Below are positions 1-64,000 of a DNA stretch of 64,000 nucleotides, piece after piece. The stretch covers positions 1 through 64,000 of the forward strand of contig JAICJH010000019.1 in assembly GCA_025928545.1 (NCBI GenBank), read 5' to 3'. The DNA comes from Bryobacteraceae bacterium. GTDB lineage: Bacteria > Acidobacteriota > Terriglobia > Bryobacterales > Bryobacteraceae. The notes beneath the pieces are model-generated. The model ran no database searches, was not told the DNA's origin, and saw only the letters and a list, made by a program, of their open reading frames with translations. Position numbers and translations under genes: made by a program. Numbering within the stretch: the first letter of the stretch is position 1; the number at the start of each line of letters is the position of its first letter.

Positions 1-684
1 ATCAGCAAAGCCGCAATGTTCTAAAAGACCCTTGATGAACAGCTCGAATGCTCTCGGTTCCAGAGAGAGCAGCTTGCCTCGGATGTTCTCAAGGCGTTCG
101 AACTCGCCAGCTTGCGGAGCGTTTCCGCGAACTATCTCGTCATCATCCGGGTCATCGGGGCGCTTACTTCTTGACGCAGTGAGGACGTCACTCGAGATGA
201 CTGCATCCCTGGCAAGCAGCACCACTTTCGGCTCGTCATGAACCCTCAGTTCGAAAATCCAAACCTTACGAGCTTTGCCGTCGACGTCAAGTTGCGTATC
301 CGGGTAGTGACGGATGTATTCGAGCAGTCCAAGGTATTTCCACCGCTTCGGTCCGACCGCCTTGTCTCTCCGACTGGCAATAAGCTCAAACCCGTGGAGG
401 GGAAAGTTCCGTGTCCGTTGCTCAATCAAGCGCTTGTTTGAACCTGACAGGGTTTGTTCACCAAATTTGCCCGCCGCCGTGTAGGTGAGAATCCCGTCCT
501 CCAACCTATCGTTGTAAGGCTTCTCGCCAGCCCCATGGAGACCTTCGTCGGCAGTCATGATCGCGGCGCGGACAACGTCTCCGGCAGGAGCATTTAGCCG
601 AATGCCGCCGGCGTTACCAACATTCAGAGATGTGATGATCTCCTGATTTGAATAGAGCTGCCCGACAATGAGTTCATCGACCAT
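1..684 (-). CDS. Mrr-type modification-dependent restriction endonuclease, partial (3' end beyond left edge)
   Basis: The minus-strand frame is open from an ATG at 684 to the window edge, giving about 228 residues with no stop. The N-terminal half resembles the SRA-like domains fused to restriction enzymes: a segment ILTYTAAGKFGEQTLSGSNK is close to the family pattern of YTG.G..GDQ.L..GN, followed by PLHGFELI and RWKYLGLLEY. Near the edge LEPRAFELFIKGLLEHCGF matches the start of the Mrr catalytic domain (FE..I..LL...GF). The D-(E/Q)xK nuclease residues would lie outside the window. Such enzymes cut DNA carrying modified bases and act as type IV restriction. The frame is also open upstream to a stop at 775-777, so a GTG start at 741 is possible. 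Domain assignment is from memory of family patterns. Confidence 0.72.
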   Translation of the reverse strand, partial: MVDELIVGQLYSNQEIITSLNVGNAGGIRLNAPAGDVVRAAIMTADEGLHGAGEKPYNDRLEDGILTYTAAGKFGEQTLSGSNKRLIEQRTRNFPLHGFELIASRRDKAVGPKRWKYLGLLEYIRHYPDTQLDVDGKARKVWIFELRVHDEPKVVLLARDAVISSDVLTASRSKRPDDPDDDEIVRGNAPQAGEFERLENIRGKLLSLEPRAFELFIKGLLEHCGFAD

Positions 685-978
685 GTGAAGAGAGTCACAG
701 GCTGCGCCGTCGCAGCCCGTCAACGGACTAAGATACAACACGCCGTGGCCTCGCGGCCCGGCTTTAGTGCTGGTTCAAATGAGAAATGATCGGGATTCGT
801 CAACCAGGTCTCTGACCGCATACAAGAGTTCCTTTTATAGCCGAACTTGCGACGGGATTCCCGGCGCGGACTTCCCGTTTCGGGTTTTGAAGTCAGTACA
901 ACGTCCTTTGTCATTCACTATCTTGCCTTTGCACACGGGGGGAGGTTCGGGATAGTTGCCCGACTTGCCGACAAACCG
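685..978. other. Intergenic stretch without a supported gene
   Basis: About 290 bases between the start of the restriction gene and the end of the membrane protein gene. Short frames exist on both strands but none has protein-like composition or a plausible start signal. I see no clear hairpin plus T-run. It should contain the promoter of the restriction gene, which I cannot place. Confidence 0.5.
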
Positions 979-1656
979 TCAAAGTGGCTTGGTTCCGGTT
1001 GGCCTTTCCCGTCCGCCTCTGAATCCCAATACGGCGGCGACTCCAGTAAGGAGGAACAGCACGAAGGCCGGCAATGCGATGTTGCGTTGGACTGCACCGA
1101 TTAGCGATGCGGAGAAAACAGAGTTTCTAGCACCATTCAACAACGTGAGCTGAATGAGGACAAACCATGCAGCCAACAGCAGTAAAAGACCGAGACGACT
1201 CCCATGAGCGATCACTCTCACAACCTTGCTCCCGAGGTTCCCTGATTGATCTCCACCGCGCGGCTGGAGTGCGTGATGCAGAAACATTAGCAGCACGGCG
1301 CTGAAATAGAGCGCAGACAAGATCAGGCCAGGCTGACCGTAGCAGCGATTCGATATTTGCCACCACTCGTCTTCAACCGAAAGCGTGATGGCAAGGACGC
1401 CTGCGATTGCCAGCCATCGCGGAGCAGAATGATTTCGCCACCCTTGCGTGATGCAACCGATGAAAGCGGTAAACCAAACCAACGCGATGAGGTTGTGCAT
1501 GGGGCCATAGTTTACGAATGCCATGCAAGGGTTCCAGCGCGCATCGGTGCCCGCTCCGAGTTGGCTTTGTCTCGACATTGGAAGAAAAACGGAAATCATG
1601 AGTACCAAAAGTGTTCCCAGGGCGAAAAGGCTCGTAATCCTGTATCTAGTCCTCAT
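979..1656 (-). CDS. Integral membrane protein of unknown function
   Basis: A 225-residue protein starting MRTRYRITSLFALG. An in-frame start 11 codons upstream at 1689 is possible, but the shorter form puts a basic N terminus directly before the first hydrophobic helix, as usual. About five to six transmembrane segments are visible: residues about 7-27 (LFALGTLLVLMISVFL), one near NLIALVWFTAFIGC, one at WLAIAGVLAIT, one at LILSALYFSAVLLMFLHHAL, one at LGLLLLLAAWFVLIQL and one at the C terminus (FVLFLLTGVAAVLGF). There are no catalytic motifs I recognise. It stands alone on the minus strand, with about 340 bases upstream that hold a gene relic. No function is proposed. Confidence 0.72.
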   Translation of the reverse strand: MRTRYRITSLFALGTLLVLMISVFLPMSRQSQLGAGTDARWNPCMAFVNYGPMHNLIALVWFTAFIGCITQGWRNHSAPRWLAIAGVLAITLSVEDEWWQISNRCYGQPGLILSALYFSAVLLMFLHHALQPRGGDQSGNLGSKVVRVIAHGSRLGLLLLLAAWFVLIQLTLLNGARNSVFSASLIGAVQRNIALPAFVLFLLTGVAAVLGFRGGRERPTGTKPL

Positions 1657-1890
1657 AGGTGGCGCTCCAGGGTCGCCGACAGATTGCAAAAAAGCTTGGC
1701 AGTATCAAACACGTCTCTTCCGACCGGGATGAGAAACAACCCACCTGCACAATTGTCGCGAAGGGTGCCCGCGACCTCAATAGTCTTGCTCAGCGTCGCG
1801 AAACTAATGGCTCCAACTAAAGGTCCCGGATTGATCGCAGCCATTCGACACCGTTCAGCTTCGCACGATTCCAATGAGACGCGCCACATG

Positions 1891-1975
1891 TCCCGTGGCC
1901 ATTCTGCACAACCTGAGCAACCAGATCGCATTCGGCGACTGTTCCGTTCAGGGATTTTGAAACAAACGGAGCGGC
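1891..1975 (-). pseudogene. Relic of the C-terminal region of a beta-propeller/cytochrome c gene
   Basis: This 85-base block matches 5151-5235, inside the intact cytochrome gene at 4957-7860, at 76 of 85 positions counted by eye. On the minus strand it reads APFVSKSLNGTVAECDLVAQ followed by VVQNGHGT, against APFVSKSLNGAVTECDLVAQ and VVQNGHVT in the intact gene. The match stops abruptly on both sides and there is no surrounding open frame for the rest of the gene. It sits just downstream of the 3' end of the 2001-2885 gene. I read it as the remnant of a second copy of the cytochrome gene that was otherwise deleted. Confidence 0.7.
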
Positions 1976-2000
1976 TGGCCCGCCGCCTTGGTGTACTTCT

Positions 2001-2885
2001 TCAACGGATCGGCACGTGTTGAAGTGCGGGACGGTTTTTCGAATCAGCCGAGGCGTCGATATTCTTCCATAATTCCGTCCATGCGGACGAAAGGTCGTTT
2101 ACTCCGTCGGGAGTCGCGGCAAAGCCGTCGCGTTTCAGCAGGGTGTCTACGGTGGCGCGCGACCTTGCAAACGCCGCGTCGATCTTTTTCTGCCAGGCCG
2201 GCGTCAGCGAAACCGAGGCCCCGATAGAGGCCGTGAAGTATTCGGACGCGCCCGTAGCGAGTGCAAGCGCTTTGGCAGCGGTGTCGGGTGCATGGCTGGG
2301 CGCCGGGATGCCCAACCTGTACCAGGGCAGCGCCCAATTATCGGCCGCGAAGATTCCGTCGGGATTGTCCAGCCAGAGCCAGGCATGCAGCATCGCCATG
2401 CGCGGCTCGTCGTTGGCGTTGCTCATCGCACCCATGTCCATTGCATGGTCATGGCCAGCCAGCTGGTGGCGCGGCAATTCCGTTTCATCCTCGATTGTGC
2501 GGTAGTGGTCATGCCACTTTTCTTTCGCCACGGGCCAGTCCGGCGGGGCTTCCCCCTTCAATAGCGGGAGGATGTAGGCGACGCCGAGGAGTCGCGGGCG
2601 GCCCGACACCACTACATAGGTCAGGACCTCCGGGTGTGCGGCTTCGAATTTGCCATCAAAAAGAAGTCCGATGTTGATCCAATGCTCGCCCATGCCGGGG
2701 AAATCGGTGCCGATTTTCCGGTAGCCGTCAGCAATGGCCACCGACCGATCCCGGTACTTTTCGCTGGCCGCCCTCGCCGTTTCGATGAAGGCCGAAACCT
2801 GCTCATCCCGCGCAGGTGACGCCTGCGGCATCGCGGGGTGAACGCAGGCAAGTGTGGCCAGGCTGAGAATGAAACCGCACCTCAA
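2001..2885 (-). CDS. Exported conserved protein of unknown function
   Basis: A 294-residue protein with an N-terminal signal peptide (MRCGFILSLATLACVHPAMP, probable cleavage after AMPQA). The mature part is hydrophilic and Trp/His rich, with a central GHDHAMDMGAM His/Met cluster that could bind a metal, preceded by KEKWHDHYR. I recognise the general look of an uncharacterised family (GMGEHWINIGLLFDGKF, RPRLLGVAYILPLLKG) but cannot name a function. The ATG overlaps the stop of the upstream small gene by four bases, so the two are probably co-translated. The extreme C terminus abuts the cytochrome relic at 1891-1975, so the last residues (LQHVPIR) may not be the ancestral end. Confidence 0.8.
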   Translation of the reverse strand: MRCGFILSLATLACVHPAMPQASPARDEQVSAFIETARAASEKYRDRSVAIADGYRKIGTDFPGMGEHWINIGLLFDGKFEAAHPEVLTYVVVSGRPRLLGVAYILPLLKGEAPPDWPVAKEKWHDHYRTIEDETELPRHQLAGHDHAMDMGAMSNANDEPRMAMLHAWLWLDNPDGIFAADNWALPWYRLGIPAPSHAPDTAAKALALATGASEYFTASIGASVSLTPAWQKKIDAAFARSRATVDTLLKRDGFAATPDGVNDLSSAWTELWKNIDASADSKNRPALQHVPIR

Positions 2886-3295
2886 GGAGTCGCTATCTCC
2901 GTTTGCCCGTAGGCCTGGAGTAGTTGAACGAGCAACTCCGGAGTCAAGCCCTGCGGAAAACGGCTGAGCAACCGGAGGTGTTCCTTCACGTCCGCATTGG
3001 GCGCGGTTCGATTGGAAATGACATAGCCCGAAGTCTGATCGAGCTCCGTGGACAGGATCTCCGAGTACGGCGTCATGTGCACCTTATTGTGAATCAAGAC
3101 GATGATCCCGGTCTCGCCCAGCGCAAGCAGTTCACCCGAGGTTTTTCCCTGAGGTGTCGAGATCGCGATGCCTACACCCGCGGGTTGCTGCGCGGGCCGG
3201 TACTTCGCCGTCGACATTCCGACAAAGCACGCACTGCTCACGTACGACGCCATCGCTATCAAAAGAATTCCTGTTACGCTGCTTAGCCGCGGCAT
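2882..3295 (-). CDS. Small exported protein of unknown function
   Basis: 137 residues. The N terminus (MPRLSSVTGILLIAMASYVSSACF) is a hydrophobic signal segment ending in SSAC, a fair but not perfect lipobox, so it may be a lipoprotein. The body has STPQGKTSGELLALGETGIIVLI, which suggests a short beta-rich domain of the type seen in secreted proteins that report a stored parameter, but I cannot assign a family. It overlaps the downstream 294-residue gene by four bases and follows the 522-residue lipoprotein gene by 12 bases, so the three look like one transcript. Confidence 0.75.
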   Translation of the reverse strand: MPRLSSVTGILLIAMASYVSSACFVGMSTAKYRPAQQPAGVGIAISTPQGKTSGELLALGETGIIVLIHNKVHMTPYSEILSTELDQTSGYVISNRTAPNADVKEHLRLLSRFPQGLTPELLVQLLQAYGQTEIATP

Positions 3296-3307
3296 TTCAT
3301 TGGCTCC

Positions 3308-4876
3308 CTAATTGACAGGCACGCGTTCTTTCACAAATCGCGCCTCGAATGACTCCCGTGCTAAAGACCATTTCTGAAGCGCCGCCAGGATCGACTGGTC
3401 GGATGGCATGAATGGCTCCTTCGCTGAAGCGGTTCGGATCCACGAGCCGCGAATCCATTCTGTGTAATAGCCCTGCGAGGACAACAGGAACGTTCGCGAT
3501 TGTCCGGCGGCGGCCGGTCCGACATTGAAATCGGCAAAGAACCTTTGGCCCGGATTGGTTTGCAGATAACGGTCGTCTGAGGCAACCATATTTTCGACCG
3601 CAGTCGGTTCAACGCCGCCTTGCGATCCGGTAACACGAGAAAGGGGGATGACGCGGGGCTTTGGCTGGCGCGCGGCCAGGGCTACACCGACGTGATCGAT
3701 TCTCCAGTGGTCGGCGAGGAACGAGAGGCGGATTCGCAGCGATTTCTCGCCCTTTTGGGCGGGGATCACGGCGGCGACATCGTGCCATGCGATGGGGCCG
3801 GAATCGGGAATGCGCGAAACCTCGGTCCAGACGTCATCGCGCAAAACCAAAATATGGAGGCCCGCACGGCGTTCGTGCCAGCGGCCTAATTCGACGGCCG
3901 TGGAGATGCGCGCCAGGCCGGAGCCGAGCCAGTCGATGGCGCGGGCGCCGGCCGGTCCCAACATCACGTCATAAAGAAGCGTAGTGCTCAGCAGACTGTT
4001 ACGAAGGCGGAAGACCAGAGTTGTTGAGTCGGCCCCTTCCGAAACGGGAGCCGTGAGATCGATCCAGTCGTTGAGATCGGCAGCGGTTGCCTTGTCGATG
4101 GCCCGCGGATCGGTTTTGTAGAACGAGTCGTCTGCCGCTCCAAGAGTGGCTCGCTGATTCACGCCGGCGCGGTCGGTAATGTCGTCCGGAGTGCGCACTC
4201 CGCTCACCACGAGAGGGTGGCCCTGGGGGTCGGGCAAAACAAACTCGTTTTCGCTATGAGTTACTTCGAAGAGTTCGAGTTGATTGATGTAGTGGGTTTC
4301 CATTGCCTCATTCCGGACTTCGAGCCGGAGCGTGCCGGCGGAGTCGGGCTGTGCGCGGAGGCGGTCCACATCGCGGGCTTCGAAAAGAGGGGCAATGCTG
4401 TTGGAGAACAGCTCCGCTTCCTCGACTTTGCCGTCGCCGGAATAGATTGTGGGACATGAGCCGAAGACCGCCACGGCAAGCGCGGCGGTACCGGCGAGGA
4501 CCCCGGCTGTTGCGAGCGTGGAAACGATAGCGGTTTCCGCGACATTGATTTTCGTGCGAAAGCTTTCCATGCCAATTACGGAATCAAGCGGCAGGCTATC
4601 TACGCGACCGGACTGTTTTAACGCAAGGTCGTAGCGAAGGCCAACGCCCAGCAGCTTATCGCCGGAGACAACAACGCCGCGATCGTAGACCACCGTGGAG
4701 CCGTCTTTCAGGTGCGCTTTGACCGGGCTCGTTACCGTGGTCGCGGACGCCGGGTCGATCTTTTTCACCTGAACCCCGCGGAAGACCACGACGCATCCGG
4801 CCGCCCAGATTACGGTGGCGCATAGCATCGCAGCGACAATAAGTCGACGAGGCGGACGAACTGTAATTTTACTCAC
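3308..4876 (-). CDS. Putative lipoprotein of unknown function
   Basis: 522 residues from a GTG start. The N terminus (RPPRRLIVAAMLCATVIWAAGC) is a lipoprotein signal with a lipobox-like WAAGC at about residue 28. A second hydrophobic stretch near residues 115-137 (IVSTLATAGVLAGTAALAVA) may be a transmembrane or buried helix. Downstream are beta-rich segments, including one resembling a host-attachment-type domain (NQLELFEVTH) and LRLEVRNEAMETHYIN. It is the first gene of a probable three-gene unit with 2882-3295 and 2001-2885. A good sigma-70-like promoter lies immediately upstream, so close that the transcript may be leaderless. Function unknown. Confidence 0.8.
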   Translation of the reverse strand: MSKITVRPPRRLIVAAMLCATVIWAAGCVVVFRGVQVKKIDPASATTVTSPVKAHLKDGSTVVYDRGVVVSGDKLLGVGLRYDLALKQSGRVDSLPLDSVIGMESFRTKINVAETAIVSTLATAGVLAGTAALAVAVFGSCPTIYSGDGKVEEAELFSNSIAPLFEARDVDRLRAQPDSAGTLRLEVRNEAMETHYINQLELFEVTHSENEFVLPDPQGHPLVVSGVRTPDDITDRAGVNQRATLGAADDSFYKTDPRAIDKATAADLNDWIDLTAPVSEGADSTTLVFRLRNSLLSTTLLYDVMLGPAGARAIDWLGSGLARISTAVELGRWHERRAGLHILVLRDDVWTEVSRIPDSGPIAWHDVAAVIPAQKGEKSLRIRLSFLADHWRIDHVGVALAARQPKPRVIPLSRVTGSQGGVEPTAVENMVASDDRYLQTNPGQRFFADFNVGPAAAGQSRTFLLSSQGYYTEWIRGSWIRTASAKEPFMPSDQSILAALQKWSLARESFEARFVKERVPVN

Positions 4877-4885
4877 GTTTGCGTA

Positions 4886-4913
4886 AGTATACAGGGTTTT
4901 CGTCAGAAATCAA
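4886..4913 (-). promoter_or_regulatory. Predicted sigma-70-type promoter for the 522-residue lipoprotein gene
   Basis: Reading the minus strand there is TTGATT (4913-4908), a 16-base spacer and TATACT (4891-4886). The -10 box matches five of six consensus bases. The GTG start codon at 4876 lies only nine bases after the -10 box, so transcription from here would give almost no leader. That makes this either a leaderless gene or a chance match. Confidence 0.4.
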
Positions 4914-4956
4914 TGGAAATTGTTAAGGTGCTGCGCACGGACCGGGCGGGCACCCG

Positions 4957-7860
4957 TCAGCGCGGGCGGGGTCTTCCCTGCACTTCTGTGTTGTTAAACG
5001 CGAGGCGGCGGCCTGAGCCTGGAGTTGCGGCGGTGTAGGTGACTTCCTGGCCGGGTGTGGCGGCGAGGGCGCGGAGGGCAGCGTCGGAGATGCGTCCGAG
5101 GCTGCGGTCCTGCATGAAATCCCCGGCCAACGGATCGTAGAGATAGCCGGTCACGTGGCCGTTCTGCACAACCTGTGCAACCAGATCGCACTCGGTGACC
5201 GCTCCGTTCAGGGATTTCGAAACAAACGGAGCGCCTGCGCGCTGCTTCAGCAGATCGATTCGCGCACCGGCGGTAACGCTGTTCGTGTTGGTCAGAGTTA
5301 TTTGCTGGCCTGTGATGGGCGCGAGGTCGGTGTCGAAGGCGAGGATGTACTGCTCCATGTCGCGCCGGGCAGCGTCGGTATTCTTTTGCGGGAAGCCGGA
5401 GTTCGCGGTGGGACGAAACACTGCCGCGTTGAAGAAGCGGTAGAGCGTGTCGACGGAGCCATCGCCGGTAAAGCCGAAGCCGCGGATCTGGGCGCCGGTG
5501 GCGCCGCTATCGGCGAGATCGCTGAACGGCAACGCGGGATTGCCGAACATGCCGACTCTGGCGTAGGCGTTGCGAAGGTGGGGGATCTTGACGATTTGCG
5601 GGAAGCCTTCAAAGCTCTGGTTCCCCGCCGTGCCGTAGTTTCCGTTGGCCGGATTCAGGGTGTGGCAGCCGTTGCAGGTGAAGGATGCCTGTCCGGCCAA
5701 TTGATCGAGAGCGGCGGAGACAATGCCATCGGAAGGACGCGGCCCGGCGTAGAAGGCCTGTCCGTTCTTCTGCGATGCGGTCAGCGAGTTATCCAGACTG
5801 CGAACAGGATTCGGAGGCGGCAGCACGTCGAGCTGAAAGTTGGCGAAAGTCTGCATCTGCGCCTGGCTCGGCATGTCCGGACTGCCGATTAAACCCTGGA
5901 ACGCGCCGGCGAAATTCAGAAACGACAGATTGGAGTCGAGGGCGGCGGTGCCGAAGATTCCGGTGGAGCGATCGCCGCGCCAGTGCATGGCGCCGGAGTA
6001 GCGCATGCCGCGCAGGGTCTGGGTGAGGAAGGGTCCTTTCATGGGATGGAAGTCGCTGGCGATATTGCTGCCGTTGAGCGGAGTGGTGATGCCGCCGGCG
6101 TTGGCTGCAACAAGAAAAGGAATGAGGAGGCCGAAGTTGATCGGGATGGGGCTGGTGGTGACCGCGGCGTCGGGGTTGCCGAGGTCCCAGGCGATGTCAT
6201 CCATGTCTCCGAAAATGTGACAGCTGGCGCAGGTGGCTTCGCCATTTCCGGAGAATTGGGTCGCGTCGTAGAGCATGGGACGGCCACGGACGATGGAGGG
6301 AGATTCGGGATTTTGTAAGGCCGATGCCGAGATTTCGGACTTCGACTTGAGATCGACGGTTTTCACTGCATCGTCAAAGCGGGTCATTACATAGAGGAGG
6401 CCGCGGGGTTCATCGAGCACCAGACCGGCGACACCGCCTCCGCTGACGGGAATGTAGTTGGCACTGCTCTTGACGGGATCGAAAGTATCGGCCTGAAGTT
6501 CGGCGGTATCGAAAACACCGACCTTCGAAGAGCCGAAGGCTGCGACGTACAGGGTTTTGCCGTCGGCTGTGATGGCCATATCGAGCGGCATGGAAAGACT
6601 GCGCAGTTTCGCGGTGGGATCAAAGCCCGCGCTGCCGGCAAGCTGGGTGTAGTTGATGTGCTTGTTGAGATGACGCGGTGTGACGGCAGTTCCCGAGATC
6701 ACGGTGATGCGGGCTTCGGCGAGATGGCCCTGCACGGTGTGGCCCGCAAATGTGCCGGGGCCTTCGAAACGCACGTTGTTGACCGCGTCGGTATTTGAAA
6801 CGTAGAGGACGCCGGTCCGAGGGTTCGTCGCCATGTTGAAGAGCGTAGTGCCGACGTGCGCGTACGCGGCGGTCTGTGTCAGGGTGTTGGCGTCGAAGGC
6901 GAAGACGTCGCTATCGGGCAGCGAGAAACGCACGGAGGCGTCCCAGACACGATGCAGTTCGTCTTCCCAGTGGCTGGTGGCATTGTTGTACTTCACGATG
7001 AGACCGGTCTCGGGCGCAGGCTCTCCGAGATGGTCTGTAGCAGGACCTGGATTACCGCCGGGGCTTGAGGAGCCGTCGGGAAAAGTGCAGGGCTTCGACT
7101 GGAAACCGGTGCAGACCCTGCCCTGCGGGATGGTTGTGGTCTGGTTGCCGGATTTGAAGCCCGCTACGTAGACGGTGTTGCCATCGGGGCTGACGGCGAG
7201 GGCGCGGGGTGTGTCGGTGAAGAAGCTGAGAATGCGCAGGGGGATTCCGCCGAGGCTGGCGGAGGTTGTGGCGTCGAGATTGGCGGGATCGAAAACCCAG
7301 ACGTCGGCGCGGGGAATGCCTGGCGTGGTGAGTTGGGGATCGCCTGCGCCGGGCACGTTGGCGAGGGAGGGGCCGGTGCGCTGCTGTCCGCGATGCGCGG
7401 TTGTGATGAAGGCGCGGAGCGGTGTGCCGGCGAAGACGATGTCGCGCGGCTCATCGCCAACGAGTAGGGTTCGGACGACGTGGGGCGTGCCGGTGAGGCT
7501 TACGATGCTGACGCTGTCGGAAAGATGGTTGGCGACCCAGACTTCCGAATTGGTGCGGGCGGCGACAGCGACGGGCTCGAGACCGACGGGGACACGGTAT
7601 TTGAGAAGGGGGACGCCAGCGGTCAGGTCGAAAATTTCGAGGGTGCCGTTGGGTGTGTTGGCGGCGAAGAGAGTCTTCCCGTCGGGCGACTTGGCGAGAG
7701 GGCGCACCTGGTCGCTTTCGAACTCGACGAAGGAAGGGCCGGTGGTGGCGGCGTGGACGGATTTGCTGCGGATCAGAGTTGCTGCCGAATATGCGACCAG
7801 GACGAGCGCGATAAGGGGGAGGAGCCAACGTAGGGGAGATTGGCGAACGAATGCCTGCAT
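4957..7860 (-). CDS. Exported YVTN-type beta-propeller protein with C-terminal di-haem cytochrome c region
   Basis: 967 residues. Residues 1-38 are a signal/anchor (LPLIALVLVAYSAATLI then VHAATTG). Residues about 45-520 carry repeated propeller blades with sequences such as SPDGKTLFAANT, SPDGNTVYVAG and TADGKTLYVAAFG, typical of the 40-residue YVTN/YncE repeat. The C-terminal part holds two haem c attachment motifs, CASCH (about residues 544-548) and CNGCH (about 729-733), with many Met residues that could ligate haem, as in the di-haem cytochrome c peroxidase/MauG group. The likely role is periplasmic electron transfer or oxidation of an unknown substrate. It stands alone between the lipoprotein unit and the esterase gene. 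A fragment of its 3' region recurs at 1891-1975. Confidence 0.88.
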   Translation of the reverse strand: MQAFVRQSPLRWLLPLIALVLVAYSAATLIRSKSVHAATTGPSFVEFESDQVRPLAKSPDGKTLFAANTPNGTLEIFDLTAGVPLLKYRVPVGLEPVAVAARTNSEVWVANHLSDSVSIVSLTGTPHVVRTLLVGDEPRDIVFAGTPLRAFITTAHRGQQRTGPSLANVPGAGDPQLTTPGIPRADVWVFDPANLDATTSASLGGIPLRILSFFTDTPRALAVSPDGNTVYVAGFKSGNQTTTIPQGRVCTGFQSKPCTFPDGSSSPGGNPGPATDHLGEPAPETGLIVKYNNATSHWEDELHRVWDASVRFSLPDSDVFAFDANTLTQTAAYAHVGTTLFNMATNPRTGVLYVSNTDAVNNVRFEGPGTFAGHTVQGHLAEARITVISGTAVTPRHLNKHINYTQLAGSAGFDPTAKLRSLSMPLDMAITADGKTLYVAAFGSSKVGVFDTAELQADTFDPVKSSANYIPVSGGGVAGLVLDEPRGLLYVMTRFDDAVKTVDLKSKSEISASALQNPESPSIVRGRPMLYDATQFSGNGEATCASCHIFGDMDDIAWDLGNPDAAVTTSPIPINFGLLIPFLVAANAGGITTPLNGSNIASDFHPMKGPFLTQTLRGMRYSGAMHWRGDRSTGIFGTAALDSNLSFLNFAGAFQGLIGSPDMPSQAQMQTFANFQLDVLPPPNPVRSLDNSLTASQKNGQAFYAGPRPSDGIVSAALDQLAGQASFTCNGCHTLNPANGNYGTAGNQSFEGFPQIVKIPHLRNAYARVGMFGNPALPFSDLADSGATGAQIRGFGFTGDGSVDTLYRFFNAAVFRPTANSGFPQKNTDAARRDMEQYILAFDTDLAPITGQQITLTNTNSVTAGARIDLLKQRAGAPFVSKSLNGAVTECDLVAQVVQNGHVTGYLYDPLAGDFMQDRSLGRISDAALRALAATPGQEVTYTAATPGSGRRLAFNNTEVQGRPRPR

Positions 7861-7901
7861 GACGTGTATCGATTAGTATAGTCGCGTTTCGACCCTGGGG
7901 A

Positions 7902-9509
7902 CTACCAAACCGGGGCGGGTTTGGGACGCAGGTATGCGGCGACTGGATTCTTCGGGAGGGTCGCGAGGGCCGAGATCACAACCTGGGCGTTTAATTCGGC
8001 GCCTTCGCGCGTTGTGTGGACACGCTTGTCGGCGAATAAAGCAGTGACCGCGGCTTCGCCCATGGGATCGTAACGGCCGGCGATGAGTTCGTTGAGATCG
8101 AGAAGCGGGACGTTTTCCGATTTTGCGACGGCTCGCGCCCAATCGGCATGGCTGTCCGTTTGGCGGGCGATTTTGCCGTTCTCCCAGATGTTGCGGGGAA
8201 TCAGCGTGCAGATCACAGGGATGGCTCCTTTCGCGCGCGCGTCCGCAATGTACTTGCGCAGGTACCAGCCCCAGGTGTGAACGGTTTCGCCGCTGCGGTT
8301 CTCGGTTTCATCGCCGGTGCCGTGAAGCGGGGCGGTGGGTCCGTTATCGTTGTGACCGAACTGCATGATCACGAGGTCGCCGGGCTTGAGGAGAGAGAGC
8401 GCGCGATCCCAATAGCCCTGCGCTATGAAAGTGCGGGCGCCTGTGCCGCCGACGGCGCGGTTCACTACATTGATTTTGGCGGGATCGAAATATGCGGCGA
8501 GGGGATCGCCCCAGCCCCACTGGCCGGGGCCGTCAATGCCGTCGCCGCGTCCGTTGCGAATGGTCGAATCGCCGATGAGGAGGAGATTGGGGAGGGCGGG
8601 ATCGGCGGGGTCCGGCAGATTGAGCCAGCGCAGGAAATTTTCGCGATCCGTACCGGCGGGACGCGTGAGATGGGGCAGGACCACGATGTTGAAGGGCGCG
8701 ACTTCGATCGCGCGGCCGACAGCGGAGAAAGTGCGTATGATGGCGTTCTCACGGGTCGCCTTGAGGCCGGCGATCACGCCCTGAGCATTGAGGTCCGCGC
8801 CTTCTTCACTGGTGTGGGTGTGGTCTTTGGGAAAAAGGGGGGCGACGGCGGGTTCGCCCATTTGCTCAAAGCGATCGGCCATTAGGTTGGTGAGGTCGAT
8901 GAATGCGGTGTTCTCGGATTTCGCAAGGTCGCGCGTCCACTCGCCGTAGCGTCCGGAACCGCGCTCGATGTGGCCGTCTTTCCAGATGTTGCGAACGGTG
9001 AGGGAAAAGAGAATCGGGGTGGCGCCTTTCGCCCGGGTGTCGCTGATCATTTTGCGCATGTACCAGCCGAAGGTGTGGACGGTCTCATGCTGTTTGGTGA
9101 GTTGATTGTCGATCTCCTGGCTCTCGTCACCCAGGCCGGGGAGCGAACCGCGCGCGATTTTGTCGCCGTTGATTTCGCCGCCATCGTTGTGGCCGAACTG
9201 GATCAGAACGTAGTCGTTGGGTTTGACGTCGGCGAGGAGTTTGTCCCAGAGGCCTTCAGCGACGAAGGTGCGGCTGCTGCGGCCACCACGGGCTTCGTTC
9301 ACGATGTTGATTTTTGCGGAGTCGAAATATTTGGGGAATGGCTTGCCCCAGCCGATGGCGTCGGGAATGCCGTCGGCGGCGGTGGAATCTCCGGCGATGA
9401 AGATGGAGGGCAAGGCGGGATTGATTGCGGCGCTGCCGGTCACGCCGGCGAGGAGTGTCAGGGCGAAAACAGTGAGCAGTCCTGCGCCTAGTTTCATGAT
9501 TCCGTTCAT
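7902..9509 (-). CDS. Exported tandem SGNH esterase, rhamnogalacturonan acetylesterase-like
   Basis: 535 residues with a signal peptide (LGAGLLTVFALTLLAGVTGSA). Two SGNH domains follow one another, about residues 35-270 and 310-520. The first has GDSTAAD (nucleophile block), GGRSSRTF, GHND and a closing DHTHTSEEGA; the second has GDSTIRN, GGTGARTF, GHND and DKRVHTTREGA. These blocks are those of the RGAE family, which removes acetyl groups from rhamnogalacturonan backbones. In an ungapped alignment of the closing blocks the catalytic Asp three residues before the His is present in the first domain (DHTH) but is Lys in the second (DKRVH, Asp now four residues away). The second domain may be inactive or altered. 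Start overlaps the stop of the upstream DinB-like gene by four bases in the minus-strand order. Confidence 0.9.
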   Translation of the reverse strand: MNGIMKLGAGLLTVFALTLLAGVTGSAAINPALPSIFIAGDSTAADGIPDAIGWGKPFPKYFDSAKINIVNEARGGRSSRTFVAEGLWDKLLADVKPNDYVLIQFGHNDGGEINGDKIARGSLPGLGDESQEIDNQLTKQHETVHTFGWYMRKMISDTRAKGATPILFSLTVRNIWKDGHIERGSGRYGEWTRDLAKSENTAFIDLTNLMADRFEQMGEPAVAPLFPKDHTHTSEEGADLNAQGVIAGLKATRENAIIRTFSAVGRAIEVAPFNIVVLPHLTRPAGTDRENFLRWLNLPDPADPALPNLLLIGDSTIRNGRGDGIDGPGQWGWGDPLAAYFDPAKINVVNRAVGGTGARTFIAQGYWDRALSLLKPGDLVIMQFGHNDNGPTAPLHGTGDETENRSGETVHTWGWYLRKYIADARAKGAIPVICTLIPRNIWENGKIARQTDSHADWARAVAKSENVPLLDLNELIAGRYDPMGEAAVTALFADKRVHTTREGAELNAQVVISALATLPKNPVAAYLRPKPAPVW

Positions 9510-9985
9510 TTCACCAGAAGTATTTGTCCGGCGTGCATTGCGACATGGCTTGTGCGGCTGAGCAGGACAGCCATGCGATTGCGGGATGGGTCTTTAGCGA
9601 AGTCTTCGGCGGAGACCGAGGCGTGTTTCTCCAGCCATTGGTCCGGGGTGAACTTCTCGAAGGCGGCGGTCAGTTTGTCGTTGACCTCCGCCAAGGCTTG
9701 CTTCAGAGCTTCCGGGGAAACATGATCGGGGAGAGCGCGGTCGGGATTATCGATGTAGGCGGCGTCCAGTTCGGGATGCAGGCGCTCACCGATGCCCAGC
9801 ATGGGTAAGAGCCGGTCGTTCACGGCGGCCAGATGTCCGATGAGATAAGTAATTCGGTTTCTGCCGGGCGCGACCTCACGCTGAAGCTTATCGTTGTCCG
9901 CGGCGGCCAGGACGTCATTCAGGCGGCCTACTGCCATCTTCCAGGATTTCACGGCGGTATTGGCGAATTGTTCGTTGGATGACAT
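9506..9985 (-). CDS. DinB-like metalloprotein
   Basis: 159 residues starting MSSNEQFANTAVK, with a GGTGAGGG ribosome binding site a few bases upstream; a longer start at 10057 lacks such a site. The four-helix DinB/YfiT pattern is visible: RNRITYLIGHLAAVNDRLL (first metal-binding His, residue about 50), and near the C terminus LLSRTSHVAMHAGQILLVK with two histidines spaced as in the family's H..H pair. Members of this fold include thiol-dependent transferases and stress proteins; the reaction here is unknown. The stop overlaps the esterase start by four bases, so the two genes are translationally coupled, although no functional link is obvious. Confidence 0.82.
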   Translation of the reverse strand: MSSNEQFANTAVKSWKMAVGRLNDVLAAADNDKLQREVAPGRNRITYLIGHLAAVNDRLLPMLGIGERLHPELDAAYIDNPDRALPDHVSPEALKQALAEVNDKLTAAFEKFTPDQWLEKHASVSAEDFAKDPSRNRMAVLLSRTSHVAMHAGQILLVK

Positions 9986-10047
9986 GGGTTCCCTCACCAT
10001 CCATATTAGTTGCATGATATCCTGCGCGAGGCCAACCAGAAAAACAG

Positions 10048-10769
10048 ATGCATACATTCAACTGCAATATCTGCGGCTCACCCTGCCGAAGCGAGTCCTG
10101 GATCGCGAGTTGCCAAGCTGCAGCCGTTGCGGATCGAATGTGAGGTTTCGCTGGATTGTTCATGTATTGTCCAGCGAGCTGTTCGGCGAGAGCCTCCCGC
10201 TCAACAAGTTCCGCTCGCGAAAAAAGATACGCGGCCTTGGAATGAGTGACCCGATTTCCATTGCGGCCGTGCTGGCGAAGCGCTTCGATTAAAGGAACAC
10301 GACACTCGATCGCAAGCCGCAGTTCGATATCCTCAAGCCCTCTCCTTCTGATTTCGGCTCGTTCGATTTCGTAATTGCGAGCGAGGTGTTCGAGCACATA
10401 TGCCCCCCGGTGCAGCCGGCGTTCGACAATCTGGCGAGACTTCTGAAGACCGGCGGCTTCGCAGTTTTCTCAACTCCGTGGGAGCTCAGGGGCGACACGG
10501 TTGAACCCTTTCCGAATCTTAGTGACTGGCAGTTAGTCAACCTACGGTCAGGATATGTTCCTGTCAACCGGACCGCCGGGGCGCAACTCGAGATCTTCGA
10601 AAACCTGACATTCCACGACGGCCCCGGCAGCATTCTGGAGATGAGAGTGTTTTCGAAAAGCGGACTGTTGGCGAATTGTGAGAGGGCCGGATTTGCGGAC
10701 GCTGGAATCGGCCCCGATTACCCGCCGTTCGGGATCATCTGGGATAAGTGGTCGCGCGGGCGCAACTGA
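10048..10769 (+). pseudogene. SAM-dependent methyltransferase gene, inactivated by frameshift and nonsense codon
   Basis: The ATG at 10048 opens MHTFNCNICGS, then the frame must shift by one base between about 10075 and 10095 to continue as LPKRVLDRELPSCSRCGSNV and RFRWIVHVLSSELFGE. The same frame hits TAA at 10290-10292 directly after AKRFD, then carries on as RNTTLDRKPQFDILKPSPSD, FDFVIASEVFEHI, ARLLKTGGFAVFSTPWELRG and so on to a stop at 10767-10769. The N-terminal CxxC and CxxC pair form a zinc ribbon, and the FDFVIASEVFEH and GGFAVFSTP blocks are motifs of a class I methyltransferase. In relatives as I recall them the stop position is Tyr, so a TAT/TAC to TAA change is likely. Two independent lesions argue for a true pseudogene instead of one sequencing error. 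Confidence 0.82.
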
Positions 10770-10792
10770 ATGAAATTCCACAGCACTCGAAG

Positions 10793-11839
10793 TCAGGATG
10801 GCCAATCGACTGATTCGAGCGGCGCGTCGGTTTGCCGGACAACAATCCAGTATTCGGTTGAGATGGTCGCTTTGGCGGGAAGCCAGCGATAGGTCGGGAT
10901 GTTGAACAGACGGCCTCGGTCGACGGTTTCGCGACGGGATTCGGGAAATGGCGAGACGCCGAATTCCATCCCGCGGGTGAGGGTTTGGCCGTTCCAGGGA
11001 CTTTCGGTGCGGCTGTGATTCTCTTCCCAGATGCCGAGCCAGGGGAAGTCGGAACGCTTCCAGATATAGCCGATTGCGACTTTGGATGATGGGCTCCAGG
11101 CGGTGAAGAAGGCGTGTTCTTTCGCCTCGTTCATGGCGTGGGCGGTGTAGCCGCTGGAGACGGGCGAGATATTCATAACGCGCAGATCCATCAGGGCACC
11201 GTCTTTGCGGGGTGCGAGCGGCCAATCGAATTCGGCGCCCGCGTTCAGATAGGCGTCGGTGCCGAACTCGGATTCGAAGACTTTGGATTGCGCCGCCGAG
11301 GCCCGGAATTGCGTGACGCCGCGCTCGAGAAAGGGGGGGCCAAGGGTGACGTGTTGCGTCCATCCGATGGGGCGGTCAAACGCGGCAAGGCTTTCGACGG
11401 TTTCGCAGATGCGGATCGCGGCGCCGCGCAGTTCGAGAGTGCGCTCGAAGCGGAGCTGCGCCAGCGGCATGGTGGTGGCCATGGTGAGACGACCTTTCGA
11501 TTCCGAAATATCGAAGGGCGCGACCGAGCCTTCTCCATGAGCTGTGACGCCGGCGGCTTCTTCTTCGGCCGACGGACCGCCGAAGATATCGAGGCAGAGG
11601 TTTTGACCCATGATGCCGGCGAGGAGGCGCGCGTCGCAGCCGGTTCCGAATTCCGGATGCTGCGCCGCGTCGAAGCTCACGGGATCGACGGATTTCCACG
11701 GCGGAGTCCAGAGCGGATTCACGCCGGTGCGTTTATGGACGATGGAGGCGATGTGTCCACCGCCAGGCAGAACGGTGACGTGGAGATCTGAATTCTCCGT
11801 TGTGAAGGCCTGACGGCCGTTGTATTTCGCTGCTGGCAT
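10793..11839 (-). CDS. Aldose 1-epimerase-like protein (galactose-mutarotase fold)
   Basis: 348 residues without a signal peptide. The sequence has the beta-sandwich character of the galactose mutarotase superfamily: VTVLPGGGHIASIVHKRTG near the N terminus, then GPPFLERGVTQFRASA, and WEENHSRTESPWNGQTLTRG, with His in positions that could serve catalysis (GWTQHVTLGPPF, about residue 163). Family members interconvert sugar anomers or bind carbohydrate. Only two bases separate it from the stop of the PqaA-like gene upstream, so it is the last gene of a probable operon MetE-like, OGL-like, PqaA-like, epimerase-like. The exact sugar is unknown. Confidence 0.75.
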   Translation of the reverse strand: MPAAKYNGRQAFTTENSDLHVTVLPGGGHIASIVHKRTGVNPLWTPPWKSVDPVSFDAAQHPEFGTGCDARLLAGIMGQNLCLDIFGGPSAEEEAAGVTAHGEGSVAPFDISESKGRLTMATTMPLAQLRFERTLELRGAAIRICETVESLAAFDRPIGWTQHVTLGPPFLERGVTQFRASAAQSKVFESEFGTDAYLNAGAEFDWPLAPRKDGALMDLRVMNISPVSSGYTAHAMNEAKEHAFFTAWSPSSKVAIGYIWKRSDFPWLGIWEENHSRTESPWNGQTLTRGMEFGVSPFPESRRETVDRGRLFNIPTYRWLPAKATISTEYWIVVRQTDAPLESVDWPS

Positions 11840-11841
11840 GG

Positions 11842-13233
11842 TTATTTGCGGTGCGGAGGCGGGCTGAAGGGAAGTGTATCCGGCGTGATTCGGATTCCGC
11901 TGGTCAATTTTATCGATGAAGTTTTGGTTGGGAAAGTGGCTTCGATGAAGAATGCGGTCCAGCCGGGATCGGGCTTGTCGATTTTCGCGATATAGAGGCC
12001 GCCACCTTTGTCGTCGAGCACGGTGCTGGTGTAGGCTTTACCGATGGAATCGAGCCGGAAGTCGCGGGCTTTGGGATTGTTGGCTTCCCACATCACCACC
12101 TGGGTTGGCTTCGTGATGGTCTTCATGTGGATGGAGCCGTCTTTTTCAAAGCTCCAGTCCAGCTGCGGACGCGGCTCATTGTTGACGATGGTTGAGTAGA
12201 ATGCGGCGGCGGATTCTCTGGCGTCGGAACCGTTGAGATCGTGCTTCGTATTGGGAACGTAGCGGAGGGCTTTCTCACCCTTCAGATCTTTCCAGTAGAA
12301 CTGGGATGAATCGGGAAGGAAGTATTGATCGCCGGCACTGTTTACGACGTACTTCGGCATGGTCAGGCGGTCTAGATATGAATAGGGATCTTCAATCGCC
12401 ATCAGCTTCTTGTATTGCGGGGTGCCCATCCAGTCGAACGTTTTCATCTCGATGTAGTCGGCGAGCGCTGTGGACCAGGAGCCGTAGGCGCTGTAGTGGT
12501 GTTCCGTGGCTTTCGAAACGTTGAGGGTGTCGATTACGAGCGGCATGATGGCGACTACGCGCTTATCGACAGCAGCTGTGGTCCAGGTTGTCCAGCCGCG
12601 TTTGGAAGCGCCGCAGACTACGAAATGTTCCACCGTGTCATTTTTCTCTTTTGCGACTGCGATTACGGTATCCATGGCGCGCACGGCCGCTTTGGTCATG
12701 GGGAGACGGAGGGGCCAGGTTTCGTTGTCTTTGCCGCTGCCTCGCATGAACTTGTCCCAGGTGTAGACGATGGCGGCATCTTCGGTGCGGGGTTTGGTTT
12801 CTCCCGCGAAGAGCAGAGGCTCATTGGGGATGCCACGGAGTTCGGCGGCAATCGTGTTGGTGCTGGTGGCAATGGAAACGACCAACGGGTCAGCCTGCTC
12901 GGGCGGAGCGCTGTTGATGGAGCCACCGGTCAGGAAAAGGAAGGCGGTGGATTTTGTGACGCGATCGGGAATGACGATGGTGAGCCAGTGGTGCCAGACG
13001 GGGTGGTCGACGTCCTTTTCGCTGCGCCATTTCTGCGAGGTGAGGTCGTAGACATATTGGGTGTAGCCACGGCCGGCAGCAGTTCGGGTGAGTACGTATT
13101 TATAGTTGGGGTCCGGGGCTGCGACGTAGCGGTCGAGGGCGGTCTGGCCGGCGAAGGCCTGGAGGATGGCGACCGTCAGGAGGGCGGCCAGTCTGAGTAT
13201 TCTCACCTGACGATTATGCCACCTGAACAACAT
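11842..13233 (-). CDS. PhoPQ-activated pathogenicity-related protein (PqaA-like), exported alpha/beta hydrolase
   Basis: 463 residues from the ATG at 13233, which overlaps the upstream gene by 20 bases; a GTG at 13209 (reading VRILRLAALLTVAILQAFAGQ) lies just after that gene's stop and gives a cleaner signal peptide. The body matches the PqaA family: GYTQYVYDLTSQKW, HPVWHHWLTIVIPD, FLTGGSIN, and the nucleophile block CGASKRGWTTWTTAAVDKRV with Ser in GASKRG. Further blocks IEDPYSYLDRLTMPKYVVNS and YVPNTKHDLNGSD carry the likely acid and His. The family is an exported alpha/beta hydrolase of uncertain substrate. In this setting among sugar genes a carbohydrate ester is a fair guess. Confidence 0.88.
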   Translation of the reverse strand: MLFRWHNRQVRILRLAALLTVAILQAFAGQTALDRYVAAPDPNYKYVLTRTAAGRGYTQYVYDLTSQKWRSEKDVDHPVWHHWLTIVIPDRVTKSTAFLFLTGGSINSAPPEQADPLVVSIATSTNTIAAELRGIPNEPLLFAGETKPRTEDAAIVYTWDKFMRGSGKDNETWPLRLPMTKAAVRAMDTVIAVAKEKNDTVEHFVVCGASKRGWTTWTTAAVDKRVVAIMPLVIDTLNVSKATEHHYSAYGSWSTALADYIEMKTFDWMGTPQYKKLMAIEDPYSYLDRLTMPKYVVNSAGDQYFLPDSSQFYWKDLKGEKALRYVPNTKHDLNGSDARESAAAFYSTIVNNEPRPQLDWSFEKDGSIHMKTITKPTQVVMWEANNPKARDFRLDSIGKAYTSTVLDDKGGGLYIAKIDKPDPGWTAFFIEATFPTKTSSIKLTSGIRITPDTLPFSPPPHRK

Positions 13234-14248
13234 AAACCTGGGTCACTCCAGTGCGATCGCTGGCGAAGGCTACCTGGTCTTCCTCAAGGGACCAGCTGGG
13301 ATGCGGATGGGTGTATTGCGGGCCATAGACTGTGTCGGCGGCGTTTTCCATCCAGCTGAGCGTCTTGTCCAGTGTGTTTTGGGCGTTGGCGAAGTCCTCC
13401 GCCAGCGCGTAAGAGGACTTCCGCCACTGGGTGCCCCGATTGCTTGATTGGCTGAGGCAGAGCTGCTTTCTTGCTCCGGTGGCTACGTCAATGATTTGCA
13501 GGCCCTCATCGGGGTGGTTTGTATCGCAGAGGATTCGTTCGCCGCGGCGATCCGGAGAAATATGCCACGCGTTGTAATCGGTTATGGTGGAAATCGCGCG
13601 CGTACTCCAATCCATGCGGCACAGTTTGTACGGCCAGATTGAGAAGACGATTTCGCCGGAATTGCGAAGGAATGTTTCGTGGACAATGAATTCGTCGTTA
13701 CCGTGTCGATAGAGGCATTCCATGCCGGTGCCGTCGCGGCGGACGCGATGCATGCGTGGGGCGGGATCGCCGGCGAATTCAATCCAGGCCGGATCGAGCG
13801 GATGAAATTGCGGATGGATTACGGTGCGCGGGAATGGAATGGCGTGCCAGGCGGTTCCGTCAAAGCGGCCTGCGACGAGACCGGACGTGCTGCCCGCTTT
13901 GAATGCCGCGGTGAGCCATTCGCCGTCGGGGCTAATGGAGCATTCGCCCAGTTCGGCGCCGGCGGCTTCGAAGATGCAGCGATCGCCTGTCCAGAGACTG
14001 CCACCGCGAGTGACGATGAGATCGCGGCCGTTCGGGTGGAGTGCAGGACTGTAGGGATGGATCGGGGCGCCGAATGTCAGCTGGCTGGTTTCGCCGGTTT
14101 CGAGAGAGACTTTCCACGCTTGAGCGTCGCCGCTCCGGTAGGAAGTGAAGAACATCGACTTGCCACCCGGAAAAAAGGAACTCTGGAGGAAGTAGCTGGG
14201 ATGGCTGATGGCGGGGCCGTCGGTGATCTGCCGGACTGTCGCTGTCAT
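13214..14248 (-). CDS. Oligogalacturonate lyase-like beta-propeller protein (PL22 type)
   Basis: 344 residues starting MTATVRQITDGPAISHPSYF. This ATG overlaps the stop of the MetE-like gene as ATGA, which supports it over the upstream start at 14335. The protein is a seven-bladed WD40-like propeller (SFFPGGKSMFFTSYRSG, ISPDGEWLTAAF, ISPDRRGERILCDTNHPDEG) with the histidines conserved in oligogalacturonate lyases: HPQFHPLDPAWIEFAG, HETFLRNSGEIVF and THPHPSWSLEEDQVAFASD. PL22 enzymes split pectin-derived digalacturonate by beta-elimination in the cytoplasm, and there is no signal peptide here. Relatives outside true PL22 have unknown substrates, so the reaction is tentative. Confidence 0.82.
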   Translation of the reverse strand: MTATVRQITDGPAISHPSYFLQSSFFPGGKSMFFTSYRSGDAQAWKVSLETGETSQLTFGAPIHPYSPALHPNGRDLIVTRGGSLWTGDRCIFEAAGAELGECSISPDGEWLTAAFKAGSTSGLVAGRFDGTAWHAIPFPRTVIHPQFHPLDPAWIEFAGDPAPRMHRVRRDGTGMECLYRHGNDEFIVHETFLRNSGEIVFSIWPYKLCRMDWSTRAISTITDYNAWHISPDRRGERILCDTNHPDEGLQIIDVATGARKQLCLSQSSNRGTQWRKSSYALAEDFANAQNTLDKTLSWMENAADTVYGPQYTHPHPSWSLEEDQVAFASDRTGVTQVYVVQVA

Positions 14249-15252
14249 CCACGCCCCAGGTAGACGTCGCGACCCTGAACCAGAGCGTCGATTTTGCGAT
14301 CGGCGATGGAGCGACGCAGCATCCAGAAGCCGCAATCGGGATGAACCCAGCCGATGCGGTCCGGCCCGAGGATTTGTTCGGCACGATGGATTCGGGCGGC
14401 AATTTCATCGGCCGTTTCGACGTGATTGATTTTCACATCGACGACACCGAGGCCGATTCGGATGCGGGGATCGACATCTTTCAGGGCAATCAGATCGTCT
14501 TCGGCGCGGTGCGCCATTTCCAGAATTACGTGATCGACCTGAAGGACATTCAGAAAGGTTGTCAGAGCGCGCCAGGTGCCCTTCTGCACGGTCTGGCCGC
14601 CATAGTTTCCAAAACAAAGATGCACGGCGCGACGGCCCTTGAAAGAACTCAGCACGCGATTGATCGCCTGAGCGGCGATGGCGCCATGTTCGGGGCTGCC
14701 GGGAATGTTGGCTTCGTCAACCTGAAGGCAATCACATGGCAGGCCCGTTACCTGCGCGGCCAAGGTGTCCGCGACTGCCATCAGGAGTGTGTGGAAATCT
14801 CCGTAGTGGTTATCGAGTAACGTGCGGGCCAGCATGTAGGGGCTGGTGACGGTGAACTTAAAGGGTCCGCCAGAAACGGCTGCCGCCATCTCGCAATCGG
14901 CGAGAAGGTTGAGGCCACCTTCGTCAATGGGGCCTTCGACCACGCCGGCAGCTTTACGGCGGAACTGCATGTGGCGCTGGGCGGCGAAAGCCTCGTGATC
15001 GCTGCGTCCCACCTGACTGCGGATGCCGGCCATCGGGCGCAGGAAGTAGTCGATCATGCCATTGGTATCGGGGTGATTCACGTCGAAGCGATAGAGTTCT
15101 CCATCGGTGGGAAGGTCAATGCCCGCCTGGCGCTGGATGTCGAAGACGACACGCGTGGCGTCGGTGCGCGCCTGCTCACTAGGGAGTGCGGCGAGCCAGT
15201 CGGGGATCGGGTAAGAGCCGACCGTTGTGGTGAGAATTTCTGGTTCCGGCAT
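14245..15252 (-). CDS. Core MetE-like methyltransferase (cobalamin-independent methionine synthase C-terminal domain)
   Basis: 335 residues, roughly half of a full MetE, equivalent to its catalytic C-terminal barrel only. The zinc ligands are in place: HLC (His211, Cys213), Glu245 in ILEMAH and Cys307 in HPDCGFW. TTTVGSYPIPDWL at the N terminus is the usual opening of these core proteins, and LQVDEANI and GLGVVDVK match the barrel. Core-MetE proteins can use methyl donors other than methyltetrahydrofolate-triglutamate. Its stop overlaps the start of the OGL-like gene, and the group continues into PqaA-like and epimerase-like genes, so it may serve a sugar or methyl-group pathway and not simple methionine synthesis. 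Confidence 0.88.
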   Translation of the reverse strand: MPEPEILTTTVGSYPIPDWLAALPSEQARTDATRVVFDIQRQAGIDLPTDGELYRFDVNHPDTNGMIDYFLRPMAGIRSQVGRSDHEAFAAQRHMQFRRKAAGVVEGPIDEGGLNLLADCEMAAAVSGGPFKFTVTSPYMLARTLLDNHYGDFHTLLMAVADTLAAQVTGLPCDCLQVDEANIPGSPEHGAIAAQAINRVLSSFKGRRAVHLCFGNYGGQTVQKGTWRALTTFLNVLQVDHVILEMAHRAEDDLIALKDVDPRIRIGLGVVDVKINHVETADEIAARIHRAEQILGPDRIGWVHPDCGFWMLRRSIADRKIDALVQGRDVYLGRG

Positions 15253-15285
15253 CGCCTTTTGGTTCGAATGCTGTGACTATATCTC

Positions 15286-15318
15286 AAAACGAACGCCTCC
15301 GGTCGGCCGGAGGCGTTT
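15286..15318 (-). terminator. Rho-independent terminator after the DUF1080 gene
   Basis: A perfect 11-base-pair stem (15292-15302 with 15307-15317) around a four-base loop, read on the minus strand and followed within a few bases by TTTT (15289-15286). It sits 40 bases past the DUF1080 stop and just upstream of the MetE-like start, so it separates the keto-sugar operon from the MetE-like operon. Confidence 0.82.
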
Positions 15319-15357
15319 CTGTTGTTCCGTAAATGACGGGCGTATCCGCGCCCGCGC

Positions 15358-16212
15358 TTAGTATTTTTTGAGCCAGATGTTCTTAGCAAACATCTCGCCC
15401 GTGCTCTCGACTTCGATGCCGATCTTGCCGCTGGCTTTGCCGATCGTTTTGTCCCGATCGATCGTTTCGGAGATCAGGTGTCCGTTCAGCAGGTGAGTCA
15501 GGACATTGCCCTGAGCGATGATCTCTTCCGTGTTCCAGTCGTCCTTCTTAAACCAGGAATCGACCGTGGCTTTGTCGCCTAAGGTGGCGAGGAGTTGTTT
15601 TGTGCCGCCGGAGCCCGCTTCAACGACTTCGCCTTTCCATGTGATGATGCCGCGCCCGGTCGATTGCTCATAGAGCTGGCCGGGGTAGCGATTGCCATTA
15701 TCGAAATCGAACTGATAGCCGGCCATTTCCCATTTCGCCTGGCTGGCGCGGGTTGGCTGGGGAGCTGGTGTCTGACCGCCAGGGCATGGCTGGGGGGCGC
15801 GCGCCGCCGGTTCAGCACCGGTGGTAATCCAGCTGCGATACTGAATTCCACTGTTGATATTGCCGGTGCCTTTCATCTCCATCCGGAGATCGAAATCGCC
15901 GACTTCCCCGCCCTGCCAGACGATGTAAACCGTGCCGGTGGGGTGTTCACAGCTGGCGGAGATATAGATGGAGCCATCTTTCACGGACCAAAGCTTGGGA
16001 TCGCCATCCCAGCCTTTGAGCGTTTTGCCATCAAACAGCGAGGTGAAGCCGTCGTGGTTATTAAAATCTTCCGCCGCGGCGTGAGTGAAGCCTCCGCCGC
16101 CACCTGCGCGGCCTCTGCCGGAAGCCCCGCCCGCCGGCGCCTGCGATAACGCAGTCACCACGCAGATTGTCATCATTCCCGCTGCCGCTAATGCGATTTT
16201 GTAAGTTTTCAT
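15358..16212 (-). CDS. Exported DUF1080 protein (3-keto-disaccharide hydrolase/lyase-like)
   Basis: 284 residues. A signal peptide (IALAAAGMMTICVVTALSQA) is followed by a Gly/Arg-rich tract (GGASGRGRAGGGGG, residues about 28-41). The DUF1080 jelly-roll then shows its diagnostic blocks: FTSLFDGKTLKGWDGD, WSVKDGSI, GDFDLRMEMKGTGNINSGIQ, and C-terminal LLNGHLISE, GKIGIEVES. Proteins of this family act on 3-keto-glycosides in the periplasm, hydrolysing or eliminating the glycosidic bond. It is the last gene of an operon with Gfo/Idh/MocA and TIM-barrel genes (gap of nine bases), which is the partner set expected for 3-oxidation of glycosides. A strong terminator follows. Confidence 0.9.
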   Translation of the reverse strand: MKTYKIALAAAGMMTICVVTALSQAPAGGASGRGRAGGGGGFTHAAAEDFNNHDGFTSLFDGKTLKGWDGDPKLWSVKDGSIYISASCEHPTGTVYIVWQGGEVGDFDLRMEMKGTGNINSGIQYRSWITTGAEPAARAPQPCPGGQTPAPQPTRASQAKWEMAGYQFDFDNGNRYPGQLYEQSTGRGIITWKGEVVEAGSGGTKQLLATLGDKATVDSWFKKDDWNTEEIIAQGNVLTHLLNGHLISETIDRDKTIGKASGKIGIEVESTGEMFAKNIWLKKY

Positions 16213-16221
16213 CGGAGTCTC

Positions 16222-17364
16222 CTAACCTAATACTTTCTGCCATTGCCTGGACTTGGCCGATTCCAGGACGGCGTCCGTTACGTAGTCCGCAGCCAGACCG
16301 TCGCGGAATGTGGGTGCGGCCTGTTTGCCTTCGCCGAGTGCTTTCAGAAAATCGGCAACCTGGTGCGTGAAGGTGTGTTCGTAGCCAATCTGAAGGCCGG
16401 GAACCCACCAGTTCTTCATGTAGGGATGATCGCTGTCGGTAATGTGGATACTGCGCCAACCGCGGAGGCGGCCTTCATCTGTGTGATCGAACCATTGGAG
16501 GCGGTGCAGATCGTGGAGATCCCAGATGGCGGAGGCCTTTTCACCGTTGATTTCGAGGGTGTAGAGCGCCTTATGGCCGCGAGCGTAACGGGTGGCTTCG
16601 AAGGATGCGAGCGAACCGTTGGCGAAGCGGCAGAGGAAGAGGCTGGCATCGTCGATATTCACCGGCGTCATCTCGCCTGTGAGGTTATGTTTGCGGGCCT
16701 TGATGAAGGTTTCGGTCATGGCCACCACTTCCGAGATTCCGCCGTTGAGCCAGAGAGCCGTGTCGATGTTGTGAGCCAGCAGGTCGCCGGTAACGCCCGA
16801 GCCGGCTACCGACGCATCGAGCCGCCAAAGGCCTTCCCCGCCCTGCGGGAGATCCTGCGAGATCGTCCAGTCCTGAAGGAACTTGGTGCGGTAGTGGAAG
16901 ATCTTGCCGAGGCGGCCTTCGTCGATCAGGTGCTTGAGCAGAACGACTGCCGGCACGCGGCGGTAGTTGTACCAGACCATGTTCGCGACTTTCGCGGCTT
17001 CCACGGCATCGACCATGGCTTTGGCTTCTTTGGCATTGCGGCCGAGAGGCTTTTCGCAAAGCACCATTTTGCCGGCTTTGGCGGCGGCAATGGCGATTTC
17101 GTGGTGGGTATCGTTGGGGCTGGCGATATCGACGATATCGATATCCTTGCGGTCGATGAGCTTACGCCAGTCGGATTCGATGGATTCGTAACCCCAGTTG
17201 TCGGCGAAAGCCTGGGCGCGCTCCGGATTGCGGGCGCAAACTGCCTTGAGGCCGATGGAATAAGGGAGATCGAAAAAGACCGGCGCCTGCCGGTATGCAT
17301 TCGAATGGGTACGGCCCATGAAGCCGTAACCGACTAAGCCTACGTTTAGTTTTTTCTTTGCCAT
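16222..17364 (-). CDS. Gfo/Idh/MocA family NAD(P)-dependent sugar oxidoreductase
   Basis: 380 residues without a signal peptide. The Rossmann loop is [16 protein letters not shown], followed by the family's EKPLGRN block (Lys about residue 102) and the catalytic region [17 protein letters not shown] with Asp and His in D-x(3)-H spacing. YNYRRVPAV is also typical. These enzymes oxidise or reduce sugar hydroxyls such as C2 or C3. It lies 12 bases after the TIM-barrel gene and nine before the DUF1080 gene, which supports a role as a glycoside or sugar 3-dehydrogenase making the substrate for its neighbours. The exact sugar and cofactor are not readable from sequence. Confidence 0.92.
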
Positions 17365-17376
17365 ATGGATTCCTCT

Positions 17377-18438
17377 TTAGTCCCAGCCGTGGGCGTTGCG
17401 GACCGAAATCATGGTTGCCAACACGTCGTTCCAGGTTGATCCGGCCATCATCGTGTCGTTGGGGAACATGCAGCCATCCCAGCAGATGTGTTGGGTGGAT
17501 TTCGTCAGGGCTCCGTTGTCGTCGCGCAGCCAGATGCCCGCGACCTTCGTGACGTTGATCTTGCCGTTGGGGTCGTTGGGGAGGCAGTGGCGGCCGGTTT
17601 TGTCATGCGAGCCCTGGCCTTTGACGGTGGCGTCATTCTGCGCGACGTGAAAATCCTTGATCCAGGGCCGCAGGGTGTGTGCCATGGTGCGAACGGCATC
17701 CTCGAAGACAGAGATGTCTTTCCAGTCGTAATCGTCCGGGAGAAGGCGATGCTCCGGTGCGTTGTAGCCCATCGTGTAGAGCGAGAGGTGCGCCATATCG
17801 GCCTGAATTCCCACAGTCTGCGGACGGCCGGTTTCTTCCATCAGTTCGGCGATGTATTTCCAGCTGTGCATGCCGCCCCAGCAGATTTCGCCTTCGGCGG
17901 CAAGTCGCTCGCCGTAGCTCTCGGCCACGTCCGCCGCTTCGCGGAAGGTAGCCGCGATCTTCTTCGTGTTGCCTTTTGGATCGGCGGCCCAATCTCCCGG
18001 ACCGGCGGCGGAATCGATACGGACTACACCGTATTTCCGGATGCCGAGATCGTTGAGCTTTTTGCCGATTGCGCAGGATTTCCGAACCTGTTTGACGAAA
18101 GCTTTGCGTTCTTCTTCAGAGCCCATGGCTGAACCGCCGCCGGTGGGCGGCCAGACGGGCGCCACGAGCGAGCCAATCATCAGATTGCGCCGGGCTACGG
18201 AATCGCGCAGCTTCTTCAGATCGTCGTCGGACGAATCGATATCGGTGTGCGGCAGAGAAAGAAACAGATCGACGCCATCGAAGCGAATACCATCCACATC
18301 GGCTTTGGCGGTGAGATCCAGCATCGTTTCGAGGTCAATCGGCGGTTCGGCTCCGGGGCCTTCTCCTCCTTTACCGACCAGACCCGGCCACATGGCATTG
18401 TGGATCGCGGGATATTTGTGCAGGTTCTGAGTGCTCAT
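17377..18438 (-). CDS. Sugar phosphate isomerase/epimerase-type TIM-barrel protein
   Basis: 353 residues of the xylose-isomerase-like TIM-barrel superfamily. Metal-site candidates are seen at AEGEICWGGMHSW (Glu then His), QADMAHLSLY (Asp, His), WIKDFHVAQND (Asp-x-His) and the closing acidic residues. DGIRFDGVDLFLS is an early barrel strand. In keto-sugar operons such proteins isomerise or epimerise the oxidised sugar. It is the second gene of the four-gene unit, 23 bases from the bicupin gene and 12 from the oxidoreductase gene. No signal peptide, so cytoplasmic. Confidence 0.88.
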   Translation of the reverse strand: MSTQNLHKYPAIHNAMWPGLVGKGGEGPGAEPPIDLETMLDLTAKADVDGIRFDGVDLFLSLPHTDIDSSDDDLKKLRDSVARRNLMIGSLVAPVWPPTGGGSAMGSEEERKAFVKQVRKSCAIGKKLNDLGIRKYGVVRIDSAAGPGDWAADPKGNTKKIAATFREAADVAESYGERLAAEGEICWGGMHSWKYIAELMEETGRPQTVGIQADMAHLSLYTMGYNAPEHRLLPDDYDWKDISVFEDAVRTMAHTLRPWIKDFHVAQNDATVKGQGSHDKTGRHCLPNDPNGKINVTKVAGIWLRDDNGALTKSTQHICWDGCMFPNDTMMAGSTWNDVLATMISVRNAHGWD

Positions 18439-18461
18439 AATGTATTCTCCCTGGAACTTTA

Positions 18462-19703
18462 TCAGATATTCTTCTTTCCAAATGTTTCGGCAGTGCGGCG
18501 AAGCGATTCGGCATCCGGATTATTGGGGCCGAAGTGCTTCAGGATGACGAGCGGGTCGGAATCGCTGGTATTGACTATGCGAACTCCGGACTGCGCCGCC
18601 CGGGCGGTAACAAAGAATTCATCCTGAGTCATGTCGCCAAAACGGATCATAGTTGGCGTGAGTATTTCATAGCCGCCGAACGTACCGGCTCCCTGAGTTG
18701 CGATGATGCCATAGGCCTCGGCGTCTTTCAGGGTTATGGCGCGCCCGGGAAACACGGTCAGCTCTTTCGCGGAGTAATAACCGGTGCCGTAAGCGATCCA
18801 TGTTTCGCGATAACCCGCATCATGCATCTCTTTCAGTGGCCGGACGGGTTTGGGTTTTGTCTTGTTGGCCTCGGCAAAACGCTCATTCACGTTCGCGTCC
18901 CAATCGAGCATGGAGATCAGATAGTCAAGATCGTGGTGGTATTCGGGCAGGACGTCTTTGGTCATCAGCGACCAATCGACGATGCGGCCTTCGACAGCCG
19001 ACTGGAACATGGCAAATACGTCGCTTGCCACCTGCGGTTCGTAAGTTACAAGGGAGCCGGGCGCGTGCAACACGCCGGGATCGATCTGCCAGCCTTCGCC
19101 GGGAATCAGGCGGTAGGCGCGGGACTGGTTGAGGATCCGGTTATCGCCTTTGTTCCAGTTCGCCAGACATTTGCGGACGTCTTCTTTCGTGGTGCCCGGT
19201 TCCAGACCCATGAAGGTGTAGGGGAAATTATTCTCCTGCTGGTTGTATTGGGGCGGAAAATAATAAGCCTCGGGCTTGCCTTTTTGCCCAACAAGTTTGG
19301 CCACCGCATCGCTCTGGTGCATGTGGTGGGGGATGGGTCCCATGTTGTCGAAGAACTTGCACAGCAGATTCCAGCCGCCTTCACGCGCCATGGCTGCGCC
19401 CAGCAGGTCGTCGCCTGCGACTTCGATGGCATCGCGCAGCAGGAAGTGCGATCCGTTGGCGTGACGGACAAAACTCAGCCCCTCGAATTCGGTGGTGTGT
19501 TCGCCGTTGGCTGCTTTGGTGGTTGAGCAGAACCATCGCTCATTGATCCCGCCGCGATGCGCGCCATACGCATAAAGGTCGTCAGGATGAAGCCTCAGGC
19601 GACGGCCCGGAACCATGAAAGAACGCGGAACCCAGTTCGGTTCCAGACTGAGAATTCCAGCCCCATCGTCGATTGCGTCGCGGACGTGTCCCTGCTTCAG
19701 CAT
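18462..19703 (-). CDS. Bicupin sugar isomerase-like protein (mannose-6-phosphate isomerase class I relative)
   Basis: 413 residues. The N-terminal block (EPNWVPRSFMVPGRRLRLHP) is followed by GPIPHHMHQSDAVAKL, equivalent to the metal-binding Q-x-HP region of type I phosphomannose isomerases, and by IPGEGWQIDPGVLHAPGSLV plus YEPQVASDVF, matching their second metal-site motif with Gly-x-x-His-Ala and Glu. A second, shorter cupin occupies the C-terminal third (GTFGGYEILTPT). It opens the operon bicupin, TIM-barrel, Gfo/Idh/MocA, DUF1080 and probably interconverts a hexose or keto-sugar. A perfect TATAAT lies five bases upstream of the start. The precise reaction is inferred only from fold and context. 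Confidence 0.78.
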   Translation of the reverse strand: MLKQGHVRDAIDDGAGILSLEPNWVPRSFMVPGRRLRLHPDDLYAYGAHRGGINERWFCSTTKAANGEHTTEFEGLSFVRHANGSHFLLRDAIEVAGDDLLGAAMAREGGWNLLCKFFDNMGPIPHHMHQSDAVAKLVGQKGKPEAYYFPPQYNQQENNFPYTFMGLEPGTTKEDVRKCLANWNKGDNRILNQSRAYRLIPGEGWQIDPGVLHAPGSLVTYEPQVASDVFAMFQSAVEGRIVDWSLMTKDVLPEYHHDLDYLISMLDWDANVNERFAEANKTKPKPVRPLKEMHDAGYRETWIAYGTGYYSAKELTVFPGRAITLKDAEAYGIIATQGAGTFGGYEILTPTMIRFGDMTQDEFFVTARAAQSGVRIVNTSDSDPLVILKHFGPNNPDAESLRRTAETFGKKNI

Positions 19704-19708
19704 TGATC

Positions 19709-19714
19709 ATTATA
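19709..19714 (-). promoter_or_regulatory. TATAAT box immediately upstream of the bicupin gene
   Basis: On the minus strand TATAAT ends five bases before the ATG at 19703. A weak -35-like TTCTTT lies about 16 bases further upstream. If used, transcription would begin at or next to the start codon, giving a leaderless message. The same geometry occurs at the 4876 gene. Confidence 0.35.
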
Positions 19715-19810
19715 GGAAGAAATTCCAGGAAAGAACAGGTCTGCCGGGAAGTTTTTAAGTGACGAATGGTCGTACCAAATCAATGAGATACGGGTCGCAT
19801 CCTGCCTGAA

Positions 19811-21346
19811 TTATAGCGGAATATTGCCGTGTTTTTTCCTCGGCATCGTGTCCACTTTCGTCTCCAGCATGCGGAGACTGCGAATGATGCGGGCGCGGGT
19901 TTCTCTCGGTTCAATCACATCGTCGATGAAGCCGCGCTCGGCTGCCACGAACGGGCTGGCGAAGCGATCGTTGAATTCCGCGATCTTGTCTCCGCGCGCA
20001 CCGGCGTCTCCGTTTACCAGTTCGCGCCGGTAAATAATATTCACCGCTCCTTCGGCTCCCATCACGGCGATTTCGGCTGTCGGCCAGGCGAGATTCACGT
20101 CGGTCCGCAGGTGCTTGGAGCCCATCACGCAGTAGGCTCCGCCGTAGGCTTTGCGAGTGATCACGGTGATCTTCGGCACGGTGGCCTCGGCATAGGCGTA
20201 GAGGAGCTTCGCGCCGTGCCGAATGATGCCGCCGAATTCCTGATCGGTACCAGGCAGAAAACCGGGGACATCTTCGAAAGTAACGATCGGGATGTTAAAG
20301 GCATCGCAGAACCTCACGAAGCGGGCCCCTTTTACCGACGAGTTGATGTCGAGGCATCCGGCCAGGAACGCAGGCTGATTGGCCACGATACCCACGGGAC
20401 GGCCATCGAGACGGGCGAAGCCGACAACGATATTCTTCGCGAAATGCTGCTGCACCTCGAAAAAATCGGCATCATCGACCACACGATGGATGACGTCTTT
20501 CATATCGTAGGGCTGGTTGGATTCGGCGGGCACGATGCGGTCAAGTTCGGGATCGGCGCGGTCGATGGGGTCCGCGGAGGCGCGGCGCGGCGGATCTTCG
20601 CGATTGTTCTGCGGGAGGAAGCTCAGCAGTTCGCGAATCATCTGGACGCATTCGGTATCGTTGGCGGCAATGAAATGGCCGACGCCGCTTTTGGCGTTGT
20701 GCGTCATGGAGCCGCCGAGTTCCTCCTTCGTTACGTCTTCGTGAGTAACGGTCTTAATCACGTCGGGGCCGGTCACAAACATGTAGCTGGTATCGGCCAC
20801 CATGAAGACAAAGTCGGTGATGGCCGGCGAGTAGACGGCGCCACCGGCGCAGGGACCCATGATGGCGGAGATCTGCGGAATGACTCCGCTGGCGAGTGTA
20901 TTGCGAAGGAAAATGTCGGCGTAGCCCCCGAGCGAGAGGACGCCCTCCTGAATGCGCGCGCCGCCCGAGTCGTTGAGGCCGATGACCGGCGCTCCGGTTT
21001 TAAGGGCAAGATCCATCACTTTGCAAATCTTGAGGGCATTGGTTTCGGAGAGTGAGCCACCGAAAACCGTGAAATCCTGGGCGAATACATAGGCCGGGCG
21101 GCCGTTGATGCGGCCAAAGCCGGTGACGAGTCCGTCGCCGGGTATGACCTGCTGGTCCATGCCAAAATCGCGGCAGCGGTGCTCCACCAGTTTGTCGAAT
21201 TCCTCGAAGGTGCCTTCATCGAGCAGAAGTTCGACCCGTTCGCGGACGGCCAGCTTGCCTTCGCGATGCTGGCGCTCGCGGCGTTCGGCTCCTCCGCCTT
21301 CTTCAGCTGCGGCGTGGCGGCGGCGGAGTTCTTCGAGGCGATTCAT
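19811..21346 (-). CDS. pccB: Acyl-CoA (propionyl-CoA) carboxylase beta subunit, carboxyltransferase
   Basis: 511 residues, full length for the family. Both crotonase-like halves are visible: [53 protein letters not shown], the oxyanion-forming [16 protein letters not shown], and in the second half [24 protein letters not shown] and [13 protein letters not shown] with [17 protein letters not shown]. The enzyme moves carboxyl from biotin to propionyl- or acetyl-CoA. The biotin carboxylase/carrier subunit is not in this window. It is flanked by a 100-base gap upstream of the bicupin gene and a 68-base gap from the cupin gene, so it is probably transcribed alone or with the cupin. Substrate preference cannot be fixed by eye. 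Confidence 0.95.
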
Positions 21347-21414
21347 ATGGTTGAGGGTAACGCATCACGGATCAGCGGCCGGCGCCTGACGGTACGCGCG
21401 AAGGAGAACAGAGT

Positions 21415-21852
21415 TCAAGCCGCGTCGGCGCGCAGTTCGACGACATAGTAGCGGCAGTGGCCGGCTCCGGCGTTGCTGAAGTTGTGGAGTTGATTGCTGG
21501 CGAAAAAGGTCACTGAGCCCGCGCCCGCACGCTGGACATCGCCCTCGATATTGACGTCGATGGTGCCTTCGACGATCGTGATAATCTCTTCATTCACGTG
21601 CCGATGCGGCGGGTGGGAAATCTCGCCCGGGCCGAGAATCGTTTCATGCACTTCGAGGTTAAAACCCGTGTGAGTGGTTCCCAGCATGAATCGGCGGCCC
21701 TTCTTCTTATCGTCGCCTGAGTAGGGAATCTTTTCGGTGTGGTAAACCTTTGAAGGAAGTACAACAGTTTTGGGCGGCACGGGCGTCTGCGCGGCGACGA
21801 CGGAAGTCAGCGACGGCAACAGAAGATTCATATCTCTGCGGGAAAGTTTCAT
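21415..21852 (-). CDS. Small exported cupin protein with Tat-like signal
   Basis: 145 residues starting MKLSRRDMNLLLPSLTSVV; the SRRDMNLLL block is a twin-arginine signal. An upstream in-frame start at 21909 would extend across the shared promoter region and is unlikely. The single cupin carries the metal motif HPPHRHVNEEIITIVEG (His83, His85, Glu89 numbering from this start) and a later LHNFSN His. Cupin-fold proteins of this size are often dioxygenase-like or sugar-binding; the reaction is unknown. It is divergent from the SDR gene, sharing a 77-base intergenic region. Confidence 0.85.
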   Translation of the reverse strand: MKLSRRDMNLLLPSLTSVVAAQTPVPPKTVVLPSKVYHTEKIPYSGDDKKKGRRFMLGTTHTGFNLEVHETILGPGEISHPPHRHVNEEIITIVEGTIDVNIEGDVQRAGAGSVTFFASNQLHNFSNAGAGHCRYYVVELRADAA

Positions 21853-21929
21853 TGGATTTTCCTGGGCTCCTGAAATGCCAGTGTATAGTGTTGAAGGCGA
21901 TTGCCGCATCGGAGGGGATGCCCTGAATT

Positions 21930-22658
21930 ATGCCGGTTTCATTGCGTGACAAAGTTGTGCTGGTGGTTGGGGCGTCGAGCGGCATTGGCCGCGCGGCGGC
22001 TAAACTCTTCGCATGCGAGGGCGCGCGTGTCATGGCTGCGGCCCGGCGGGAGAACCGGCTGCTCGAATTACGGGAGGAAGTGCGCGGCCACGGACACTCC
22101 ATCGAAGTTCACGCCTGTGACGCTTCAAACGCGGCGGACATGCAGCAGCTGGCTGAACTGACGCGCGAAAAGCTGGGCAGAATCGATTTCATGGTTTACG
22201 TGAGCGGCATCAATGTCACAAACCGCGCCATGTCTCTGCTGGATGTGGAGACCTGGGACAAGATGGTGAATGTAAATCTCAACGGCGCTTTTTACATCAC
22301 GCAGGCAGTGCTGCCAGAAATGCGCGACGCGCGCAGCGGATACCTCATGTATGTCTCGTCCATTTCGGGCTTGCAGCCGGACGTTTCAGGAGCGGCATAT
22401 CAGGCCGCGAAACGGGGATTGCTGGGGTTTGCGCATGCGGTCCGTCTGGAAGAGAAGGAAAACGGCATCCGCACCTGCGTGATTTGTCCGGGGCTGGTGG
22501 ATACGGAGATTCTGGATAATCGTCCGGTTAAGCCAGGAGCTGAAATCATGCAGCATGCAATGCAGTCGGAAGACATTGCCGAGGCGATTCTAGCGGTTGC
22601 GAGACTGCCGGAACGGGCGGTGGTGCCGGAAATTCAGGTACTGCCGACTTATTTGTAG
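21930..22658 (+). CDS. Short-chain dehydrogenase/reductase
   Basis: 242 residues. The classical SDR signature is complete: VVGASSGIG cofactor loop (residues 13-20), a CDASNAADM acidic region, the catalytic Ser in YVSSISG (about 143-144), and Tyr157-x3-Lys161 in AAYQAAKRG, followed by ICPGLVDTEI. The arginine in AAARRENRL after the second strand suggests NADP(H). The substrate is unknown; no partner gene in the same direction. It faces the 22753 gene with a probable terminator between. Confidence 0.93.
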   Translation: MPVSLRDKVVLVVGASSGIGRAAAKLFACEGARVMAAARRENRLLELREEVRGHGHSIEVHACDASNAADMQQLAELTREKLGRIDFMVYVSGINVTNRAMSLLDVETWDKMVNVNLNGAFYITQAVLPEMRDARSGYLMYVSSISGLQPDVSGAAYQAAKRGLLGFAHAVRLEEKENGIRTCVICPGLVDTEILDNRPVKPGAEIMQHAMQSEDIAEAILAVARLPERAVVPEIQVLPTYL

Positions 22659-22733
22659 CGAACATTTCCGGCCTTCGGGACCGGCACTCAAAACCACCCC
22701 TTAACAGTCGTGGCGCGGAAACGCGTTAGTTCG

Positions 22734-22762
22734 AACGTGAAAACAATCCACGTTATTTTTTT
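22734..22762 (+). terminator. Probable rho-independent terminator after the SDR gene
   Basis: A six-base-pair stem, AACGTG (22734-22739) with CACGTT (22749-22754), nine-base loop, followed by ATTTTTTT. It overlaps the stop codon of the convergent thioredoxin-like gene. The stem is short, so efficiency is uncertain. Confidence 0.5.
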
Positions 22763-24099
22763 GCGATTTTGACGTAATCCTCTTCCCAATAAGCTTTATT
22801 TCCGGGATAACCGGCAGTATCCGGCATATTGGCCAGAATACTGCGGCGGAGCGAGAGCAGATCGGGTGAAGGAACGGGATCGGCCAGAGAATCGACAGGG
22901 AAAGACCCTTCTTTGGCAATCAGACCTTCCTTCCTGTACAGAACCTTGCCGTCACTGCCGATCGCGATGGTAAACAGGCTGTTCGGCTTCCATTTCTCGC
23001 CGAACGCGGCCTGCACGGCTGCCGGGTCTATGGTCGCCTGAAGGTTTCTGCTGGTGAATTGAGGGCCCGTGCCGGTGGAGAAATGTTGCTTGTTGAGCAC
23101 ATCCATTACGGCATCTTTGTTCGCCGCCGGATCCGTGTTGACACTGACGAATGTGAAAGCGCGAAGGCGGTACATGCGCCACGTGGTTTCGAGCGCGTGC
23201 AGCGAATCAGCGCATCCGGCACATTTAGCGGACCAGAAGGTCACCAGTTGCACCTTGCCGGTGTCGTTGGCTTTGAGCTTCTTCAGGCCATCGGCATCGA
23301 CAGAATCCAGCTTCACGGGCTCGTTGTGTATGTTCGTCATTTCGGCCTGGCGGGATTGCGAGCCGATTTGCTTCGACTTCCACTTTGTCGAGCAGCCATG
23401 AACCCGCGTATCGGTAACAGTGACTGGTTTACCTGCAAGCAGTTCGTCGAGAGCGCTGCGAGTGTCTTTCGAAGTGATCAGGTCCAGACGCTGGTTATTA
23501 TCGATCTCGCCTTCGAAACGCAGATTGCGCGCCTGATCGAAGATGAAGACGTGTGGAGTGGCGATGACGCCGAATTTGGTGGCAATGTTCTGAGTTTCGC
23601 CATCGTAGAGGTAGGGCCAGCTAATGTGACGATCCGTCATGCGGATTTTCATTTCCGGCAGAGAATCTTCGAGATCGGTGTAGCCGAGTTCGTTGAGTCG
23701 AACGGAGGCGGGATCGTTGGGATTGATAGCAACTAACTGGACGCCTTTGCTCTTGTAATCCTCATAGAGGGCTTTGATGCGGCTCTCGTAGTTCTGCGAC
23801 TCGGGACAGTGATTGCACTCGAAGACGATCATCAGAAACTTCGCAGCGACCCATTCCGTCAGACTGTGCATTCTGCCGTCAGCGCCGGGAAGCGTGAATT
23901 CGGGAATGTGGGTACCGATCTTCATGACGGGGTGTTCCGCGTCGGCTGCCACGATGCCACTGGGTCCGCCACGTCCGCGTCCGCTGGTTCCACGCCCTCC
24001 GCCGGGAGCCTGAGCCCGGACGGCGACCGCGGTCAGCAGAATGGCGGCCAATCCGATGGAACCGGTGACTCTGAGCGGGGCAGAAACGGCTGATTTCAT
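22753..24099 (-). CDS. Exported two-domain thioredoxin-fold protein (CNHC redoxin domain plus TlpA-like domain)
   Basis: 448 residues starting MKSAVSAPLRVTG; an earlier start at 24156 is possible. A signal peptide (residues 1-30) is followed by a Gly/Arg-rich tract, GGGRGTSGRGRGG. Domain 1 (about 55-225) is AhpC/TSA-like with the active-site block FECNHCPE (Cys95, Cys98) and VAINPNDP, TPHVFIFDQ. Domain 2 (about 260-430) is a second thioredoxin fold with WSAKCAGCADS (Cys293, Cys296). It has a close paralog at 27061-28263 with the same domain order. Probable role: periplasmic thiol redox work on an unknown partner. In domain 2 the usual WCxPC has become KCAGC, so its redox potential should differ from the paralog. 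Confidence 0.86.
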   Translation of the reverse strand: MKSAVSAPLRVTGSIGLAAILLTAVAVRAQAPGGGRGTSGRGRGGPSGIVAADAEHPVMKIGTHIPEFTLPGADGRMHSLTEWVAAKFLMIVFECNHCPESQNYESRIKALYEDYKSKGVQLVAINPNDPASVRLNELGYTDLEDSLPEMKIRMTDRHISWPYLYDGETQNIATKFGVIATPHVFIFDQARNLRFEGEIDNNQRLDLITSKDTRSALDELLAGKPVTVTDTRVHGCSTKWKSKQIGSQSRQAEMTNIHNEPVKLDSVDADGLKKLKANDTGKVQLVTFWSAKCAGCADSLHALETTWRMYRLRAFTFVSVNTDPAANKDAVMDVLNKQHFSTGTGPQFTSRNLQATIDPAAVQAAFGEKWKPNSLFTIAIGSDGKVLYRKEGLIAKEGSFPVDSLADPVPSPDLLSLRRSILANMPDTAGYPGNKAYWEEDYVKIAKK

Positions 24100-24183
24100 G
24101 GGGTGTCGAAGTATCCTTCTGCGGATTACTATATTTGCTTGATTGTGGAATGTCAATCGCTCGACAGGATGGGTGTTTGAGAC

Positions 24184-24219
24184 AAAAAACAGGGCACGAG
24201 AAATACTCGTGCCCTGTTT
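24184..24219 (-). terminator. Strong rho-independent terminator after the beta-barrel gene
   Basis: A perfect 14-base-pair stem (24187-24200 with 24206-24219) and a five-base loop, followed on the minus strand by a T run. It lies 45 bases past the stop of the 24265-25362 gene and upstream of the redoxin gene at 24099. Confidence 0.88.
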
Positions 24220-24264
24220 CTTACGATTGTTGCTGTGCCGCTCGTGTTACCGAGCCGTCGCCGT

Positions 24265-25362
24265 TTATGTGTGGTGAGCGGGCATAGCCTTGGAATGCTT
24301 GTGGAACGGATCGAAGCGGAACGAATAGCTGGCGAGCCAGACGTAATCCGCGAACGCCGCATCTCCGTGGCCGCCGACCAGAGAGTCCGGAACGCTGATG
24401 GTACGGTCGCGGTACATAGCCTTGCCGATGGACGCCGAGATCGCGTGACCATGGAAATAGAACTGTGCGCCGGGCTCGATGGAAAGAGCAAAGCCGGGGC
24501 GGCGGAAGCCGAGGCTGTCGCCGATCAGGTCATTGGCAGGCACACCCTCGAAGCGGGGGCCAAACGTCAGAGTCAGACCGCGGACCTTTTTCACCGGAAC
24601 CGCAATGCCTGCCTGAAGCAGATACTGGTCCGAGATTGAGTTGTAAGCCGTTGCTGGAACCTTCGAAGATGTGGCGTTTCGCAGAACGCTGTTGGTGTTC
24701 TCGGGCGTTGCCAGATAGCTGCCGTTGAAATAGAGCTGCGTCGATTTCACGTTCTTGAAAGCGGTCCACTGAAAAATGATGCCGTAGCCACCGCTGCCGG
24801 GCTGAATGGAGTAATCGTCGGTGGTCGGCGTGGGGCCTTTGCCTGCGAGCGCGTCGGTGATGGTGACGACGTTGTCGTTACCGCTGGGAATCTGCAGACC
24901 GAAACCGAACTGAACATTGCCCTTCGTATTTTCCTTCGGGTTCCAGAGCCAGCCCGAAAACATGAACGATGTATCGCCGATGCCGTGAGCAAACTGGATC
25001 GCTGCGGAGTTATTGGAATGACGGCTCGCGCTCATGACCGGTACGTTCGCAGACACACTGAACCGGGAGGTCAACTGGTAAGTGAGGTTGAGGTTCTCCA
25101 GATTGATCTTGTTTTCGACCTCAGTGCCCAACGCAATTCGCTGCGTCTGTTCCACCGGACCGATGAAATGACGGAAAGAAAACTGGTGACGGTAGCTGGT
25201 GTTGAATTCGAACTCGCCCGGCGTCAGGTAACCGCCCTGGCCATCCGGACCGCCGGCTTCGCCGTTGGACCGGGCTACCACGCAGCCCTGCGCGTGAACT
25301 AAAGGCGCCGAAACCGATATGGCGGCAAATGCTGTCAACAAAAATGTATAGATGCTTTTCAT
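24265..25362 (-). CDS. Putative outer-membrane beta-barrel protein of unknown function
   Basis: 365 residues starting MKSIYTFLLTAFAAISVSAP, a clear signal peptide. Longer upstream frames in the same phase have poor composition. The mature protein has alternating short beta strands (FGFGLQIPSGNDN, AFKNVKSTQLYFNGSYLAT, GLTLTFGPRFEGVP, SFRFDPFHKHS) and no cysteine-rich or catalytic motif, as in transporter-like outer membrane barrels. It ends in a His-rich tail (HKHSKAMPAHHT), which might bind metal. A strong terminator follows. The redox gene 25436-25987 lies just upstream on the same strand, so the two may be co-transcribed. Confidence 0.75.
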   Translation of the reverse strand: MKSIYTFLLTAFAAISVSAPLVHAQGCVVARSNGEAGGPDGQGGYLTPGEFEFNTSYRHQFSFRHFIGPVEQTQRIALGTEVENKINLENLNLTYQLTSRFSVSANVPVMSASRHSNNSAAIQFAHGIGDTSFMFSGWLWNPKENTKGNVQFGFGLQIPSGNDNVVTITDALAGKGPTPTTDDYSIQPGSGGYGIIFQWTAFKNVKSTQLYFNGSYLATPENTNSVLRNATSSKVPATAYNSISDQYLLQAGIAVPVKKVRGLTLTFGPRFEGVPANDLIGDSLGFRRPGFALSIEPGAQFYFHGHAISASIGKAMYRDRTISVPDSLVGGHGDAAFADYVWLASYSFRFDPFHKHSKAMPAHHT

Positions 25363-25435
25363 GTACTTGGACACAACTCCCTTCGATTGTTCGATGGTAA
25401 GCGGAACACTGTCCAGTAACAATAATGCGAAACTA

Positions 25436-25987
25436 CTACCTATCGAGATGCACCACCAACGCCTGCGGGGCCGGCGTTGTTTTAGCGCCGGTAACCCATT
25501 CCAAGCGCTCATCGAGCTCAGCTCTGCGGATCTCACCCTCGACACGGCCGAAGATCAGGCGGTCGGCACCCACGAAGAAAGTATCGGGAACTGCTTCTCC
25601 GAGATGTAATTTCGCCAGATCGTCGGGCCCGGCGCCCGTCCAGACCGGAAATGTAATTTCATATTGCTTCAGAAACGCCGGGATATTCTTTTTTGTTTTG
25701 CTGTCATCGAGCGAAGCCCCGATGAACACGACGCCTTTCGGACCCCAGGCTTTGGCAGCCTCCACGAGCATGGGCATTTCTTCGCGGCATGGCAGGCACC
25801 ATGTGGCCCACATGTTAACGACAACGGGCTTGCCTGCGAAATCGCGCAGGTGAACCTTCTTACCATCCATGTCAGTCAGGTTGAGCTCAACCGGCGATTC
25901 TTTTTTCGCATCCGCGCCGCGCGACAATACGGCGCACGAGAAAAGAGCTGTGAAGGCAAAACAAGCGGCTGCAATGGGGTAGCGCAT
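25436..25987 (-). CDS. TlpA-family periplasmic thiol-disulfide oxidoreductase
   Basis: 183 residues with a signal peptide (ACFAFTALFSCAVLSRGADA). The thioredoxin fold begins at LNLTDMDGKKVHLRDFAGKP and carries the active site WATWCLPCREEMP (Cys64, Cys67), then GVVFIGASLDD and the cis-Pro region EAVPDTFFVG. TlpA/ResA proteins reduce disulfides outside the cytoplasm, often for cytochrome c assembly. A cytochrome c protein is encoded at 4957-7860, but there is no direct link. It is one of four thioredoxin-fold genes in this window. Confidence 0.93.
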   Translation of the reverse strand: MRYPIAAACFAFTALFSCAVLSRGADAKKESPVELNLTDMDGKKVHLRDFAGKPVVVNMWATWCLPCREEMPMLVEAAKAWGPKGVVFIGASLDDSKTKKNIPAFLKQYEITFPVWTGAGPDDLAKLHLGEAVPDTFFVGADRLIFGRVEGEIRRAELDERLEWVTGAKTTPAPQALVVHLDR

Positions 25988-26006
25988 GAAGTCTGTTCAC
26001 AGGCTA

Positions 26007-27038
26007 CTATGCGAGCGCGGCTTTGGCAAATTCGAAACAGCGTTTGATATCCGCGAGCCTGCCGGCGGCATCGGCGGTGGCGTAATCGCAATCGATGTAG
26101 CAGCGAACAGGATATTTTTTATCGCGAATCAAACGGAGAATCGCTGCGATCTGCGAATCGCCCTCGCCCCATGGCAAACTCACATTCGCTTTGTTGCGAT
26201 CTTTCAGATTCAGGGCGAACACGCGCGAATGTGTGTCCTGAATGAATTTCAAAGCATCCCAGCCGGCACCTGTAGCGTCGCCTACATCGATGCTGGTGCC
26301 GAAGTTCTTCGAGTAGCCCATGGCTTCCTCGAAGTCCGACGGTTTCGCCATTACATCCGGATCCGTGGAGTTCATATTCGGACGGCCCTGCAGCCCGACT
26401 TTGACGCCGTGCGCATCGGCGATTGGCGCAAGGCGTTTCGCGGCCGAGCGAGGCAGGGCGCACATCATGTAATGAGCGCCAAGGGCTTTCGTCACTTCGC
26501 AGAAGCGGTTGAGATCCTCGTCGGCGGCCGTTGTGCCGGGCGTCGCATCGAAAGAATATATCGTGAGGCCCGCATCGGAAAAGCGCTTTCGGATGGCGGT
26601 GTAGTAAGACAGCGGCACCGTAAGATGCCATTGGCGGAGCGCTTCAAGAGCAGCCGCCTGTTCCGGGCTCTGACCACGCCCTCCGCCGCCGCGGCCCCCA
26701 CTGCCGCCAAATCCGCCGCCGGGACCGCGCCCCGGAGCGCCGCTTCCAGCGCGTCCACCGCCTCCAGGAATGGTGCCGAAGCCGCCGCGCGCGGGTCTGG
26801 CTTTGTCGGCGAGATCCACCGGCTCCGTGGAAGGCGCATAGAGCAGACAATCGCCGATACCGAAGTCTTTCATCGATTGCACGATAACGTCGAGCAGACC
26901 CTGGCGCGGCAACGGATTGTAGCTGTAGCCCGCGACTCCGATCTCAACGCCGCGAATTTTCGAGGATATTCCTGCGAGCGCTGCCGCTGCCGGGATTGCG
27001 GCCACGGTTAGTTTTCCGAACTGGCGTCTGCTGTACAT
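26007..27038 (-). CDS. Tat-exported sugar isomerase/epimerase-type TIM-barrel protein
   Basis: 343 residues starting MYSRRQFGKLTVAAIPAAAA, a twin-arginine signal (SRRQFGKL), with an AGAGAG-like ribosome site before it; a start seven codons earlier is also possible. The TIM-barrel shows SIDVGDATGAGWD, FALNLKDRNK and CYIDCDYATADAA as metal and substrate-site candidates. Unusual is a long Gly/Arg-rich insertion at about residues 85-123 (segments GGGGRAGSGAPGRGPGGG and GGSGGRGGGGRGQ) within the barrel's N-terminal part. The gene follows the redoxin gene at 27061 by 22 bases. Function on a periplasmic sugar is likely, the substrate unknown. Confidence 0.85.
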   Translation of the reverse strand: MYSRRQFGKLTVAAIPAAAALAGISSKIRGVEIGVAGYSYNPLPRQGLLDVIVQSMKDFGIGDCLLYAPSTEPVDLADKARPARGGFGTIPGGGGRAGSGAPGRGPGGGFGGSGGRGGGGRGQSPEQAAALEALRQWHLTVPLSYYTAIRKRFSDAGLTIYSFDATPGTTAADEDLNRFCEVTKALGAHYMMCALPRSAAKRLAPIADAHGVKVGLQGRPNMNSTDPDVMAKPSDFEEAMGYSKNFGTSIDVGDATGAGWDALKFIQDTHSRVFALNLKDRNKANVSLPWGEGDSQIAAILRLIRDKKYPVRCYIDCDYATADAAGRLADIKRCFEFAKAALA

Positions 27039-27060
27039 TGAGCTCTCTTTTCTCGACATT

Positions 27061-28263
27061 TTACTGGACGGACTGAGCCCAATATGCCTGCTGGCCAGGA
27101 TGATCCCGATCGTCGGCGAGATGCCCGAGAATGGCCCGGCGCATCTTTGCCATGCTGATCTCGCCCTGTTCCTGATAGAGTACTTCGCCGTTCGGCGCCA
27201 GCAGCAAAGTGAATGGAACGGCGCCGCTCATATTCGTATCAAATGAATCCTGCACCGCCGAAGTGTCATCCGACGCAAACAGATAGTTCACGGTGGAAGC
27301 GTGATTTTTTTGCAGAAAATCCACCACCGTCGCCTTTGCTTCCGGCACGTCTTCGGAAACGGTGACCATGCCGAGGCCGCGGTTGCGATACATGCGAAAC
27401 GTATTCTGGAGTTCCGGAAATTCGGCCACACAGGGTCCGCACCAGGTAGCCCAGAAGTTGACCAGAAGTAATTTCCCGGTGCCGTTGGCGCGAAGTTTCT
27501 TCAGCAGGTCGGGCGTGGTCATGGTGACAGTCACGGGCTCGGCATTCGCTTTCGCGAGATCCGGATCGGGCGTTCTTTTGCCGTTTCGGATAATGGCACA
27601 TCCCGAGACCGGCGTTGTTGCGACCGAAACCGGTTTATCGGCGAGCAGTGCCTCAATGGCGTTGCGCGCGTCCTGCGATTTCACCCGATCGGGCCGCTCG
27701 CTGTCATCGATACGACCCTCGTAACGAAGCTTGCGAGATTGATCGAAGATGAACACCTGCGGAATAGCCGCCGCGCCGAGTTTGCCGGTAAGAGCCTGGG
27801 CTTCGCCGTCGTAGAGGAAGGGATATTCGATATGCGTATCGACGGCGCGATCCTGCATCTCGGCCGGTGAATCGTTCATCGCACTATAAGCGAGATCGGC
27901 ATAGTGCAGGTTGGCGGGGTTGTCCGGATTGACGGCTATCAGGGCGACACCTTTGTCGCGATAGTCAGAATACAGCTTGCGGATGCGGGCTTCGTACAAA
28001 TGAGCCTGCGGGCAATGATTGCAATCGAAAACGACCGCAAGAACTTTAGCAGACGCATATTCGCCCAGGGCATGGGTTTTTGCATCCGCGCCGGGCAGGG
28101 AGAAATCGGGTGCCGGAGAGCCGATCGGGAGGGTGGGATACGCCGGATCGGGCCGAACTTCGCTGGTTTCCGAGCCGCAGCCACTCAGCGCGGCGATTGC
28201 GAAAGTCAACGCGGCCAGCGAAACGGCCAGGCGGACATATTTCAGAATGATCGGTTGCGCCAC
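27061..28263 (-). CDS. Two-domain thioredoxin-fold lipoprotein (CNHC redoxin plus TlpA domain)
   Basis: 400 residues. A lipoprotein signal ends in ALSGC (Cys29). Domain 1 has FDCNHCPQ (Cys81, Cys84), VAVNPDNPA, IPQVFIFDQSRKLRYEGR, typical of the CNHC redoxin type. Domain 2 has the standard WATWCGPCVAEFPE (Cys275, Cys278). It is a paralog of 22753-24099 with the same architecture, but here domain 2 keeps the normal CGPC site and the protein is lipid-anchored instead of free. Expected role: thiol reduction in the periplasm. The TIM-barrel gene 26007-27038 follows closely. Confidence 0.9.
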   Translation of the reverse strand: MAQPIILKYVRLAVSLAALTFAIAALSGCGSETSEVRPDPAYPTLPIGSPAPDFSLPGADAKTHALGEYASAKVLAVVFDCNHCPQAHLYEARIRKLYSDYRDKGVALIAVNPDNPANLHYADLAYSAMNDSPAEMQDRAVDTHIEYPFLYDGEAQALTGKLGAAAIPQVFIFDQSRKLRYEGRIDDSERPDRVKSQDARNAIEALLADKPVSVATTPVSGCAIIRNGKRTPDPDLAKANAEPVTVTMTTPDLLKKLRANGTGKLLLVNFWATWCGPCVAEFPELQNTFRMYRNRGLGMVTVSEDVPEAKATVVDFLQKNHASTVNYLFASDDTSAVQDSFDTNMSGAVPFTLLLAPNGEVLYQEQGEISMAKMRRAILGHLADDRDHPGQQAYWAQSVQ

Positions 28264-28298
28264 CGTTGCATTCTATTCCACTGTTGCGGCCGACGAAA

Positions 28299-28580
28299 TC
28301 ACGCGGCCGAGGGAAGATGCAGATGCAGCGGCTGCTGCACCGCAGTTTGCCGGATGCCCAGCGTTTCCGACTCGATTATTTCCATAGCCGTTTCCAGCCT
28401 GGCGAACGAGCCGAGGAGCTTGAAACCGGTGCCTTGTTCGTTGGAACGGGTCGCATCGAAAGCAAACCACCGGCTGCGAAGCATGACCAGGTGTGCCAGA
28501 TGGCGTTCCGAATCGCATAAAGCGCAGACGTTCTCGGAAACTTGCCATTGCACCGGGGAAAGGTTCTGCATGTTCTGCAT
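28299..28580 (-). CDS. Hypothetical small protein
   Basis: 93 residues from an ATG at 28580 (reading MQNMQNLSPVQWQVS); the frame is open further upstream to 28784. The sequence has ordinary protein composition (ENVCALCDSERHLAHLVMLR, SRWFAFDATRSNEQGTG) and a CxxC pair, but no motif I can name and no visible ribosome binding site. It ends 35 bases before the start of the 27061-28263 gene. It could be a genuine small gene or a chance frame. Confidence 0.4.
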   Translation of the reverse strand: MQNMQNLSPVQWQVSENVCALCDSERHLAHLVMLRSRWFAFDATRSNEQGTGFKLLGSFARLETAMEIIESETLGIRQTAVQQPLHLHLPSAA

Positions 28581-28881
28581 GGGCGCAATTTGGCAATTTA
28601 AAGGCCACTGCGTTTTCGGAATAATCCGATCCACCCGGACTTCAACCGCAACTGGAGATCTGGGGGCAAAACAAGCGGCAATCAATCGACTTGAATCGAA
28701 GACAACGTACCGAAGATATAGGAGAATTCCCAGAGCAGAGATTGCGGCGTCACGGGTGCACCGGGCATTCTTTACCGCAGTCATTCGGCAACTTATGCCG
28801 ATGGAGCCGGGGCCCGCGGTCAGGCAACATTTCCGATTTTCTGCAACGTCTCCACCGGTTCATTCGTAAAGATGGTGGAGA
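28581..28881. other. Intergenic stretch between divergent genes
   Basis: About 300 bases between the small minus-strand ORF and the PA14 gene. The minus-strand frame of the small ORF continues open through part of it, but without protein-like character near its upstream end. It must hold the promoters of both genes. I see no clear hairpin or repeat. Confidence 0.4.
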
Positions 28882-29565
28882 ATGCTTATACCCGCAGCAC
28901 GTTTGCTTCCGCTGATCTTGCTTCCGCTGCTGGTGACCGGCGAAGATCCAGTGGCGGTTTTCGGTACTACGGTCGTCATACCTTCCGGTCTGAAAGGCGA
29001 TATCTACCATCTCCCGCGGAATATAGAGAGTCTCCGGGAATTGGCTCGCCTTCAGCCGCAGGGCAGTATCTATACGACATCGCTGAACGTGCCCCCGCAG
29101 GATTTTCTCATCGGCTTCCCGGGGGTCTCGAAGCGCTTCGAGTGGTTTGCAATCGACTATTCGGGCAAGTTCTGGATTGAGAATCCCGGGCTCTATCGAT
29201 TTCGCCTGGTATCCGACGATGGCGCGATGCTTTACATCGACGGGGAACTGGTTGCCGACAACGACGGAGTGCACCCGCCCGAGGTCCGCCTCGCAAGCAG
29301 GCGCCTGGCCGGGGGCATGCACACCATCCATGTGCCCTATTTTCAAGGACCGGGCAGTACGGTGGCGCTGATGCTGGAAATAGCCGGGCCTGGCGAGCAG
29401 CCTCGGATTTTCAGCACCGAGGAATTCAAACCGCCGCCGAATCCCGAAACCTGGCGATTCAGCACGCCCGAGGCGCTGCCTGCCGCCGATCCGGATTTGC
29501 CCCGCGTACATCCCGAGCGCATCGCCGGACCGGAAGAACTGAAGAAGAAAAAGAAAAAGCGATAA
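28882..29565 (+). CDS. Exported PA14-domain protein with polybasic tail
   Basis: 227 residues with a signal peptide (LLPLILLPLLVTGEDP). Residues about 85-175 match a PA14 lectin-like domain: FEWFAIDYSGKFWIENPGLY, FRLVSDDGAMLYIDGELVAD, AGGMHTIHVPYFQGPG. PA14 domains bind carbohydrate in many glycosidases and adhesins; no catalytic domain is attached here. The C terminus is proline rich and ends in a run of seven lysine/arginine residues after PEELK. The gene is convergent with the tannase gene at 29578, 12 bases away. Confidence 0.83.
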   Translation: MLIPAARLLPLILLPLLVTGEDPVAVFGTTVVIPSGLKGDIYHLPRNIESLRELARLQPQGSIYTTSLNVPPQDFLIGFPGVSKRFEWFAIDYSGKFWIENPGLYRFRLVSDDGAMLYIDGELVADNDGVHPPEVRLASRRLAGGMHTIHVPYFQGPGSTVALMLEIAGPGEQPRIFSTEEFKPPPNPETWRFSTPEALPAADPDLPRVHPERIAGPEELKKKKKKR

Positions 29566-29577
29566 CGCGCCGGGCCG

Positions 29578-31377
29578 CTAATTCGTGGAACAGGTATAAG
29601 ACTTCGCCTCGCCCGCCGGGCCGCTCCCGTACTTCGGATAAGCCGGATAAGAACACAGCGGCAGGCTGCGGTCGCCCGCTGTGGCAATGGCCGACTTACC
29701 CGGCGCCTGATTATTTTCCACCCAGTTCGTAATCATTCCAAACCGGTCATAGGCGTTCGGAATCGCTTGTTGCTGCACAGGCTTGCCGTCGCCATCCACT
29801 GAGTAAGACCGGCCAGCCAGGCCGTGGTTAGTTTGCGGCAGCACAAAGAACCGCGCAAAGGCATCCACCTTCGCCTGCCCCATTTTGTCGATGACGGATT
29901 GATAGTAGGCCACCTGCGCTCCGGGCGACGCCAGCGTATCGTCGGTGCCGATGACGACGATGAGTTTGCCTCCGCGGTTGGAGAAAGCACTCAGGTCGGG
30001 ATCGGTGGAATCGAGGACAGCGGAAAGTTCCACGCGGCGCTTGTTGAGTGGGCCGCCCTCTACGTAGTCGAGCGGATTGGCACTCGGGTCTTTCATCAGA
30101 AATCCGGTAACTCCCAGCGCGCCCAGATGGCTGTGCATGGGTGCGTCGTCCGCCGCGCCTTCCTGGCCGCGGAACCGGGTGGGCACGATGAGACCGCTTC
30201 CCGAAGGGTCGGTATTGGGGAACCACATGCCAAACGATTTCACACCGTTCGCCAAAGGAGTCGCGAACTCATACGGCGAGTAGACCAGCTTGAGGGTCGA
30301 GATCTGACCATCGGTCAGGCACGCGGCCGCGGTAGTGTCCTGCGGGTTCGGGTCCACATTATTCGGGCAGCGTTTGGCGGCCCACGGATTGCGGTTCCGT
30401 GCGCCCTGCTTTACGTCGAAAACGGCGCGGCAGGCCATGTAGTTATTGACGATGCCATCCACCAGTCCGTCCAGCTTGTCGCACTGCCGCATTACTTCGC
30501 CGCGGATGGCGTTGACCTTCGCCGGCGTCACCCAGTTGGCGATGGGCTTTTCCTGGATGCGAATCAGTTCCGGCGCCAGCATCAGACTGGAAAAATTCAC
30601 AATCGGAACTTCCGCGGCCACGCCGTCATAATCCGCGGGGAAGCGCTGGGCAACCGTGAGAGCTTCGCGTCCTCCCTGAGAGGTGCCGAAGAAATAATTG
30701 AATCGCGGGCGTGCGCCATAGAGGCGTTCCATCAGCACCATGGCGGCATCGTGCGTCTTCTTCAACTGCATGTAGCCGAGGTTCGCGATGGCTTCATCGT
30801 TCGTCGCCCAATCGTTCGCACCCGCCCCTGGCTGCGCTGTTGGCGCGGGCGCTGGCGGTGGCGCTGCCGCGGTCTGAGGCGCGGGCGGGCCGCCCCGACC
30901 CTGCGGCGGACCACCCCTGCCCGGGGGGCCACTTTGGTGGCCGGAATCGCTGCCATAAGTTGCGAATCCGTGAGCGAGATACGAAACGCCGCCGCGCGCG
31001 GGGCCTCCGGTGAGACCAGGTATCGTGCCATTCATTCCGCCGCCGCCCAATTGCGCCGCACGGTATGACCATGATGCGGGAAGCGCAACGCCGAAGCGGA
31101 TCGGCCTGGCCGATGGGCTCTTATCCACCGGCGCCATGGAACCATCGATGCTGCAATACGCGGGATTACCGTTGGCTTCGGGACGCCATACCGGCGGATT
31201 GAGGGTCACGGCGGAAACCGGCAGTGCAATGGATGAAGTCGGGATGCCCGTTCCTAGTTTTTCCGCCGTGCAGTCGGTTTCGACAATGACTTTATTGGCC
31301 GGAATTGCCGGCGCCTTCGTCTGGGCCTGCACGATTGCGGTGCTCAAACCCAGCAGCATGACAGTGAGTGTTCGCAT
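29578..31377 (-). CDS. Exported tannase/feruloyl esterase family protein
   Basis: 599 residues starting MRTLTVMLLGLSTAIVQAQT, a signal peptide. The tannase fold is visible: the nucleophile block FFGTSQGGREALTVAQRFPA (Ser in GTSQGG), DGVAAEVPIVNF, the acid in VVIGTDDTLASPG and the His in QTNHGLAGRSY. Cysteines at DCTAEKLG and several later pairs probably form the family's stabilising disulfides. A Pro/Gly/Arg-rich insertion (PPGRGGPPQGRGGPPAP, about residue 170) lies between the first strands and the nucleophile. The enzyme would cleave phenolic esters such as feruloylated or galloylated polysaccharide. It is divergent from the VWFA-related gene at 31472. Confidence 0.9.
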   Translation of the reverse strand: MRTLTVMLLGLSTAIVQAQTKAPAIPANKVIVETDCTAEKLGTGIPTSSIALPVSAVTLNPPVWRPEANGNPAYCSIDGSMAPVDKSPSARPIRFGVALPASWSYRAAQLGGGGMNGTIPGLTGGPARGGVSYLAHGFATYGSDSGHQSGPPGRGGPPQGRGGPPAPQTAAAPPPAPAPTAQPGAGANDWATNDEAIANLGYMQLKKTHDAAMVLMERLYGARPRFNYFFGTSQGGREALTVAQRFPADYDGVAAEVPIVNFSSLMLAPELIRIQEKPIANWVTPAKVNAIRGEVMRQCDKLDGLVDGIVNNYMACRAVFDVKQGARNRNPWAAKRCPNNVDPNPQDTTAAACLTDGQISTLKLVYSPYEFATPLANGVKSFGMWFPNTDPSGSGLIVPTRFRGQEGAADDAPMHSHLGALGVTGFLMKDPSANPLDYVEGGPLNKRRVELSAVLDSTDPDLSAFSNRGGKLIVVIGTDDTLASPGAQVAYYQSVIDKMGQAKVDAFARFFVLPQTNHGLAGRSYSVDGDGKPVQQQAIPNAYDRFGMITNWVENNQAPGKSAIATAGDRSLPLCSYPAYPKYGSGPAGEAKSYTCSTN

Positions 31378-31471
31378 ATACGTATCCTGAATGGTACTCT
31401 CGCACATCCGCTGCACTGCGCATACCGACGCGTTTCACAGCGGATATCGTAGAATTGAGCATCCTCCCCTA

Positions 31472-33184
31472 ATGAAGCTTCTCACCATCTTTTTTTTCTG
31501 TACCCTCGCGCTTCCCCTGTTGGGCCAGAACGCCGAAATCAATACGAAGGAAGCGCCGGTCATCTTCAAATCCGGCGTCAACATGGTTCCGGTTCCCGTG
31601 GTCGTACGCGATGGCAAAGGCAGGGCGGTGGGGAATCTGGGGATCGAAGATTTTCAGCTGTTCGACAACGGCAAGCCCCAGATGATTTCGAAGTTCACGG
31701 TGGAGAAGCTGGTCAAAGAGCCGCCCGCACCCTCGGGCGCCAGGTCGCAACCAGTCAATCCCGCCACCTCCGGCGGTACGCTGGCGGACGCGAACACGGA
31801 CGGCATTCCCGACCGCTTTGTCGCCTACCTGTTCGACGATCTGCACATGAGCCCCGCCGATCTTGTCTATACCCGCGATGCGGCGAAACGGCAGCTGGAC
31901 TCGCCCACACACGCATCCGAACGCGCGGCTGTTTACACAACGTCCGGCTTGCCGATGCAGGACTTCACGGCGGATAAAGAAAAGCTTCACTCCGCCCTGG
32001 CCGCAATCGGCACCGGCCGCGCCGCCGCGACAAAAAGCCAGATGCAGCTGGGGTGTCCACCCATGACTCATTACATGGGCGATCTGATCCACAACAAGAG
32101 TCAGACGCAACCGCTGAATCTGGCAGTCGCCGATGCCATGAAATGCGCCAACCTGACGCCGGATATGCGCGAGGTGGCGGTCGGGATGGCGCGCAGAGCG
32201 GCGCAGCAGGCGGTGCTCAGCGGCGACCGCGATACTGTGGCGTCGATCGATGCGATGCGAAGCGTCATTGCCAAACTGGCGTCCATGCCGGGACAACGCA
32301 CGATCGTGTTCGTATCGCCCGGCTTCCTGGTTCTGGAGGAGTATCTGGACCAGCAGACGGGCCTGATCGAGCGGGCGATTCGCTCCAACATTGTGATCGG
32401 CGCGCTGGATGCCCGCGGCCTTTACACGTCGACGGGAATGCCGGATGCCAGCGAGGCCAACGTGAATACAGCCACCATGACCGAGGAAGCCACCTTCAAG
32501 AGAACGGAAATGACCGTTCAATCCGACGTGATGGCCAGCCTTGCCGAGGGCACCGGCGGCACTTTTTATCACGGCACCAACGATTACGATGAAGGCATCG
32601 CGCGTACAGCCGCCGCGCCGGACGTTCTTTATGTGCTCGGCTTCTCGCCTCTGGATCTCAAGCTGGATGGAAAATATCACAATCTGAAAGTCACGCTCAA
32701 GGCCGGCCGCGGCATGGATCTCCAGGTTCGCAAGGGCTACTACGCGCCCAGGTATGCAGCCGATCCGGCCGAGAAGGCCAAACAGGAAATCGAGGAGGCC
32801 TTCTTTTCACGCGCTGAAGTACACGACCTTCCGGCTATTCTTCAGACCCAGTATTTTAAGACGGATAACGGCGACGCGACACTTTCGGCGGTAGCGAAGG
32901 TAGATGTAAAGAAGCTCCAGTTTCGCAAAGCGGACGACCGCAATGTTGAGAACCTGACGGTGCTCACCGGCTTGTTCGATAACGATGGAAACTACGTTTC
33001 GGGAATTCAGAAAGTGGTGGAAATGAAACTGCTCGACGAGACGCTGGAAAAACGCGTTGGCGCCGGCATCGCCGTCAAAAGCAGTTTTACCGTGCATCCC
33101 GGCAGATACGTCGTGCGCATGGTGGTGCGGGATTCCGAAGGACAGTTGATGACCGAGCAGAGTAGCATGGTCGAAATCCCCTGA
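31472..33184 (+). CDS. Exported VWFA-related protein, type A (copy A1)
   Basis: 570 residues starting MKLLTIFFFCTLALPLLGQN, a signal peptide. The N-terminal domain reads VPVPVVVRDGKGRAVGNLGI then EDFQLFDNGKPQ, the acidobacterial VWFA-related opening. In the VWFA domain the MIDAS strand is FVAYLFDDLHMSPADL, so DxSxS is replaced. A Cys-containing insertion (LGCPPMTHYMGDLIHN) follows, and the domain ends in the diagnostic VRKGYYAP. The C-terminal part (DNGDATLSAVAKVDVKKL, HPGRYVVRMVVRDSEGQ) is shared with copy A2 at 34770. Probably an envelope protein for binding or assembly; no enzymatic motif. A TAGAAT box at 31450-31455 may be the -10 element. Confidence 0.88.
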   Translation: MKLLTIFFFCTLALPLLGQNAEINTKEAPVIFKSGVNMVPVPVVVRDGKGRAVGNLGIEDFQLFDNGKPQMISKFTVEKLVKEPPAPSGARSQPVNPATSGGTLADANTDGIPDRFVAYLFDDLHMSPADLVYTRDAAKRQLDSPTHASERAAVYTTSGLPMQDFTADKEKLHSALAAIGTGRAAATKSQMQLGCPPMTHYMGDLIHNKSQTQPLNLAVADAMKCANLTPDMREVAVGMARRAAQQAVLSGDRDTVASIDAMRSVIAKLASMPGQRTIVFVSPGFLVLEEYLDQQTGLIERAIRSNIVIGALDARGLYTSTGMPDASEANVNTATMTEEATFKRTEMTVQSDVMASLAEGTGGTFYHGTNDYDEGIARTAAAPDVLYVLGFSPLDLKLDGKYHNLKVTLKAGRGMDLQVRKGYYAPRYAADPAEKAKQEIEEAFFSRAEVHDLPAILQTQYFKTDNGDATLSAVAKVDVKKLQFRKADDRNVENLTVLTGLFDNDGNYVSGIQKVVEMKLLDETLEKRVGAGIAVKSSFTVHPGRYVVRMVVRDSEGQLMTEQSSMVEIP

Positions 33185-33195
33185 ACCTGGCCGGC

Positions 33196-34674
33196 TTAGC
33201 GGGCTCTATCCACGTACCCGATATACACGGTGCCGGCGGCGGCAGCTACACCTTTGGACTTCTTGCTGTGGGGAGTCTCAACGGCACGCTTGGAAACTCC
33301 GCGACTTTTTCCCGAAGTTGCGCGAAGCTTCACCGTATCGCCGTCCACGCTCTGCACGGTCTCCAGCCGTAGAGTCATTTTCTTCGGACCGTCAACGATG
33401 GCGCCCGTGACGCTCGCGCCTTTGCGGATGACAAGGGAATCCCCGGCCCGAACGTCATCGACAACTTCGAAGCGAATCGACTCACCCGCCGTTGCATTTG
33501 CCGGAATGTCTTCCGTGAGCTTCAGTTGCACTGGAGTACCGTCGCTCAGTTCGGCTGGCGCGGCCGGTTTGGACGGAGGGGCTTCCACGCCCGGCGGACT
33601 CGCAACTTCTCTTGCCGTAGTGCGCGAATGCGGAACCGGCGGCGTCTCTCGCCCGCCCCGCGTCGTCCACCAATACCCTGCCCCACCGAGCAGCGCGAGC
33701 ACAACAATTGTGATCAGGCCACCACTGACACTCTTCGAATGTTCCGTGGGTGCCTTGGGAGCGACTGGTTCCGGCTGGTGCTTCCAGGGCGCAAGCACAG
33801 CCTGAACTTCCCGCATCGATTGATAACGATCCGCCGGATTCTTCTTCAGGCACCTTGCCACCACTTGTTCGATTTGAGGTGGGACACGGGCTGCAAATTC
33901 CTTCATCGGGCGAACATCGTCCCGAAGCACTGCGCTGAGTATCGCGACCGTGGAATCCCCCTGGAACGCGCGTCGTCCCGTCAGCATCTCGTACAGCACG
34001 CAGCCAAACGAAAAGACGTCCGACCGGGCATCCAGCTTCCTGCCCTCCGCCTGCTCCGGCGACATGTAGTTCACGGTGCCCATCAGGGCGCCTTCCACAG
34101 TCATCGCCGGCGCCATGGTTCTGGTGGATGCGTCGCCGGCGATCGCCGACTCGGGTTCCACCATCTTGGCCAGGCCGAAATCCAGAAGCTTCAGGAAACC
34201 GTTGGCGCCGATCATGATGTTGGCGGGCTTGAGATCCCTGTGGATGATTCCCGCATTGTGAGCGGCGCTGAGCGCATCGGCGATATGGGCCGCATATCGG
34301 GCCGCCTGTGCGACCGGCATGCCGCCGGGCGGAATCAGGTCGACCAGCGCCTTGCCATCGATGTACTCGATGATCATGTACTGCGTTTCGTCCTGCGAAA
34401 CAATGTCGTAGATCGTGATGATGTTCGGGTGATTCAGAGCGGAGGCCGCCTGTGCCTCCTTGATGAAACGCCGCCGCCTTTGCGGATCGCCCGACACGCC
34501 GGACGATAAAACTTTGATGGCTACGAAGCGGTTCAGCCGGGTATCCCTGGCTTTATAAACCTCCCCCATGCCGCCGGCGCCAAGCTTTTCGAGAATGCGG
34601 TATTGCAGAAAGGTTCGGTTGACCAGGTCGGGACGATTCACGGGCACGTCTGATGATTGCGGATTCGGCGACAT
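33196..34674 (-). CDS. Transmembrane serine/threonine protein kinase with extracytoplasmic domain
   Basis: 492 residues. Kinase domain about 25-297: glycine loop LGAGGMGEVYKA, Lys54 in FVAIKVL, catalytic HRDLKPANIM (Asp147), DFG at 165-167, activation segment ending GTVNYMSPEQAEG, and SDVFSFGCVLYEMLTGRRAF. A proline-rich linker is followed by one transmembrane helix (about 318-335, GLITIVVLALLGGAGYWW). The outside part (from about 375) has GTPVQLKLTEDIPANATAGE and SLVIRKGASVTGAIVDG, a beta-rich domain common in acidobacterial exported proteins, not the PASTA repeats of PknB. It lies between and opposite to two VWFA-related genes. All catalytic residues are present, so it should be active. Confidence 0.93.
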   Translation of the reverse strand: MSPNPQSSDVPVNRPDLVNRTFLQYRILEKLGAGGMGEVYKARDTRLNRFVAIKVLSSGVSGDPQRRRRFIKEAQAASALNHPNIITIYDIVSQDETQYMIIEYIDGKALVDLIPPGGMPVAQAARYAAHIADALSAAHNAGIIHRDLKPANIMIGANGFLKLLDFGLAKMVEPESAIAGDASTRTMAPAMTVEGALMGTVNYMSPEQAEGRKLDARSDVFSFGCVLYEMLTGRRAFQGDSTVAILSAVLRDDVRPMKEFAARVPPQIEQVVARCLKKNPADRYQSMREVQAVLAPWKHQPEPVAPKAPTEHSKSVSGGLITIVVLALLGGAGYWWTTRGGRETPPVPHSRTTAREVASPPGVEAPPSKPAAPAELSDGTPVQLKLTEDIPANATAGESIRFEVVDDVRAGDSLVIRKGASVTGAIVDGPKKMTLRLETVQSVDGDTVKLRATSGKSRGVSKRAVETPHSKKSKGVAAAAGTVYIGYVDRAR

Positions 34675-34769
34675 GCGCGGGTCTTCTTATTATCTCCGGG
34701 CCGCGATGGCGACGCTCGCGGTTATCTGTTTGCCCCACGCTCCCGCGGGGTAACATTGAAGGCATCCCG

Positions 34770-36563
34770 ATGTCTTTCCCCCGCGGTCTGCTCGCCGCTT
34801 CCCTGCTCTGTTGCGCTGTGGCCGTCCCGTATTCCGTACAGGCGCAAACGGCGGAGGTCACGACAAAAGACACGCCCGTCACTTTTACTTCGGGCACGAA
34901 TCTGGTGCCGGTGCCAGTCGTCGTTCGAGATGCGCAGGGTCACGCGGTGGGCAATCTCAACCTCGATGATTTCCAGCTGTTTGACAACGGGAAGGCGCAG
35001 GCGATTGCGAAGTTTTCTGTGGAGAAGATTGCAGCCGAGGCATCCGCCGCGCAGCCGCCGAATCCAAAGCCCGCCGCCCCCGCCAGCGCCGCCCCTTTAG
35101 TTCCGGCAGACGCAACTAAGGTCGATATCCCCGATCGCTTCATCGCTTATCTTTTCGACGATCTTCATCTGAATCCGGCGGACCTGGTGCGTACCCGCGA
35201 CGCCGCAAAACGCCAACTCGACTCGCAGCTGCGCCCGCTCAGTCGGGCCGCGATTTACACGACCTCCGGACATCAGTCCCAGGAATTCACCAACGATCGC
35301 GACAAACTGCATGCCGCGCTCGACGGCATTACCGCCATCCAGGCCATGGCCAATAAGGCCCTCATGGAGAATTCATGCCCGCCGGTCGATTACTACATGG
35401 CCGACCGTATCTACAACCAGCACGATCTCTCTGCATGGGCGATCGCCACGAAGGACGCGCTCTATTGTGGTCAGGGCGGACCTGCCGGCTCAGATGTTCA
35501 GCCATCCCAGATCTCACAATGCGAAGCCTCCGGCGCGTCGGATTCCCTCTGCACTGCAGTGCGCAATGCGAAGCAGGCGGCCCGCGCGGCCGTCGACACC
35601 GGAAACAGGGACGCCGACTCCGCGCTGGGTACTCTGCAAGCCGTTGTGAGCCGCATGGCCTCCATGCCGGGTCAGCGCAGTATTGTGCTGATATCTCCGG
35701 GCTTCCTGGTGCTCGATGGCAGGCAGGACCAGGAAAACGCCATCGTCAATCGAGCTATCAAAGCCAACGTTGTCATCGGCGGACTCGATGCCCGCGGCCT
35801 TTATTCGGACATCCAGGGCGGCGATGCCGGCGACCGCGGCAACAATAAGACGATTGTTGAAAAACGCCCGTACCAGTCTCAGGCGATCCTCATCCAATCC
35901 GATGTTGTGGCAAATCTGGCTGAGGGCACGGGCGGAACTTTTTTTCATGGCAGGAGTGATTTCGATGAAGGGATGGCGCGCGTGGCCGCGTCGCCGGAAT
36001 ACATCTATGTGCTGGCGTTTTCGCCGCACGATCTCAAGCTCGACGGCGCGTTCCACACTTTGAAAGTCACGCTGAAAAACGCGAAAGGCATGGAACTTCA
36101 GGTCCGCAAAGGTTACTACGCGCCGAAATCATCCACAGATGCAGCGGGCCAGTCACAACAGCAGATTGAAGAAGCTTTCTTCTCCCGCAACGAGATTCAC
36201 GATTTGCCGGCCGTCCTCCAGACTCAGTTTTTCAGGACGGATAACAGCGGAGATGCCACCTTGTCCGCCGTCGCCAAAGTGGACGTGAAAAAGTTGGCGT
36301 TCCATAAGGAAGGCGACCGCAACCGCAATGACATCACGGTCGTCACCGGCGTGTTTGACAACGATGGTAATTACGTCGTCGGCGCGCAGAAGATTGTGGA
36401 GATGCGGCTTCTCGATGAGACTCTGGAAAAGCGGGTTGGTTCGGGAATCTCGGTCAGAAGCAGTTTTACTGTTCATCCGGGCCGGTACGTCGTGAGGCTC
36501 GTTGTCCGCGATTCCGAAGGCAAGCTTATGTCGGCGCAAAGCAGTCTGGTGGAAATTCCTTAA
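34770..36563 (+). CDS. Exported VWFA-related protein, type A (copy A2)
   Basis: 597 residues starting MSFPRGLLAASLLCCAVAVP, a signal peptide; the frame is open further upstream but without coding character. It is a paralog of A1: VTFTSGTNLVPVPVVVRDAQ, DDFQLFDNGKAQ, MIDAS strand FIAYLFDDLHLNPADL (DxSxS lost), a Cys-rich insertion with ENSCPPVDYYMADRIYN, end motif VRKGYYAP and C-terminal DATLSAVAKVDVKKL and HPGRYVVRLVVRDSEGK. Its TAA overlaps the ATG of the next VWFA-related gene by one base, so the two are translationally coupled. Likely an envelope protein; function unknown. Confidence 0.88.
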   Translation: MSFPRGLLAASLLCCAVAVPYSVQAQTAEVTTKDTPVTFTSGTNLVPVPVVVRDAQGHAVGNLNLDDFQLFDNGKAQAIAKFSVEKIAAEASAAQPPNPKPAAPASAAPLVPADATKVDIPDRFIAYLFDDLHLNPADLVRTRDAAKRQLDSQLRPLSRAAIYTTSGHQSQEFTNDRDKLHAALDGITAIQAMANKALMENSCPPVDYYMADRIYNQHDLSAWAIATKDALYCGQGGPAGSDVQPSQISQCEASGASDSLCTAVRNAKQAARAAVDTGNRDADSALGTLQAVVSRMASMPGQRSIVLISPGFLVLDGRQDQENAIVNRAIKANVVIGGLDARGLYSDIQGGDAGDRGNNKTIVEKRPYQSQAILIQSDVVANLAEGTGGTFFHGRSDFDEGMARVAASPEYIYVLAFSPHDLKLDGAFHTLKVTLKNAKGMELQVRKGYYAPKSSTDAAGQSQQQIEEAFFSRNEIHDLPAVLQTQFFRTDNSGDATLSAVAKVDVKKLAFHKEGDRNRNDITVVTGVFDNDGNYVVGAQKIVEMRLLDETLEKRVGSGISVRSSFTVHPGRYVVRLVVRDSEGKLMSAQSSLVEIP

Positions 36564-38557
36564 TGAAGCGCATATTCGCAAACATCGGTATTCTTCTGGC
36601 CTTCGGTGCCGCAGGCCCAACGATGCTCCCTGCCCAGGATGCCGGGCTGATTCTCCACTCCGAATCCCGGGTCGTGCTCGTTGACGCCGTCGCCGTCGAT
36701 AAGAAGGGGAAGTTTGTCCGCGATCTCACCCAGAAGGATTTCCGGATCTGGGAAGACGGCAAAGAGCAGAAGATCGGCGCGTTCTCGCTGGAGAGTTCCG
36801 GGGTGTCTCCCGAGCGTCCCAGCAAGCACTACATCGCGCTGTTTTTCGATACGTCCAACGCGGATCAGGCCGGTCAGATGGCGGCGCGTCAGGAAGCAAT
36901 CCGCTTCGTCGAAGGCTTCGCCAGTGCGGACCGCTACATGGCTGTCATCAACTACAACGTTAACGGCGGCCTCCGTGTGACGCAGAATTTCACTACCGAT
37001 CGGGATCAACTGAAGCGAGCGCTGAGTGCGCTGCCTGCGTCGTCGAATTCCGTCGCGACCCCCTCGGCAGCGGCCGCTGCGGCCGCGACGCGGGGTGGCA
37101 GAGGCGGGGTAAGCGGTCCGGCGCCGCCTGTCGATACTTTCGCTTACCGCGACATGCTGGGCGCCTTCCGCGCACTGATCGGTTCGCTCGGCAATGTGCG
37201 TGGACGCAAGGCAGTAATCTTTTTCGGCGGCGGTATCGCGTTCAGTAACGAGATCGCGTCCGATGTTACGGCAACAATATCGGCCGGCAATAAAGCGAAT
37301 GTCGCCGTCTACACGGTCGGTTCGGGGGCGGAGTCCGGCACGGCAGGCATCGTCAACGGCGGCATCATCGCGCAGGCCGGCCGCAACCCCCGGGCGGCGC
37401 CCGATTTCAGCGGCCCTTCGGGAAGCGCCGACCAGAGCCTTTCCGGATCGCTCGCCGAAGGCACCGGAGGCATTGCGTTTCAGACGACGACCGGCCTCGC
37501 TGCTTCGCTGGGCAAAGTCGCGCAGGAACAGGATGAGTATTATCTGCTGGCCTACACACCTGCAATCGATTCCGCCGAAGGCTCCTGTCATGAGCTCCGC
37601 GTGAAAGTCGACCGCGGCGATCTGGATGTGCGGGCACGCAAAAGCTATTGCACTTCGAAACCTGCCGATCTGCTGTCCGGCAAGCCAGCGGGCCAGGCGC
37701 TTGAGGCGCGCGCCGCCGGCGCTGCGCCAGGCAATATCGCGGCAAGCATGCAGCTTCCCTGGTTTTATTCCGGACCCAACGTAGCGCGGGTGAATCTTGC
37801 GATGGAGATTATTCCCTCGGCGATGAAACTCCAGAAGGACAAGGGGAAACTTCACGGTGAGTTCGATCTCGCCGGCATTGCGTACAAACCCGACGGGTCG
37901 CCGGCAGCCCGAATCAGCGACACCGTGAAGCTCGATTTCAACACGCAGCAGGAGGCCGACACTTTCCTGAAGACCCCCTATCATTACGAGAACCAGTTTG
38001 AAATCGCTCCCGGCCAGTACAGTTTCAGAATGGCGTTCAGTTCCGGCGCTCAGGGCTTCGGCAAGACGGAAATGCCCCTCAAGATCGACCCGTGGGACGG
38101 CAAGACACTTTCGCTCAGCGGCCTCGCCCTCAGCCGCGATGCACATCCGGCAACGGATCTCGCCGCGGGGCTTGACGTCTCGTTACTGGAGGGCATGCGT
38201 CCCCTGGTGGCAAGGGGAACTGAAGTGGTACCGGCGGGGACTAATCGGTTCCGATCCGGGGAAAAGGTGTTCTTGTACGTCGAAGTGTACGAACCCATGC
38301 TGACTGGCGCAGATTCCGGTTCGTTGCCGCAAATCGGATTACGAACCAGAATCCTCGATCGTGCCACCGGTCAACCCAGGGCGGATTCCGAGGGCCAGGT
38401 TCCCGCAAACTTCATGAGCGCAGGTAACCCCGTCGTTCCGATAGCCTCGGTGCTGCCAATTGCCAACCTTCCAGCCGGCGCTTACATTCTGGAGGTGGGA
38501 GTGGCGCGTCAATCCGGAATTCCGGTCGTCCGCACAGCGGAATTCGATATCAATTAG
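36563..38557 (+). CDS. Exported VWFA-related protein, type B (copy B1)
   Basis: 664 residues with a signal peptide (FANIGILLAFGAAGPTMLPAQ). The opening is VVLVDAVAVDKKGKFVRDLT followed by QKDFRIWEDGKEQKI. The VWFA strand is IALFFDTSNADQAG (DxSxA, partial MIDAS). A linker of alanine and glycine (SAAAAAAATRGGRGG) lies in the middle of the domain. The domain closes with CHEL and KSYC separated so that exactly 20 residues lie between the two cysteines; the A type has aromatic residues at both places. A long C-terminal beta-rich half (PWFYSGPNVARVNLAMEI, ETALSRDAHP-like region) is shared with B2 and B3. Overlap with A2 by one base. Confidence 0.88.
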   Translation: MKRIFANIGILLAFGAAGPTMLPAQDAGLILHSESRVVLVDAVAVDKKGKFVRDLTQKDFRIWEDGKEQKIGAFSLESSGVSPERPSKHYIALFFDTSNADQAGQMAARQEAIRFVEGFASADRYMAVINYNVNGGLRVTQNFTTDRDQLKRALSALPASSNSVATPSAAAAAAATRGGRGGVSGPAPPVDTFAYRDMLGAFRALIGSLGNVRGRKAVIFFGGGIAFSNEIASDVTATISAGNKANVAVYTVGSGAESGTAGIVNGGIIAQAGRNPRAAPDFSGPSGSADQSLSGSLAEGTGGIAFQTTTGLAASLGKVAQEQDEYYLLAYTPAIDSAEGSCHELRVKVDRGDLDVRARKSYCTSKPADLLSGKPAGQALEARAAGAAPGNIAASMQLPWFYSGPNVARVNLAMEIIPSAMKLQKDKGKLHGEFDLAGIAYKPDGSPAARISDTVKLDFNTQQEADTFLKTPYHYENQFEIAPGQYSFRMAFSSGAQGFGKTEMPLKIDPWDGKTLSLSGLALSRDAHPATDLAAGLDVSLLEGMRPLVARGTEVVPAGTNRFRSGEKVFLYVEVYEPMLTGADSGSLPQIGLRTRILDRATGQPRADSEGQVPANFMSAGNPVVPIASVLPIANLPAGAYILEVGVARQSGIPVVRTAEFDIN

Positions 38558-38747
38558 CCGGCGCACGCTTCCGGGTCCCGTACCCGAGGGCTTTCTTCAG
38601 GCTCGCGTCCGCGCTCTCCAGGCATTCCTGAATCTCTTCGGCGCTCGGGAGCTTTCTGTCGTCCACTTCCTCCAGGCTCGCGCGCGCCGACTGAATCTTC
38701 AGCATGCTGTCCGTAATTCTTTCGCGTTCAACGCTGCTTAGTCTCAT
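38550..38747 (-). CDS. Small charged protein of unknown function
   Basis: 65 residues starting MRLSSVERERITDSMLKIQS; the ATG overlaps the stop of the preceding small gene (ATGA), so translation is coupled, and a longer start at 38813 is unlikely. The sequence is almost entirely helical and charged (SLEEVDDRKLPSAEEIQECL, ESADASLKKALGYG), with a basic C terminus. It overlaps the 3' end of the convergent B1 gene by eight bases. The helical, acidic/basic pattern is that of a small regulatory or packaging partner, but no family is recognised. Confidence 0.68.
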   Translation of the reverse strand: MRLSSVERERITDSMLKIQSARASLEEVDDRKLPSAEEIQECLESADASLKKALGYGTRKRAPAN

Positions 38748-39022
38748 AGGCTTGGCGCACCGCGGTGAATTTCGAAATGAGCCATATACGCGTACTTGGC
38801 GTTCTGTTTGCACTCATTTGCCTGGTGGATAAGAATGTCGAACCGATGTGCCATTAGATCGCCCTCGAGCAGGGCTTGAAACTGTTCCTCGTGAAGGCGG
38901 ATCACTTCTTTCACGGAGGCTCCAAACACCTCAAGCAGTTGCCTGCACGTGTCGCAAACACCCGTCGAGGCTATCTCTTCCTCCTCTTCGCGGTACTCGC
39001 AGAAGCCGTTTTTCGCGCTCAC
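38744..39022 (-). CDS. Small protein of unknown function coupled to the next gene
   Basis: 92 residues, MSAKNGFCEYREEEEEIAST followed by GVCDTCRQLLEVFGASVKEV. It has a CxxC pair and long amphipathic helices (IRLHEEQFQALLEGDLMAHR), and ends NECKQNAKYAYMAHFEIHRG. Its stop overlaps the start of the 65-residue gene by four bases. Both are cytoplasmic in appearance and lie between VWFA-related genes B1 and B2 but on the opposite strand. I do not recognise a family. Confidence 0.68.
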   Translation of the reverse strand: MSAKNGFCEYREEEEEIASTGVCDTCRQLLEVFGASVKEVIRLHEEQFQALLEGDLMAHRFDILIHQANECKQNAKYAYMAHFEIHRGAPSL

Positions 39023-39175
39023 TGTTCGCCCTCCACCGGTTCAGTTTGCACGCTGCGTACCATCGAAAAAGGTGTGAACGAACACAGATTTTGGATTAGC
39101 GGTTTGCACGGCGTGGATCGGCGACGGTTCGCGAAGCGCCCAAAACGGGTGGCAGGATTGTTAAACTCGAACACA

Positions 39176-40009
39176 ATGGCTTTGCGAAGAGCACTTCGCC
39201 GCAGTCTGCTCGTCTGCCAGGTGATCGTCACAGCCGCGCTTGCTCAGCAGCCGCTGGACCCCGTTATTGAGACGGCGCGCGAGCATGCCGCTAACTTCGC
39301 CCGGTCGCTGCCGGATTACATCGTCAAACGAACCACCACGCGATCACAGGGAACGGGCGATCGTGTACGCGACGCGAACGGTGTCCGCCATTATCCATCG
39401 GTCAAAGTCACGAATTGGCGGACCCTGGACAAGGTCTCGGCGACTGTCGCCGTGGAAAACGGTAAAGAGGTCTACAGCAACATCAGCGTAAATGGCAAGC
39501 AGGCAAAAGCGCTGCCCACCGCCGGCCTGACATCGAACGGCGAGTTTGCGACCCTGATGCTGGAAATTCTGTCGCCGCGTCGAGGTACGGTGTTCGGCGA
39601 TCGGCGGGCGGATACTGCCTCAAACCGTTCAGCGTACCGGTACGAGTTTGTAGTCGATCAGGCGCATTCCGACTGGTATATAGGTGTGGACCTCCCCGCT
39701 GGGCGATCGATTCACGTAGTCCCTCCCTTCGACGGAGCGATCTGGCTGGATAAAGAAACAGGACAAGTGCTGAGAATCGAGAAATCGGCTCGGGGGATTG
39801 GCGGCGGTTTTCCGCTGGACCTGGCCGAAGCGGCTACCGACTACGACTTCGTGAAGATCGCTGACAACACGTTTCTGCTGCCGGTCCATACCGAGACAGT
39901 CACTTGCCCGCGTGTGGGCGATATTTGTTATCGAAACGAAACGCTCTTTCAGGACTACAGTAAGTTCGCCGCCAGCACCAACATATCTTTCGACAGCGAC
40001 ACCCGCTGA
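39176..40009 (+). CDS. Exported protein of unknown function preceding VWFA-related gene B2
   Basis: 277 residues starting MALRRALRRSLLVCQVIVTA; the reading frame is open 300 bases further upstream but that part has no protein-like character. After the signal peptide come HAANFARSLPDYIVKRTTTR and a beta-rich body with YRYEFVVDQAHSDWYIGVDL, PPFDGAIWLDKETGQVLRIE and FLLPVHTETVTCPRVGDICY, where two cysteines may form a disulfide. The shape is like acidobacterial exported proteins with a LolA-like or outer-membrane lipoprotein fold. It lies 36 bases before B2, so probably in one transcript with it. Confidence 0.8.
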   Translation: MALRRALRRSLLVCQVIVTAALAQQPLDPVIETAREHAANFARSLPDYIVKRTTTRSQGTGDRVRDANGVRHYPSVKVTNWRTLDKVSATVAVENGKEVYSNISVNGKQAKALPTAGLTSNGEFATLMLEILSPRRGTVFGDRRADTASNRSAYRYEFVVDQAHSDWYIGVDLPAGRSIHVVPPFDGAIWLDKETGQVLRIEKSARGIGGGFPLDLAEAATDYDFVKIADNTFLLPVHTETVTCPRVGDICYRNETLFQDYSKFAASTNISFDSDTR

Positions 40010-40045
40010 GTTTCATGCGTGGTGCGGGATACTGAGGGTCAGGGT

Positions 40046-42019
40046 ATGCGGGCCTCACACATCGGGAACCTTGGGATTATTGTGCCGATAATCGTATGGG
40101 CACTGGCCCCGGCCCGCGCACAGGCCCCGCGCGACGAAGAAACCATCATCCGGACAGAGACCCGCCTCGTACTTGTCGACGCGGTTGCCGTCGATAAAAA
40201 AAATCAGTTTGTACGGGACCTTAGCCAGAAAGATTTCCGCCTTTGGGAAGACGGCAGGGAACAGAAGATCACCAGCTTTTCGCTCGAAAGCTCCGGCGTG
40301 TCGCCCGAACGCTCCAACAAGCATTACATCGCGATGCTGTTCGACACCTCTACCGCCGGCCAGACGAGCCAGATCGCAATGCGCCAGGAAGCCACCCGCT
40401 TCGTCGAGAACTTTGCCAGCCCGGACCGTTACATGGCAGTCATCAACTACGCGAACGGCCTGCAAATCACCCAGAACTTTACCGCGGATGCGGAGCATCT
40501 GAAGAAGGCCCTGGGGCAGGTGCAGAGTACCGCGGTCAACAATGCCGGTCTGATACGAGACGGCGCGCGTTCTACTGCCACCTCAACCCTGGGCATGCAG
40601 GTGGATACCTCGCCTTACAGAAACATGCTCGCTTCACTTCGAAACCTGGCTGCTTCACTGGCCGCGATCAGGGGACGCAAAGCTCTCGTTCTGTTCACCG
40701 GCAGCGCACCGTTGACGCCGGATATTACTTCGGACGTCAATGCAACCATTGCGGCATGCAACAAGGCCAATGTCGGACTCTATACGGTTGGAAGCACGAC
40801 GGGCGGAAGCGCCGACAAGGTGATGAACCTTCCCTCCAATACGCGGCCTTCACCGACGGATCTTGGCCAGTTGGTGGTCGCCACCAAAGACGATAATTTG
40901 CTTCGTTTGCTCGCCGACGGTACCGGCGGTCTGATGTATGCGACGACAAACGATCTCGCCGCATCCCTCGGCAAAGTGGCGCTGGAGCAGGATCGGTATT
41001 ATCTCCTCGGCTACACGCCGTCGGTGGACGCAGCGGAAGGCGCGTGCCACGAACTCAATCTGAAGGTCGACCGGAGCGATCTGGAAGTCCGCGCGCGCAA
41101 GAGCTACTGTACTTCGAAACCGGTCGACCCGCTCTCCGGAAAACCCGCCGGCCAGGCCCTCGAGACAAGGGCGTCCAGCGGAGCCGCCGGCAACATCACC
41201 GCCACAATGCAGTTGCCGTGGTTTTATTCTCAGCCCAACGTGGCTCAGGTCAATCTCGCCATGGATATCGATCCCGGCGCCATGAAATTCCGGAAGGAGA
41301 AAGGCACGCTGCACGGTGAATTCAATCTGGCGGGCATCGCCTACAAACCGGATGGCTCGGTCGCGGCGCGTTTCAGCGATGCGGTGAAGATGGATTTCGA
41401 CAACCAGAAACAAGTGGACGAATTCCTGAAGGGCCCTTACCACTATTCCAATCAGTTCCCGATTGGCCCCGGTCCGTACAACTTCCGTATCGCATTCAGT
41501 TCGGACGCCGCGGGCACACAGGGCTTCGGCAAGGTGGAGTCGCCCCTGGTCGTGGATGCCTGGAACGGCCAGACCTTAGGCGCAAGCGGCCTGGCTCTCA
41601 GCCGCGACACTCATCCCGTTGCCGATCTCTCGGCGGGCCTGGATGCATCGTTGCTTGAAGGCCAGCGCCCGCTGGTCTCGAAGGGCACCGAGGTTGTACC
41701 AACGGGGACTGCACGATTTCGGCCCGGTGAACCGGCCTTCGTTTACTTTGAAGCGTATGAGCCGCTGCTGGCATCCTCGCAGAATCCCTCCCCTGTCGGA
41801 GTGCGGATTCGTATTCTGGATCGCGCCACCGGCGCGCAGAAGGTGGATGCCGGAGTGAAATCGGTCGGCAGCTTCGAGAGACCCGGCAATCCGCTGATTC
41901 CGATCGTATCTCCGCTTCCGCTGACCGGGCTGTCCGCTGGCAGCTACAGGCTGGAAGTCAGCGTAATGCGCCAGACCGGAGATCCGATAGTTCGCACCAC
42001 GGATTTCGAAATCCGTTAA
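40046..42019 (+). CDS. Exported VWFA-related protein, type B (copy B2)
   Basis: 657 residues starting MRASHIGNLGIIVPIIVWAL, a signal peptide; an in-frame GTG at 40019 is an alternative. It is a close paralog of B1: RLVLVDAVAVDKKNQFVRDL, QKDFRLWEDGREQKI, MIDAS strand IAMLFDTSTAGQTS, cysteine pair CHEL/KSYC with 20 residues between, and the long C-terminal half (PWFYSQPNVAQVNLAMDI, LALSRDTHPVADLSAGLDAS). The middle linker of the VWFA domain differs from B1 and lacks the Ala/Gly run. Likely an envelope protein with a von Willebrand-type binding fold. Confidence 0.88.
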   Translation: MRASHIGNLGIIVPIIVWALAPARAQAPRDEETIIRTETRLVLVDAVAVDKKNQFVRDLSQKDFRLWEDGREQKITSFSLESSGVSPERSNKHYIAMLFDTSTAGQTSQIAMRQEATRFVENFASPDRYMAVINYANGLQITQNFTADAEHLKKALGQVQSTAVNNAGLIRDGARSTATSTLGMQVDTSPYRNMLASLRNLAASLAAIRGRKALVLFTGSAPLTPDITSDVNATIAACNKANVGLYTVGSTTGGSADKVMNLPSNTRPSPTDLGQLVVATKDDNLLRLLADGTGGLMYATTNDLAASLGKVALEQDRYYLLGYTPSVDAAEGACHELNLKVDRSDLEVRARKSYCTSKPVDPLSGKPAGQALETRASSGAAGNITATMQLPWFYSQPNVAQVNLAMDIDPGAMKFRKEKGTLHGEFNLAGIAYKPDGSVAARFSDAVKMDFDNQKQVDEFLKGPYHYSNQFPIGPGPYNFRIAFSSDAAGTQGFGKVESPLVVDAWNGQTLGASGLALSRDTHPVADLSAGLDASLLEGQRPLVSKGTEVVPTGTARFRPGEPAFVYFEAYEPLLASSQNPSPVGVRIRILDRATGAQKVDAGVKSVGSFERPGNPLIPIVSPLPLTGLSAGSYRLEVSVMRQTGDPIVRTTDFEIR

Positions 42020-42039
42020 TTCAGCAATCGCCGACTCAC

Positions 42040-42558
42040 CTATAGCTTCGTTGCAGGCGTCAACAAATGATCGATCACGCCGGAAAGCGCGTCCACGGTC
42101 AATTGCTTATCGTCCTCGGCGCCATAATCGTTGCGGATCATGCCCTGTCCGTCAATCACAAACAGATGCGGGAAATGAACCTGCGGGTTGGAAGGTGTCA
42201 CCCGCAGATAAGAAGCAATCATCTGACCGCTGTCGAACACGATCGGCCACGTAATTCCATGCTTCGCGACAAATGAATCGGCTTCCGCAAATGTGTCGGG
42301 AAGAGTCACGACCGAAATAATTGCGATCTTGTCGCCATATTTCTTCTGAAGCTGAACCAGGCTATCCGCCAGTTGATTGCATGTCGGGCAGCTCGTCAGC
42401 ATGATATCGACGAGCAGCACTTTACCGCGATAGTCCTGCGGATCGTGCTGCCGGAACTTCGAATCCGCCAGCGAAAAACCCGGCGCTCGCCGGTCTGAGA
42501 ACTGACCCGCCGCCGGCAGCATCAGGGCAACAACAAAAAGTGCAATGAGAGTTTTCAT
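42040..42558 (-). CDS. Exported thioredoxin-fold protein (SCO1/TlpA-like)
   Basis: 172 residues with a signal peptide ([15 protein letters not shown]). The active site is [14 protein letters not shown] (Cys57, Cys60), followed by [20 protein letters not shown], a redoxin pattern near the SCO1/SenC type. No histidine ligand for copper is obvious near the C terminus ([15 protein letters not shown] has two). It is the last gene of the uvrA-mtnA operon; its ATG overlaps the mtnA stop by four bases. Function in extracytoplasmic thiol chemistry is likely. Confidence 0.85.
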
Positions 42559-43583
42559 TTGGCCAAATCGCGCAACGTTTGTTCATACGGCGCTCGCGCA
42601 ACGCCTTTTTCTGTAATGATAGCGGTTACGTAGCGGTTCGGGGTAACGTCGAACGCGGGATTGCGCACGTCCGTCCCGGTGGGCGCTACCTGAACTCCGA
42701 AAACGTGGGTCACTTCGCCCGCGCCGCGTTCTTCAATCGGAATGCCCCCGCCGTCTGCCAGCGTGAGATCCAGCGTGGAAATGGGCGCTGCGACGTAGAA
42801 CGGAACGTTGTTCTCCTTCGCCAGCACCGCCACGCTATAGGTGCCGATCTTGTTGGCGACATCGCCGTTGGCGGCAATCCGGTCAGCCCCCACTACAATG
42901 CAGGCGATCTTCCCGGCGTGCAGAAAGTGTCCGGCCATATTGTCGGTGATCAGGGTCGCGGGAATTCCGTCGTGCTGCAACTCCCAAACCGTCAGCCGCG
43001 CCCCCTGCAGGAACGGCCTGGTTTCATCGGCGTAGACTCCGACCTTCTTCCCGGATTCCACCGCCGCGCGGATCACGCCCAGTGCCGTGCCGTATCCCGC
43101 CGTGGCCAATGCGCCGGCGTTGCAATGCGTCAGCACCGTCGCCCCATCCGGAATCAGAGAGCTTCCGTGTTGTCCGATCGCCTTGTTGATGGCGATGTCT
43201 TCTTCGCGAACCAGAATTGCTTCGCGGATCAGGGCATCCCGGATCTCTTCGTACGGCTTCCCGCGAAGCTGCCCATATAGCTTTTTCATGCGGTCGATGG
43301 CCCAGAACAGGTTCACTGCAGTCGGCCGGGTGCCAGCCAGTTCCGCACAGATCGCATCAACCTGGGCGTCGAGTGGCGCGGCGGTATCGGCGCCGGCAAC
43401 ACCAATCGCCACCCCCATCGCAGCAGCGACTCCAATGGCGGGCGCTCCGCGAATCACCATCGTTCGGATGGCATCGGCCACCTGCCGGTAGTCGCGGCAG
43501 GTGACGTAAGTTTCTTCCGCGGGAATGCGGGTTTGGTCGATCATGACCACCCCTTCGGCGGTCCACTGAATTGTTTCGATCAT
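42555..43583 (-). CDS. mtnA: S-methyl-5-thioribose-1-phosphate isomerase
   Basis: 342 residues starting [20 protein letters not shown]; a longer frame reaches 43751 but its start is not protein-like. MtnA blocks are plain: [20 protein letters not shown] with the catalytic Cys, [19 protein letters not shown], and [20 protein letters not shown] with the catalytic Asp. The enzyme converts methylthioribose-1-phosphate to methylthioribulose-1-phosphate in methionine salvage from methylthioadenosine, a by-product of polyamine synthesis. The gene lies in an operon with a deoxyhypusine-synthase-like gene, a suggestive pairing because that superfamily acts on polyamines. Other mtn genes are not in the window. 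Confidence 0.96.
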
Positions 43584-43593
43584 GATATTTGGT

Positions 43594-44298
43594 TTAACGG
43601 TTTCCGGCTGCGAGCAGCCACAAGAAAGGTAATGAATTGTATGCGATATGGACGATAGTGGAAGCTTTGGTGGAACCCGAAACATGGCGGATTGTGCCCA
43701 GCACAAACCCAACCAGCATAATGAGTGCTCCGCTCTGCCAGATATTCGCATTCTGCGTCAGATGGAGAGCGCCAAACAGAGCGGAAGTCACCAAAATGCC
43801 GGGGAAAACTCCGATCGAACCCACCAGCACAGGCTGCATGAAACCGCGGAAAAGCAACTCCTCCACCATCGGCCCCACCGAAATGGAAACCAGCGCGATT
43901 GCAATGCGGCTGGCCGGATCGCTCAGCATCTTGTCGAATGGCGTGTCGATGTCGGGAGTCGATAACACTTTTGTCAATACCGCTACGACTACCGAGAGAG
44001 TCAGGCCGGCGCTTGCCAGCGCCAACGCGCTGAAGGGTCCGGGCTTTGACCAGCCCAGCGATTCCAGCAGACCTTTCCTGTACCGGAGGAATACCAGTTT
44101 CAAGGCGAGGAAAAGGATCGCATAGGCGGCGGCTTCTTCAATTACGCTCCACAACCCGGATTCAACGGGTGCGTGAAGAAATCGGCGCGCCAGCCCGACA
44201 ACCGTTCCCAGCGACGCTAGAAATACGGCCGCGCCCAGAAACAATTCGGCAAAGCCCCAGAACGGCCTCTCCGGCTCCGCAAGAATCAGTGGCTCCAT
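43594..44298 (-). CDS. CPBP-family intramembrane metalloprotease
   Basis: 234 residues with about six to eight transmembrane helices. The CPBP motifs are present: EELLFRGF (Glu146, Glu147) and, 30 residues later, [11 protein letters not shown] with the His of motif 2; [10 protein letters not shown] is a third conserved site. These enzymes cleave prenylated or membrane-proximal substrates, or act in peptide immunity. Its ATG overlaps the stop of the deoxyhypusine-synthase-like gene by one base, and mtnA follows 10 bases later. The pairing with neighbours has no obvious functional sense. Confidence 0.92.
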
Positions 44299-45263
44299 CA
44301 GGCTTGTTTACCAGTGGACTTCTCGACAAGCGCAGCCGCCAGCAGGGGGATCATGATCTCATGATGGCCGGTGAGCGAATACCCATGTCCGCCAGCCTGG
44401 GCGTGCGGCCGCTCCACCACGTTGACGCGCGGCCGGTAATGCTGTAGAAAATCCAGATTGACGGTGGTGAACTCGCGTAAATCGTGGCCCAGATTCCTCA
44501 CTGTGGAAACGGCTTTCAGAAACACCTCTGGCAAAACGACGGCCGACCCGGCGTTGATATAAACTCCGCCATCGTTCAGCTCTGAAACCATCGTACAAAA
44601 CAGCCGGAAATCCCGATGAGTAGCCTTTCCCAAAGCTTGCGGATCGCAGGCCGGGTGGGCATGCGGAGTATCGGTACCGATAGCGGCATGCACGGTCAAC
44701 GGAATCTTTGAAAGCCAGGCCTGAAGCAGCAGACTGGCGTCGCGATGCGCGGGAGGCGCCAGACGGTCAACGGCTGCGCCGAGGGCCGCGCCGGCCCCGG
44801 CCTCCGCATTCGCGGAAATTGCGGCGTTCCATTCCCTGCCCGTTTCTTCGGCCGAACCGAAACGCCCATCGGGCAATACCGCTTCCACGTCCTCACTGGT
44901 GGAACCGCACAGGGCAATCTCAAGATCGTGAATCGAGGCGGACCCGTTCATTGCAAAGCCGGTGGCAAATCCGCGGCGCATCAGATCGATGAGAACCGGC
45001 GCCATCCCGCACTTAATCACGTGGCCGCCCAGGCCCCATAGAACCGGCTTCCCGCGTTCGCGCGCGCCTTCAACCGCGTCAGCCACCGCTCGGAATGAAT
45101 CTCCCGCCAGTATGTGCGGCAGGGTGTCGATCAAACCCAGGACTCCGGAACCCGACACAAAGGGCTGCGCGAAATCCTGCTGCCTCACTTTGCCGCCGCG
45201 GTCCTTGAGCGACACAGTTCGCAGGCCCGACAAATCCATCGGGCCGATTCGGTATTCGCTCAC
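44298..45263 (-). CDS. Deoxyhypusine synthase-like protein without the canonical active-site lysine
   Basis: 321 residues from a GTG start at 45263 whose GTGA overlaps the uvrA stop; this is better supported than any longer frame. [40 protein letters not shown] and [18 protein letters not shown] closely follow the deoxyhypusine synthase pattern (L.G.MVPAGMR...DLI..G.VD.LV.TGA...HD). The C-terminal [20 protein letters not shown] aligns with the D-A-T-I-x-x-P region of true enzymes, but the W/S-x-K lysine that carries the aminobutyl group is not apparent. Bacteria lack eIF5A, so related proteins act on other amines (homospermidine synthase-like). The neighbour mtnA fits polyamine chemistry. Product is a guess. 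Confidence 0.7.
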
Positions 45264-48025
45264 TGGAGAACCTTTTTCAACGCGATGCCCGTGAAACTTT
45301 TCCTGGCCTTGACCACCTGCTCGGGGGTGCCTGCGACGACGATCTGCCCGCCGTCCTCGCCCCCGTCCGGACCCAGATCGATGACCCAGTCGGCGCTCTT
45401 GACCACATCCATATTGTGTTCGATCACTAATACAGTATTGCCGAGATCCACCAGCTTTTGCAGCACTTCCAGCAGTTTTCTCACGTCTTCGAAGTGAAGA
45501 CCCGTAGTCGGTTCGTCGAGGACATAGAATGTTCGCCCGGTTTGCTTCCGGCTGAGTTCCTTTGCCAGTTTGATGCGCTGCGCTTCCCCGCCGGAGAGCG
45601 TGGTGGACGATTGCCCGAGGTGAATGTACCCGAGCCCGACCTCCAGAAGGGTCCGAAGTTTGGGATAGATCTGTGGGTTCGTTTCGAGCAGCGGGATTGC
45701 CTCTTCCACCGTCATCTCCAGCAAGTCTGCGATCGAGCGCCCTTTGTATTTGACCTGTAGTGTTTCGTGGTTGTAGCGCCGCCCGCGGCACACATCGCAG
45801 GTAACGTAAACATCCGGCAGAAAGTTCATCTCAATCCGCCGCAACCCATCGCCCTGACATGCTTCGCACCGGCCGCCCTTGACGTTGAAGCTGAATCTTC
45901 CGGGTTTGTAGCCGCGCTCCCGCGAGTCGGGCAGCATCGCGTAGAAATCGCGGATTGGCGAAAACAAACCCGTGTACGTCGCCGGGTTCGATCGCGGCGT
46001 ACGGCCGATCGGCGATTGATCGATGCGGATGATCTTATCGATGTTCGCGATTCCCGTGATTTTCGTATGTGCACCCGGGGCATCGTGCGAATCGTAAATC
46101 TCCTGCGCGAGAGCGCGGGACAAAATATCGTTCACCAGAGTCGACTTTCCGCTGCCGGAAACCCCCGTAACCACGATCATCTTGCCTAATGGAAACTCGA
46201 CATCGACATCTTTCAGGTTGTGCTCCGAAGCCCCTTCGATGCGAATCGATTTCCCCGTGCCCGGCCGCCGCTTCCGCGGGGTCGCGATGCTCAGTTCGCC
46301 GGAAAGAAAACGCCCGGTCAGCGACTCTTTGGAGTTCCGAATGTCGGCGGGCGTCCCGCTGGCCACCAGTTCACCACCCAGCCGACCCGCTCCAGGACCG
46401 AGATCCAGCACATAGTCGGCGCGCTCGATCGTGTCGGCATCATGTTCCACCACCAGCACGGTATTCCCCATGTCCCGTAGTTCTGTCAGAGTGTCGAGCA
46501 GACGGTCGTTATCCCGAGGGTGCAGGCCGATCGACGGCTCGTCGAGCACGTAGAGCACGCCCCGAAGTTTCGATCCGATCTGTGTAGCCAGTCTGATCCT
46601 CTGCGCTTCCCCGCCGGACAGCGTCGAGGCGCTGCGATCCAGGCTCAGATAATGCAGCCCCACCGATTCGAGAAACTCCAGCCTGCGCCGGATTTCGTCC
46701 ACGACCCGCCCTGCGATCAGCAACTCCCGATCCTTCAGTTCCCACGACCTGGCGGTCAGCAGCGCGCGCGAAATCGGCATCGCGGTAAATTCCGCGATTG
46801 AAATACTGCGCACGCGGACAGCGAGACTGGATGCCTGCAGACGCTTGCCCCCGCATGCCGTGCAGGGCGCGGGCGACATGAAGTCGGTCAGGTAATCGCG
46901 GTACCCGGCCCCGTAATTATCGTAGAGATGCTGGAGGATTCCAAGGATTCCTTCAAAGCCTTTCCCCCCCTGCATCAGGAGTTTCCGGCTGGGTGCGGGA
47001 AGTTTGTCCCAGGGCGTCTTCAACTTGATTTTGAGCGACTTCGCCGCGGCCTCGAGTTTCGCGATAACACCGGCCGAAGAGGCTCCCGGCCCCAGTCCGC
47101 CTTCGAGGAGAGGCTTCGCAGGGTCGACAATCACCTTCGCGGCGTCGAAAGCCCATATTGCCCCGATCCCGTGACATTCTTCGCAGGCGCCATAGGGACT
47201 GTTAAATGAGAAGGAGCGTGGCTCAGGTTCCGGCACGCTGGTGCCGCATTCGACGCAGGCCAGTTTCCTCGAATAGAGCCGGTCTTCGCCATCCACAATT
47301 GAAATCAAAACCAGGCCATTCGCCAGTTTCGTCGCCGTGTCAATCGAAGCCTCCAGACGCTTCTCAATGCCTGGCTTGACCAGCAGCCGGTCGACAATCA
47401 CTTCGATCGTGTGGTTCTTCCGCTTGTCGAGAACGATCTCCTCGTCAAGGGAGCGCAGAGCGCCGTCCACCCGGGCCCGCAAAAAACCCTGGCGCGCCAG
47501 CTTTTCCATTTCTTTCTTGAACTCGCCTTTGCGCCCGCGGACAATCGGCGCCATAACCAGGATGCGTTCATCCGGTCGCAGCGAAAGGACGTGCCGCAGA
47601 ATCTGCTCCGTGCTCTGCCGTGAAATCTCGTTGCCGCAAACAGGGCAATGTGGAATGCCGATAGATGAAAACAGCAGGCGCAGGTAATCGTAAATCTCCG
47701 TGATGGTGCCGACTGTGCTTCGCGGGCTCCGTCCTGTGGTTTTCTGATCGATCGAAATCGACGGGCTCAGGCCCTCGATGGAGTCGACATCGGGCCTTTC
47801 CATCTGGTCCAGAAACTGGCGGGCATAGGCGGAAAGCGTTTCGACATAGCGCCGCTGACCTTCGGCGTAGATCGTATCGAAGGCGAGCGATGATTTTCCC
47901 GAGCCGCTCAGCCCTGTAACGACCGTCAGCGTATTCCTGGGAATCCGGACGCTGATATTCCTCAGGTTATGTTGCCGCGCCCCGGAAATTGCGATTTCCT
48001 TTAATTGGTGTGTTACTTTATTCAA
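45260..48025 (-). CDS. uvrA: Excinuclease ABC subunit A
   Basis: 921 residues from the TTG at 48025, preceded by CAGGAC as ribosome site; a TTG at 48058 (reading MKKPYQQ) is an alternative. All UvrA landmarks are seen: two Walker A sites GLSGSGKSS (N-terminal) and GVSGSGKST, two ABC signatures LSGGEAQRI, the zinc-finger cysteines (CPVCGNEIS region, [23 protein letters not shown]) and Walker [26 protein letters not shown]. UvrA recognises distorted DNA for nucleotide excision repair with UvrB and UvrC, neither encoded here. The stop overlaps the GTG of the deoxyhypusine-synthase-like gene. It heads a five-gene operon. Confidence 0.97.
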
Positions 48026-48065
48026 TGCGATTGAGTCCTGTTGATAAGGCTTTTTCAACTACTTC

Positions 48066-48407
48066 ATGATCACGTGCCGTGTTTGCTCGGGCCTGGGAAA
48101 ACGACGCTCGAGAACCCTGCTCGAACGAATATTCAATCGCGCCAAGCTCCAGTGTTCCGACTGCGGGGTCATCTGGTATTGGCGGAGGGTCCTGGTTCAA
48201 AGATATGCATTCTGTCCGGAATGCGGTACATCCCGGCTCTCCAAACGTTCCACCTACGACAGGATAGACCGCAAGAGTAACAGCCTTGTTCGGCGTCTTA
48301 CGGGAATCGTCGGAGCAACCATCTACCACTGTACCTTTTGCCGCCTCCAGTTTCGGGATTGCCGGAGTCTGGACCCCGGGCGCCGCTCTAAAGTAGCATC
48401 CGCCTGA
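48066..48407 (+). CDS. Small zinc-ribbon protein of unknown function
   Basis: 113 residues. Four Cys pairs are spaced for two zinc sites: ITCRVCSGLG near the N terminus, LQCSDCGVIWYW, FCPECGTSRLSKRS and IYHCTFCRLQFRDCR. The frame ends with a basic tail (RRSKVASA). The TTG start of uvrA is only 40 bases away on the other strand, so both promoters are squeezed together. It precedes rluD by 16 bases and may be co-transcribed with it. Zinc ribbons of this kind usually bind nucleic acid or protein; nothing more specific can be said. Confidence 0.75.
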   Translation: MITCRVCSGLGKRRSRTLLERIFNRAKLQCSDCGVIWYWRRVLVQRYAFCPECGTSRLSKRSTYDRIDRKSNSLVRRLTGIVGATIYHCTFCRLQFRDCRSLDPGRRSKVASA

Positions 48408-48423
48408 CCTTCCCCAGCCAGCC

Positions 48424-49317
48424 ATGCTGACGATCCGGATATCGATCGCCGATGCGGGAAAACGGCTCGACAACCTGCTTCACGGGCAATTCCCGCAGTT
48501 CAGCCGGTCGCGCCTGCAAGCCTGGATTCGCGAGGGCCGCGTCCTTGTGGACGGCAGGACCGCCAAGTCGTCCTGCCTGCTGCGCGGCAATGAGGAAGTC
48601 ACTGTTCAACCAGCAGAACTCCCCCCGCTCCGGGCGACCGCCGAAGATATTCCCCTGGCCGTTCTCTATGAAGATGAGAGCGCCATCGTGATCGACAAGC
48701 CCGCCGGCATGGTGGTTCATGCCGGCGCCGGTATTCACGAGGGCACCCTGGTCAATGCCCTGCTGCATCGCTTTACTTCGCTGTCTTCGCTTGGAGGCGA
48801 ATTGCGGCCCGGCATCGTGCATCGCCTGGATCGGTTTACAAGCGGCGTGCTGCTGGTTGCGAAGAACGACTCGGCGCACCGGGATCTGGCCGCCCAGTTT
48901 GCCTCACGTCAGGTGAAGAAGACCTACGTCACCCTGGTGGAGGGCCGACTCGAAGGAAAAGGCAGGATCGAGAAGCCCATCACGCGCGACCCCCGAAACC
49001 GGGCTCGCATGACGGCGCGTCTCGAGTTTGGCCGGCCCTCCCTGACGAGTTGGGAGTCGGTCCGTAACTTCGCCGATTACACGTATCTGCAAATCGATCT
49101 TGGCACCGGCAGGACCCACCAGATTCGGGCGCACATGGCTTCGATCGGCCATCCGGTCGCGGGAGACAAACTGTATGGCGCGGAGCCCTCTCCGTGGAAC
49201 CGCTATTTCCTTCACGCGCACCGGCTGGTATTTCGAAGCCCGGCCAGCGGGACGTCAGTCACGGTGGAGTCGCCGCTGCCGCCCGATTTGGCCGAATGGA
49301 AAGCAAGTCTGCGCTGA
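48424..49317 (+). CDS. rluD: RluA-family pseudouridine synthase (RluD-like)
   Basis: 297 residues. An N-terminal S4 domain (ADAGKRLDNLLHGQFPQFSR, LQAWIREGRVLVDG) is followed by the catalytic domain: AIVIDKPAGMVVHAG, the active-site block HRLDRFTSGVLLVAKND with catalytic Asp, DLAAQFASRQVKKTYVTLV and LGTGRTHQIRAHMASIGHPV. RluD converts uridines in 23S rRNA helix 69 to pseudouridine and is needed for ribosome assembly. Length and domain order are normal. Confidence 0.95.
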   Translation: MLTIRISIADAGKRLDNLLHGQFPQFSRSRLQAWIREGRVLVDGRTAKSSCLLRGNEEVTVQPAELPPLRATAEDIPLAVLYEDESAIVIDKPAGMVVHAGAGIHEGTLVNALLHRFTSLSSLGGELRPGIVHRLDRFTSGVLLVAKNDSAHRDLAAQFASRQVKKTYVTLVEGRLEGKGRIEKPITRDPRNRARMTARLEFGRPSLTSWESVRNFADYTYLQIDLGTGRTHQIRAHMASIGHPVAGDKLYGAEPSPWNRYFLHAHRLVFRSPASGTSVTVESPLPPDLAEWKASLR

Positions 49318-49322
49318 GACGG

Positions 49323-50132
49323 TTACTTCTTTTCCGACAGTTGCCCGGCGCATTCCGAAATGATTTGCGCCTTCAGCGTTTCCGCGGGATTGTCATCCAT
49401 CGCAGCCTGGCACTCCCGAGTGGCTTCCTTCAGTTTCCCCTGCCGGTTCAAAGCCATCGCGAAGTGATATCGGTATTCCGCATTGCCCGGCGCCTTCGAA
49501 GCCGCTAACTGAAACTCATAGGCCGCATCCGTCAACAGGTTTTTCTTCAGATAGATCCACCCGATCGTGTCGCTGATTTCCACGAATTCCGGGAGTTTTT
49601 CTTTGGCCGAGCGCGCGTACGAAAGCGCCAGATCCAGATCCCCGCCATCTCCCGTGAGCAAATAGGCCAGATTGTTCAGCACCAGCGGATTATTGCTGTC
49701 GATCGACAAAGCTTTCTCGTACGCCTGGCGGGCGTGGACCTTGTCGTTCTGCGACTCGTAAAGCAGGCCAAGATTGCTTTGCACCTTGGAGTTATTGGGC
49801 AAAAGCACGACAGCCTTCTCCATATACCGGAGGCTATTCACCAGGTCGCCGCCGTAACGATAGGCCTCCCCGATCAAAGCCAGGACTTCGCCTTTAGCCC
49901 GCGGATCCGATACTTCCGCCAGCAGGCTGTTATAAGTTTCGATAGCCAGCCCGAAATCCTTGTTAACCAGCTGTGACTGGGCTTGAACGGCTAACTGCTT
50001 CTGACGATCCGTGACCGGCGGCTGCGCGATCAGTTGCGGTACCGAGACTACGATAAACAGCAGCGCCGCTACCATGAGTGCGGCGTATCCATTGCGATTT
50101 AGGCCCACGAGTAATTCTAACCGGCCAGACAC
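49323..50132 (-). CDS. Exported TPR-repeat protein
   Basis: 269 residues with a membrane anchor (YAALMVAALLFIVVSVPQLIA, residues about 16-36). About five tetratricopeptide repeats follow; typical blocks are GEVLALIGEAYRYGGDLVNS, NNSKVQSNLGLLYESQND, HARQAYEKALSIDSNNPLVL, ISDTIGWIYLKKNLLTDAAY and AEYRYHFAMALNRQGKLKEA. TPR arrays hold protein complexes together at the envelope, often in secretion or polysaccharide systems. Its start is 41 bases from the divergent VWFA-related gene at 50174. The partner is unknown. Confidence 0.88.
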   Translation of the reverse strand: MSGRLELLVGLNRNGYAALMVAALLFIVVSVPQLIAQPPVTDRQKQLAVQAQSQLVNKDFGLAIETYNSLLAEVSDPRAKGEVLALIGEAYRYGGDLVNSLRYMEKAVVLLPNNSKVQSNLGLLYESQNDKVHARQAYEKALSIDSNNPLVLNNLAYLLTGDGGDLDLALSYARSAKEKLPEFVEISDTIGWIYLKKNLLTDAAYEFQLAASKAPGNAEYRYHFAMALNRQGKLKEATRECQAAMDDNPAETLKAQIISECAGQLSEKK

Positions 50133-50173
50133 CTGTACTCGCTTTCCTGGTTGCTAACGTAGAATATATCCGT

Positions 50174-51121
50174 ATGCGTTTATCTCCTGTTGCCGCTCTT
50201 TGTCTACCGCTGTGTCTTGGTTTTGCGCTGTCGGGGCAGAATGCGCCGAAAGGCGCCGACGCGGGCATCGATACCAGCCAGCAGGAAGCCAGATTCAGCG
50301 GCAGCGTTACCCAGGTCAACGTTCTCTATACAGTTACTGACAAGAAAGGCCGCTTCGTTACCGACCTTACCGTTAATGACTTCGAGGTCATTGAAAACAA
50401 GAAGCCTCAGTTCATCCAGCAGTTCACGGCCGAAGCCGATCTGCCACTACGCCTGGCGCTCCTGGTCGACACCAGCAACAGCGTCCGGACGCAGTTTCGC
50501 TTCGAACAACAGGCGGCGATCCGCTTCATGAACGACGTGATGCGCGCGCGTCAGGACCGCATGCTGCTCATGAGCTTCGACGCGGTTCCGGAACTGATCA
50601 CCGATCTGAGCAGCGACATGCAGGTGCTGGAAAAAGGCGTCAACTCCATGAGGCCCGGCGGCGGTACGGCGTTGTTCGACGCCATCTACACCGCGGCCAA
50701 AGACAAGCTCATGCTCGATCAGCCGCGGGAAAAGTTCCGGCGCGCCATGATTCTGATCAGCGACGGCGAAGATACACAAAGCCACTTTACGCGGGACCAG
50801 GCACTCGAAATGGCCCAGAAAGCCGATACCGTCATCTACGCGATCTCGACCAACACCACCCGCGACGAAAAAGAAGGCGACCTGGTCCTCAAGTATCTGA
50901 CCGAAGAGACCGGCGGGCAGGCGTTCTTCCCGTTCAAGGTGGAAGACCTCGATCAGTCGTTCGAGAACATCGCGAACGAACTACGGCACCAGTACAACAT
51001 CTTTTACCACCCCGATCCGCTGAAGACCGACGGACTCTATCACCCGATCACAGTGCGGGTCAAGACCCGCAAAGACCTGATCGTCAAAGCGCGCAAAGGC
51101 TACTACGCACCGAAGCTGTAA
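50174..51121 (+). CDS. Short exported VWFA-related protein with intact MIDAS (type C)
   Basis: 315 residues starting MRLSPVAALCLPLCLGFALS, a signal peptide; CGTAGAAT at 50159-50165 may hold the -10 box. The VWFA-related opening is TVTDKKGRFVTDLTVNDFEVIENKKPQ-like (positions 50336-50413). The MIDAS strand is LALLVDTSNSVRTQ, the only complete DxSxS among the six paralogs here, with the later conserved ISDGEDTQSHFT that supplies the second metal-binding Asp. The domain ends KARKGYYAP, after which the protein stops; it has no C-terminal beta-rich half. So it is the minimal and probably only metal-binding member, and may be the functional core of the family. Confidence 0.9.
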   Translation: MRLSPVAALCLPLCLGFALSGQNAPKGADAGIDTSQQEARFSGSVTQVNVLYTVTDKKGRFVTDLTVNDFEVIENKKPQFIQQFTAEADLPLRLALLVDTSNSVRTQFRFEQQAAIRFMNDVMRARQDRMLLMSFDAVPELITDLSSDMQVLEKGVNSMRPGGGTALFDAIYTAAKDKLMLDQPREKFRRAMILISDGEDTQSHFTRDQALEMAQKADTVIYAISTNTTRDEKEGDLVLKYLTEETGGQAFFPFKVEDLDQSFENIANELRHQYNIFYHPDPLKTDGLYHPITVRVKTRKDLIVKARKGYYAPKL

Positions 51122-51122
51122 C

Positions 51123-51353
51123 TTACGGCTTAGGCGCGGGCGCCGGAAGATCGCGGGCCACTATGGTGTCGGAAAAACCATTGCGGTGCGAGCCATCGCA
51201 GAATGGCTTGTTCTGCGACATGCCGCAGCGGCAAAGACCGATGACTTTGCGGCCGGCGAGGCCGAATGCTTTCCCTGTCGGGTCCAGAATTTCGAAATCG
51301 CCTTCGATGCGAATGGACCCGTTATTGTTGACTGTAATCTTAGTGTCTGGCAT
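51123..51353 (-). CDS. CDGSH iron-sulfur domain protein
   Basis: 76 residues. The zinc-finger-like 2Fe-2S motif is exact: CRCGMSQNKPFCDGSH (Cys41, Cys43, Cys52, His56). CDGSH proteins carry a redox-active, proton-coupled 2Fe-2S cluster ligated by three Cys and one His. N-terminal residues (RIEGDFEILDPTGK) form the beta part of the fold, and a Pro/Ala-rich tail follows. It stops one base before the end of the VWFA-related gene on the other strand. Role unknown. Confidence 0.92.
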   Translation of the reverse strand: MPDTKITVNNNGSIRIEGDFEILDPTGKAFGLAGRKVIGLCRCGMSQNKPFCDGSHRNGFSDTIVARDLPAPAPKP

Positions 51354-51375
51354 GGATTTCCGATGCTAGCACGGG

Positions 51376-52158
51376 TTACTTTTTCGGCGCTGTATCTGTG
51401 ACCGCATCGCCGTACGTGATGTTGGTTTCGGCTCCGAAGCGCTTGTAATTCTGGTAGCGGACCACCATCCGGATGCGCTGCGACTGGTTCGAAAAATGGA
51501 GTACGTCGTCCGCATGCGTATAGGTGGGGAACCAGTATTTTCCGTCGATCTGCTCCCGGTAGGTTTCGAAATTCGGAAACTGGTGATCTTTCCCGATGAT
51601 GCCGACTCCTTTGCCATAGGTCTTGACGATCTGGAAGTCGCGGTCATCCACCCAGATGTTGCCTTGAAAATAACGCTCGCCTTTCACCATTTTCTTCGGC
51701 TTCACCGCGAACTGGTAGCAGGGGATTTCATCCACGTTCTGCTTACCGAGATATTCGATATCGTATTTGCCGACATCTTCGGTGGTCAGCACAAAAGGCT
51801 GAACGCTTCGCAGATCCTGCTCATCCTGCGGGTCGAGGTTGATGTGCTGCAGGGAGATCACCGGGGCGTAGACTACTTTTTCCGTGCGTTGCTTATTGGG
51901 GCCAAAAATGATGTCCGAGGTGATCTCCCAGCTGCCTTCGGGCCGGCCCGAGGGGTCGAGTTCTTCCATCTTCACCACCTGGCGATAGGTGTAGTTTTCG
52001 CGGGCTTTGCGGAATTCGGCTTCCTTCGCGGCAAACTTCCGAATGATCTCATCGGGAGTGGGAGCCCCCGGCGGCGTTGCCGGCGCCGTGTTCTGCGCCA
52101 TCAGACAGGCCGCGGCTCCGGCGATAAAAGCTGCAATCGCTAGTTTCATATTCCTCAT
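51376..52158 (-). CDS. Exported protein with LolA-like/outer-membrane lipoprotein-sorting fold
   Basis: 260 residues starting MRNMKLAIAAFIAGAAACLM (or the Met three residues later), a signal peptide; the frame upstream to 52329 lies over the intergenic region and the next gene and is unlikely. After a coil of charged residues (IIRKFAAKEAEFRKARENYT) come YRQVVKMEELDPSGRPEGSW, GKYDIEYLGKQNVDEIPCYQ, KPKKMVKGERYFQGNIWVDD and FPTYTHADDVLHFSNQSQRI, the beta-rich pattern of LolA-like exported proteins. Related in look to the 39176-40009 protein. Function unknown. Confidence 0.78.
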   Translation of the reverse strand: MRNMKLAIAAFIAGAAACLMAQNTAPATPPGAPTPDEIIRKFAAKEAEFRKARENYTYRQVVKMEELDPSGRPEGSWEITSDIIFGPNKQRTEKVVYAPVISLQHINLDPQDEQDLRSVQPFVLTTEDVGKYDIEYLGKQNVDEIPCYQFAVKPKKMVKGERYFQGNIWVDDRDFQIVKTYGKGVGIIGKDHQFPNFETYREQIDGKYWFPTYTHADDVLHFSNQSQRIRMVVRYQNYKRFGAETNITYGDAVTDTAPKK

Positions 52159-52190
52159 TATGCGACGTTTTGATCGCGGTTGGCGTTTCG

Positions 52191-52580
52191 CTACTGTGCC
52201 GGCGGTGCGCCGGCCGATTTGGCGCCAAGGCCCAGGGCGATCAGGGCGGGAGCGGTGATCTTCCCGGTTGGCGTCAGTTTCTGATCCTGCTGGAACTGCT
52301 GCATCGCAGTCACCGAGGCGGCGTCCCAAACACCGGTGGGTTCGTTTTTCAGATAGCCTCTGGTCGCCAGCGCCTGCTGGATCTCGCGGTAACGATCCGG
52401 AGTGGGCGACTGCTGCCGGGTTCGCCAGGTTGCAGCCGGCGCTTTCTTGCCTTTCGCCGGAGCTTTTTTGGCCGGCGATTTGGCTTTGCTCTTCTGCGTC
52501 GTTTTGGCGGACTTCGTGGCCGCTACCCCGGCGAAGGAGCAGAGTACCGACAGCAATACCGCAATCTGAACAAATCTCAT
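52191..52580 (-). CDS. Exported peptidoglycan-binding protein
   Basis: 129 residues with a signal peptide (IAVLLSVLCSFAGVAATKSA). A Lys/Ala/Pro-rich linker of histone-H1 style (KTTQKSKAKSPAKKAPAKGK) leads into one PG_binding_1 domain: DRYREIQQALATRGYLKNEP, GVWDAASVTAMQQFQQDQKL and TGKITAPALIALGLG. Such domains bind the cell wall. It lies 11 bases from the terminator of the HtrA gene and 32 upstream of the LolA-like gene. Confidence 0.88.
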   Translation of the reverse strand: MRFVQIAVLLSVLCSFAGVAATKSAKTTQKSKAKSPAKKAPAKGKKAPAATWRTRQQSPTPDRYREIQQALATRGYLKNEPTGVWDAASVTAMQQFQQDQKLTPTGKITAPALIALGLGAKSAGAPPAQ

Positions 52581-52590
52581 ATGGACAAAA

Positions 52591-52614
52591 AGAAAGGGGA
52601 CGCTGACCGTCCCC
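52591..52614 (-). terminator. Rho-independent terminator after the htrA gene
   Basis: GGGGAC (52596-52601) pairs with GTCCCC (52609-52614), seven-base loop; on the minus strand the stem is followed by TTTCTTTTT. It lies 33 bases past the HtrA stop and just before the peptidoglycan-binding gene start. Confidence 0.68.
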
Positions 52615-52646
52615 TCTCCATTATGTACGAAATATTACCGCGCCGG

Positions 52647-54332
52647 TTAGTTGGCTGGTGGATTCGGCAAGCGATCAGCCAGATACATCGGCTGCCAGTT
52701 GCCGCCACCACCTCCACGCAGGCCACTGCCACCCTGACGCGCGATATGGAAGGCCACCGCGTCGCCCGGTTTCAGTTTGGACTGAATACGGGTTACGTCG
52801 GCCGGCGTGTTGACCGCTTCGCGATTCACTTCGAGCAGGATGTCGCCCTTGGCAAGACCAATGCCATCCGCGAAGGAATTCGGTTCCACCGATTCGACTA
52901 CGACGCTGCCGGTCCCGGTGTAACCAAGGCCCTGCTTCTCGGAAGCGCTCAGGGTGCCGATGCTGATGCCGAATTTCTGGACGCCTTCGGAGTTCTTCTC
53001 TCCGGGGGCTGCGGAAGAAACCATCGGCGTATCGCTGAAGGTCTTGGCACGGTCGGCTACGGTTATTTCTATCGTCTTCGGCGCCTTATCGCGCATGATG
53101 CCGAATTTCAGGATGCTGCCGATCGGACTGTCCGCCACCATATCGATCAGGTCCTGACCTTTGGCAATCTTCTTGCCGTCGATGGAGACGATCACGTCCT
53201 GAGGTTTAAGGCCAGCTTTCTCGGCCGGTCCGCCTTTGACCACTTCCTGAACGAAGACGCCCTGTTTCACGCCACCGTAAACATCGAGCAAGGCCGGTGT
53301 CCGGGTGGGATCTTCGTTGAAGGTGATGCCGATGGAACCGCGGGTCATCTTACCTTCTTTGATGATGGTGTTATAGACCTTGACCGCCGTATTGCTGGGG
53401 AGGGCAAAGCCGATACCCTGATAACCGCCGCTTTCGCTGGCAATCATGGTGTTGATGCCGATGACTTCCCCATTCACATTGAGGGGCGGGCCGCCGCTGT
53501 TGCCTGGATTGATGGCGGCATCGGTCTGGATGAAGTGCTGGAAGCTGTTGCGTGTGCGGGGGGCCGGGCCTTCGGTCGGCTCGGGCACGTCGCGGGAAAG
53601 GGCGCTGATAATACCGGCGGTCACGGTCGCCTGAAAGCCGAGCGGAGAACCGATGGCCACTGCCCAATCGCCGACCTGCATGGAATCGGAATTGCCGATC
53701 CTCGCGACGACGAGGTCCCGCTTATCGATCTTGATGACCGCCAGATCCGTTTCCGAATCCGTACCGATGACGCGGGCGGGATATTCGGTGTCGTCGTTGG
53801 TAAATTTGACGGTGATCTTGGTGGCTTTGTCGACGACGTGGTTATTGGTCAGGATGTAGCCGTTCTTGTCCACAACGACGCCCGAACCCAGCGCGCGTGA
53901 GGGCATCTGTTCGCCACCAAATGGATTGATCTGTATTCCACCGCCGCCGCCTCCAAAGAAGCGCCGAAACTGATCTTCGAGGGAGTTACCGCCGTTGTCG
54001 CCTTCATCGCCGTTATCGGGGGTGGCTCGCCCTTGTCCGCCACGCCGACCGCCGCGATTGCTGGCCTGCGGGCTGGTGCGCGAACCGAATTCCACGGAAA
54101 TGTTGACTACGGAAGGTTCGACTTTCTTGGCGATGGACGAGAAAGTACTCTGCATCTCGCTCTTCGAGGGGATGACGAGCGGCGTCGCGTCGGGGGCTGC
54201 GCTGCCCTGGTCTTTCGCTGCCTTGACGCCGGTTTGAACCACGGTACCGATCAGGACTCCGAGCGCCAGAGTGAAAACAATAACGGTGGACGTGAGGAAC
54301 TTCTGGTTCCTTGCTTTGTCGTAAAAACTCAT
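52647..54332 (-). CDS. htrA: HtrA/DegP-family periplasmic serine protease with two PDZ domains
   Basis: 561 residues. Membrane anchor at about 12-35 (FLTSTVIVFTLALGVLIGTV). The trypsin-like domain holds the complete triad: His165 in LTNNHVV, Asp196 in SETDLAVIK and Ser279 in NPGNSGGP. An Arg/Gly-rich segment (NRGGRRGGQGRATPDNGDEG, about 92-111) and a Gly run lie between the anchor and the catalytic domain. Two PDZ domains follow (VQEVVKGGPAEKAGLKPQDV and VESVEPNSFADGIGLAKGDI). It degrades or refolds damaged envelope proteins. The gene overlaps the DMT transporter stop by four bases and is followed by a terminator. GC-rich low-complexity glycine tail at the C terminus (GLRGGGGGNW). Confidence 0.96.
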   Translation of the reverse strand: MSFYDKARNQKFLTSTVIVFTLALGVLIGTVVQTGVKAAKDQGSAAPDATPLVIPSKSEMQSTFSSIAKKVEPSVVNISVEFGSRTSPQASNRGGRRGGQGRATPDNGDEGDNGGNSLEDQFRRFFGGGGGGIQINPFGGEQMPSRALGSGVVVDKNGYILTNNHVVDKATKITVKFTNDDTEYPARVIGTDSETDLAVIKIDKRDLVVARIGNSDSMQVGDWAVAIGSPLGFQATVTAGIISALSRDVPEPTEGPAPRTRNSFQHFIQTDAAINPGNSGGPPLNVNGEVIGINTMIASESGGYQGIGFALPSNTAVKVYNTIIKEGKMTRGSIGITFNEDPTRTPALLDVYGGVKQGVFVQEVVKGGPAEKAGLKPQDVIVSIDGKKIAKGQDLIDMVADSPIGSILKFGIMRDKAPKTIEITVADRAKTFSDTPMVSSAAPGEKNSEGVQKFGISIGTLSASEKQGLGYTGTGSVVVESVEPNSFADGIGLAKGDILLEVNREAVNTPADVTRIQSKLKPGDAVAFHIARQGGSGLRGGGGGNWQPMYLADRLPNPPAN

Positions 54333-55219
54333 AAAGTTTGTGTCTCCGATTTGGTGCTTTTTAGTTCGACCAGCAGAACGCCTGCGAGGATGAGGCCAGC
54401 TCCCATTTTACCGCGATTCGATAACGCCTCTCCCGTCACCACATACGACGTGAGCCATGCCACCGCTGGTTCGAGCGCCAGGATCAGCGCCGCCCGTGTC
54501 GGCGTGGTGTATTGCTGGGCCCACGCCATGGTAGTGAACGCCAATGCCGTAGCGAGCAATCCGGTCGCCAGCAAAGCGGCTCCCAGAGCCGGGGTGGCAT
54601 GGAATGTCACCGGACCAAAGGCGAGCGCCGACACAAACCCGAGTACGGCAGCCACCGCCATCTGGACGACGGCCAAAGTCTCAAAACCAAGCGCCTTTGA
54701 ATAATGAGCCAGCACGACAAAATGAAAGGCAAACGTTACCGCGCACAGCAGGCTGAGAAAATCCCCCCTGGTCATGGTAAATCTTCCAGGAGGGAGCGTC
54801 ATCAAAGCCATGCCGATTGAAGCGATGAGAACCCCGAGCAACTCGGACATTCGCGGTCTGCTCTTATAGACGAGCGAATTCACCAAAGGTACCATCGGGA
54901 TGGATAAACCGGTCACGAAGGCCGACTTAGAGGGCGTAGTCAGCGACAATCCCTCGATCTGGAAGACAAAAGCGGCGAACAGGAGGCCTCCGATCAGCAG
55001 CCCTGGCGCAACGGCCGATCGGCGCATCCGGGTCCGGTAGAGGACGCCCAGAACGACGGCCGCAATGGAAAACCGGGCCGCCAGAAAGAGAAGCGGGGAT
55101 ATGTCGGCGAGGGCCGCCTTGATGACGACAAAAGTCGTGCCCCAGACGACGGCCAGACCGAGGAGCGCCCATTCGGCGCGGGCACGCAACCCTGGCGCGG
55201 CACCGGTGTGCGAAGACAA
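54329..55219 (-). CDS. DMT-superfamily transporter (EamA type)
   Basis: 296 residues with ten transmembrane helices in two five-helix EamA halves. Typical blocks are WGTTFVVIKAALADISPLLF, AARFSIAAVVLGVL, LTTPSKSAFVTGLSIPMVPL, and in the second half FETLAVVQMAVAAVLG and YTTPTRAALILALEPAVAWL. These carry metabolites or drugs across the inner membrane; the substrate is not known. The ATG is five bases after the M20 peptidase stop, and the stop overlaps the htrA start. Part of the unit SEC-C, M20, DMT, htrA. Confidence 0.93.
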   Translation of the reverse strand: MSSHTGAAPGLRARAEWALLGLAVVWGTTFVVIKAALADISPLLFLAARFSIAAVVLGVLYRTRMRRSAVAPGLLIGGLLFAAFVFQIEGLSLTTPSKSAFVTGLSIPMVPLVNSLVYKSRPRMSELLGVLIASIGMALMTLPPGRFTMTRGDFLSLLCAVTFAFHFVVLAHYSKALGFETLAVVQMAVAAVLGFVSALAFGPVTFHATPALGAALLATGLLATALAFTTMAWAQQYTTPTRAALILALEPAVAWLTSYVVTGEALSNRGKMGAGLILAGVLLVELKSTKSETQTL

Positions 55220-55224
55220 GGCGG

Positions 55225-56544
55225 TCAGGCTGTCTCACCCTGGACCGCAAGCAATGCGGCCGCGGTGAGGAGAGCCCGTTTTAAGCCTAAATCCCTGCCC
55301 GCGGGCCGGTACCACTCGGAAGTAGTATGGGCTCCGCCGCCATGACCGCCGGCACCGATGGAGACGGCCTGAATCCCCATTGACAGCGGGATGTTGGCAT
55401 CGGTGGAAGCGCAGTCGGGCCGGGCGCGAATGCCGAGGTGCGCGTCCACGCCGCGTAAAGCAACCAGGAGGGGGGCGTCGTTATCCAGTTTGCCGCCGGG
55501 CCGACGTCCGATTTCGCGAATTTTCGCGCTGACTTTGCCCCCGATTGCCCGGGAGTTTTCAGTCTCCTCGGCCTGGACTACGGCATCGTGAAGGGCAGCC
55601 GCCAGAGTGTCGATGCGCCGGTCGTCTTCCGAACGGATATCGATCTTGACTCGTGCGAGCGCGGGAATGGCATTGATGCCGGAGCCGCCCTCGATCAGGC
55701 CGGCGTTGACGGAGACGCGCGGGACAGACTTCGGGTCGAGCGGAGTTCGATCCACAAAATCGGCCACCGCCCGGGTAAGAGCGTGCACCGGGTTGCCGGT
55801 GCCGAAATCGCTCCAGCTGTGCCCGCCGGGTCCGGCAAAGGTCACTTCGAAGCGACGACTGCCGAGGGCGTGGGTGGTGATGTGATCGAGGGAAGCGCCA
55901 TCGAGCACCAGGAACGCGGCGATCTGGGCAACGAGCGACGGTTGCGCGCAGATGTGGCGAATCCCGCGAAGATTCCCTTCCCCTTCCTCCCCGGTGTTGG
56001 CAATCAGGAGGATGCGACGCCAGAGATTCTCTTCCGCGCCATATGGCGGCGCCTGGCTAATCGCGCGGGCTATGGCGAGCAGGGCGGCGAGACCGGCCCC
56101 ATTATCGGAGACGCCCGGACCCAGCAGAATTCCTTCCGGATCAACCGTAATATCTTCTTTGATGCGCGGGGCAAGAACGGTATCGAGATGGGCGGTGATC
56201 GCCACGAGAGCACCGGCGGGATGCGGATCAAGCGAGGCGAGCACGTTGCCTTCGCTATCGATGCCGGCGTGCCAGCCAAGGCCGCGGAATTGCGCGGCCA
56301 TCCACTCGGCGCGCGCCATTTCGTGGAATGTGGGCGCGGGAATGCGGCAAAGCTGCGCGTGGATATCGTTCACCCACTGCTTCTCCTTCGTAAAGTACTG
56401 GAGGGCCTCGCGGACACCGCGGCGGTCGGCAATGTCGCCGACGCTATTGGCCGCGCTGGGGGTCTGGGTCGCCACAGATTCAGTGTAGCGAGCGTAAGTA
56501 TGGCGTACGGGCATGTCGGGATCAGTTTTTGCGGGCGCGCTCAT
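55225..56544 (-). CDS. M20-family metallopeptidase
   Basis: 439 residues; the ATG at 56544 overlaps the stop of the SEC-C gene by one base, supporting this start over one at 56586. The dinuclear zinc site of M20/M28 is visible: ITAHLDTVLAP (His, Asp), SDNGAGLAALLAIA, ANTGEEGEGNLRG (Glu-Glu) and VLDGASLDHI, with GGHSWSDFGTGNPVHALTRA from the dimerisation lid and GAGGHGGGAHTTSEWYRPAG at the end. These enzymes remove N-terminal residues from tri- or dipeptides, or deacylate amino acids (peptidase T-like). No signal peptide, so cytoplasmic. Confidence 0.94.
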   Translation of the reverse strand: MSAPAKTDPDMPVRHTYARYTESVATQTPSAANSVGDIADRRGVREALQYFTKEKQWVNDIHAQLCRIPAPTFHEMARAEWMAAQFRGLGWHAGIDSEGNVLASLDPHPAGALVAITAHLDTVLAPRIKEDITVDPEGILLGPGVSDNGAGLAALLAIARAISQAPPYGAEENLWRRILLIANTGEEGEGNLRGIRHICAQPSLVAQIAAFLVLDGASLDHITTHALGSRRFEVTFAGPGGHSWSDFGTGNPVHALTRAVADFVDRTPLDPKSVPRVSVNAGLIEGGSGINAIPALARVKIDIRSEDDRRIDTLAAALHDAVVQAEETENSRAIGGKVSAKIREIGRRPGGKLDNDAPLLVALRGVDAHLGIRARPDCASTDANIPLSMGIQAVSIGAGGHGGGAHTTSEWYRPAGRDLGLKRALLTAAALLAVQGETA

Positions 56545-57344
56545 CAGGCGGCTTGCGGCATGGGGGCTGCGTGGCGACCGCAGCAACGCTTATATTTCTG
56601 TCCGGAGCCGCAGGCGCAGCGCGAATTGCGAGAAGGCTGGGTTTGTTTTGCAACGGGGGCGGGCGAGAGCGCCGGGGGCAGAACGGGATCGGCGAGCATA
56701 AAGTCGAGTCGCGCTTTGGCGAGTGTGGCATTCAGCCGCTTCTCGCGTTCGAAAATTCTTTCGTCGTGCGTTGCCCCTTCGTCAATGGCTTTCCTGATTG
56801 CACGGAAGTCGGCGACGACGCCGAGCCAGGAGAGATCGTCGCCGGCGTCGGATGTTTCGTGGCGCATGTGGCGCTCGGTCTGAAGCTTGCGCAGTTCGGA
56901 AGTGCAGCGGTGAAGGAGGCGATGACACTGGGCGCGGGCGCGATCCACGGAGGACTGGAGCCTGGCGGTGGCTTCGTTTTGCATGGGGTCCGGGATGGGG
57001 CGGTCAGCGGCTGGCTCGGCGCCGACTGCGTCGAGTTGGGCGCAGGTATCGACGAGGGCGGATTCGACATCCGCGCAACGGCGGAGACGCCACATGGCGC
57101 GACGGATCTCGTCGGCCAGATTGAGTTCGAGTTGCCCGACGGGGATGAGATCGCAGTTGAGAGTTTCGGTGAGCTCATCGTAGGCCGATTCTTCACCGGG
57201 GCGGATGAAGTCTTTGGTGGCGAAGAGGCCGGATTTGAGCGCGTTTTTGGCGGAGGCGGCCTGGCCGGCTTCGGTGCGGGGTCCGGTGGAGAGTTGGGCG
57301 TTGGCTATGTTGGCGGCGATTTTTTCTGGCGACGGGGATGACAT
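56544..57344 (-). CDS. SEC-C motif protein with N-terminal 'STGPRT' motif
   Basis: 266 residues. The N terminus has the motif IAANIANAQLSTGPRTEAGQ and SAKNALKSGLF, common at the start of small bacterial proteins of unknown role. The middle is helical and charged (ERHMRHETSDAGDD). At the very end is a zinc-binding SEC-C motif, CACGSGQKYKRCCG, as in the C terminus of SecA and many unrelated proteins. The gene heads the operon; the M20 gene follows with a one-base overlap. The N-terminal motif family often occurs near mobile DNA but no mobile element is seen here. Confidence 0.85.
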   Translation of the reverse strand: MSSPSPEKIAANIANAQLSTGPRTEAGQAASAKNALKSGLFATKDFIRPGEESAYDELTETLNCDLIPVGQLELNLADEIRRAMWRLRRCADVESALVDTCAQLDAVGAEPAADRPIPDPMQNEATARLQSSVDRARAQCHRLLHRCTSELRKLQTERHMRHETSDAGDDLSWLGVVADFRAIRKAIDEGATHDERIFEREKRLNATLAKARLDFMLADPVLPPALSPAPVAKQTQPSRNSRCACGSGQKYKRCCGRHAAPMPQAA

Positions 57345-57542
57345 TTGATCCTTTCGAGTTGTGGCGCGGTTTTGGCGGGCGGGAAGGCGCGCAACTGCTT
57401 CCCCGATTCGAGGATACGGGCGATGTCAATAGATATGGGGGATTTTGGAGGAGGGTTTGTTGAAAACAGGGGGAATAAAAGTGCGATTTCGCCGTGATCG
57501 GCTTGCAGAACTTTTTGAAAAACGGGAAAATGCGGAATGGCC

Positions 57543-57568
57543 GCCGATAAACGCCGATGCACGCCGAT
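57543..57568 (+). repeat. Three copies of GCCGAT at exactly ten-base period
   Basis: GCCGAT begins at 57543, 57553 and 57563, each separated by four AT-rich bases. It lies upstream of the PQQ propeller gene, 42 bases before its ATG. A ten-base spacing puts the copies on one face of the helix, which could suit a regulator. It is short and could be chance. Confidence 0.4.
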
Positions 57569-57609
57569 TTTGATTTTTGAATCAGGCAAAGCAGAAGGAG
57601 ATACAGTTG

Positions 57610-59040
57610 ATGAGTAAACGTAACTACTGGCGCCGAGCGACTTCGGTTGTGGCGCTTCTCTGCGGTGCGACGTGCATTTGCATCGCGGCTGACAGCGCGG
57701 GACACGACTGGCCACAGTTTGGCTGGGACGCAGCCAGTTCCGGCGCCTCTCCGGATCCGACGAGCATAACTGCAACCAATGCCGGATCACTGGTGCGGCA
57801 CCAGGTCGAATTGGCCGGCGTTGCCGATTCGTCCCCCATTTATCTGCACGATGTCATGGTGAAAGGCGCCAGGCACGATGTCTTTTTCGTGTTAACCGCC
57901 TATGGCAAAACCATCGCGGTAGATGCAGAAAAGGCGGCAATCCTCTGGGAATATACACCTCCGCAGTACGACACCTGGAATACAACCGCGCAGCTGACTA
58001 ACAGCACACCCGCCGCGGATCCGGATCGCCTGCACATTTATACGACCGCGCCCGATGGCATCATCCGTAAGCTGACGGTGGCCGAGGGCAAAGAGGTATG
58101 GGCTACTCCGGTTACGCTGCTGCCCGCGCGCGAAAAAATGGACTCGCCTCTGCGGATATTCAAGGGCCATGTGGTGGCCGTCACGGGCGGATATATCGGC
58201 GACCGACCGCCTTATCAGGGGCACGTGGCAGTTCTCGACGCGAAAGACGGCAAGCTGCTGCATGTGTGGAACTCGCTATGCAGCGACCGCCCCGGCCTGC
58301 TGGCGCCGGATTCGTGCGCCGCTACTCAATCGGCAATATGGGGCCGGGCAGGCGCGGTGATTGACCCCGCTACGGGGAATATTTTTGTGGCCACCGGCAA
58401 CGGTCCGTATGACGGTAAGACCAGTTGGGGCGATGCGCTGATCGAACTGGACCCGGACGCCACGAAGATGATCGGCAACTGGACGCCGACGAACAATGCG
58501 GAACTTCGGGCTCGCGATGTGGACATGGGTTCCGCTTCACCTGTGCTACTGGGTGGCGGGTATCTTGCGCAGGGAGGTAAGGATCGGTTGTTCCGGCTGA
58601 TGAAGATCGCCTCGATCGCCGGTGCGTCTCCAAATCAAAACAATGATCCGGTGACGGTGCCGACGCCTTCAGGCGATCGTCTGTTTACGGCGGCGGCGGT
58701 GTGGCATCACGGGGCCGATACCTGGATGTTTGCCGCTGACGCCGGCGGTACCGCGGCCTGGACCTTGAAAGATGGCAAACTTTCAGAGGTCTGGAAGAAT
58801 GGCAACGGGGGTACGAGTCCGGTAGTTGCCGGGGGCTTGGTGTACGTTTATGACATTGCGGGCAAGCTACGAATTTACGATGCTGAAAAGGGTCTGAAGG
58901 TGGCGGAGCTGGAATGCGGGCCCGGACACTGGAACAGTCCTATCGTCGTTGACGGAATGATCGCATTGCCTGAGGGGAATACCAGACGACAGGCACCGGC
59001 GACGGGTGTGCTCGATATATGGAGGTTGCCGGGGAAATAG
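57610..59040 (+). CDS. Exported PQQ-type beta-propeller protein
   Basis: 476 residues starting MSKRNYWRRATSVVALLCGA with AGGAG nine bases upstream; a longer start at 57577 is not needed. A signal peptide runs to about residue 27. The body is an eight-bladed beta-propeller with PQQ-like repeats: WPQFGWDAASSGASPDPTS, PLRIFKGHVVAVTGGYIGDR, GRAGAVIDPATGNIFVATGN, GGYLAQGGKDRLFRLMKIA, VYVYDIAGKLRIYDAEKGLK, LECGPGHWNSPIVVDGMIAL. Quinoprotein dehydrogenase or BamB-like scaffold are the two options; I cannot see a full set of PQQ-binding residues. It is alone between an intergenic region with a ten-base repeat and the toxin-antitoxin region. Confidence 0.88.
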   Translation: MSKRNYWRRATSVVALLCGATCICIAADSAGHDWPQFGWDAASSGASPDPTSITATNAGSLVRHQVELAGVADSSPIYLHDVMVKGARHDVFFVLTAYGKTIAVDAEKAAILWEYTPPQYDTWNTTAQLTNSTPAADPDRLHIYTTAPDGIIRKLTVAEGKEVWATPVTLLPAREKMDSPLRIFKGHVVAVTGGYIGDRPPYQGHVAVLDAKDGKLLHVWNSLCSDRPGLLAPDSCAATQSAIWGRAGAVIDPATGNIFVATGNGPYDGKTSWGDALIELDPDATKMIGNWTPTNNAELRARDVDMGSASPVLLGGGYLAQGGKDRLFRLMKIASIAGASPNQNNDPVTVPTPSGDRLFTAAAVWHHGADTWMFAADAGGTAAWTLKDGKLSEVWKNGNGGTSPVVAGGLVYVYDIAGKLRIYDAEKGLKVAELECGPGHWNSPIVVDGMIALPEGNTRRQAPATGVLDIWRLPGK

Positions 59041-59134
59041 GGGACTATGTCGTGCGTGGGGCGAATTGAATCGGATAGCGCGAGAAGGCCGACGAGATAG
59101 CCCAGACGTCATAATACGGTCTGAGACTTTAGTT

Positions 59135-59407
59135 ATGATCTGCAATGCCGAGGATCTCTCCCCTGACCAGCAGGCCGCTGTCGAAACGCTCCTGGGACGT
59201 CGCGTGCAGGCGGGGGAAGCGGTCAGCGTCCGTACTTTCGAGCCGGTCAGCGTTTCGCATCAGCGGAGACTCGAAATTGCCGACGAGTTGAGGAAGTATT
59301 TTGCCGACGTAGACGCCAGCCGCAGGACGGCCCCGGAGGAACAAGCCGAAGAGATTATCACTGAAGCGATGCGAAGCGTTCGCCCCGGGTATCGTCCTCA
59401 TCAGTGA
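59135..59407 (+). CDS. Antitoxin of a decayed VapC-type toxin-antitoxin pair
   Basis: 90 residues starting MICNAEDLSPDQQAAVETLL; the upstream extension to 59006 is not coding. It is acidic and helical (RLEIADELRKYFADVDASRR, EEQAEEIITEAMRSV), the size and charge of antitoxins that precede PIN toxins. Its TGA overlaps the GTG of the toxin remnant (GTGA), the usual coupled arrangement. The reading frame is intact from start to stop with no lesions, although the toxin partner is dead. Identification as an antitoxin rests on size and position and not on a family match. Confidence 0.75.
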   Translation: MICNAEDLSPDQQAAVETLLGRRVQAGEAVSVRTFEPVSVSHQRRLEIADELRKYFADVDASRRTAPEEQAEEIITEAMRSVRPGYRPHQ

Positions 59408-59820
59408 GAATTCTCCTCGACACCTCCATCCTCGTTCGAGGACATGGGAGTTCCAAAAGTCTGGCCCGCGACCTCCTGATAGGATCGTCGAGTCGAACCA
59501 TATTCTGCTTCTGTCAAACGAGATGCTGTTCTAGTTGGCGAAGGTCCTGCGTTATCCTCACATGCTGGAACTCCATGGCCTTTCGGAGAAACGCATTCAC
59601 GATTTACGTTGCATCTTTGCGTGAGGCCGCTGAAATCGTGGTACCGGATCCCCTGTTGATCGCGCCGATACGCGATGGACGTTCTCTGCACGAGGGATGG
59701 GGATTTCTTCAAACCCCCGACGGAGGAGTTCCTTCGCAAGGCCGGAATATTAGTTTTGGACGACTTTGCTCTGATTCAGCGCTTGCGCTCCTGCTCTGTA
59801 CTGAGGCCGAGGTTCCGTGA
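59404..59820 (+). pseudogene. PIN-domain toxin remnant, multiply frameshifted
   Basis: The GTG at 59404 begins RILLDTSILVRGHGSSKSLA and RDLLI, the PIN N terminus with its first catalytic Asp. A shift of frame then gives NHILLLSNEMLF, a TAG stop at 59532-59534, and LAKVLRYPHMLELHGLSEKR. The original frame returns for REAAEIVVPDPLLIAPIRD. A third frame (from 59675) gives MDVLCTRDGDFFKPPTEEFL and RKAGILVLDDFALIQRLRS. Between IAPIRD and MDVLC about 15 codons seem missing compared with relatives as I recall them. So there are at least two frameshifts, a nonsense codon and an internal deletion. The toxin cannot be made. Confidence 0.85.
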
Positions 59821-59934
59821 CACCGGCAAGATTTCTGGCTCATCCGTGTTCTTAGTGGGGAAACTGGATTTCTCGCACGCAGGTGCAAGACCGAGACTTG
59901 TCTCAGAGGCTGCTTAACCTGATACGGCTTTGCA

Positions 59935-60115
59935 TTAATACGGGATTTTGACGATTAGATTTTGCCAATCGTTCGGGCGATCGTCTGCCCAGATCAGAAT
60001 CAGAGCGTCAACCACATCGCGGATTGGCGCGCTTTGAGGAACTACGACCAGTATTCCCGGACTCGCGACTCGCGATTCTCTTAAGGTCGTTGTCAGCCTG
60101 AAAACGGATGCTCAA
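59935..60115 (-). pseudogene. DUF5615-type PIN-like toxin remnant with internal deletion
   Basis: On the minus strand a TTG (60115) overlapping the antitoxin TGA opens SIRFQADNDLKRI, the start of DUF5615 toxins. It is joined to SPGILVVVPQSAPIRDVVDA and LILIWADDRPNDWQNLIVKI-PY, the family's C terminus, read to TAA at 59935-59937. The middle of the protein, roughly half of it, is absent and the two pieces are out of frame, so in-frame translation from the TTG stops early. A direct repeat of seven bases, ACTCGCG, occurs twice at 60061-60074, at the deletion junction, which is the mark of slippage or short-repeat recombination. It is the second dead toxin in this small region. Confidence 0.8.
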
Positions 60116-60441
60116 TGCTTCGCCAGATCCGGAGCGGACACTTCACGTCGCGCCCGCTCCAGACGGGCGTACAGTTCAGGGCGGCTTTCGCTCAAAAGAG
60201 GGACAGAGCGCAGGATTTCCTCTTCGCCTTCGCGAATGTTGATATCAACTTCGTCGTCATGAGCGAGGTAGAACGTAATCGCACCGTAGACTTGCTCCAG
60301 GCTCAGGAAGGAGAAATTCTGGCGAATCGTCCCCGGCGAGTCGCCGGCCTTAAAGGAATACACAATGGAGTCCAGTGAGACACGTGTGCCGGCGATGTAG
60401 AATCCGCCGTTTCGCTGTTCGATGTACTCGCGTATCTGCAT
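60112..60441 (-). CDS. DUF433-family antitoxin
   Basis: 109 residues. GFYIAGTRVSLDSIVYSFKA followed by GDSPGTIRQNFSFLSLEQVY is the DUF433 signature, a winged-helix DNA-binding antitoxin normally followed by a DUF5615 PIN-like toxin. The toxin that follows here (59935-60115) is destroyed. The antitoxin frame is intact. It lies 17 bases past the stop of the VWFA-related gene at 60459-62324, so it may be expressed as the tail of that transcript. Confidence 0.86.
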   Translation of the reverse strand: MQIREYIEQRNGGFYIAGTRVSLDSIVYSFKAGDSPGTIRQNFSFLSLEQVYGAITFYLAHDDEVDINIREGEEEILRSVPLLSESRPELYARLERARREVSAPDLAKH

Positions 60442-60458
60442 GGGGGAACTTGCAGCGG

Positions 60459-62324
60459 CTAATTCAGGTCGAAATCCACTGCCCTCATCACGGTCTCCGG
60501 ACCGCCGGTATGGGACGCGGTCAATTCCAAGCGGTAGGCGCCCGGCGGGAGGTTGGCGGCGGGCACTGTGGAGGCGACCGGTATCACCGGGTTTCCTGAT
60601 CTGATATAGCTGGCCACGCTTCCGGCGCCGCTATCCGACTTCACCGCACCGGAGGCGCGGTCCACAACGCGGAAATCAATCGACACACTGGCCGGATTCG
60701 CCCCGGTCAGAGAAGGTTCGTAGATTTCGGTATAGAACAATGCCCGCTCGCCCTTCTGGAAACGCATGACGCTGGTTGGCACGATCTGCATGCCGCTGGC
60801 TATCAGCGGCGTTTCACCCTCAATCATGTCCGCGGGCAGACCCGCCACTCCGCCACTCGCGTTGCGGAGTTCGCGGCTGAGCGCGATCCCGCTCATCGCA
60901 AACTTCCCCGCTTCGTAGGCCGCGACGGTCAGCGGCGTTTCTGCCTTGGCCCATGCGTCACCGCCTGCGCTCACGGCAACCTTCACCGTATAGGAGCCGG
61001 CAGGGAGGGTCATCTCGGCTTCATAGCGATAATGCGATTTGGAAAATGCGTCGGCTTCCTTCCGATCCGCAAACTCCTCAGAGACGGCTTCGCTGAAATG
61101 GGCCGCGACGGAGCCATCGCCCCGGTACGCGGCACCAGCGACATTCACCACTCCGCGAAACTTTCCTTTATCCTTCTGGAATGCGACGCCCAAGGCCGGT
61201 GAGTCCATGACGACAGCGACCCGAGCCTGCGGACCTCCGGCATAGAACCACGGCGCCTGCACAGTCAAACCCAGACTGCCTGCCCCGGAACCTGCGAGTT
61301 TCGCGTCGAGATCCTTTCCAGCCGGCGTTCCCGCCAGCGCGTCGCGGCCCTTCATTTCGCAATAAGCTTTTCGAGCCCGCACGTCGACACCGGCAGTATC
61401 TGTCCTGATCCGCAGCTGATGGCACGCGCCGGGAGCGCCGCCGCCCGACGGCGTGAACGTCAGGGCATAGTAAGAGTCCTGCTCCTGGAGAATCTGCTGC
61501 AGCGTCTCCGGCAACGATGGAGTTACTTTGATGGCGGTGCCGCCCGTAGAATCTGCAAAGGTTTTGGCGAACGCCATACCCGAATTGTCATTCGAAGCCG
61601 CGATGCCATAAATGGCGACGTTGGCCTTGTTAGCCGCATCGAGCGCCGCGTTGACCTCTGTGGTTGCGTCCTGTGAAAAAGACTGGCCACCGCTGAACAG
61701 GACGATTGCTTTTCGTCCTTTGACGGGAGCAAGGGATTCGATCAGGCCGCGCATGGATTCCATCATGGCCTGGCTTTTCATGGTGTCGTCGCCAGATGCG
61801 TCGCCACCCCTGATTGCGCTGCCACCTCGAGACCCTCCGACCGGGAGGCCGGGTCCGAGCGAGTCTGACGGCACTCTGGCGGCGCCGCCTGTCGCATTGC
61901 CGGCCATGGCGGAGGCTGCGGTGCCGGTCAAGGAGGCTTTCAGCAGTTTGGCATCGGTCGTAAACGGCTGGAGTATCTTGATGCCTGCAACGTAGTTGGC
62001 AACTTCCATGTACACGTTCGGTCCGGCAGAGGAATCGATGAAGCGCTCGACGTAGCCGCGCACATCGCCCTGAATCCTGACCGGGACTGTGGTGTTGTCG
62101 AAGAGCAGAACGATGGCATGTTTGCCGGAAGGCTCCAGCACGGCGCCGGTGACGTTTTGCTCTTTATTGTCCTCCCACAGCTTGAAATCCTTAGCGGTGA
62201 GATCTTTCGCGAACCCGGCCTTGTTGGTGGCAACGGCGTCGATCACTACCTGGCTGGTGGATTGGGCAGCAGCGCTCACGACGCAAAGAATTGCCGATAC
62301 AACACACTTCGACAGCAGTTTCAT
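60459..62324 (-). CDS. Exported VWFA-related protein, type B (copy B3)
   Basis: 621 residues with a signal peptide (KCVVSAILCVVSAAAQS). It has the B-type opening VVIDAVATNKAGFAKDLTAK and DFKLWEDNKEQNV. The MIDAS strand is IVLLFDNTTVPVRI (DxTxx). The domain closes with CHQL and KAYC, exactly 20 residues between the cysteines as in B1 and B2. The C-terminal beta-rich half (APWFYAGGPQARVAVVMDSP) is recognisably the same as in B1 and B2 but more divergent. The radical SAM gene lies 18 bases upstream on the same strand, so the two probably form one transcript. Confidence 0.87.
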   Translation of the reverse strand: MKLLSKCVVSAILCVVSAAAQSTSQVVIDAVATNKAGFAKDLTAKDFKLWEDNKEQNVTGAVLEPSGKHAIVLLFDNTTVPVRIQGDVRGYVERFIDSSAGPNVYMEVANYVAGIKILQPFTTDAKLLKASLTGTAASAMAGNATGGAARVPSDSLGPGLPVGGSRGGSAIRGGDASGDDTMKSQAMMESMRGLIESLAPVKGRKAIVLFSGGQSFSQDATTEVNAALDAANKANVAIYGIAASNDNSGMAFAKTFADSTGGTAIKVTPSLPETLQQILQEQDSYYALTFTPSGGGAPGACHQLRIRTDTAGVDVRARKAYCEMKGRDALAGTPAGKDLDAKLAGSGAGSLGLTVQAPWFYAGGPQARVAVVMDSPALGVAFQKDKGKFRGVVNVAGAAYRGDGSVAAHFSEAVSEEFADRKEADAFSKSHYRYEAEMTLPAGSYTVKVAVSAGGDAWAKAETPLTVAAYEAGKFAMSGIALSRELRNASGGVAGLPADMIEGETPLIASGMQIVPTSVMRFQKGERALFYTEIYEPSLTGANPASVSIDFRVVDRASGAVKSDSGAGSVASYIRSGNPVIPVASTVPAANLPPGAYRLELTASHTGGPETVMRAVDFDLN

Positions 62325-62342
62325 CCCGATCCCTCGCTTTGT

Positions 62343-64000
62343 TCAGGAAGCCCGCATTCCGGCAGGTTCCGGTTTCGAATTATTCAGCACCCGGAGCAGT
62401 TCGAGCGTCGAGGTGTCCTCTTCCAGCACAGGTGTCAGCGCGACGTCACGGTAATTCGCGGCCTCGGGGTCGGCCTTTAGCTGGTAGCGGAACCGGCCGA
62501 AGCGGATAATCTGACCGGCCAGCCGCACGTGCTTGTAAATCAGTTCGAAGGCGTAGCGCGGATAAAAGATGAACGGGCTTTCGAGCGGCAGGCTCGACCG
62601 GCGATCCTTGCGGTACTTGCGCCTCAGGTAGCCACCCTGGAGGGGATGCACCTTTTCAAGCTTTTCGCAGGCCCAATACCAGAGCAGCAGGAACATCATG
62701 TTGCCGGCGTTAATTCCCGTGGCCGCCGCGCGGCGCATGACGGTCCGGATATGTTCGGGCGCGTAGAAAATATCCCAGGCTTCGTTGTAAGCCTGTTTCC
62801 ACTGCTCCACGCTCATGGTGGAGTGCGTGGTGACAACGTGCTCCAGGTCGTACTTGTTCAGATCGGGATCGAGGTAAGCGCCTTCGTTAAAGAGCTTCTG
62901 ATGGTCTTCCGAGCCGGGCAAAGGCGTCAGGCAGTGGAACTCCAGCAGATCGATGGGCAACTCGCGGCGGATCACTTCAATATCGCGGCGAATCGTCTCC
63001 GGGGTTTCACCGGGAAAGCCGAGAATGTAGCCGGCGAACACAGTGACGTGCGCCTTCTTCCATTCGAGCAGCATCTTGCGATATTCGGCGATCTTGTTCT
63101 GCTTCTTTTTCGCGGATTTGAGGCTGTCGGGGTTGATGCTTTCGAGACCGATGAAAACCCGGGCCACACCGGCCCGTCCCGCCTTCTCAATGAAATGCGG
63201 GAGGCGATGGCACATGGTGTCCACCTGAATGATGAACTTGATGTTGGCCTTTTCTTTTTCGCGCAGATCGATGAGGCGATCGAAGACTTTCTCCCAGTCG
63301 GTATTGCGGGCGAAATTATCGTCGGTGATGAAGAAACGATTGATGCCCTGCGCGAGGTTACGGCGCACGATCTGCTCAATTTCATCGGGAGTGCGCCGGC
63401 GGGACTTGCGGCCCTGCACGTTGATGATTGTGCAGAAGGAGCACTGGAAAGGGCAGCCGCGTCCGGCGTCGAAACTGGTAATAGTCCCGCCGGTTCGCTT
63501 GATGCGGGAAGCGGGCAGGAGCGGAGCGGGAACGCCGTCCAGGGACGGCAGATCGTCCATGAAATTGTAGAGCGGTTTGAGCTGGTTGTTCCAGGCGTCC
63601 AGAAGGACCTGTTCGAACCGGCCTTCGGCTTCACCCGCGAAGAGGGAAATGCCGAGATCCATGGCTTCCTGAACTTCGGGCTGGATGCCGGGCAGCATGG
63701 ACAGAGTGCCGGAGACATGGAAGCCGCCCATGCAAACGGCGATACCGGCGTCGCGAAAGCGCCTTGCAAGGTCCATGGATCGGGGATACTGATTCGACTG
63801 CACCCCGACGAGTGCGACCAGCGATTTCCGTCCGCGCAGTTCGTCGATCAGCCGGTCGACGCGGACACGGGTGTTGGTTTCGTCGATGGCTGTGATTTCG
63901 AGATCGACGTCGTCGCCCAGGGTACGCCGCTCTTTGCAATCGAGCGCGAGTCCATAGAGCACCGCGAGGGTGTTTGAAGGCATGGCGGACCGGAACCACT
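62343..64000 (-). CDS. Radical SAM protein with N-terminal cobalamin-binding-like domain (start beyond right edge)
   Basis: 546 residues from the first Met in the window (63983); the frame stays open to the edge, reading WFRSAM before it, so the true start probably lies outside. The N-terminal half has the cobalamin-binding Rossmann pattern (LVALVGVQSNQYPRSMDLAR, RFRDAGIAVCMGGFHVSGTL). The radical SAM cluster motif is GCPFQCSFC (Cys177, Cys181, Cys184), then FFITDDNFARN and VARVFIGLESINPDSL. B12-binding radical SAM enzymes of this type methylate or rearrange unreactive carbons; the substrate is unknown. A VWFA-related gene follows after 18 bases. Confidence 0.88.
   Translation of the reverse strand, partial: WFRSAMPSNTLAVLYGLALDCKERRTLGDDVDLEITAIDETNTRVRVDRLIDELRGRKSLVALVGVQSNQYPRSMDLARRFRDAGIAVCMGGFHVSGTLSMLPGIQPEVQEAMDLGISLFAGEAEGRFEQVLLDAWNNQLKPLYNFMDDLPSLDGVPAPLLPASRIKRTGGTITSFDAGRGCPFQCSFCTIINVQGRKSRRRTPDEIEQIVRRNLAQGINRFFITDDNFARNTDWEKVFDRLIDLREKEKANIKFIIQVDTMCHRLPHFIEKAGRAGVARVFIGLESINPDSLKSAKKKQNKIAEYRKMLLEWKKAHVTVFAGYILGFPGETPETIRRDIEVIRRELPIDLLEFHCLTPLPGSEDHQKLFNEGAYLDPDLNKYDLEHVVTTHSTMSVEQWKQAYNEAWDIFYAPEHIRTVMRRAAATGINAGNMMFLLLWYWACEKLEKVHPLQGGYLRRKYRKDRRSSLPLESPFIFYPRYAFELIYKHVRLAGQIIRFGRFRYQLKADPEAANYRDVALTPVLEEDTSTLELLRVLNNSKPEPAGMRAS

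Follow-up and report, generated by a model that had tools for sequence, protein, structure and literature searches.

The nearest described counterparts of the locus reported here are systems for the breakdown of levoglucosan and 3-ketoglycosides. The Bacillus smithii levoglucosan set lgdA-lgdB1-lgdB2-lgdC, as described in the available portion of PMC7676230, comprises two Gfo/Idh/MocA (Gfo) oxidoreductases and two TIM barrel proteins, with LacI and ABC genes nearby. The operon found in the window (the whole 64,000-nucleotide stretch of Bryobacteraceae DNA that was analysed) likewise combines a Gfo protein resembling levoglucosan dehydrogenase (LGDH) with a TIM partner resembling sugar-phosphate isomerases, and LacI/ABC genes accompany a few of its relatives. 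It differs in having one gene of each kind, together with a bicupin of predicted phosphomannose isomerase (PMI) fold and a DUF1080 protein, and its Gfo protein scores below the LGDH cut-off. The GlycDH/AtOGE/AtHYD operon of A. tumefaciens (available part of PMC10628242) also combines an oxidoreductase with xylose-isomerase-like TIM barrels, and AtHYD is the top Foldseek row of the window's TIM protein, but the profile of that protein matches no PDB sequence. The periplasmic 3-ketoglycoside route (CCNA_01705, BT2157; accessible part of PMC9007349) shares with the window a DUF1080 protein of signal-bearing appearance within a sugar gene set; it differs in that the scanned neighbours in the window include no LacABC-type gene and the window's Gfo protein has no signal-like N-terminus. 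The word 'cupin' is absent from the available text of PMC10628242 and was not found in that of PMC3870299. One review mentions cupins along with arabinose isomerase and mannose-6-phosphate isomerase, and among the papers listed PMC9560612 mentions a cupin along with rhamnose isomerase or rhamnulokinase. No paper among those listed deals with DUF1080 and a cupin together, and no pathway joining a bicupin to a 3-keto-sugar module was found in the open-licence papers searched, which are a weak basis for a claim of novelty.

Four ORFs occupy positions 15358-19703 of the minus strand. In 5'->3' order they encode the bicupin (18462..19703, 413 aa), a xylose-isomerase-like TIM barrel protein (17377..18438, 353 aa), the LGDH-like Gfo oxidoreductase (16222..17364, 380 aa) and the DUF1080 protein (15358..16212, 284 aa). 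The ORFs, their domains and the gaps of 23, 12 and 9 bases were all as the earlier note had given them, and Shine-Dalgarno-like sequences lie just 5' of the last three starts. A hairpin with a G+C-rich stem of 11-12 bp (15291..15318, minus strand) is a likely intrinsic terminator. Its previous description as strong holds for the stem, the 66-nt stretch having a folding energy of -26.5 kcal/mol (z -3.88), but not for the T tract, which is short on the operon strand (CGTTTTG), so a consensus terminator scan gave this hairpin for the plus strand only. On the 5' side, the palindrome TGGTACGACCA (19767..19777, minus strand), located by sequence match, is a candidate operator; TGGTACNACCA has a single exact match within the window (mean of 0.05 expected; present in 4 of 100 shuffles). 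The palindrome also precedes the bicupin in two congeners (L162 and L163), and its other occurrences among 177 loci are limited to L057 and L090, neither of them 5' of a bicupin. The hexamer TATAAT, which is -10-like, is located 5 nt ahead of the bicupin ATG (19709..19714, minus strand) and farther upstream in the two congeners; a sigma-70 scan gave no site within 13000-21500. The MetE-like, TolB-like and PhoPQ-like genes downstream were judged to be a separate unit. A tblastn search with them against 99 loci gave no match, and the MetE-like gene is retained in L163, about 960 bases past DUF1080.

The four genes are a real, conserved bacterial sugar-breakdown set. The bicupin-TIM-Gfo core was found in Acidobacteriota, Bacteroidota, Planctomycetota and Verrucomicrobiota, and two congeners retain all four genes in the same order, with identities of 93-94% for Gfo, 89% for TIM, 83-84% for the bicupin, and 57 and 66% for DUF1080. 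The bicupin had been considered an unusual partner, but neighbourhood analysis of its orthologs revealed it as the constant lead gene of the core. The order bicupin-TIM-Gfo is found in 26 of 30 loci with TIM and Gfo genes and TIM-Gfo-bicupin in three, where the counts cover scanned families on the bicupin's strand only, intervening genes are possible and some loci are near-copies. Among 297 Acidobacteriota genomes, 13 contain bicupin and TIM, four the bicupin alone, five TIM alone and 275 neither (Fisher p 1e-15, uncorrected for kinship); two weak bicupin matches (E 5e-17 and 6e-20) are omitted from this count, and one of the four bicupin-only genomes (G104) holds part of a TIM gene where a contig ends. 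The TIM label changes nine times on a tree of 111 bicupins, from which identical sequences were removed by script and L142, L144, L147, L153, L154, L155, L156, L157 and L160 manually, being duplicates; 39 of its rows are without informative context. Context was counted for bicupins above 300 bits only (excluding L037-L039 and L151), overlapping loci included, and the shares are biased to the window's type because the 80 loci are the best 80 of at least 584 confirmed stretches of the bicupin family in one scan. Many Acidobacteriota loci have paired c4 genes nearby, for which the one member tested gave no confident family.

Neither Pfam nor NCBIfam yields a match for the bicupin at 1e-3. Its AF2 model (pLDDT 93.5) has a two-cupin, PMI-type fold, and in a fold search with this predicted structure the top 16 rows were all PMIs (Z 26.7-29.7), the best being a type I PMI with Z 29.7 over 302 aligned residues at 2.5 A, while the next family reached Z 15.4. 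A comparison by hhalign with the PMI of two congeners gave 97.1% and E 6e-11 over 273 columns. The PMI zinc positions Q-H-E-H align with bicupin H127-H129-E145-H213, K143 lying two residues before E145, and H127, H129, K143-P144-E145 and H213 are invariant in 54 bicupin sequences. The fold, the zinc-ligand positions and a GLxPGTT stretch are common to the bicupin and type I PMI (ManA). Unlike ManA, the bicupin has no curated family match, its relatives lie in operons of free-sugar catabolism, and an arginine is replaced. In the place of this conserved arginine, which follows the SD motif (R274 in Salmonella), the bicupin has Ala231, or Met232 in an alignment without the gap, as would suit a substrate lacking phosphate. 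No type I PMI match (PF20511, 1e-3) was obtained in the window's own genome. From the fold, the zinc-ligand positions and the operons of its relatives, the bicupin is proposed to be a zinc-dependent aldose-ketose isomerase of free sugars. Among the contexts that favour this are 13 tree rows in which it is paired with TIM10, a protein whose one tested member resembles D-psicose-3-epimerase.

The bicupin relatives may be compared with the isomerases AraA, RhaA and RhaI, since they adjoin or lie together with AraB/AraD or RhaEW/RhaB; to our knowledge, the AraA, RhaA and RhaI families do not have the bicupin fold. In a 3.53-Mb chromosome record of Spirochaetota (L077), the genes for bicupin, AraB (602.7 bits, cut-off 583.25) and AraD (over its cut-off) are consecutive. 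In another spirochaete (L083), AraB (611.1 bits) and AraD (350.5 bits, cut-off 257) lie on the same strand about 3.7 kb past the bicupin, with two molybdopterin-synthesis-type genes between bicupin and AraB. Neither genome gave a match to AraA (PF02610). Two further loci (L094, L119) have the bicupin with AraD, and AraA is encoded elsewhere in the genome. AraD is present in 10 of 11 bicupin genomes as against 32 of 149 Spirochaetota genomes overall (Fisher p 6e-7), and AraA in 3 of 11 as against 10 of 149; among the AraD-positive genomes, the bicupin occurs in 7 of 23 that lack AraA and 3 of 9 that bear it. A general replacement of AraA by the bicupin was rejected, as no anti-correlation was seen in the 149 genomes.

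Of the 12 genomes in the window's genus that carry a bicupin, nine have a second bicupin type, 62-68% identical. RhaEW adjoins it in all seven congeners read (of the nine), RhaB is also near in five of these seven within a short stretch, and the four viewed more widely have both. RhaEW is over cut-off in 4/4 tested, and RhaB scores 378-483 bits in the six tested, under the cut-off of 528. A congener without the bicupin (G300) has a RhaI-like gene directly before RhaEW-RhaB. No match to RhaA was found in any of the 19 genus genomes, and 14 of them have RhaI-like genes, whose full-length copies score 466-494 bits against a cut-off of 531. These 14 include the window's own genome and all 12 with a bicupin, from which the RhaI-like gene is about 9 kb away in G305 and 12 kb in G302. 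The bicupin is thus not the only candidate L-rhamnose isomerase of these 12 genomes, and the idea that it is the sole one was dropped. The window's bicupin is 62-68% identical to the rhamnose group and 55-57% to the arabinose group, so its substrate may differ. We propose tentatively, with a little less than even confidence, that the PMI-fold bicupin family represents one more protein architecture able to isomerise free aldoses. It would take the place of AraA in some arabinose operons and share or take over the RhaI step in rhamnose operons, and in the lineage of the window it would have been combined with a compact module for 3-keto-sugars.

It seems about as probable as not that the operon as a whole encodes a sugar-processing route in which 3-keto chemistry is combined with an aldose isomerase. 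The Gfo protein matches PF01408, PF22725 and PF02894, all over cut-offs, and is nearest to levoglucosan 3-dehydrogenase (PDB 6a3f, E 3.4e-88; NF052479, 349.8 bits, below the cut-off of 650). The TIM protein matches PF01261 over cut-off, and rank 1 in a Foldseek search with its AF2 model (pLDDT 86.4) is the 2-hydroxy-3-keto-glucal hydratase AtHYD (8ro4, E 1.2e-10). The DUF1080 protein matches PF06439, named 3-keto-disaccharide hydrolase in Pfam, with 107.4 bits (cut-off 26.8). These likenesses make 3-keto-sugar chemistry likely. Judging by its likeness to LgdA, the presumably cytosolic Gfo protein would use NAD to oxidise, and perhaps later to reduce, a glycoside, anhydrosugar or keto-sugar at C3. 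The TIM barrel, by its fold, would act beside the keto group as a metal-dependent eliminase/hydratase or C3 epimerase, and the bicupin would convert the freed unphosphorylated aldose to a ketose for catabolism.

The DUF1080 protein looks exported and the other three operon proteins cytosolic. Signal-like N-termini were found by a crude hydrophobicity cut, relying on mechanically picked start codons, in 12 of 14 DUF1080 proteins and in none of 29 Gfo or 28 TIM proteins, which suggests different compartments for the splitting enzyme and the NAD enzyme. DUF1080 is also a looser partner, not a fixed one, as a same-strand copy above 150 bits is present in 17 of the 30 core loci; of the remaining 13, L027 has an opposite-strand copy, weak matches occur on the same strand in L108 and on the opposite strand in L086 and L112, and L042 is truncated by its contig end. 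The exported protein would act extracellularly on 3-keto-glycosides produced elsewhere. The genome contains three GMC oxidoreductase matches, which were considered as a source of periplasmic 3-keto-sugars. The earlier note missed a DUF4432-like gene (10793..11839, minus strand) that is probably a detached member of the set, as suggested by 49-59% identity to the gene that follows DUF1080 in L021, L028, L029 and L045. It scores below the PF14486 gathering score (18.8 vs 32.5 bits), and its product may, perhaps, provide the right anomer.

The same note had the operon oxidise a glycoside, split it and recycle the product. The likely 3-keto chemistry agrees with this, but the apparent separation of DUF1080 from the other enzymes and its presence in 17 of 30 loci do not. 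A strictly linear pathway, in which Gfo oxidises C3 of the glycoside for cleavage by DUF1080, 3-keto-glucose is turned back into glucose by TIM and Gfo, and the bicupin is a loose extra, is rather unlikely. The LGDH-like Gfo, the PF06439 family of DUF1080 and AtHYD as the top Foldseek row of TIM are consistent with it, as are the analogous Lgd and A. tumefaciens operons in the available parts of PMC7676230 and PMC10628242; against it stand a DUF1080 protein that looks exported while the other three do not, the 13 core loci lacking a qualifying same-strand copy and the constancy of the bicupin.

The TIM fold, as modelled, cannot separate a hydratase, eliminase, dehydratase or epimerase: the highest structural Z is that of IolE (25.1), with ketose 3-epimerases at about 23-24 and AtHYD at 23.6. 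A route is conceivable in which reduction of a 3-keto-sugar by Gfo yields allose or some other aldose, the bicupin converts this to a ketose such as psicose, and TIM, as a ketose 3-epimerase, forms fructose. Besides the epimerases among the fold matches, the pairing of the bicupin in Bryobacterales with a D-psicose-3-epimerase-like protein, TIM10, points to such a route. We consider it doubtful, as the window's TIM protein has no NCBIfam match and no match to the PDB by sequence or profile, and TIM10 is a different subfamily whose one tested member scores 165.8 bits, below the cut-off of 300. Cyclitol catabolism of the inositol type, with Gfo as IolG, TIM as the IolE dehydratase and the bicupin in the role of IolB, is very improbable. 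IolB is a bicupin, IolE gives the highest Z and Gfo reaches 121.5 bits with the IolG model (cut-off 355), but the LGDH score of Gfo is far higher, Pfam gives no match for the bicupin, whose fold matches PMI far above the rest, and no IolD- or IolC-like protein is present among ten window proteins scanned. IolB/KduI-type cupins are not among the 50 fold matches listed for the bicupin, which carries no evidential weight. Mere clustering of sugar genes without a single pathway is hardly credible, for although 32 PF06439 matches in the genome (some being pieces of one ORF) make a DUF1080 neighbour cheap, the order is the same in several phyla, bicupin and TIM co-occur beyond chance among the 297 genomes and the spacing is tight.

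Enzymes that isomerise free sugars have practical value for rare sugars. If the proposed combination of 3-keto chemistry with a PMI-fold aldose isomerase is true, a widespread hypothetical protein would gain a concrete, testable function, and apparent gaps in arabinose and rhamnose breakdown by certain Spirochaetota and Acidobacteriota would be filled. The catabolism of 3-keto-sugars would then include a variant with a built-in aldose isomerase.

The bicupin (18462-19703), TIM-barrel (17377-18438), Gfo/Idh/MocA (16222-17364) and DUF1080 (15358-16212) genes form a tight operon on the minus strand, and measurement gave the same gaps of 23, 12 and 9 bases as the earlier note. The operon is followed by a hairpin at 15291-15318, where 66 nt fold at -26.5 kcal/mol (z -3.88) and the T tract on the operon strand is short. 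Upstream, a carboxyl-transferase gene of the same strand ends at 19811, and the palindrome TGGTACGACCA (19767-19777) precedes the bicupin gene. No other site in the 64 kb fits TGGTACNACCA exactly, with 0.05 matches expected, and of 100 shuffled sequences four contained one. In the two congeners that keep all four genes in order, the pattern again precedes the bicupin; elsewhere among 177 loci it was found only in L057 and L090, in neither case upstream of a bicupin. Since sites like this are typical of GntR/FadR regulators, the palindrome is a candidate operator. A TATAAT hexamer (19703-19714 region) is situated 5 nt before the bicupin start, and some tens of bases further up in these two congeners; to judge from its position, the bicupin transcript of the window is possibly leaderless.

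The TIM protein exceeded the cut-off for PF01261, Gfo for PF01408, PF22725 and PF02894, and the DUF1080 protein for PF06439, while the bicupin had no match in Pfam or NCBIfam. The predicted bicupin model (pLDDT 93.5) has the fold of type I phosphomannose isomerase (PMI): the first 16 rows of the fold search are all PMI entries (Z 26.7-29.7), the next family following at Z 15.4, and the profile comparison with the PMI of two congeners gave 97.1% (E 6e-11, 273 columns). The zinc positions of PMI are matched and invariant in 54 sequences, and the place of the PMI arginine is taken by Ala231, or by Met232 if ungapped. The same genome also encodes a second, distant bicupin homolog (C54 of G000, loci L020/L037; about 30-33% identity).

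The nearest family of Gfo is levoglucosan dehydrogenase (LGDH; 349.8 bits, cut-off 650; PDB 4h3v and 6a3f), and the protein ranks as LGDH-like rather than as a proven LGDH. For the TIM protein, the 2-hydroxy-3-keto-glucal hydratase AtHYD heads the Foldseek list, and the Z-scores are bunched (IolE 25.1, IolI 24.6, tagatose epimerases, AtHYD 23.6). All 21 sequences compared share E182, E184, D214, H264 and D321, which sit at or near the predicted barrel strand ends; this suggests a metal site. According to PMC7676230, the Lgd pathway works as a formal hydrolase through the joint action of an LGDH, a reductase and TIM proteins of the eliminase/hydratase type, and LgdB2 is seemingly capable of both elimination and hydration; a suggestion of dual activity of LgdA is mentioned in PMC10066097. 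Because LgdB2 seems bifunctional and LgdA may be dual, a single Gfo and a single TIM protein could, by analogy, suffice for a 3-keto route, and the bicupin would then carry the freed aldose onward.

The earlier note had the DUF1080 protein split the glycoside oxidised by Gfo. A crude hydrophobicity test found signal-like N-termini in 12 of 14 DUF1080 proteins, 0 of 29 Gfo, 0 of 28 TIM and 1 of 85 bicupins, so the DUF1080 protein and the NAD enzyme probably work in separate compartments, which tells against that role. The whole genome has 32 PF06439 matches, a large expansion, some being pieces of one ORF.

Of 297 genomes from the phylum, 19 matched in a search for relatives of the bicupin. A wider search over 84,980 species, each represented by a single genome, gave at least 584 confirmed stretches, of which the best 80 were taken. 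Among the matches listed, the core occurs in Acidobacteriota, Bacteroidota, Planctomycetota and, at a single locus, Verrucomicrobiota. In the 297 genomes, the bicupin is present in 17, TIM in 18 and both in 13. At 30 loci TIM and Gfo share the bicupin's strand, and the order among the scanned families is BICUP-TIM-GFO in 26 of them and TIM-GFO-BICUP in three, with same-strand DUF1080 over script limits at 17 and a DUF4432-type gene at 20; this count includes the window and near-copies, some loci end at contig ends, and unscanned genes possibly lie between. Of six stretches examined around a TIM gene with no adjacent bicupin (L120-L125), four show TIM-GFO, two of these with DUF1080, and the genome of L124 (G125) carries a bicupin elsewhere. 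A tree built from 111 bicupins places the window in a supported clade of 20 rows, all with TIM and 18 with Gfo too. The TIM label requires nine changes over the tree; therefore, the bicupin-TIM link has been gained or lost repeatedly.

The protein of 10793-11839 shares 49-59% identity with the gene after DUF1080 in L021, L028, L029 and L045. Three other genes separate it from the operon's DUF1080 in the window, and this DUF4432-like gene is, by sequence, probably a detached member of the set. It belongs to a second tight minus-strand unit (10793-15252), whose MetE-like, TolB/oligogalacturonate-lyase-like, PhoPQ-activated-like (PF10142) and DUF4432-like genes overlap or lie a few bases apart. 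One or two proteins of ~530 aa with no confident family occur near TIM-GFO in many Acidobacteriota loci (L021-L024, L027, L040, L043-L045, L068, L120-L122). A heme-domain protein (TIGR02603 over cut-off) is encoded upstream in the Bacteroidota versions L092 and L106, and SusD-like genes lie nearby in L106 and L112.

Other bicupins keep different company. TIM10, whose sole tested member is D-psicose-3-epimerase-like, is the bicupin's partner in 13 tree rows from Bryobacterales and kin. A distant Arthrobacter plasmid homolog (33%) neighbours ribose-ABC, dihydroxyacetone kinase, ribose-5-phosphate isomerase, triose-phosphate-isomerase-like and alcohol dehydrogenase genes; the context is uninformative in 39 of the 111 rows.

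At a threshold of E 1e-50, a bicupin was found in 12 of the 19 genomes from the window's genus. Three of these (G000, G308 and G297) carry the window's type; the other nine bicupins are 62-68% identical. RhaEW adjoins the bicupin in all seven second-type congeners counted (L155-L161, short stretches; G307 and G299 lie outside the count), with RhaB too in five. Both genes accompany it in four of four wider stretches (L164-L167; RhaB ~3.6 kb on in L166), and the wider collection adds three loci with the same context (L072, L073 and L078). RhaEW exceeded the cut-off in 4/4 tested; rhamnulokinase is the best match of RhaB in 6/6 tested, at 378-483 bits, below the cut-off of 528. RhaA had no match in the 19 genomes. 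In G300 (L168), which has no bicupin, a RhaI-like gene directly precedes RhaEW-RhaB. RhaI-like genes occur in 14 of the 19 genomes, ~9 kb from the bicupin in G305 and ~12 kb in G302; their presence in all 12 bicupin genomes counts against a simple swap of the bicupin for RhaI.

Arabinose genes form another context. L077, on a 3.53-Mb chromosome record, has the bicupin, AraB and AraD genes one directly after the other, and in L083 AraB and AraD lie ~3.7 kb beyond the bicupin, behind two molybdopterin-synthesis-type genes; a search of both Spirochaetota genomes for AraA (PF02610) gave zero matches. L080 has the order AraD-bicupin-FGGY kinase, the only PF02610 match of its genome being weak (54 bits). 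L094 and L119 combine the bicupin with ABC, LacI and AraD, and AraA is present in both genomes. Among 149 Spirochaetota genomes, 11 have the bicupin (two at only 37-39% identity), 32 AraD and 10 both (p 6e-7); AraA occurs in 10, three of them with the bicupin. These counts show no pattern of AraA being replaced by the bicupin.

An open-licence literature search, which is weak evidence, found no paper that describes this gene set or assigns free-sugar isomerisation to a bicupin of this kind. Compared with the known 3-keto-sugar systems, the module of the window is a variant of these, and the bicupin isomerase family would, if confirmed, be the new part.
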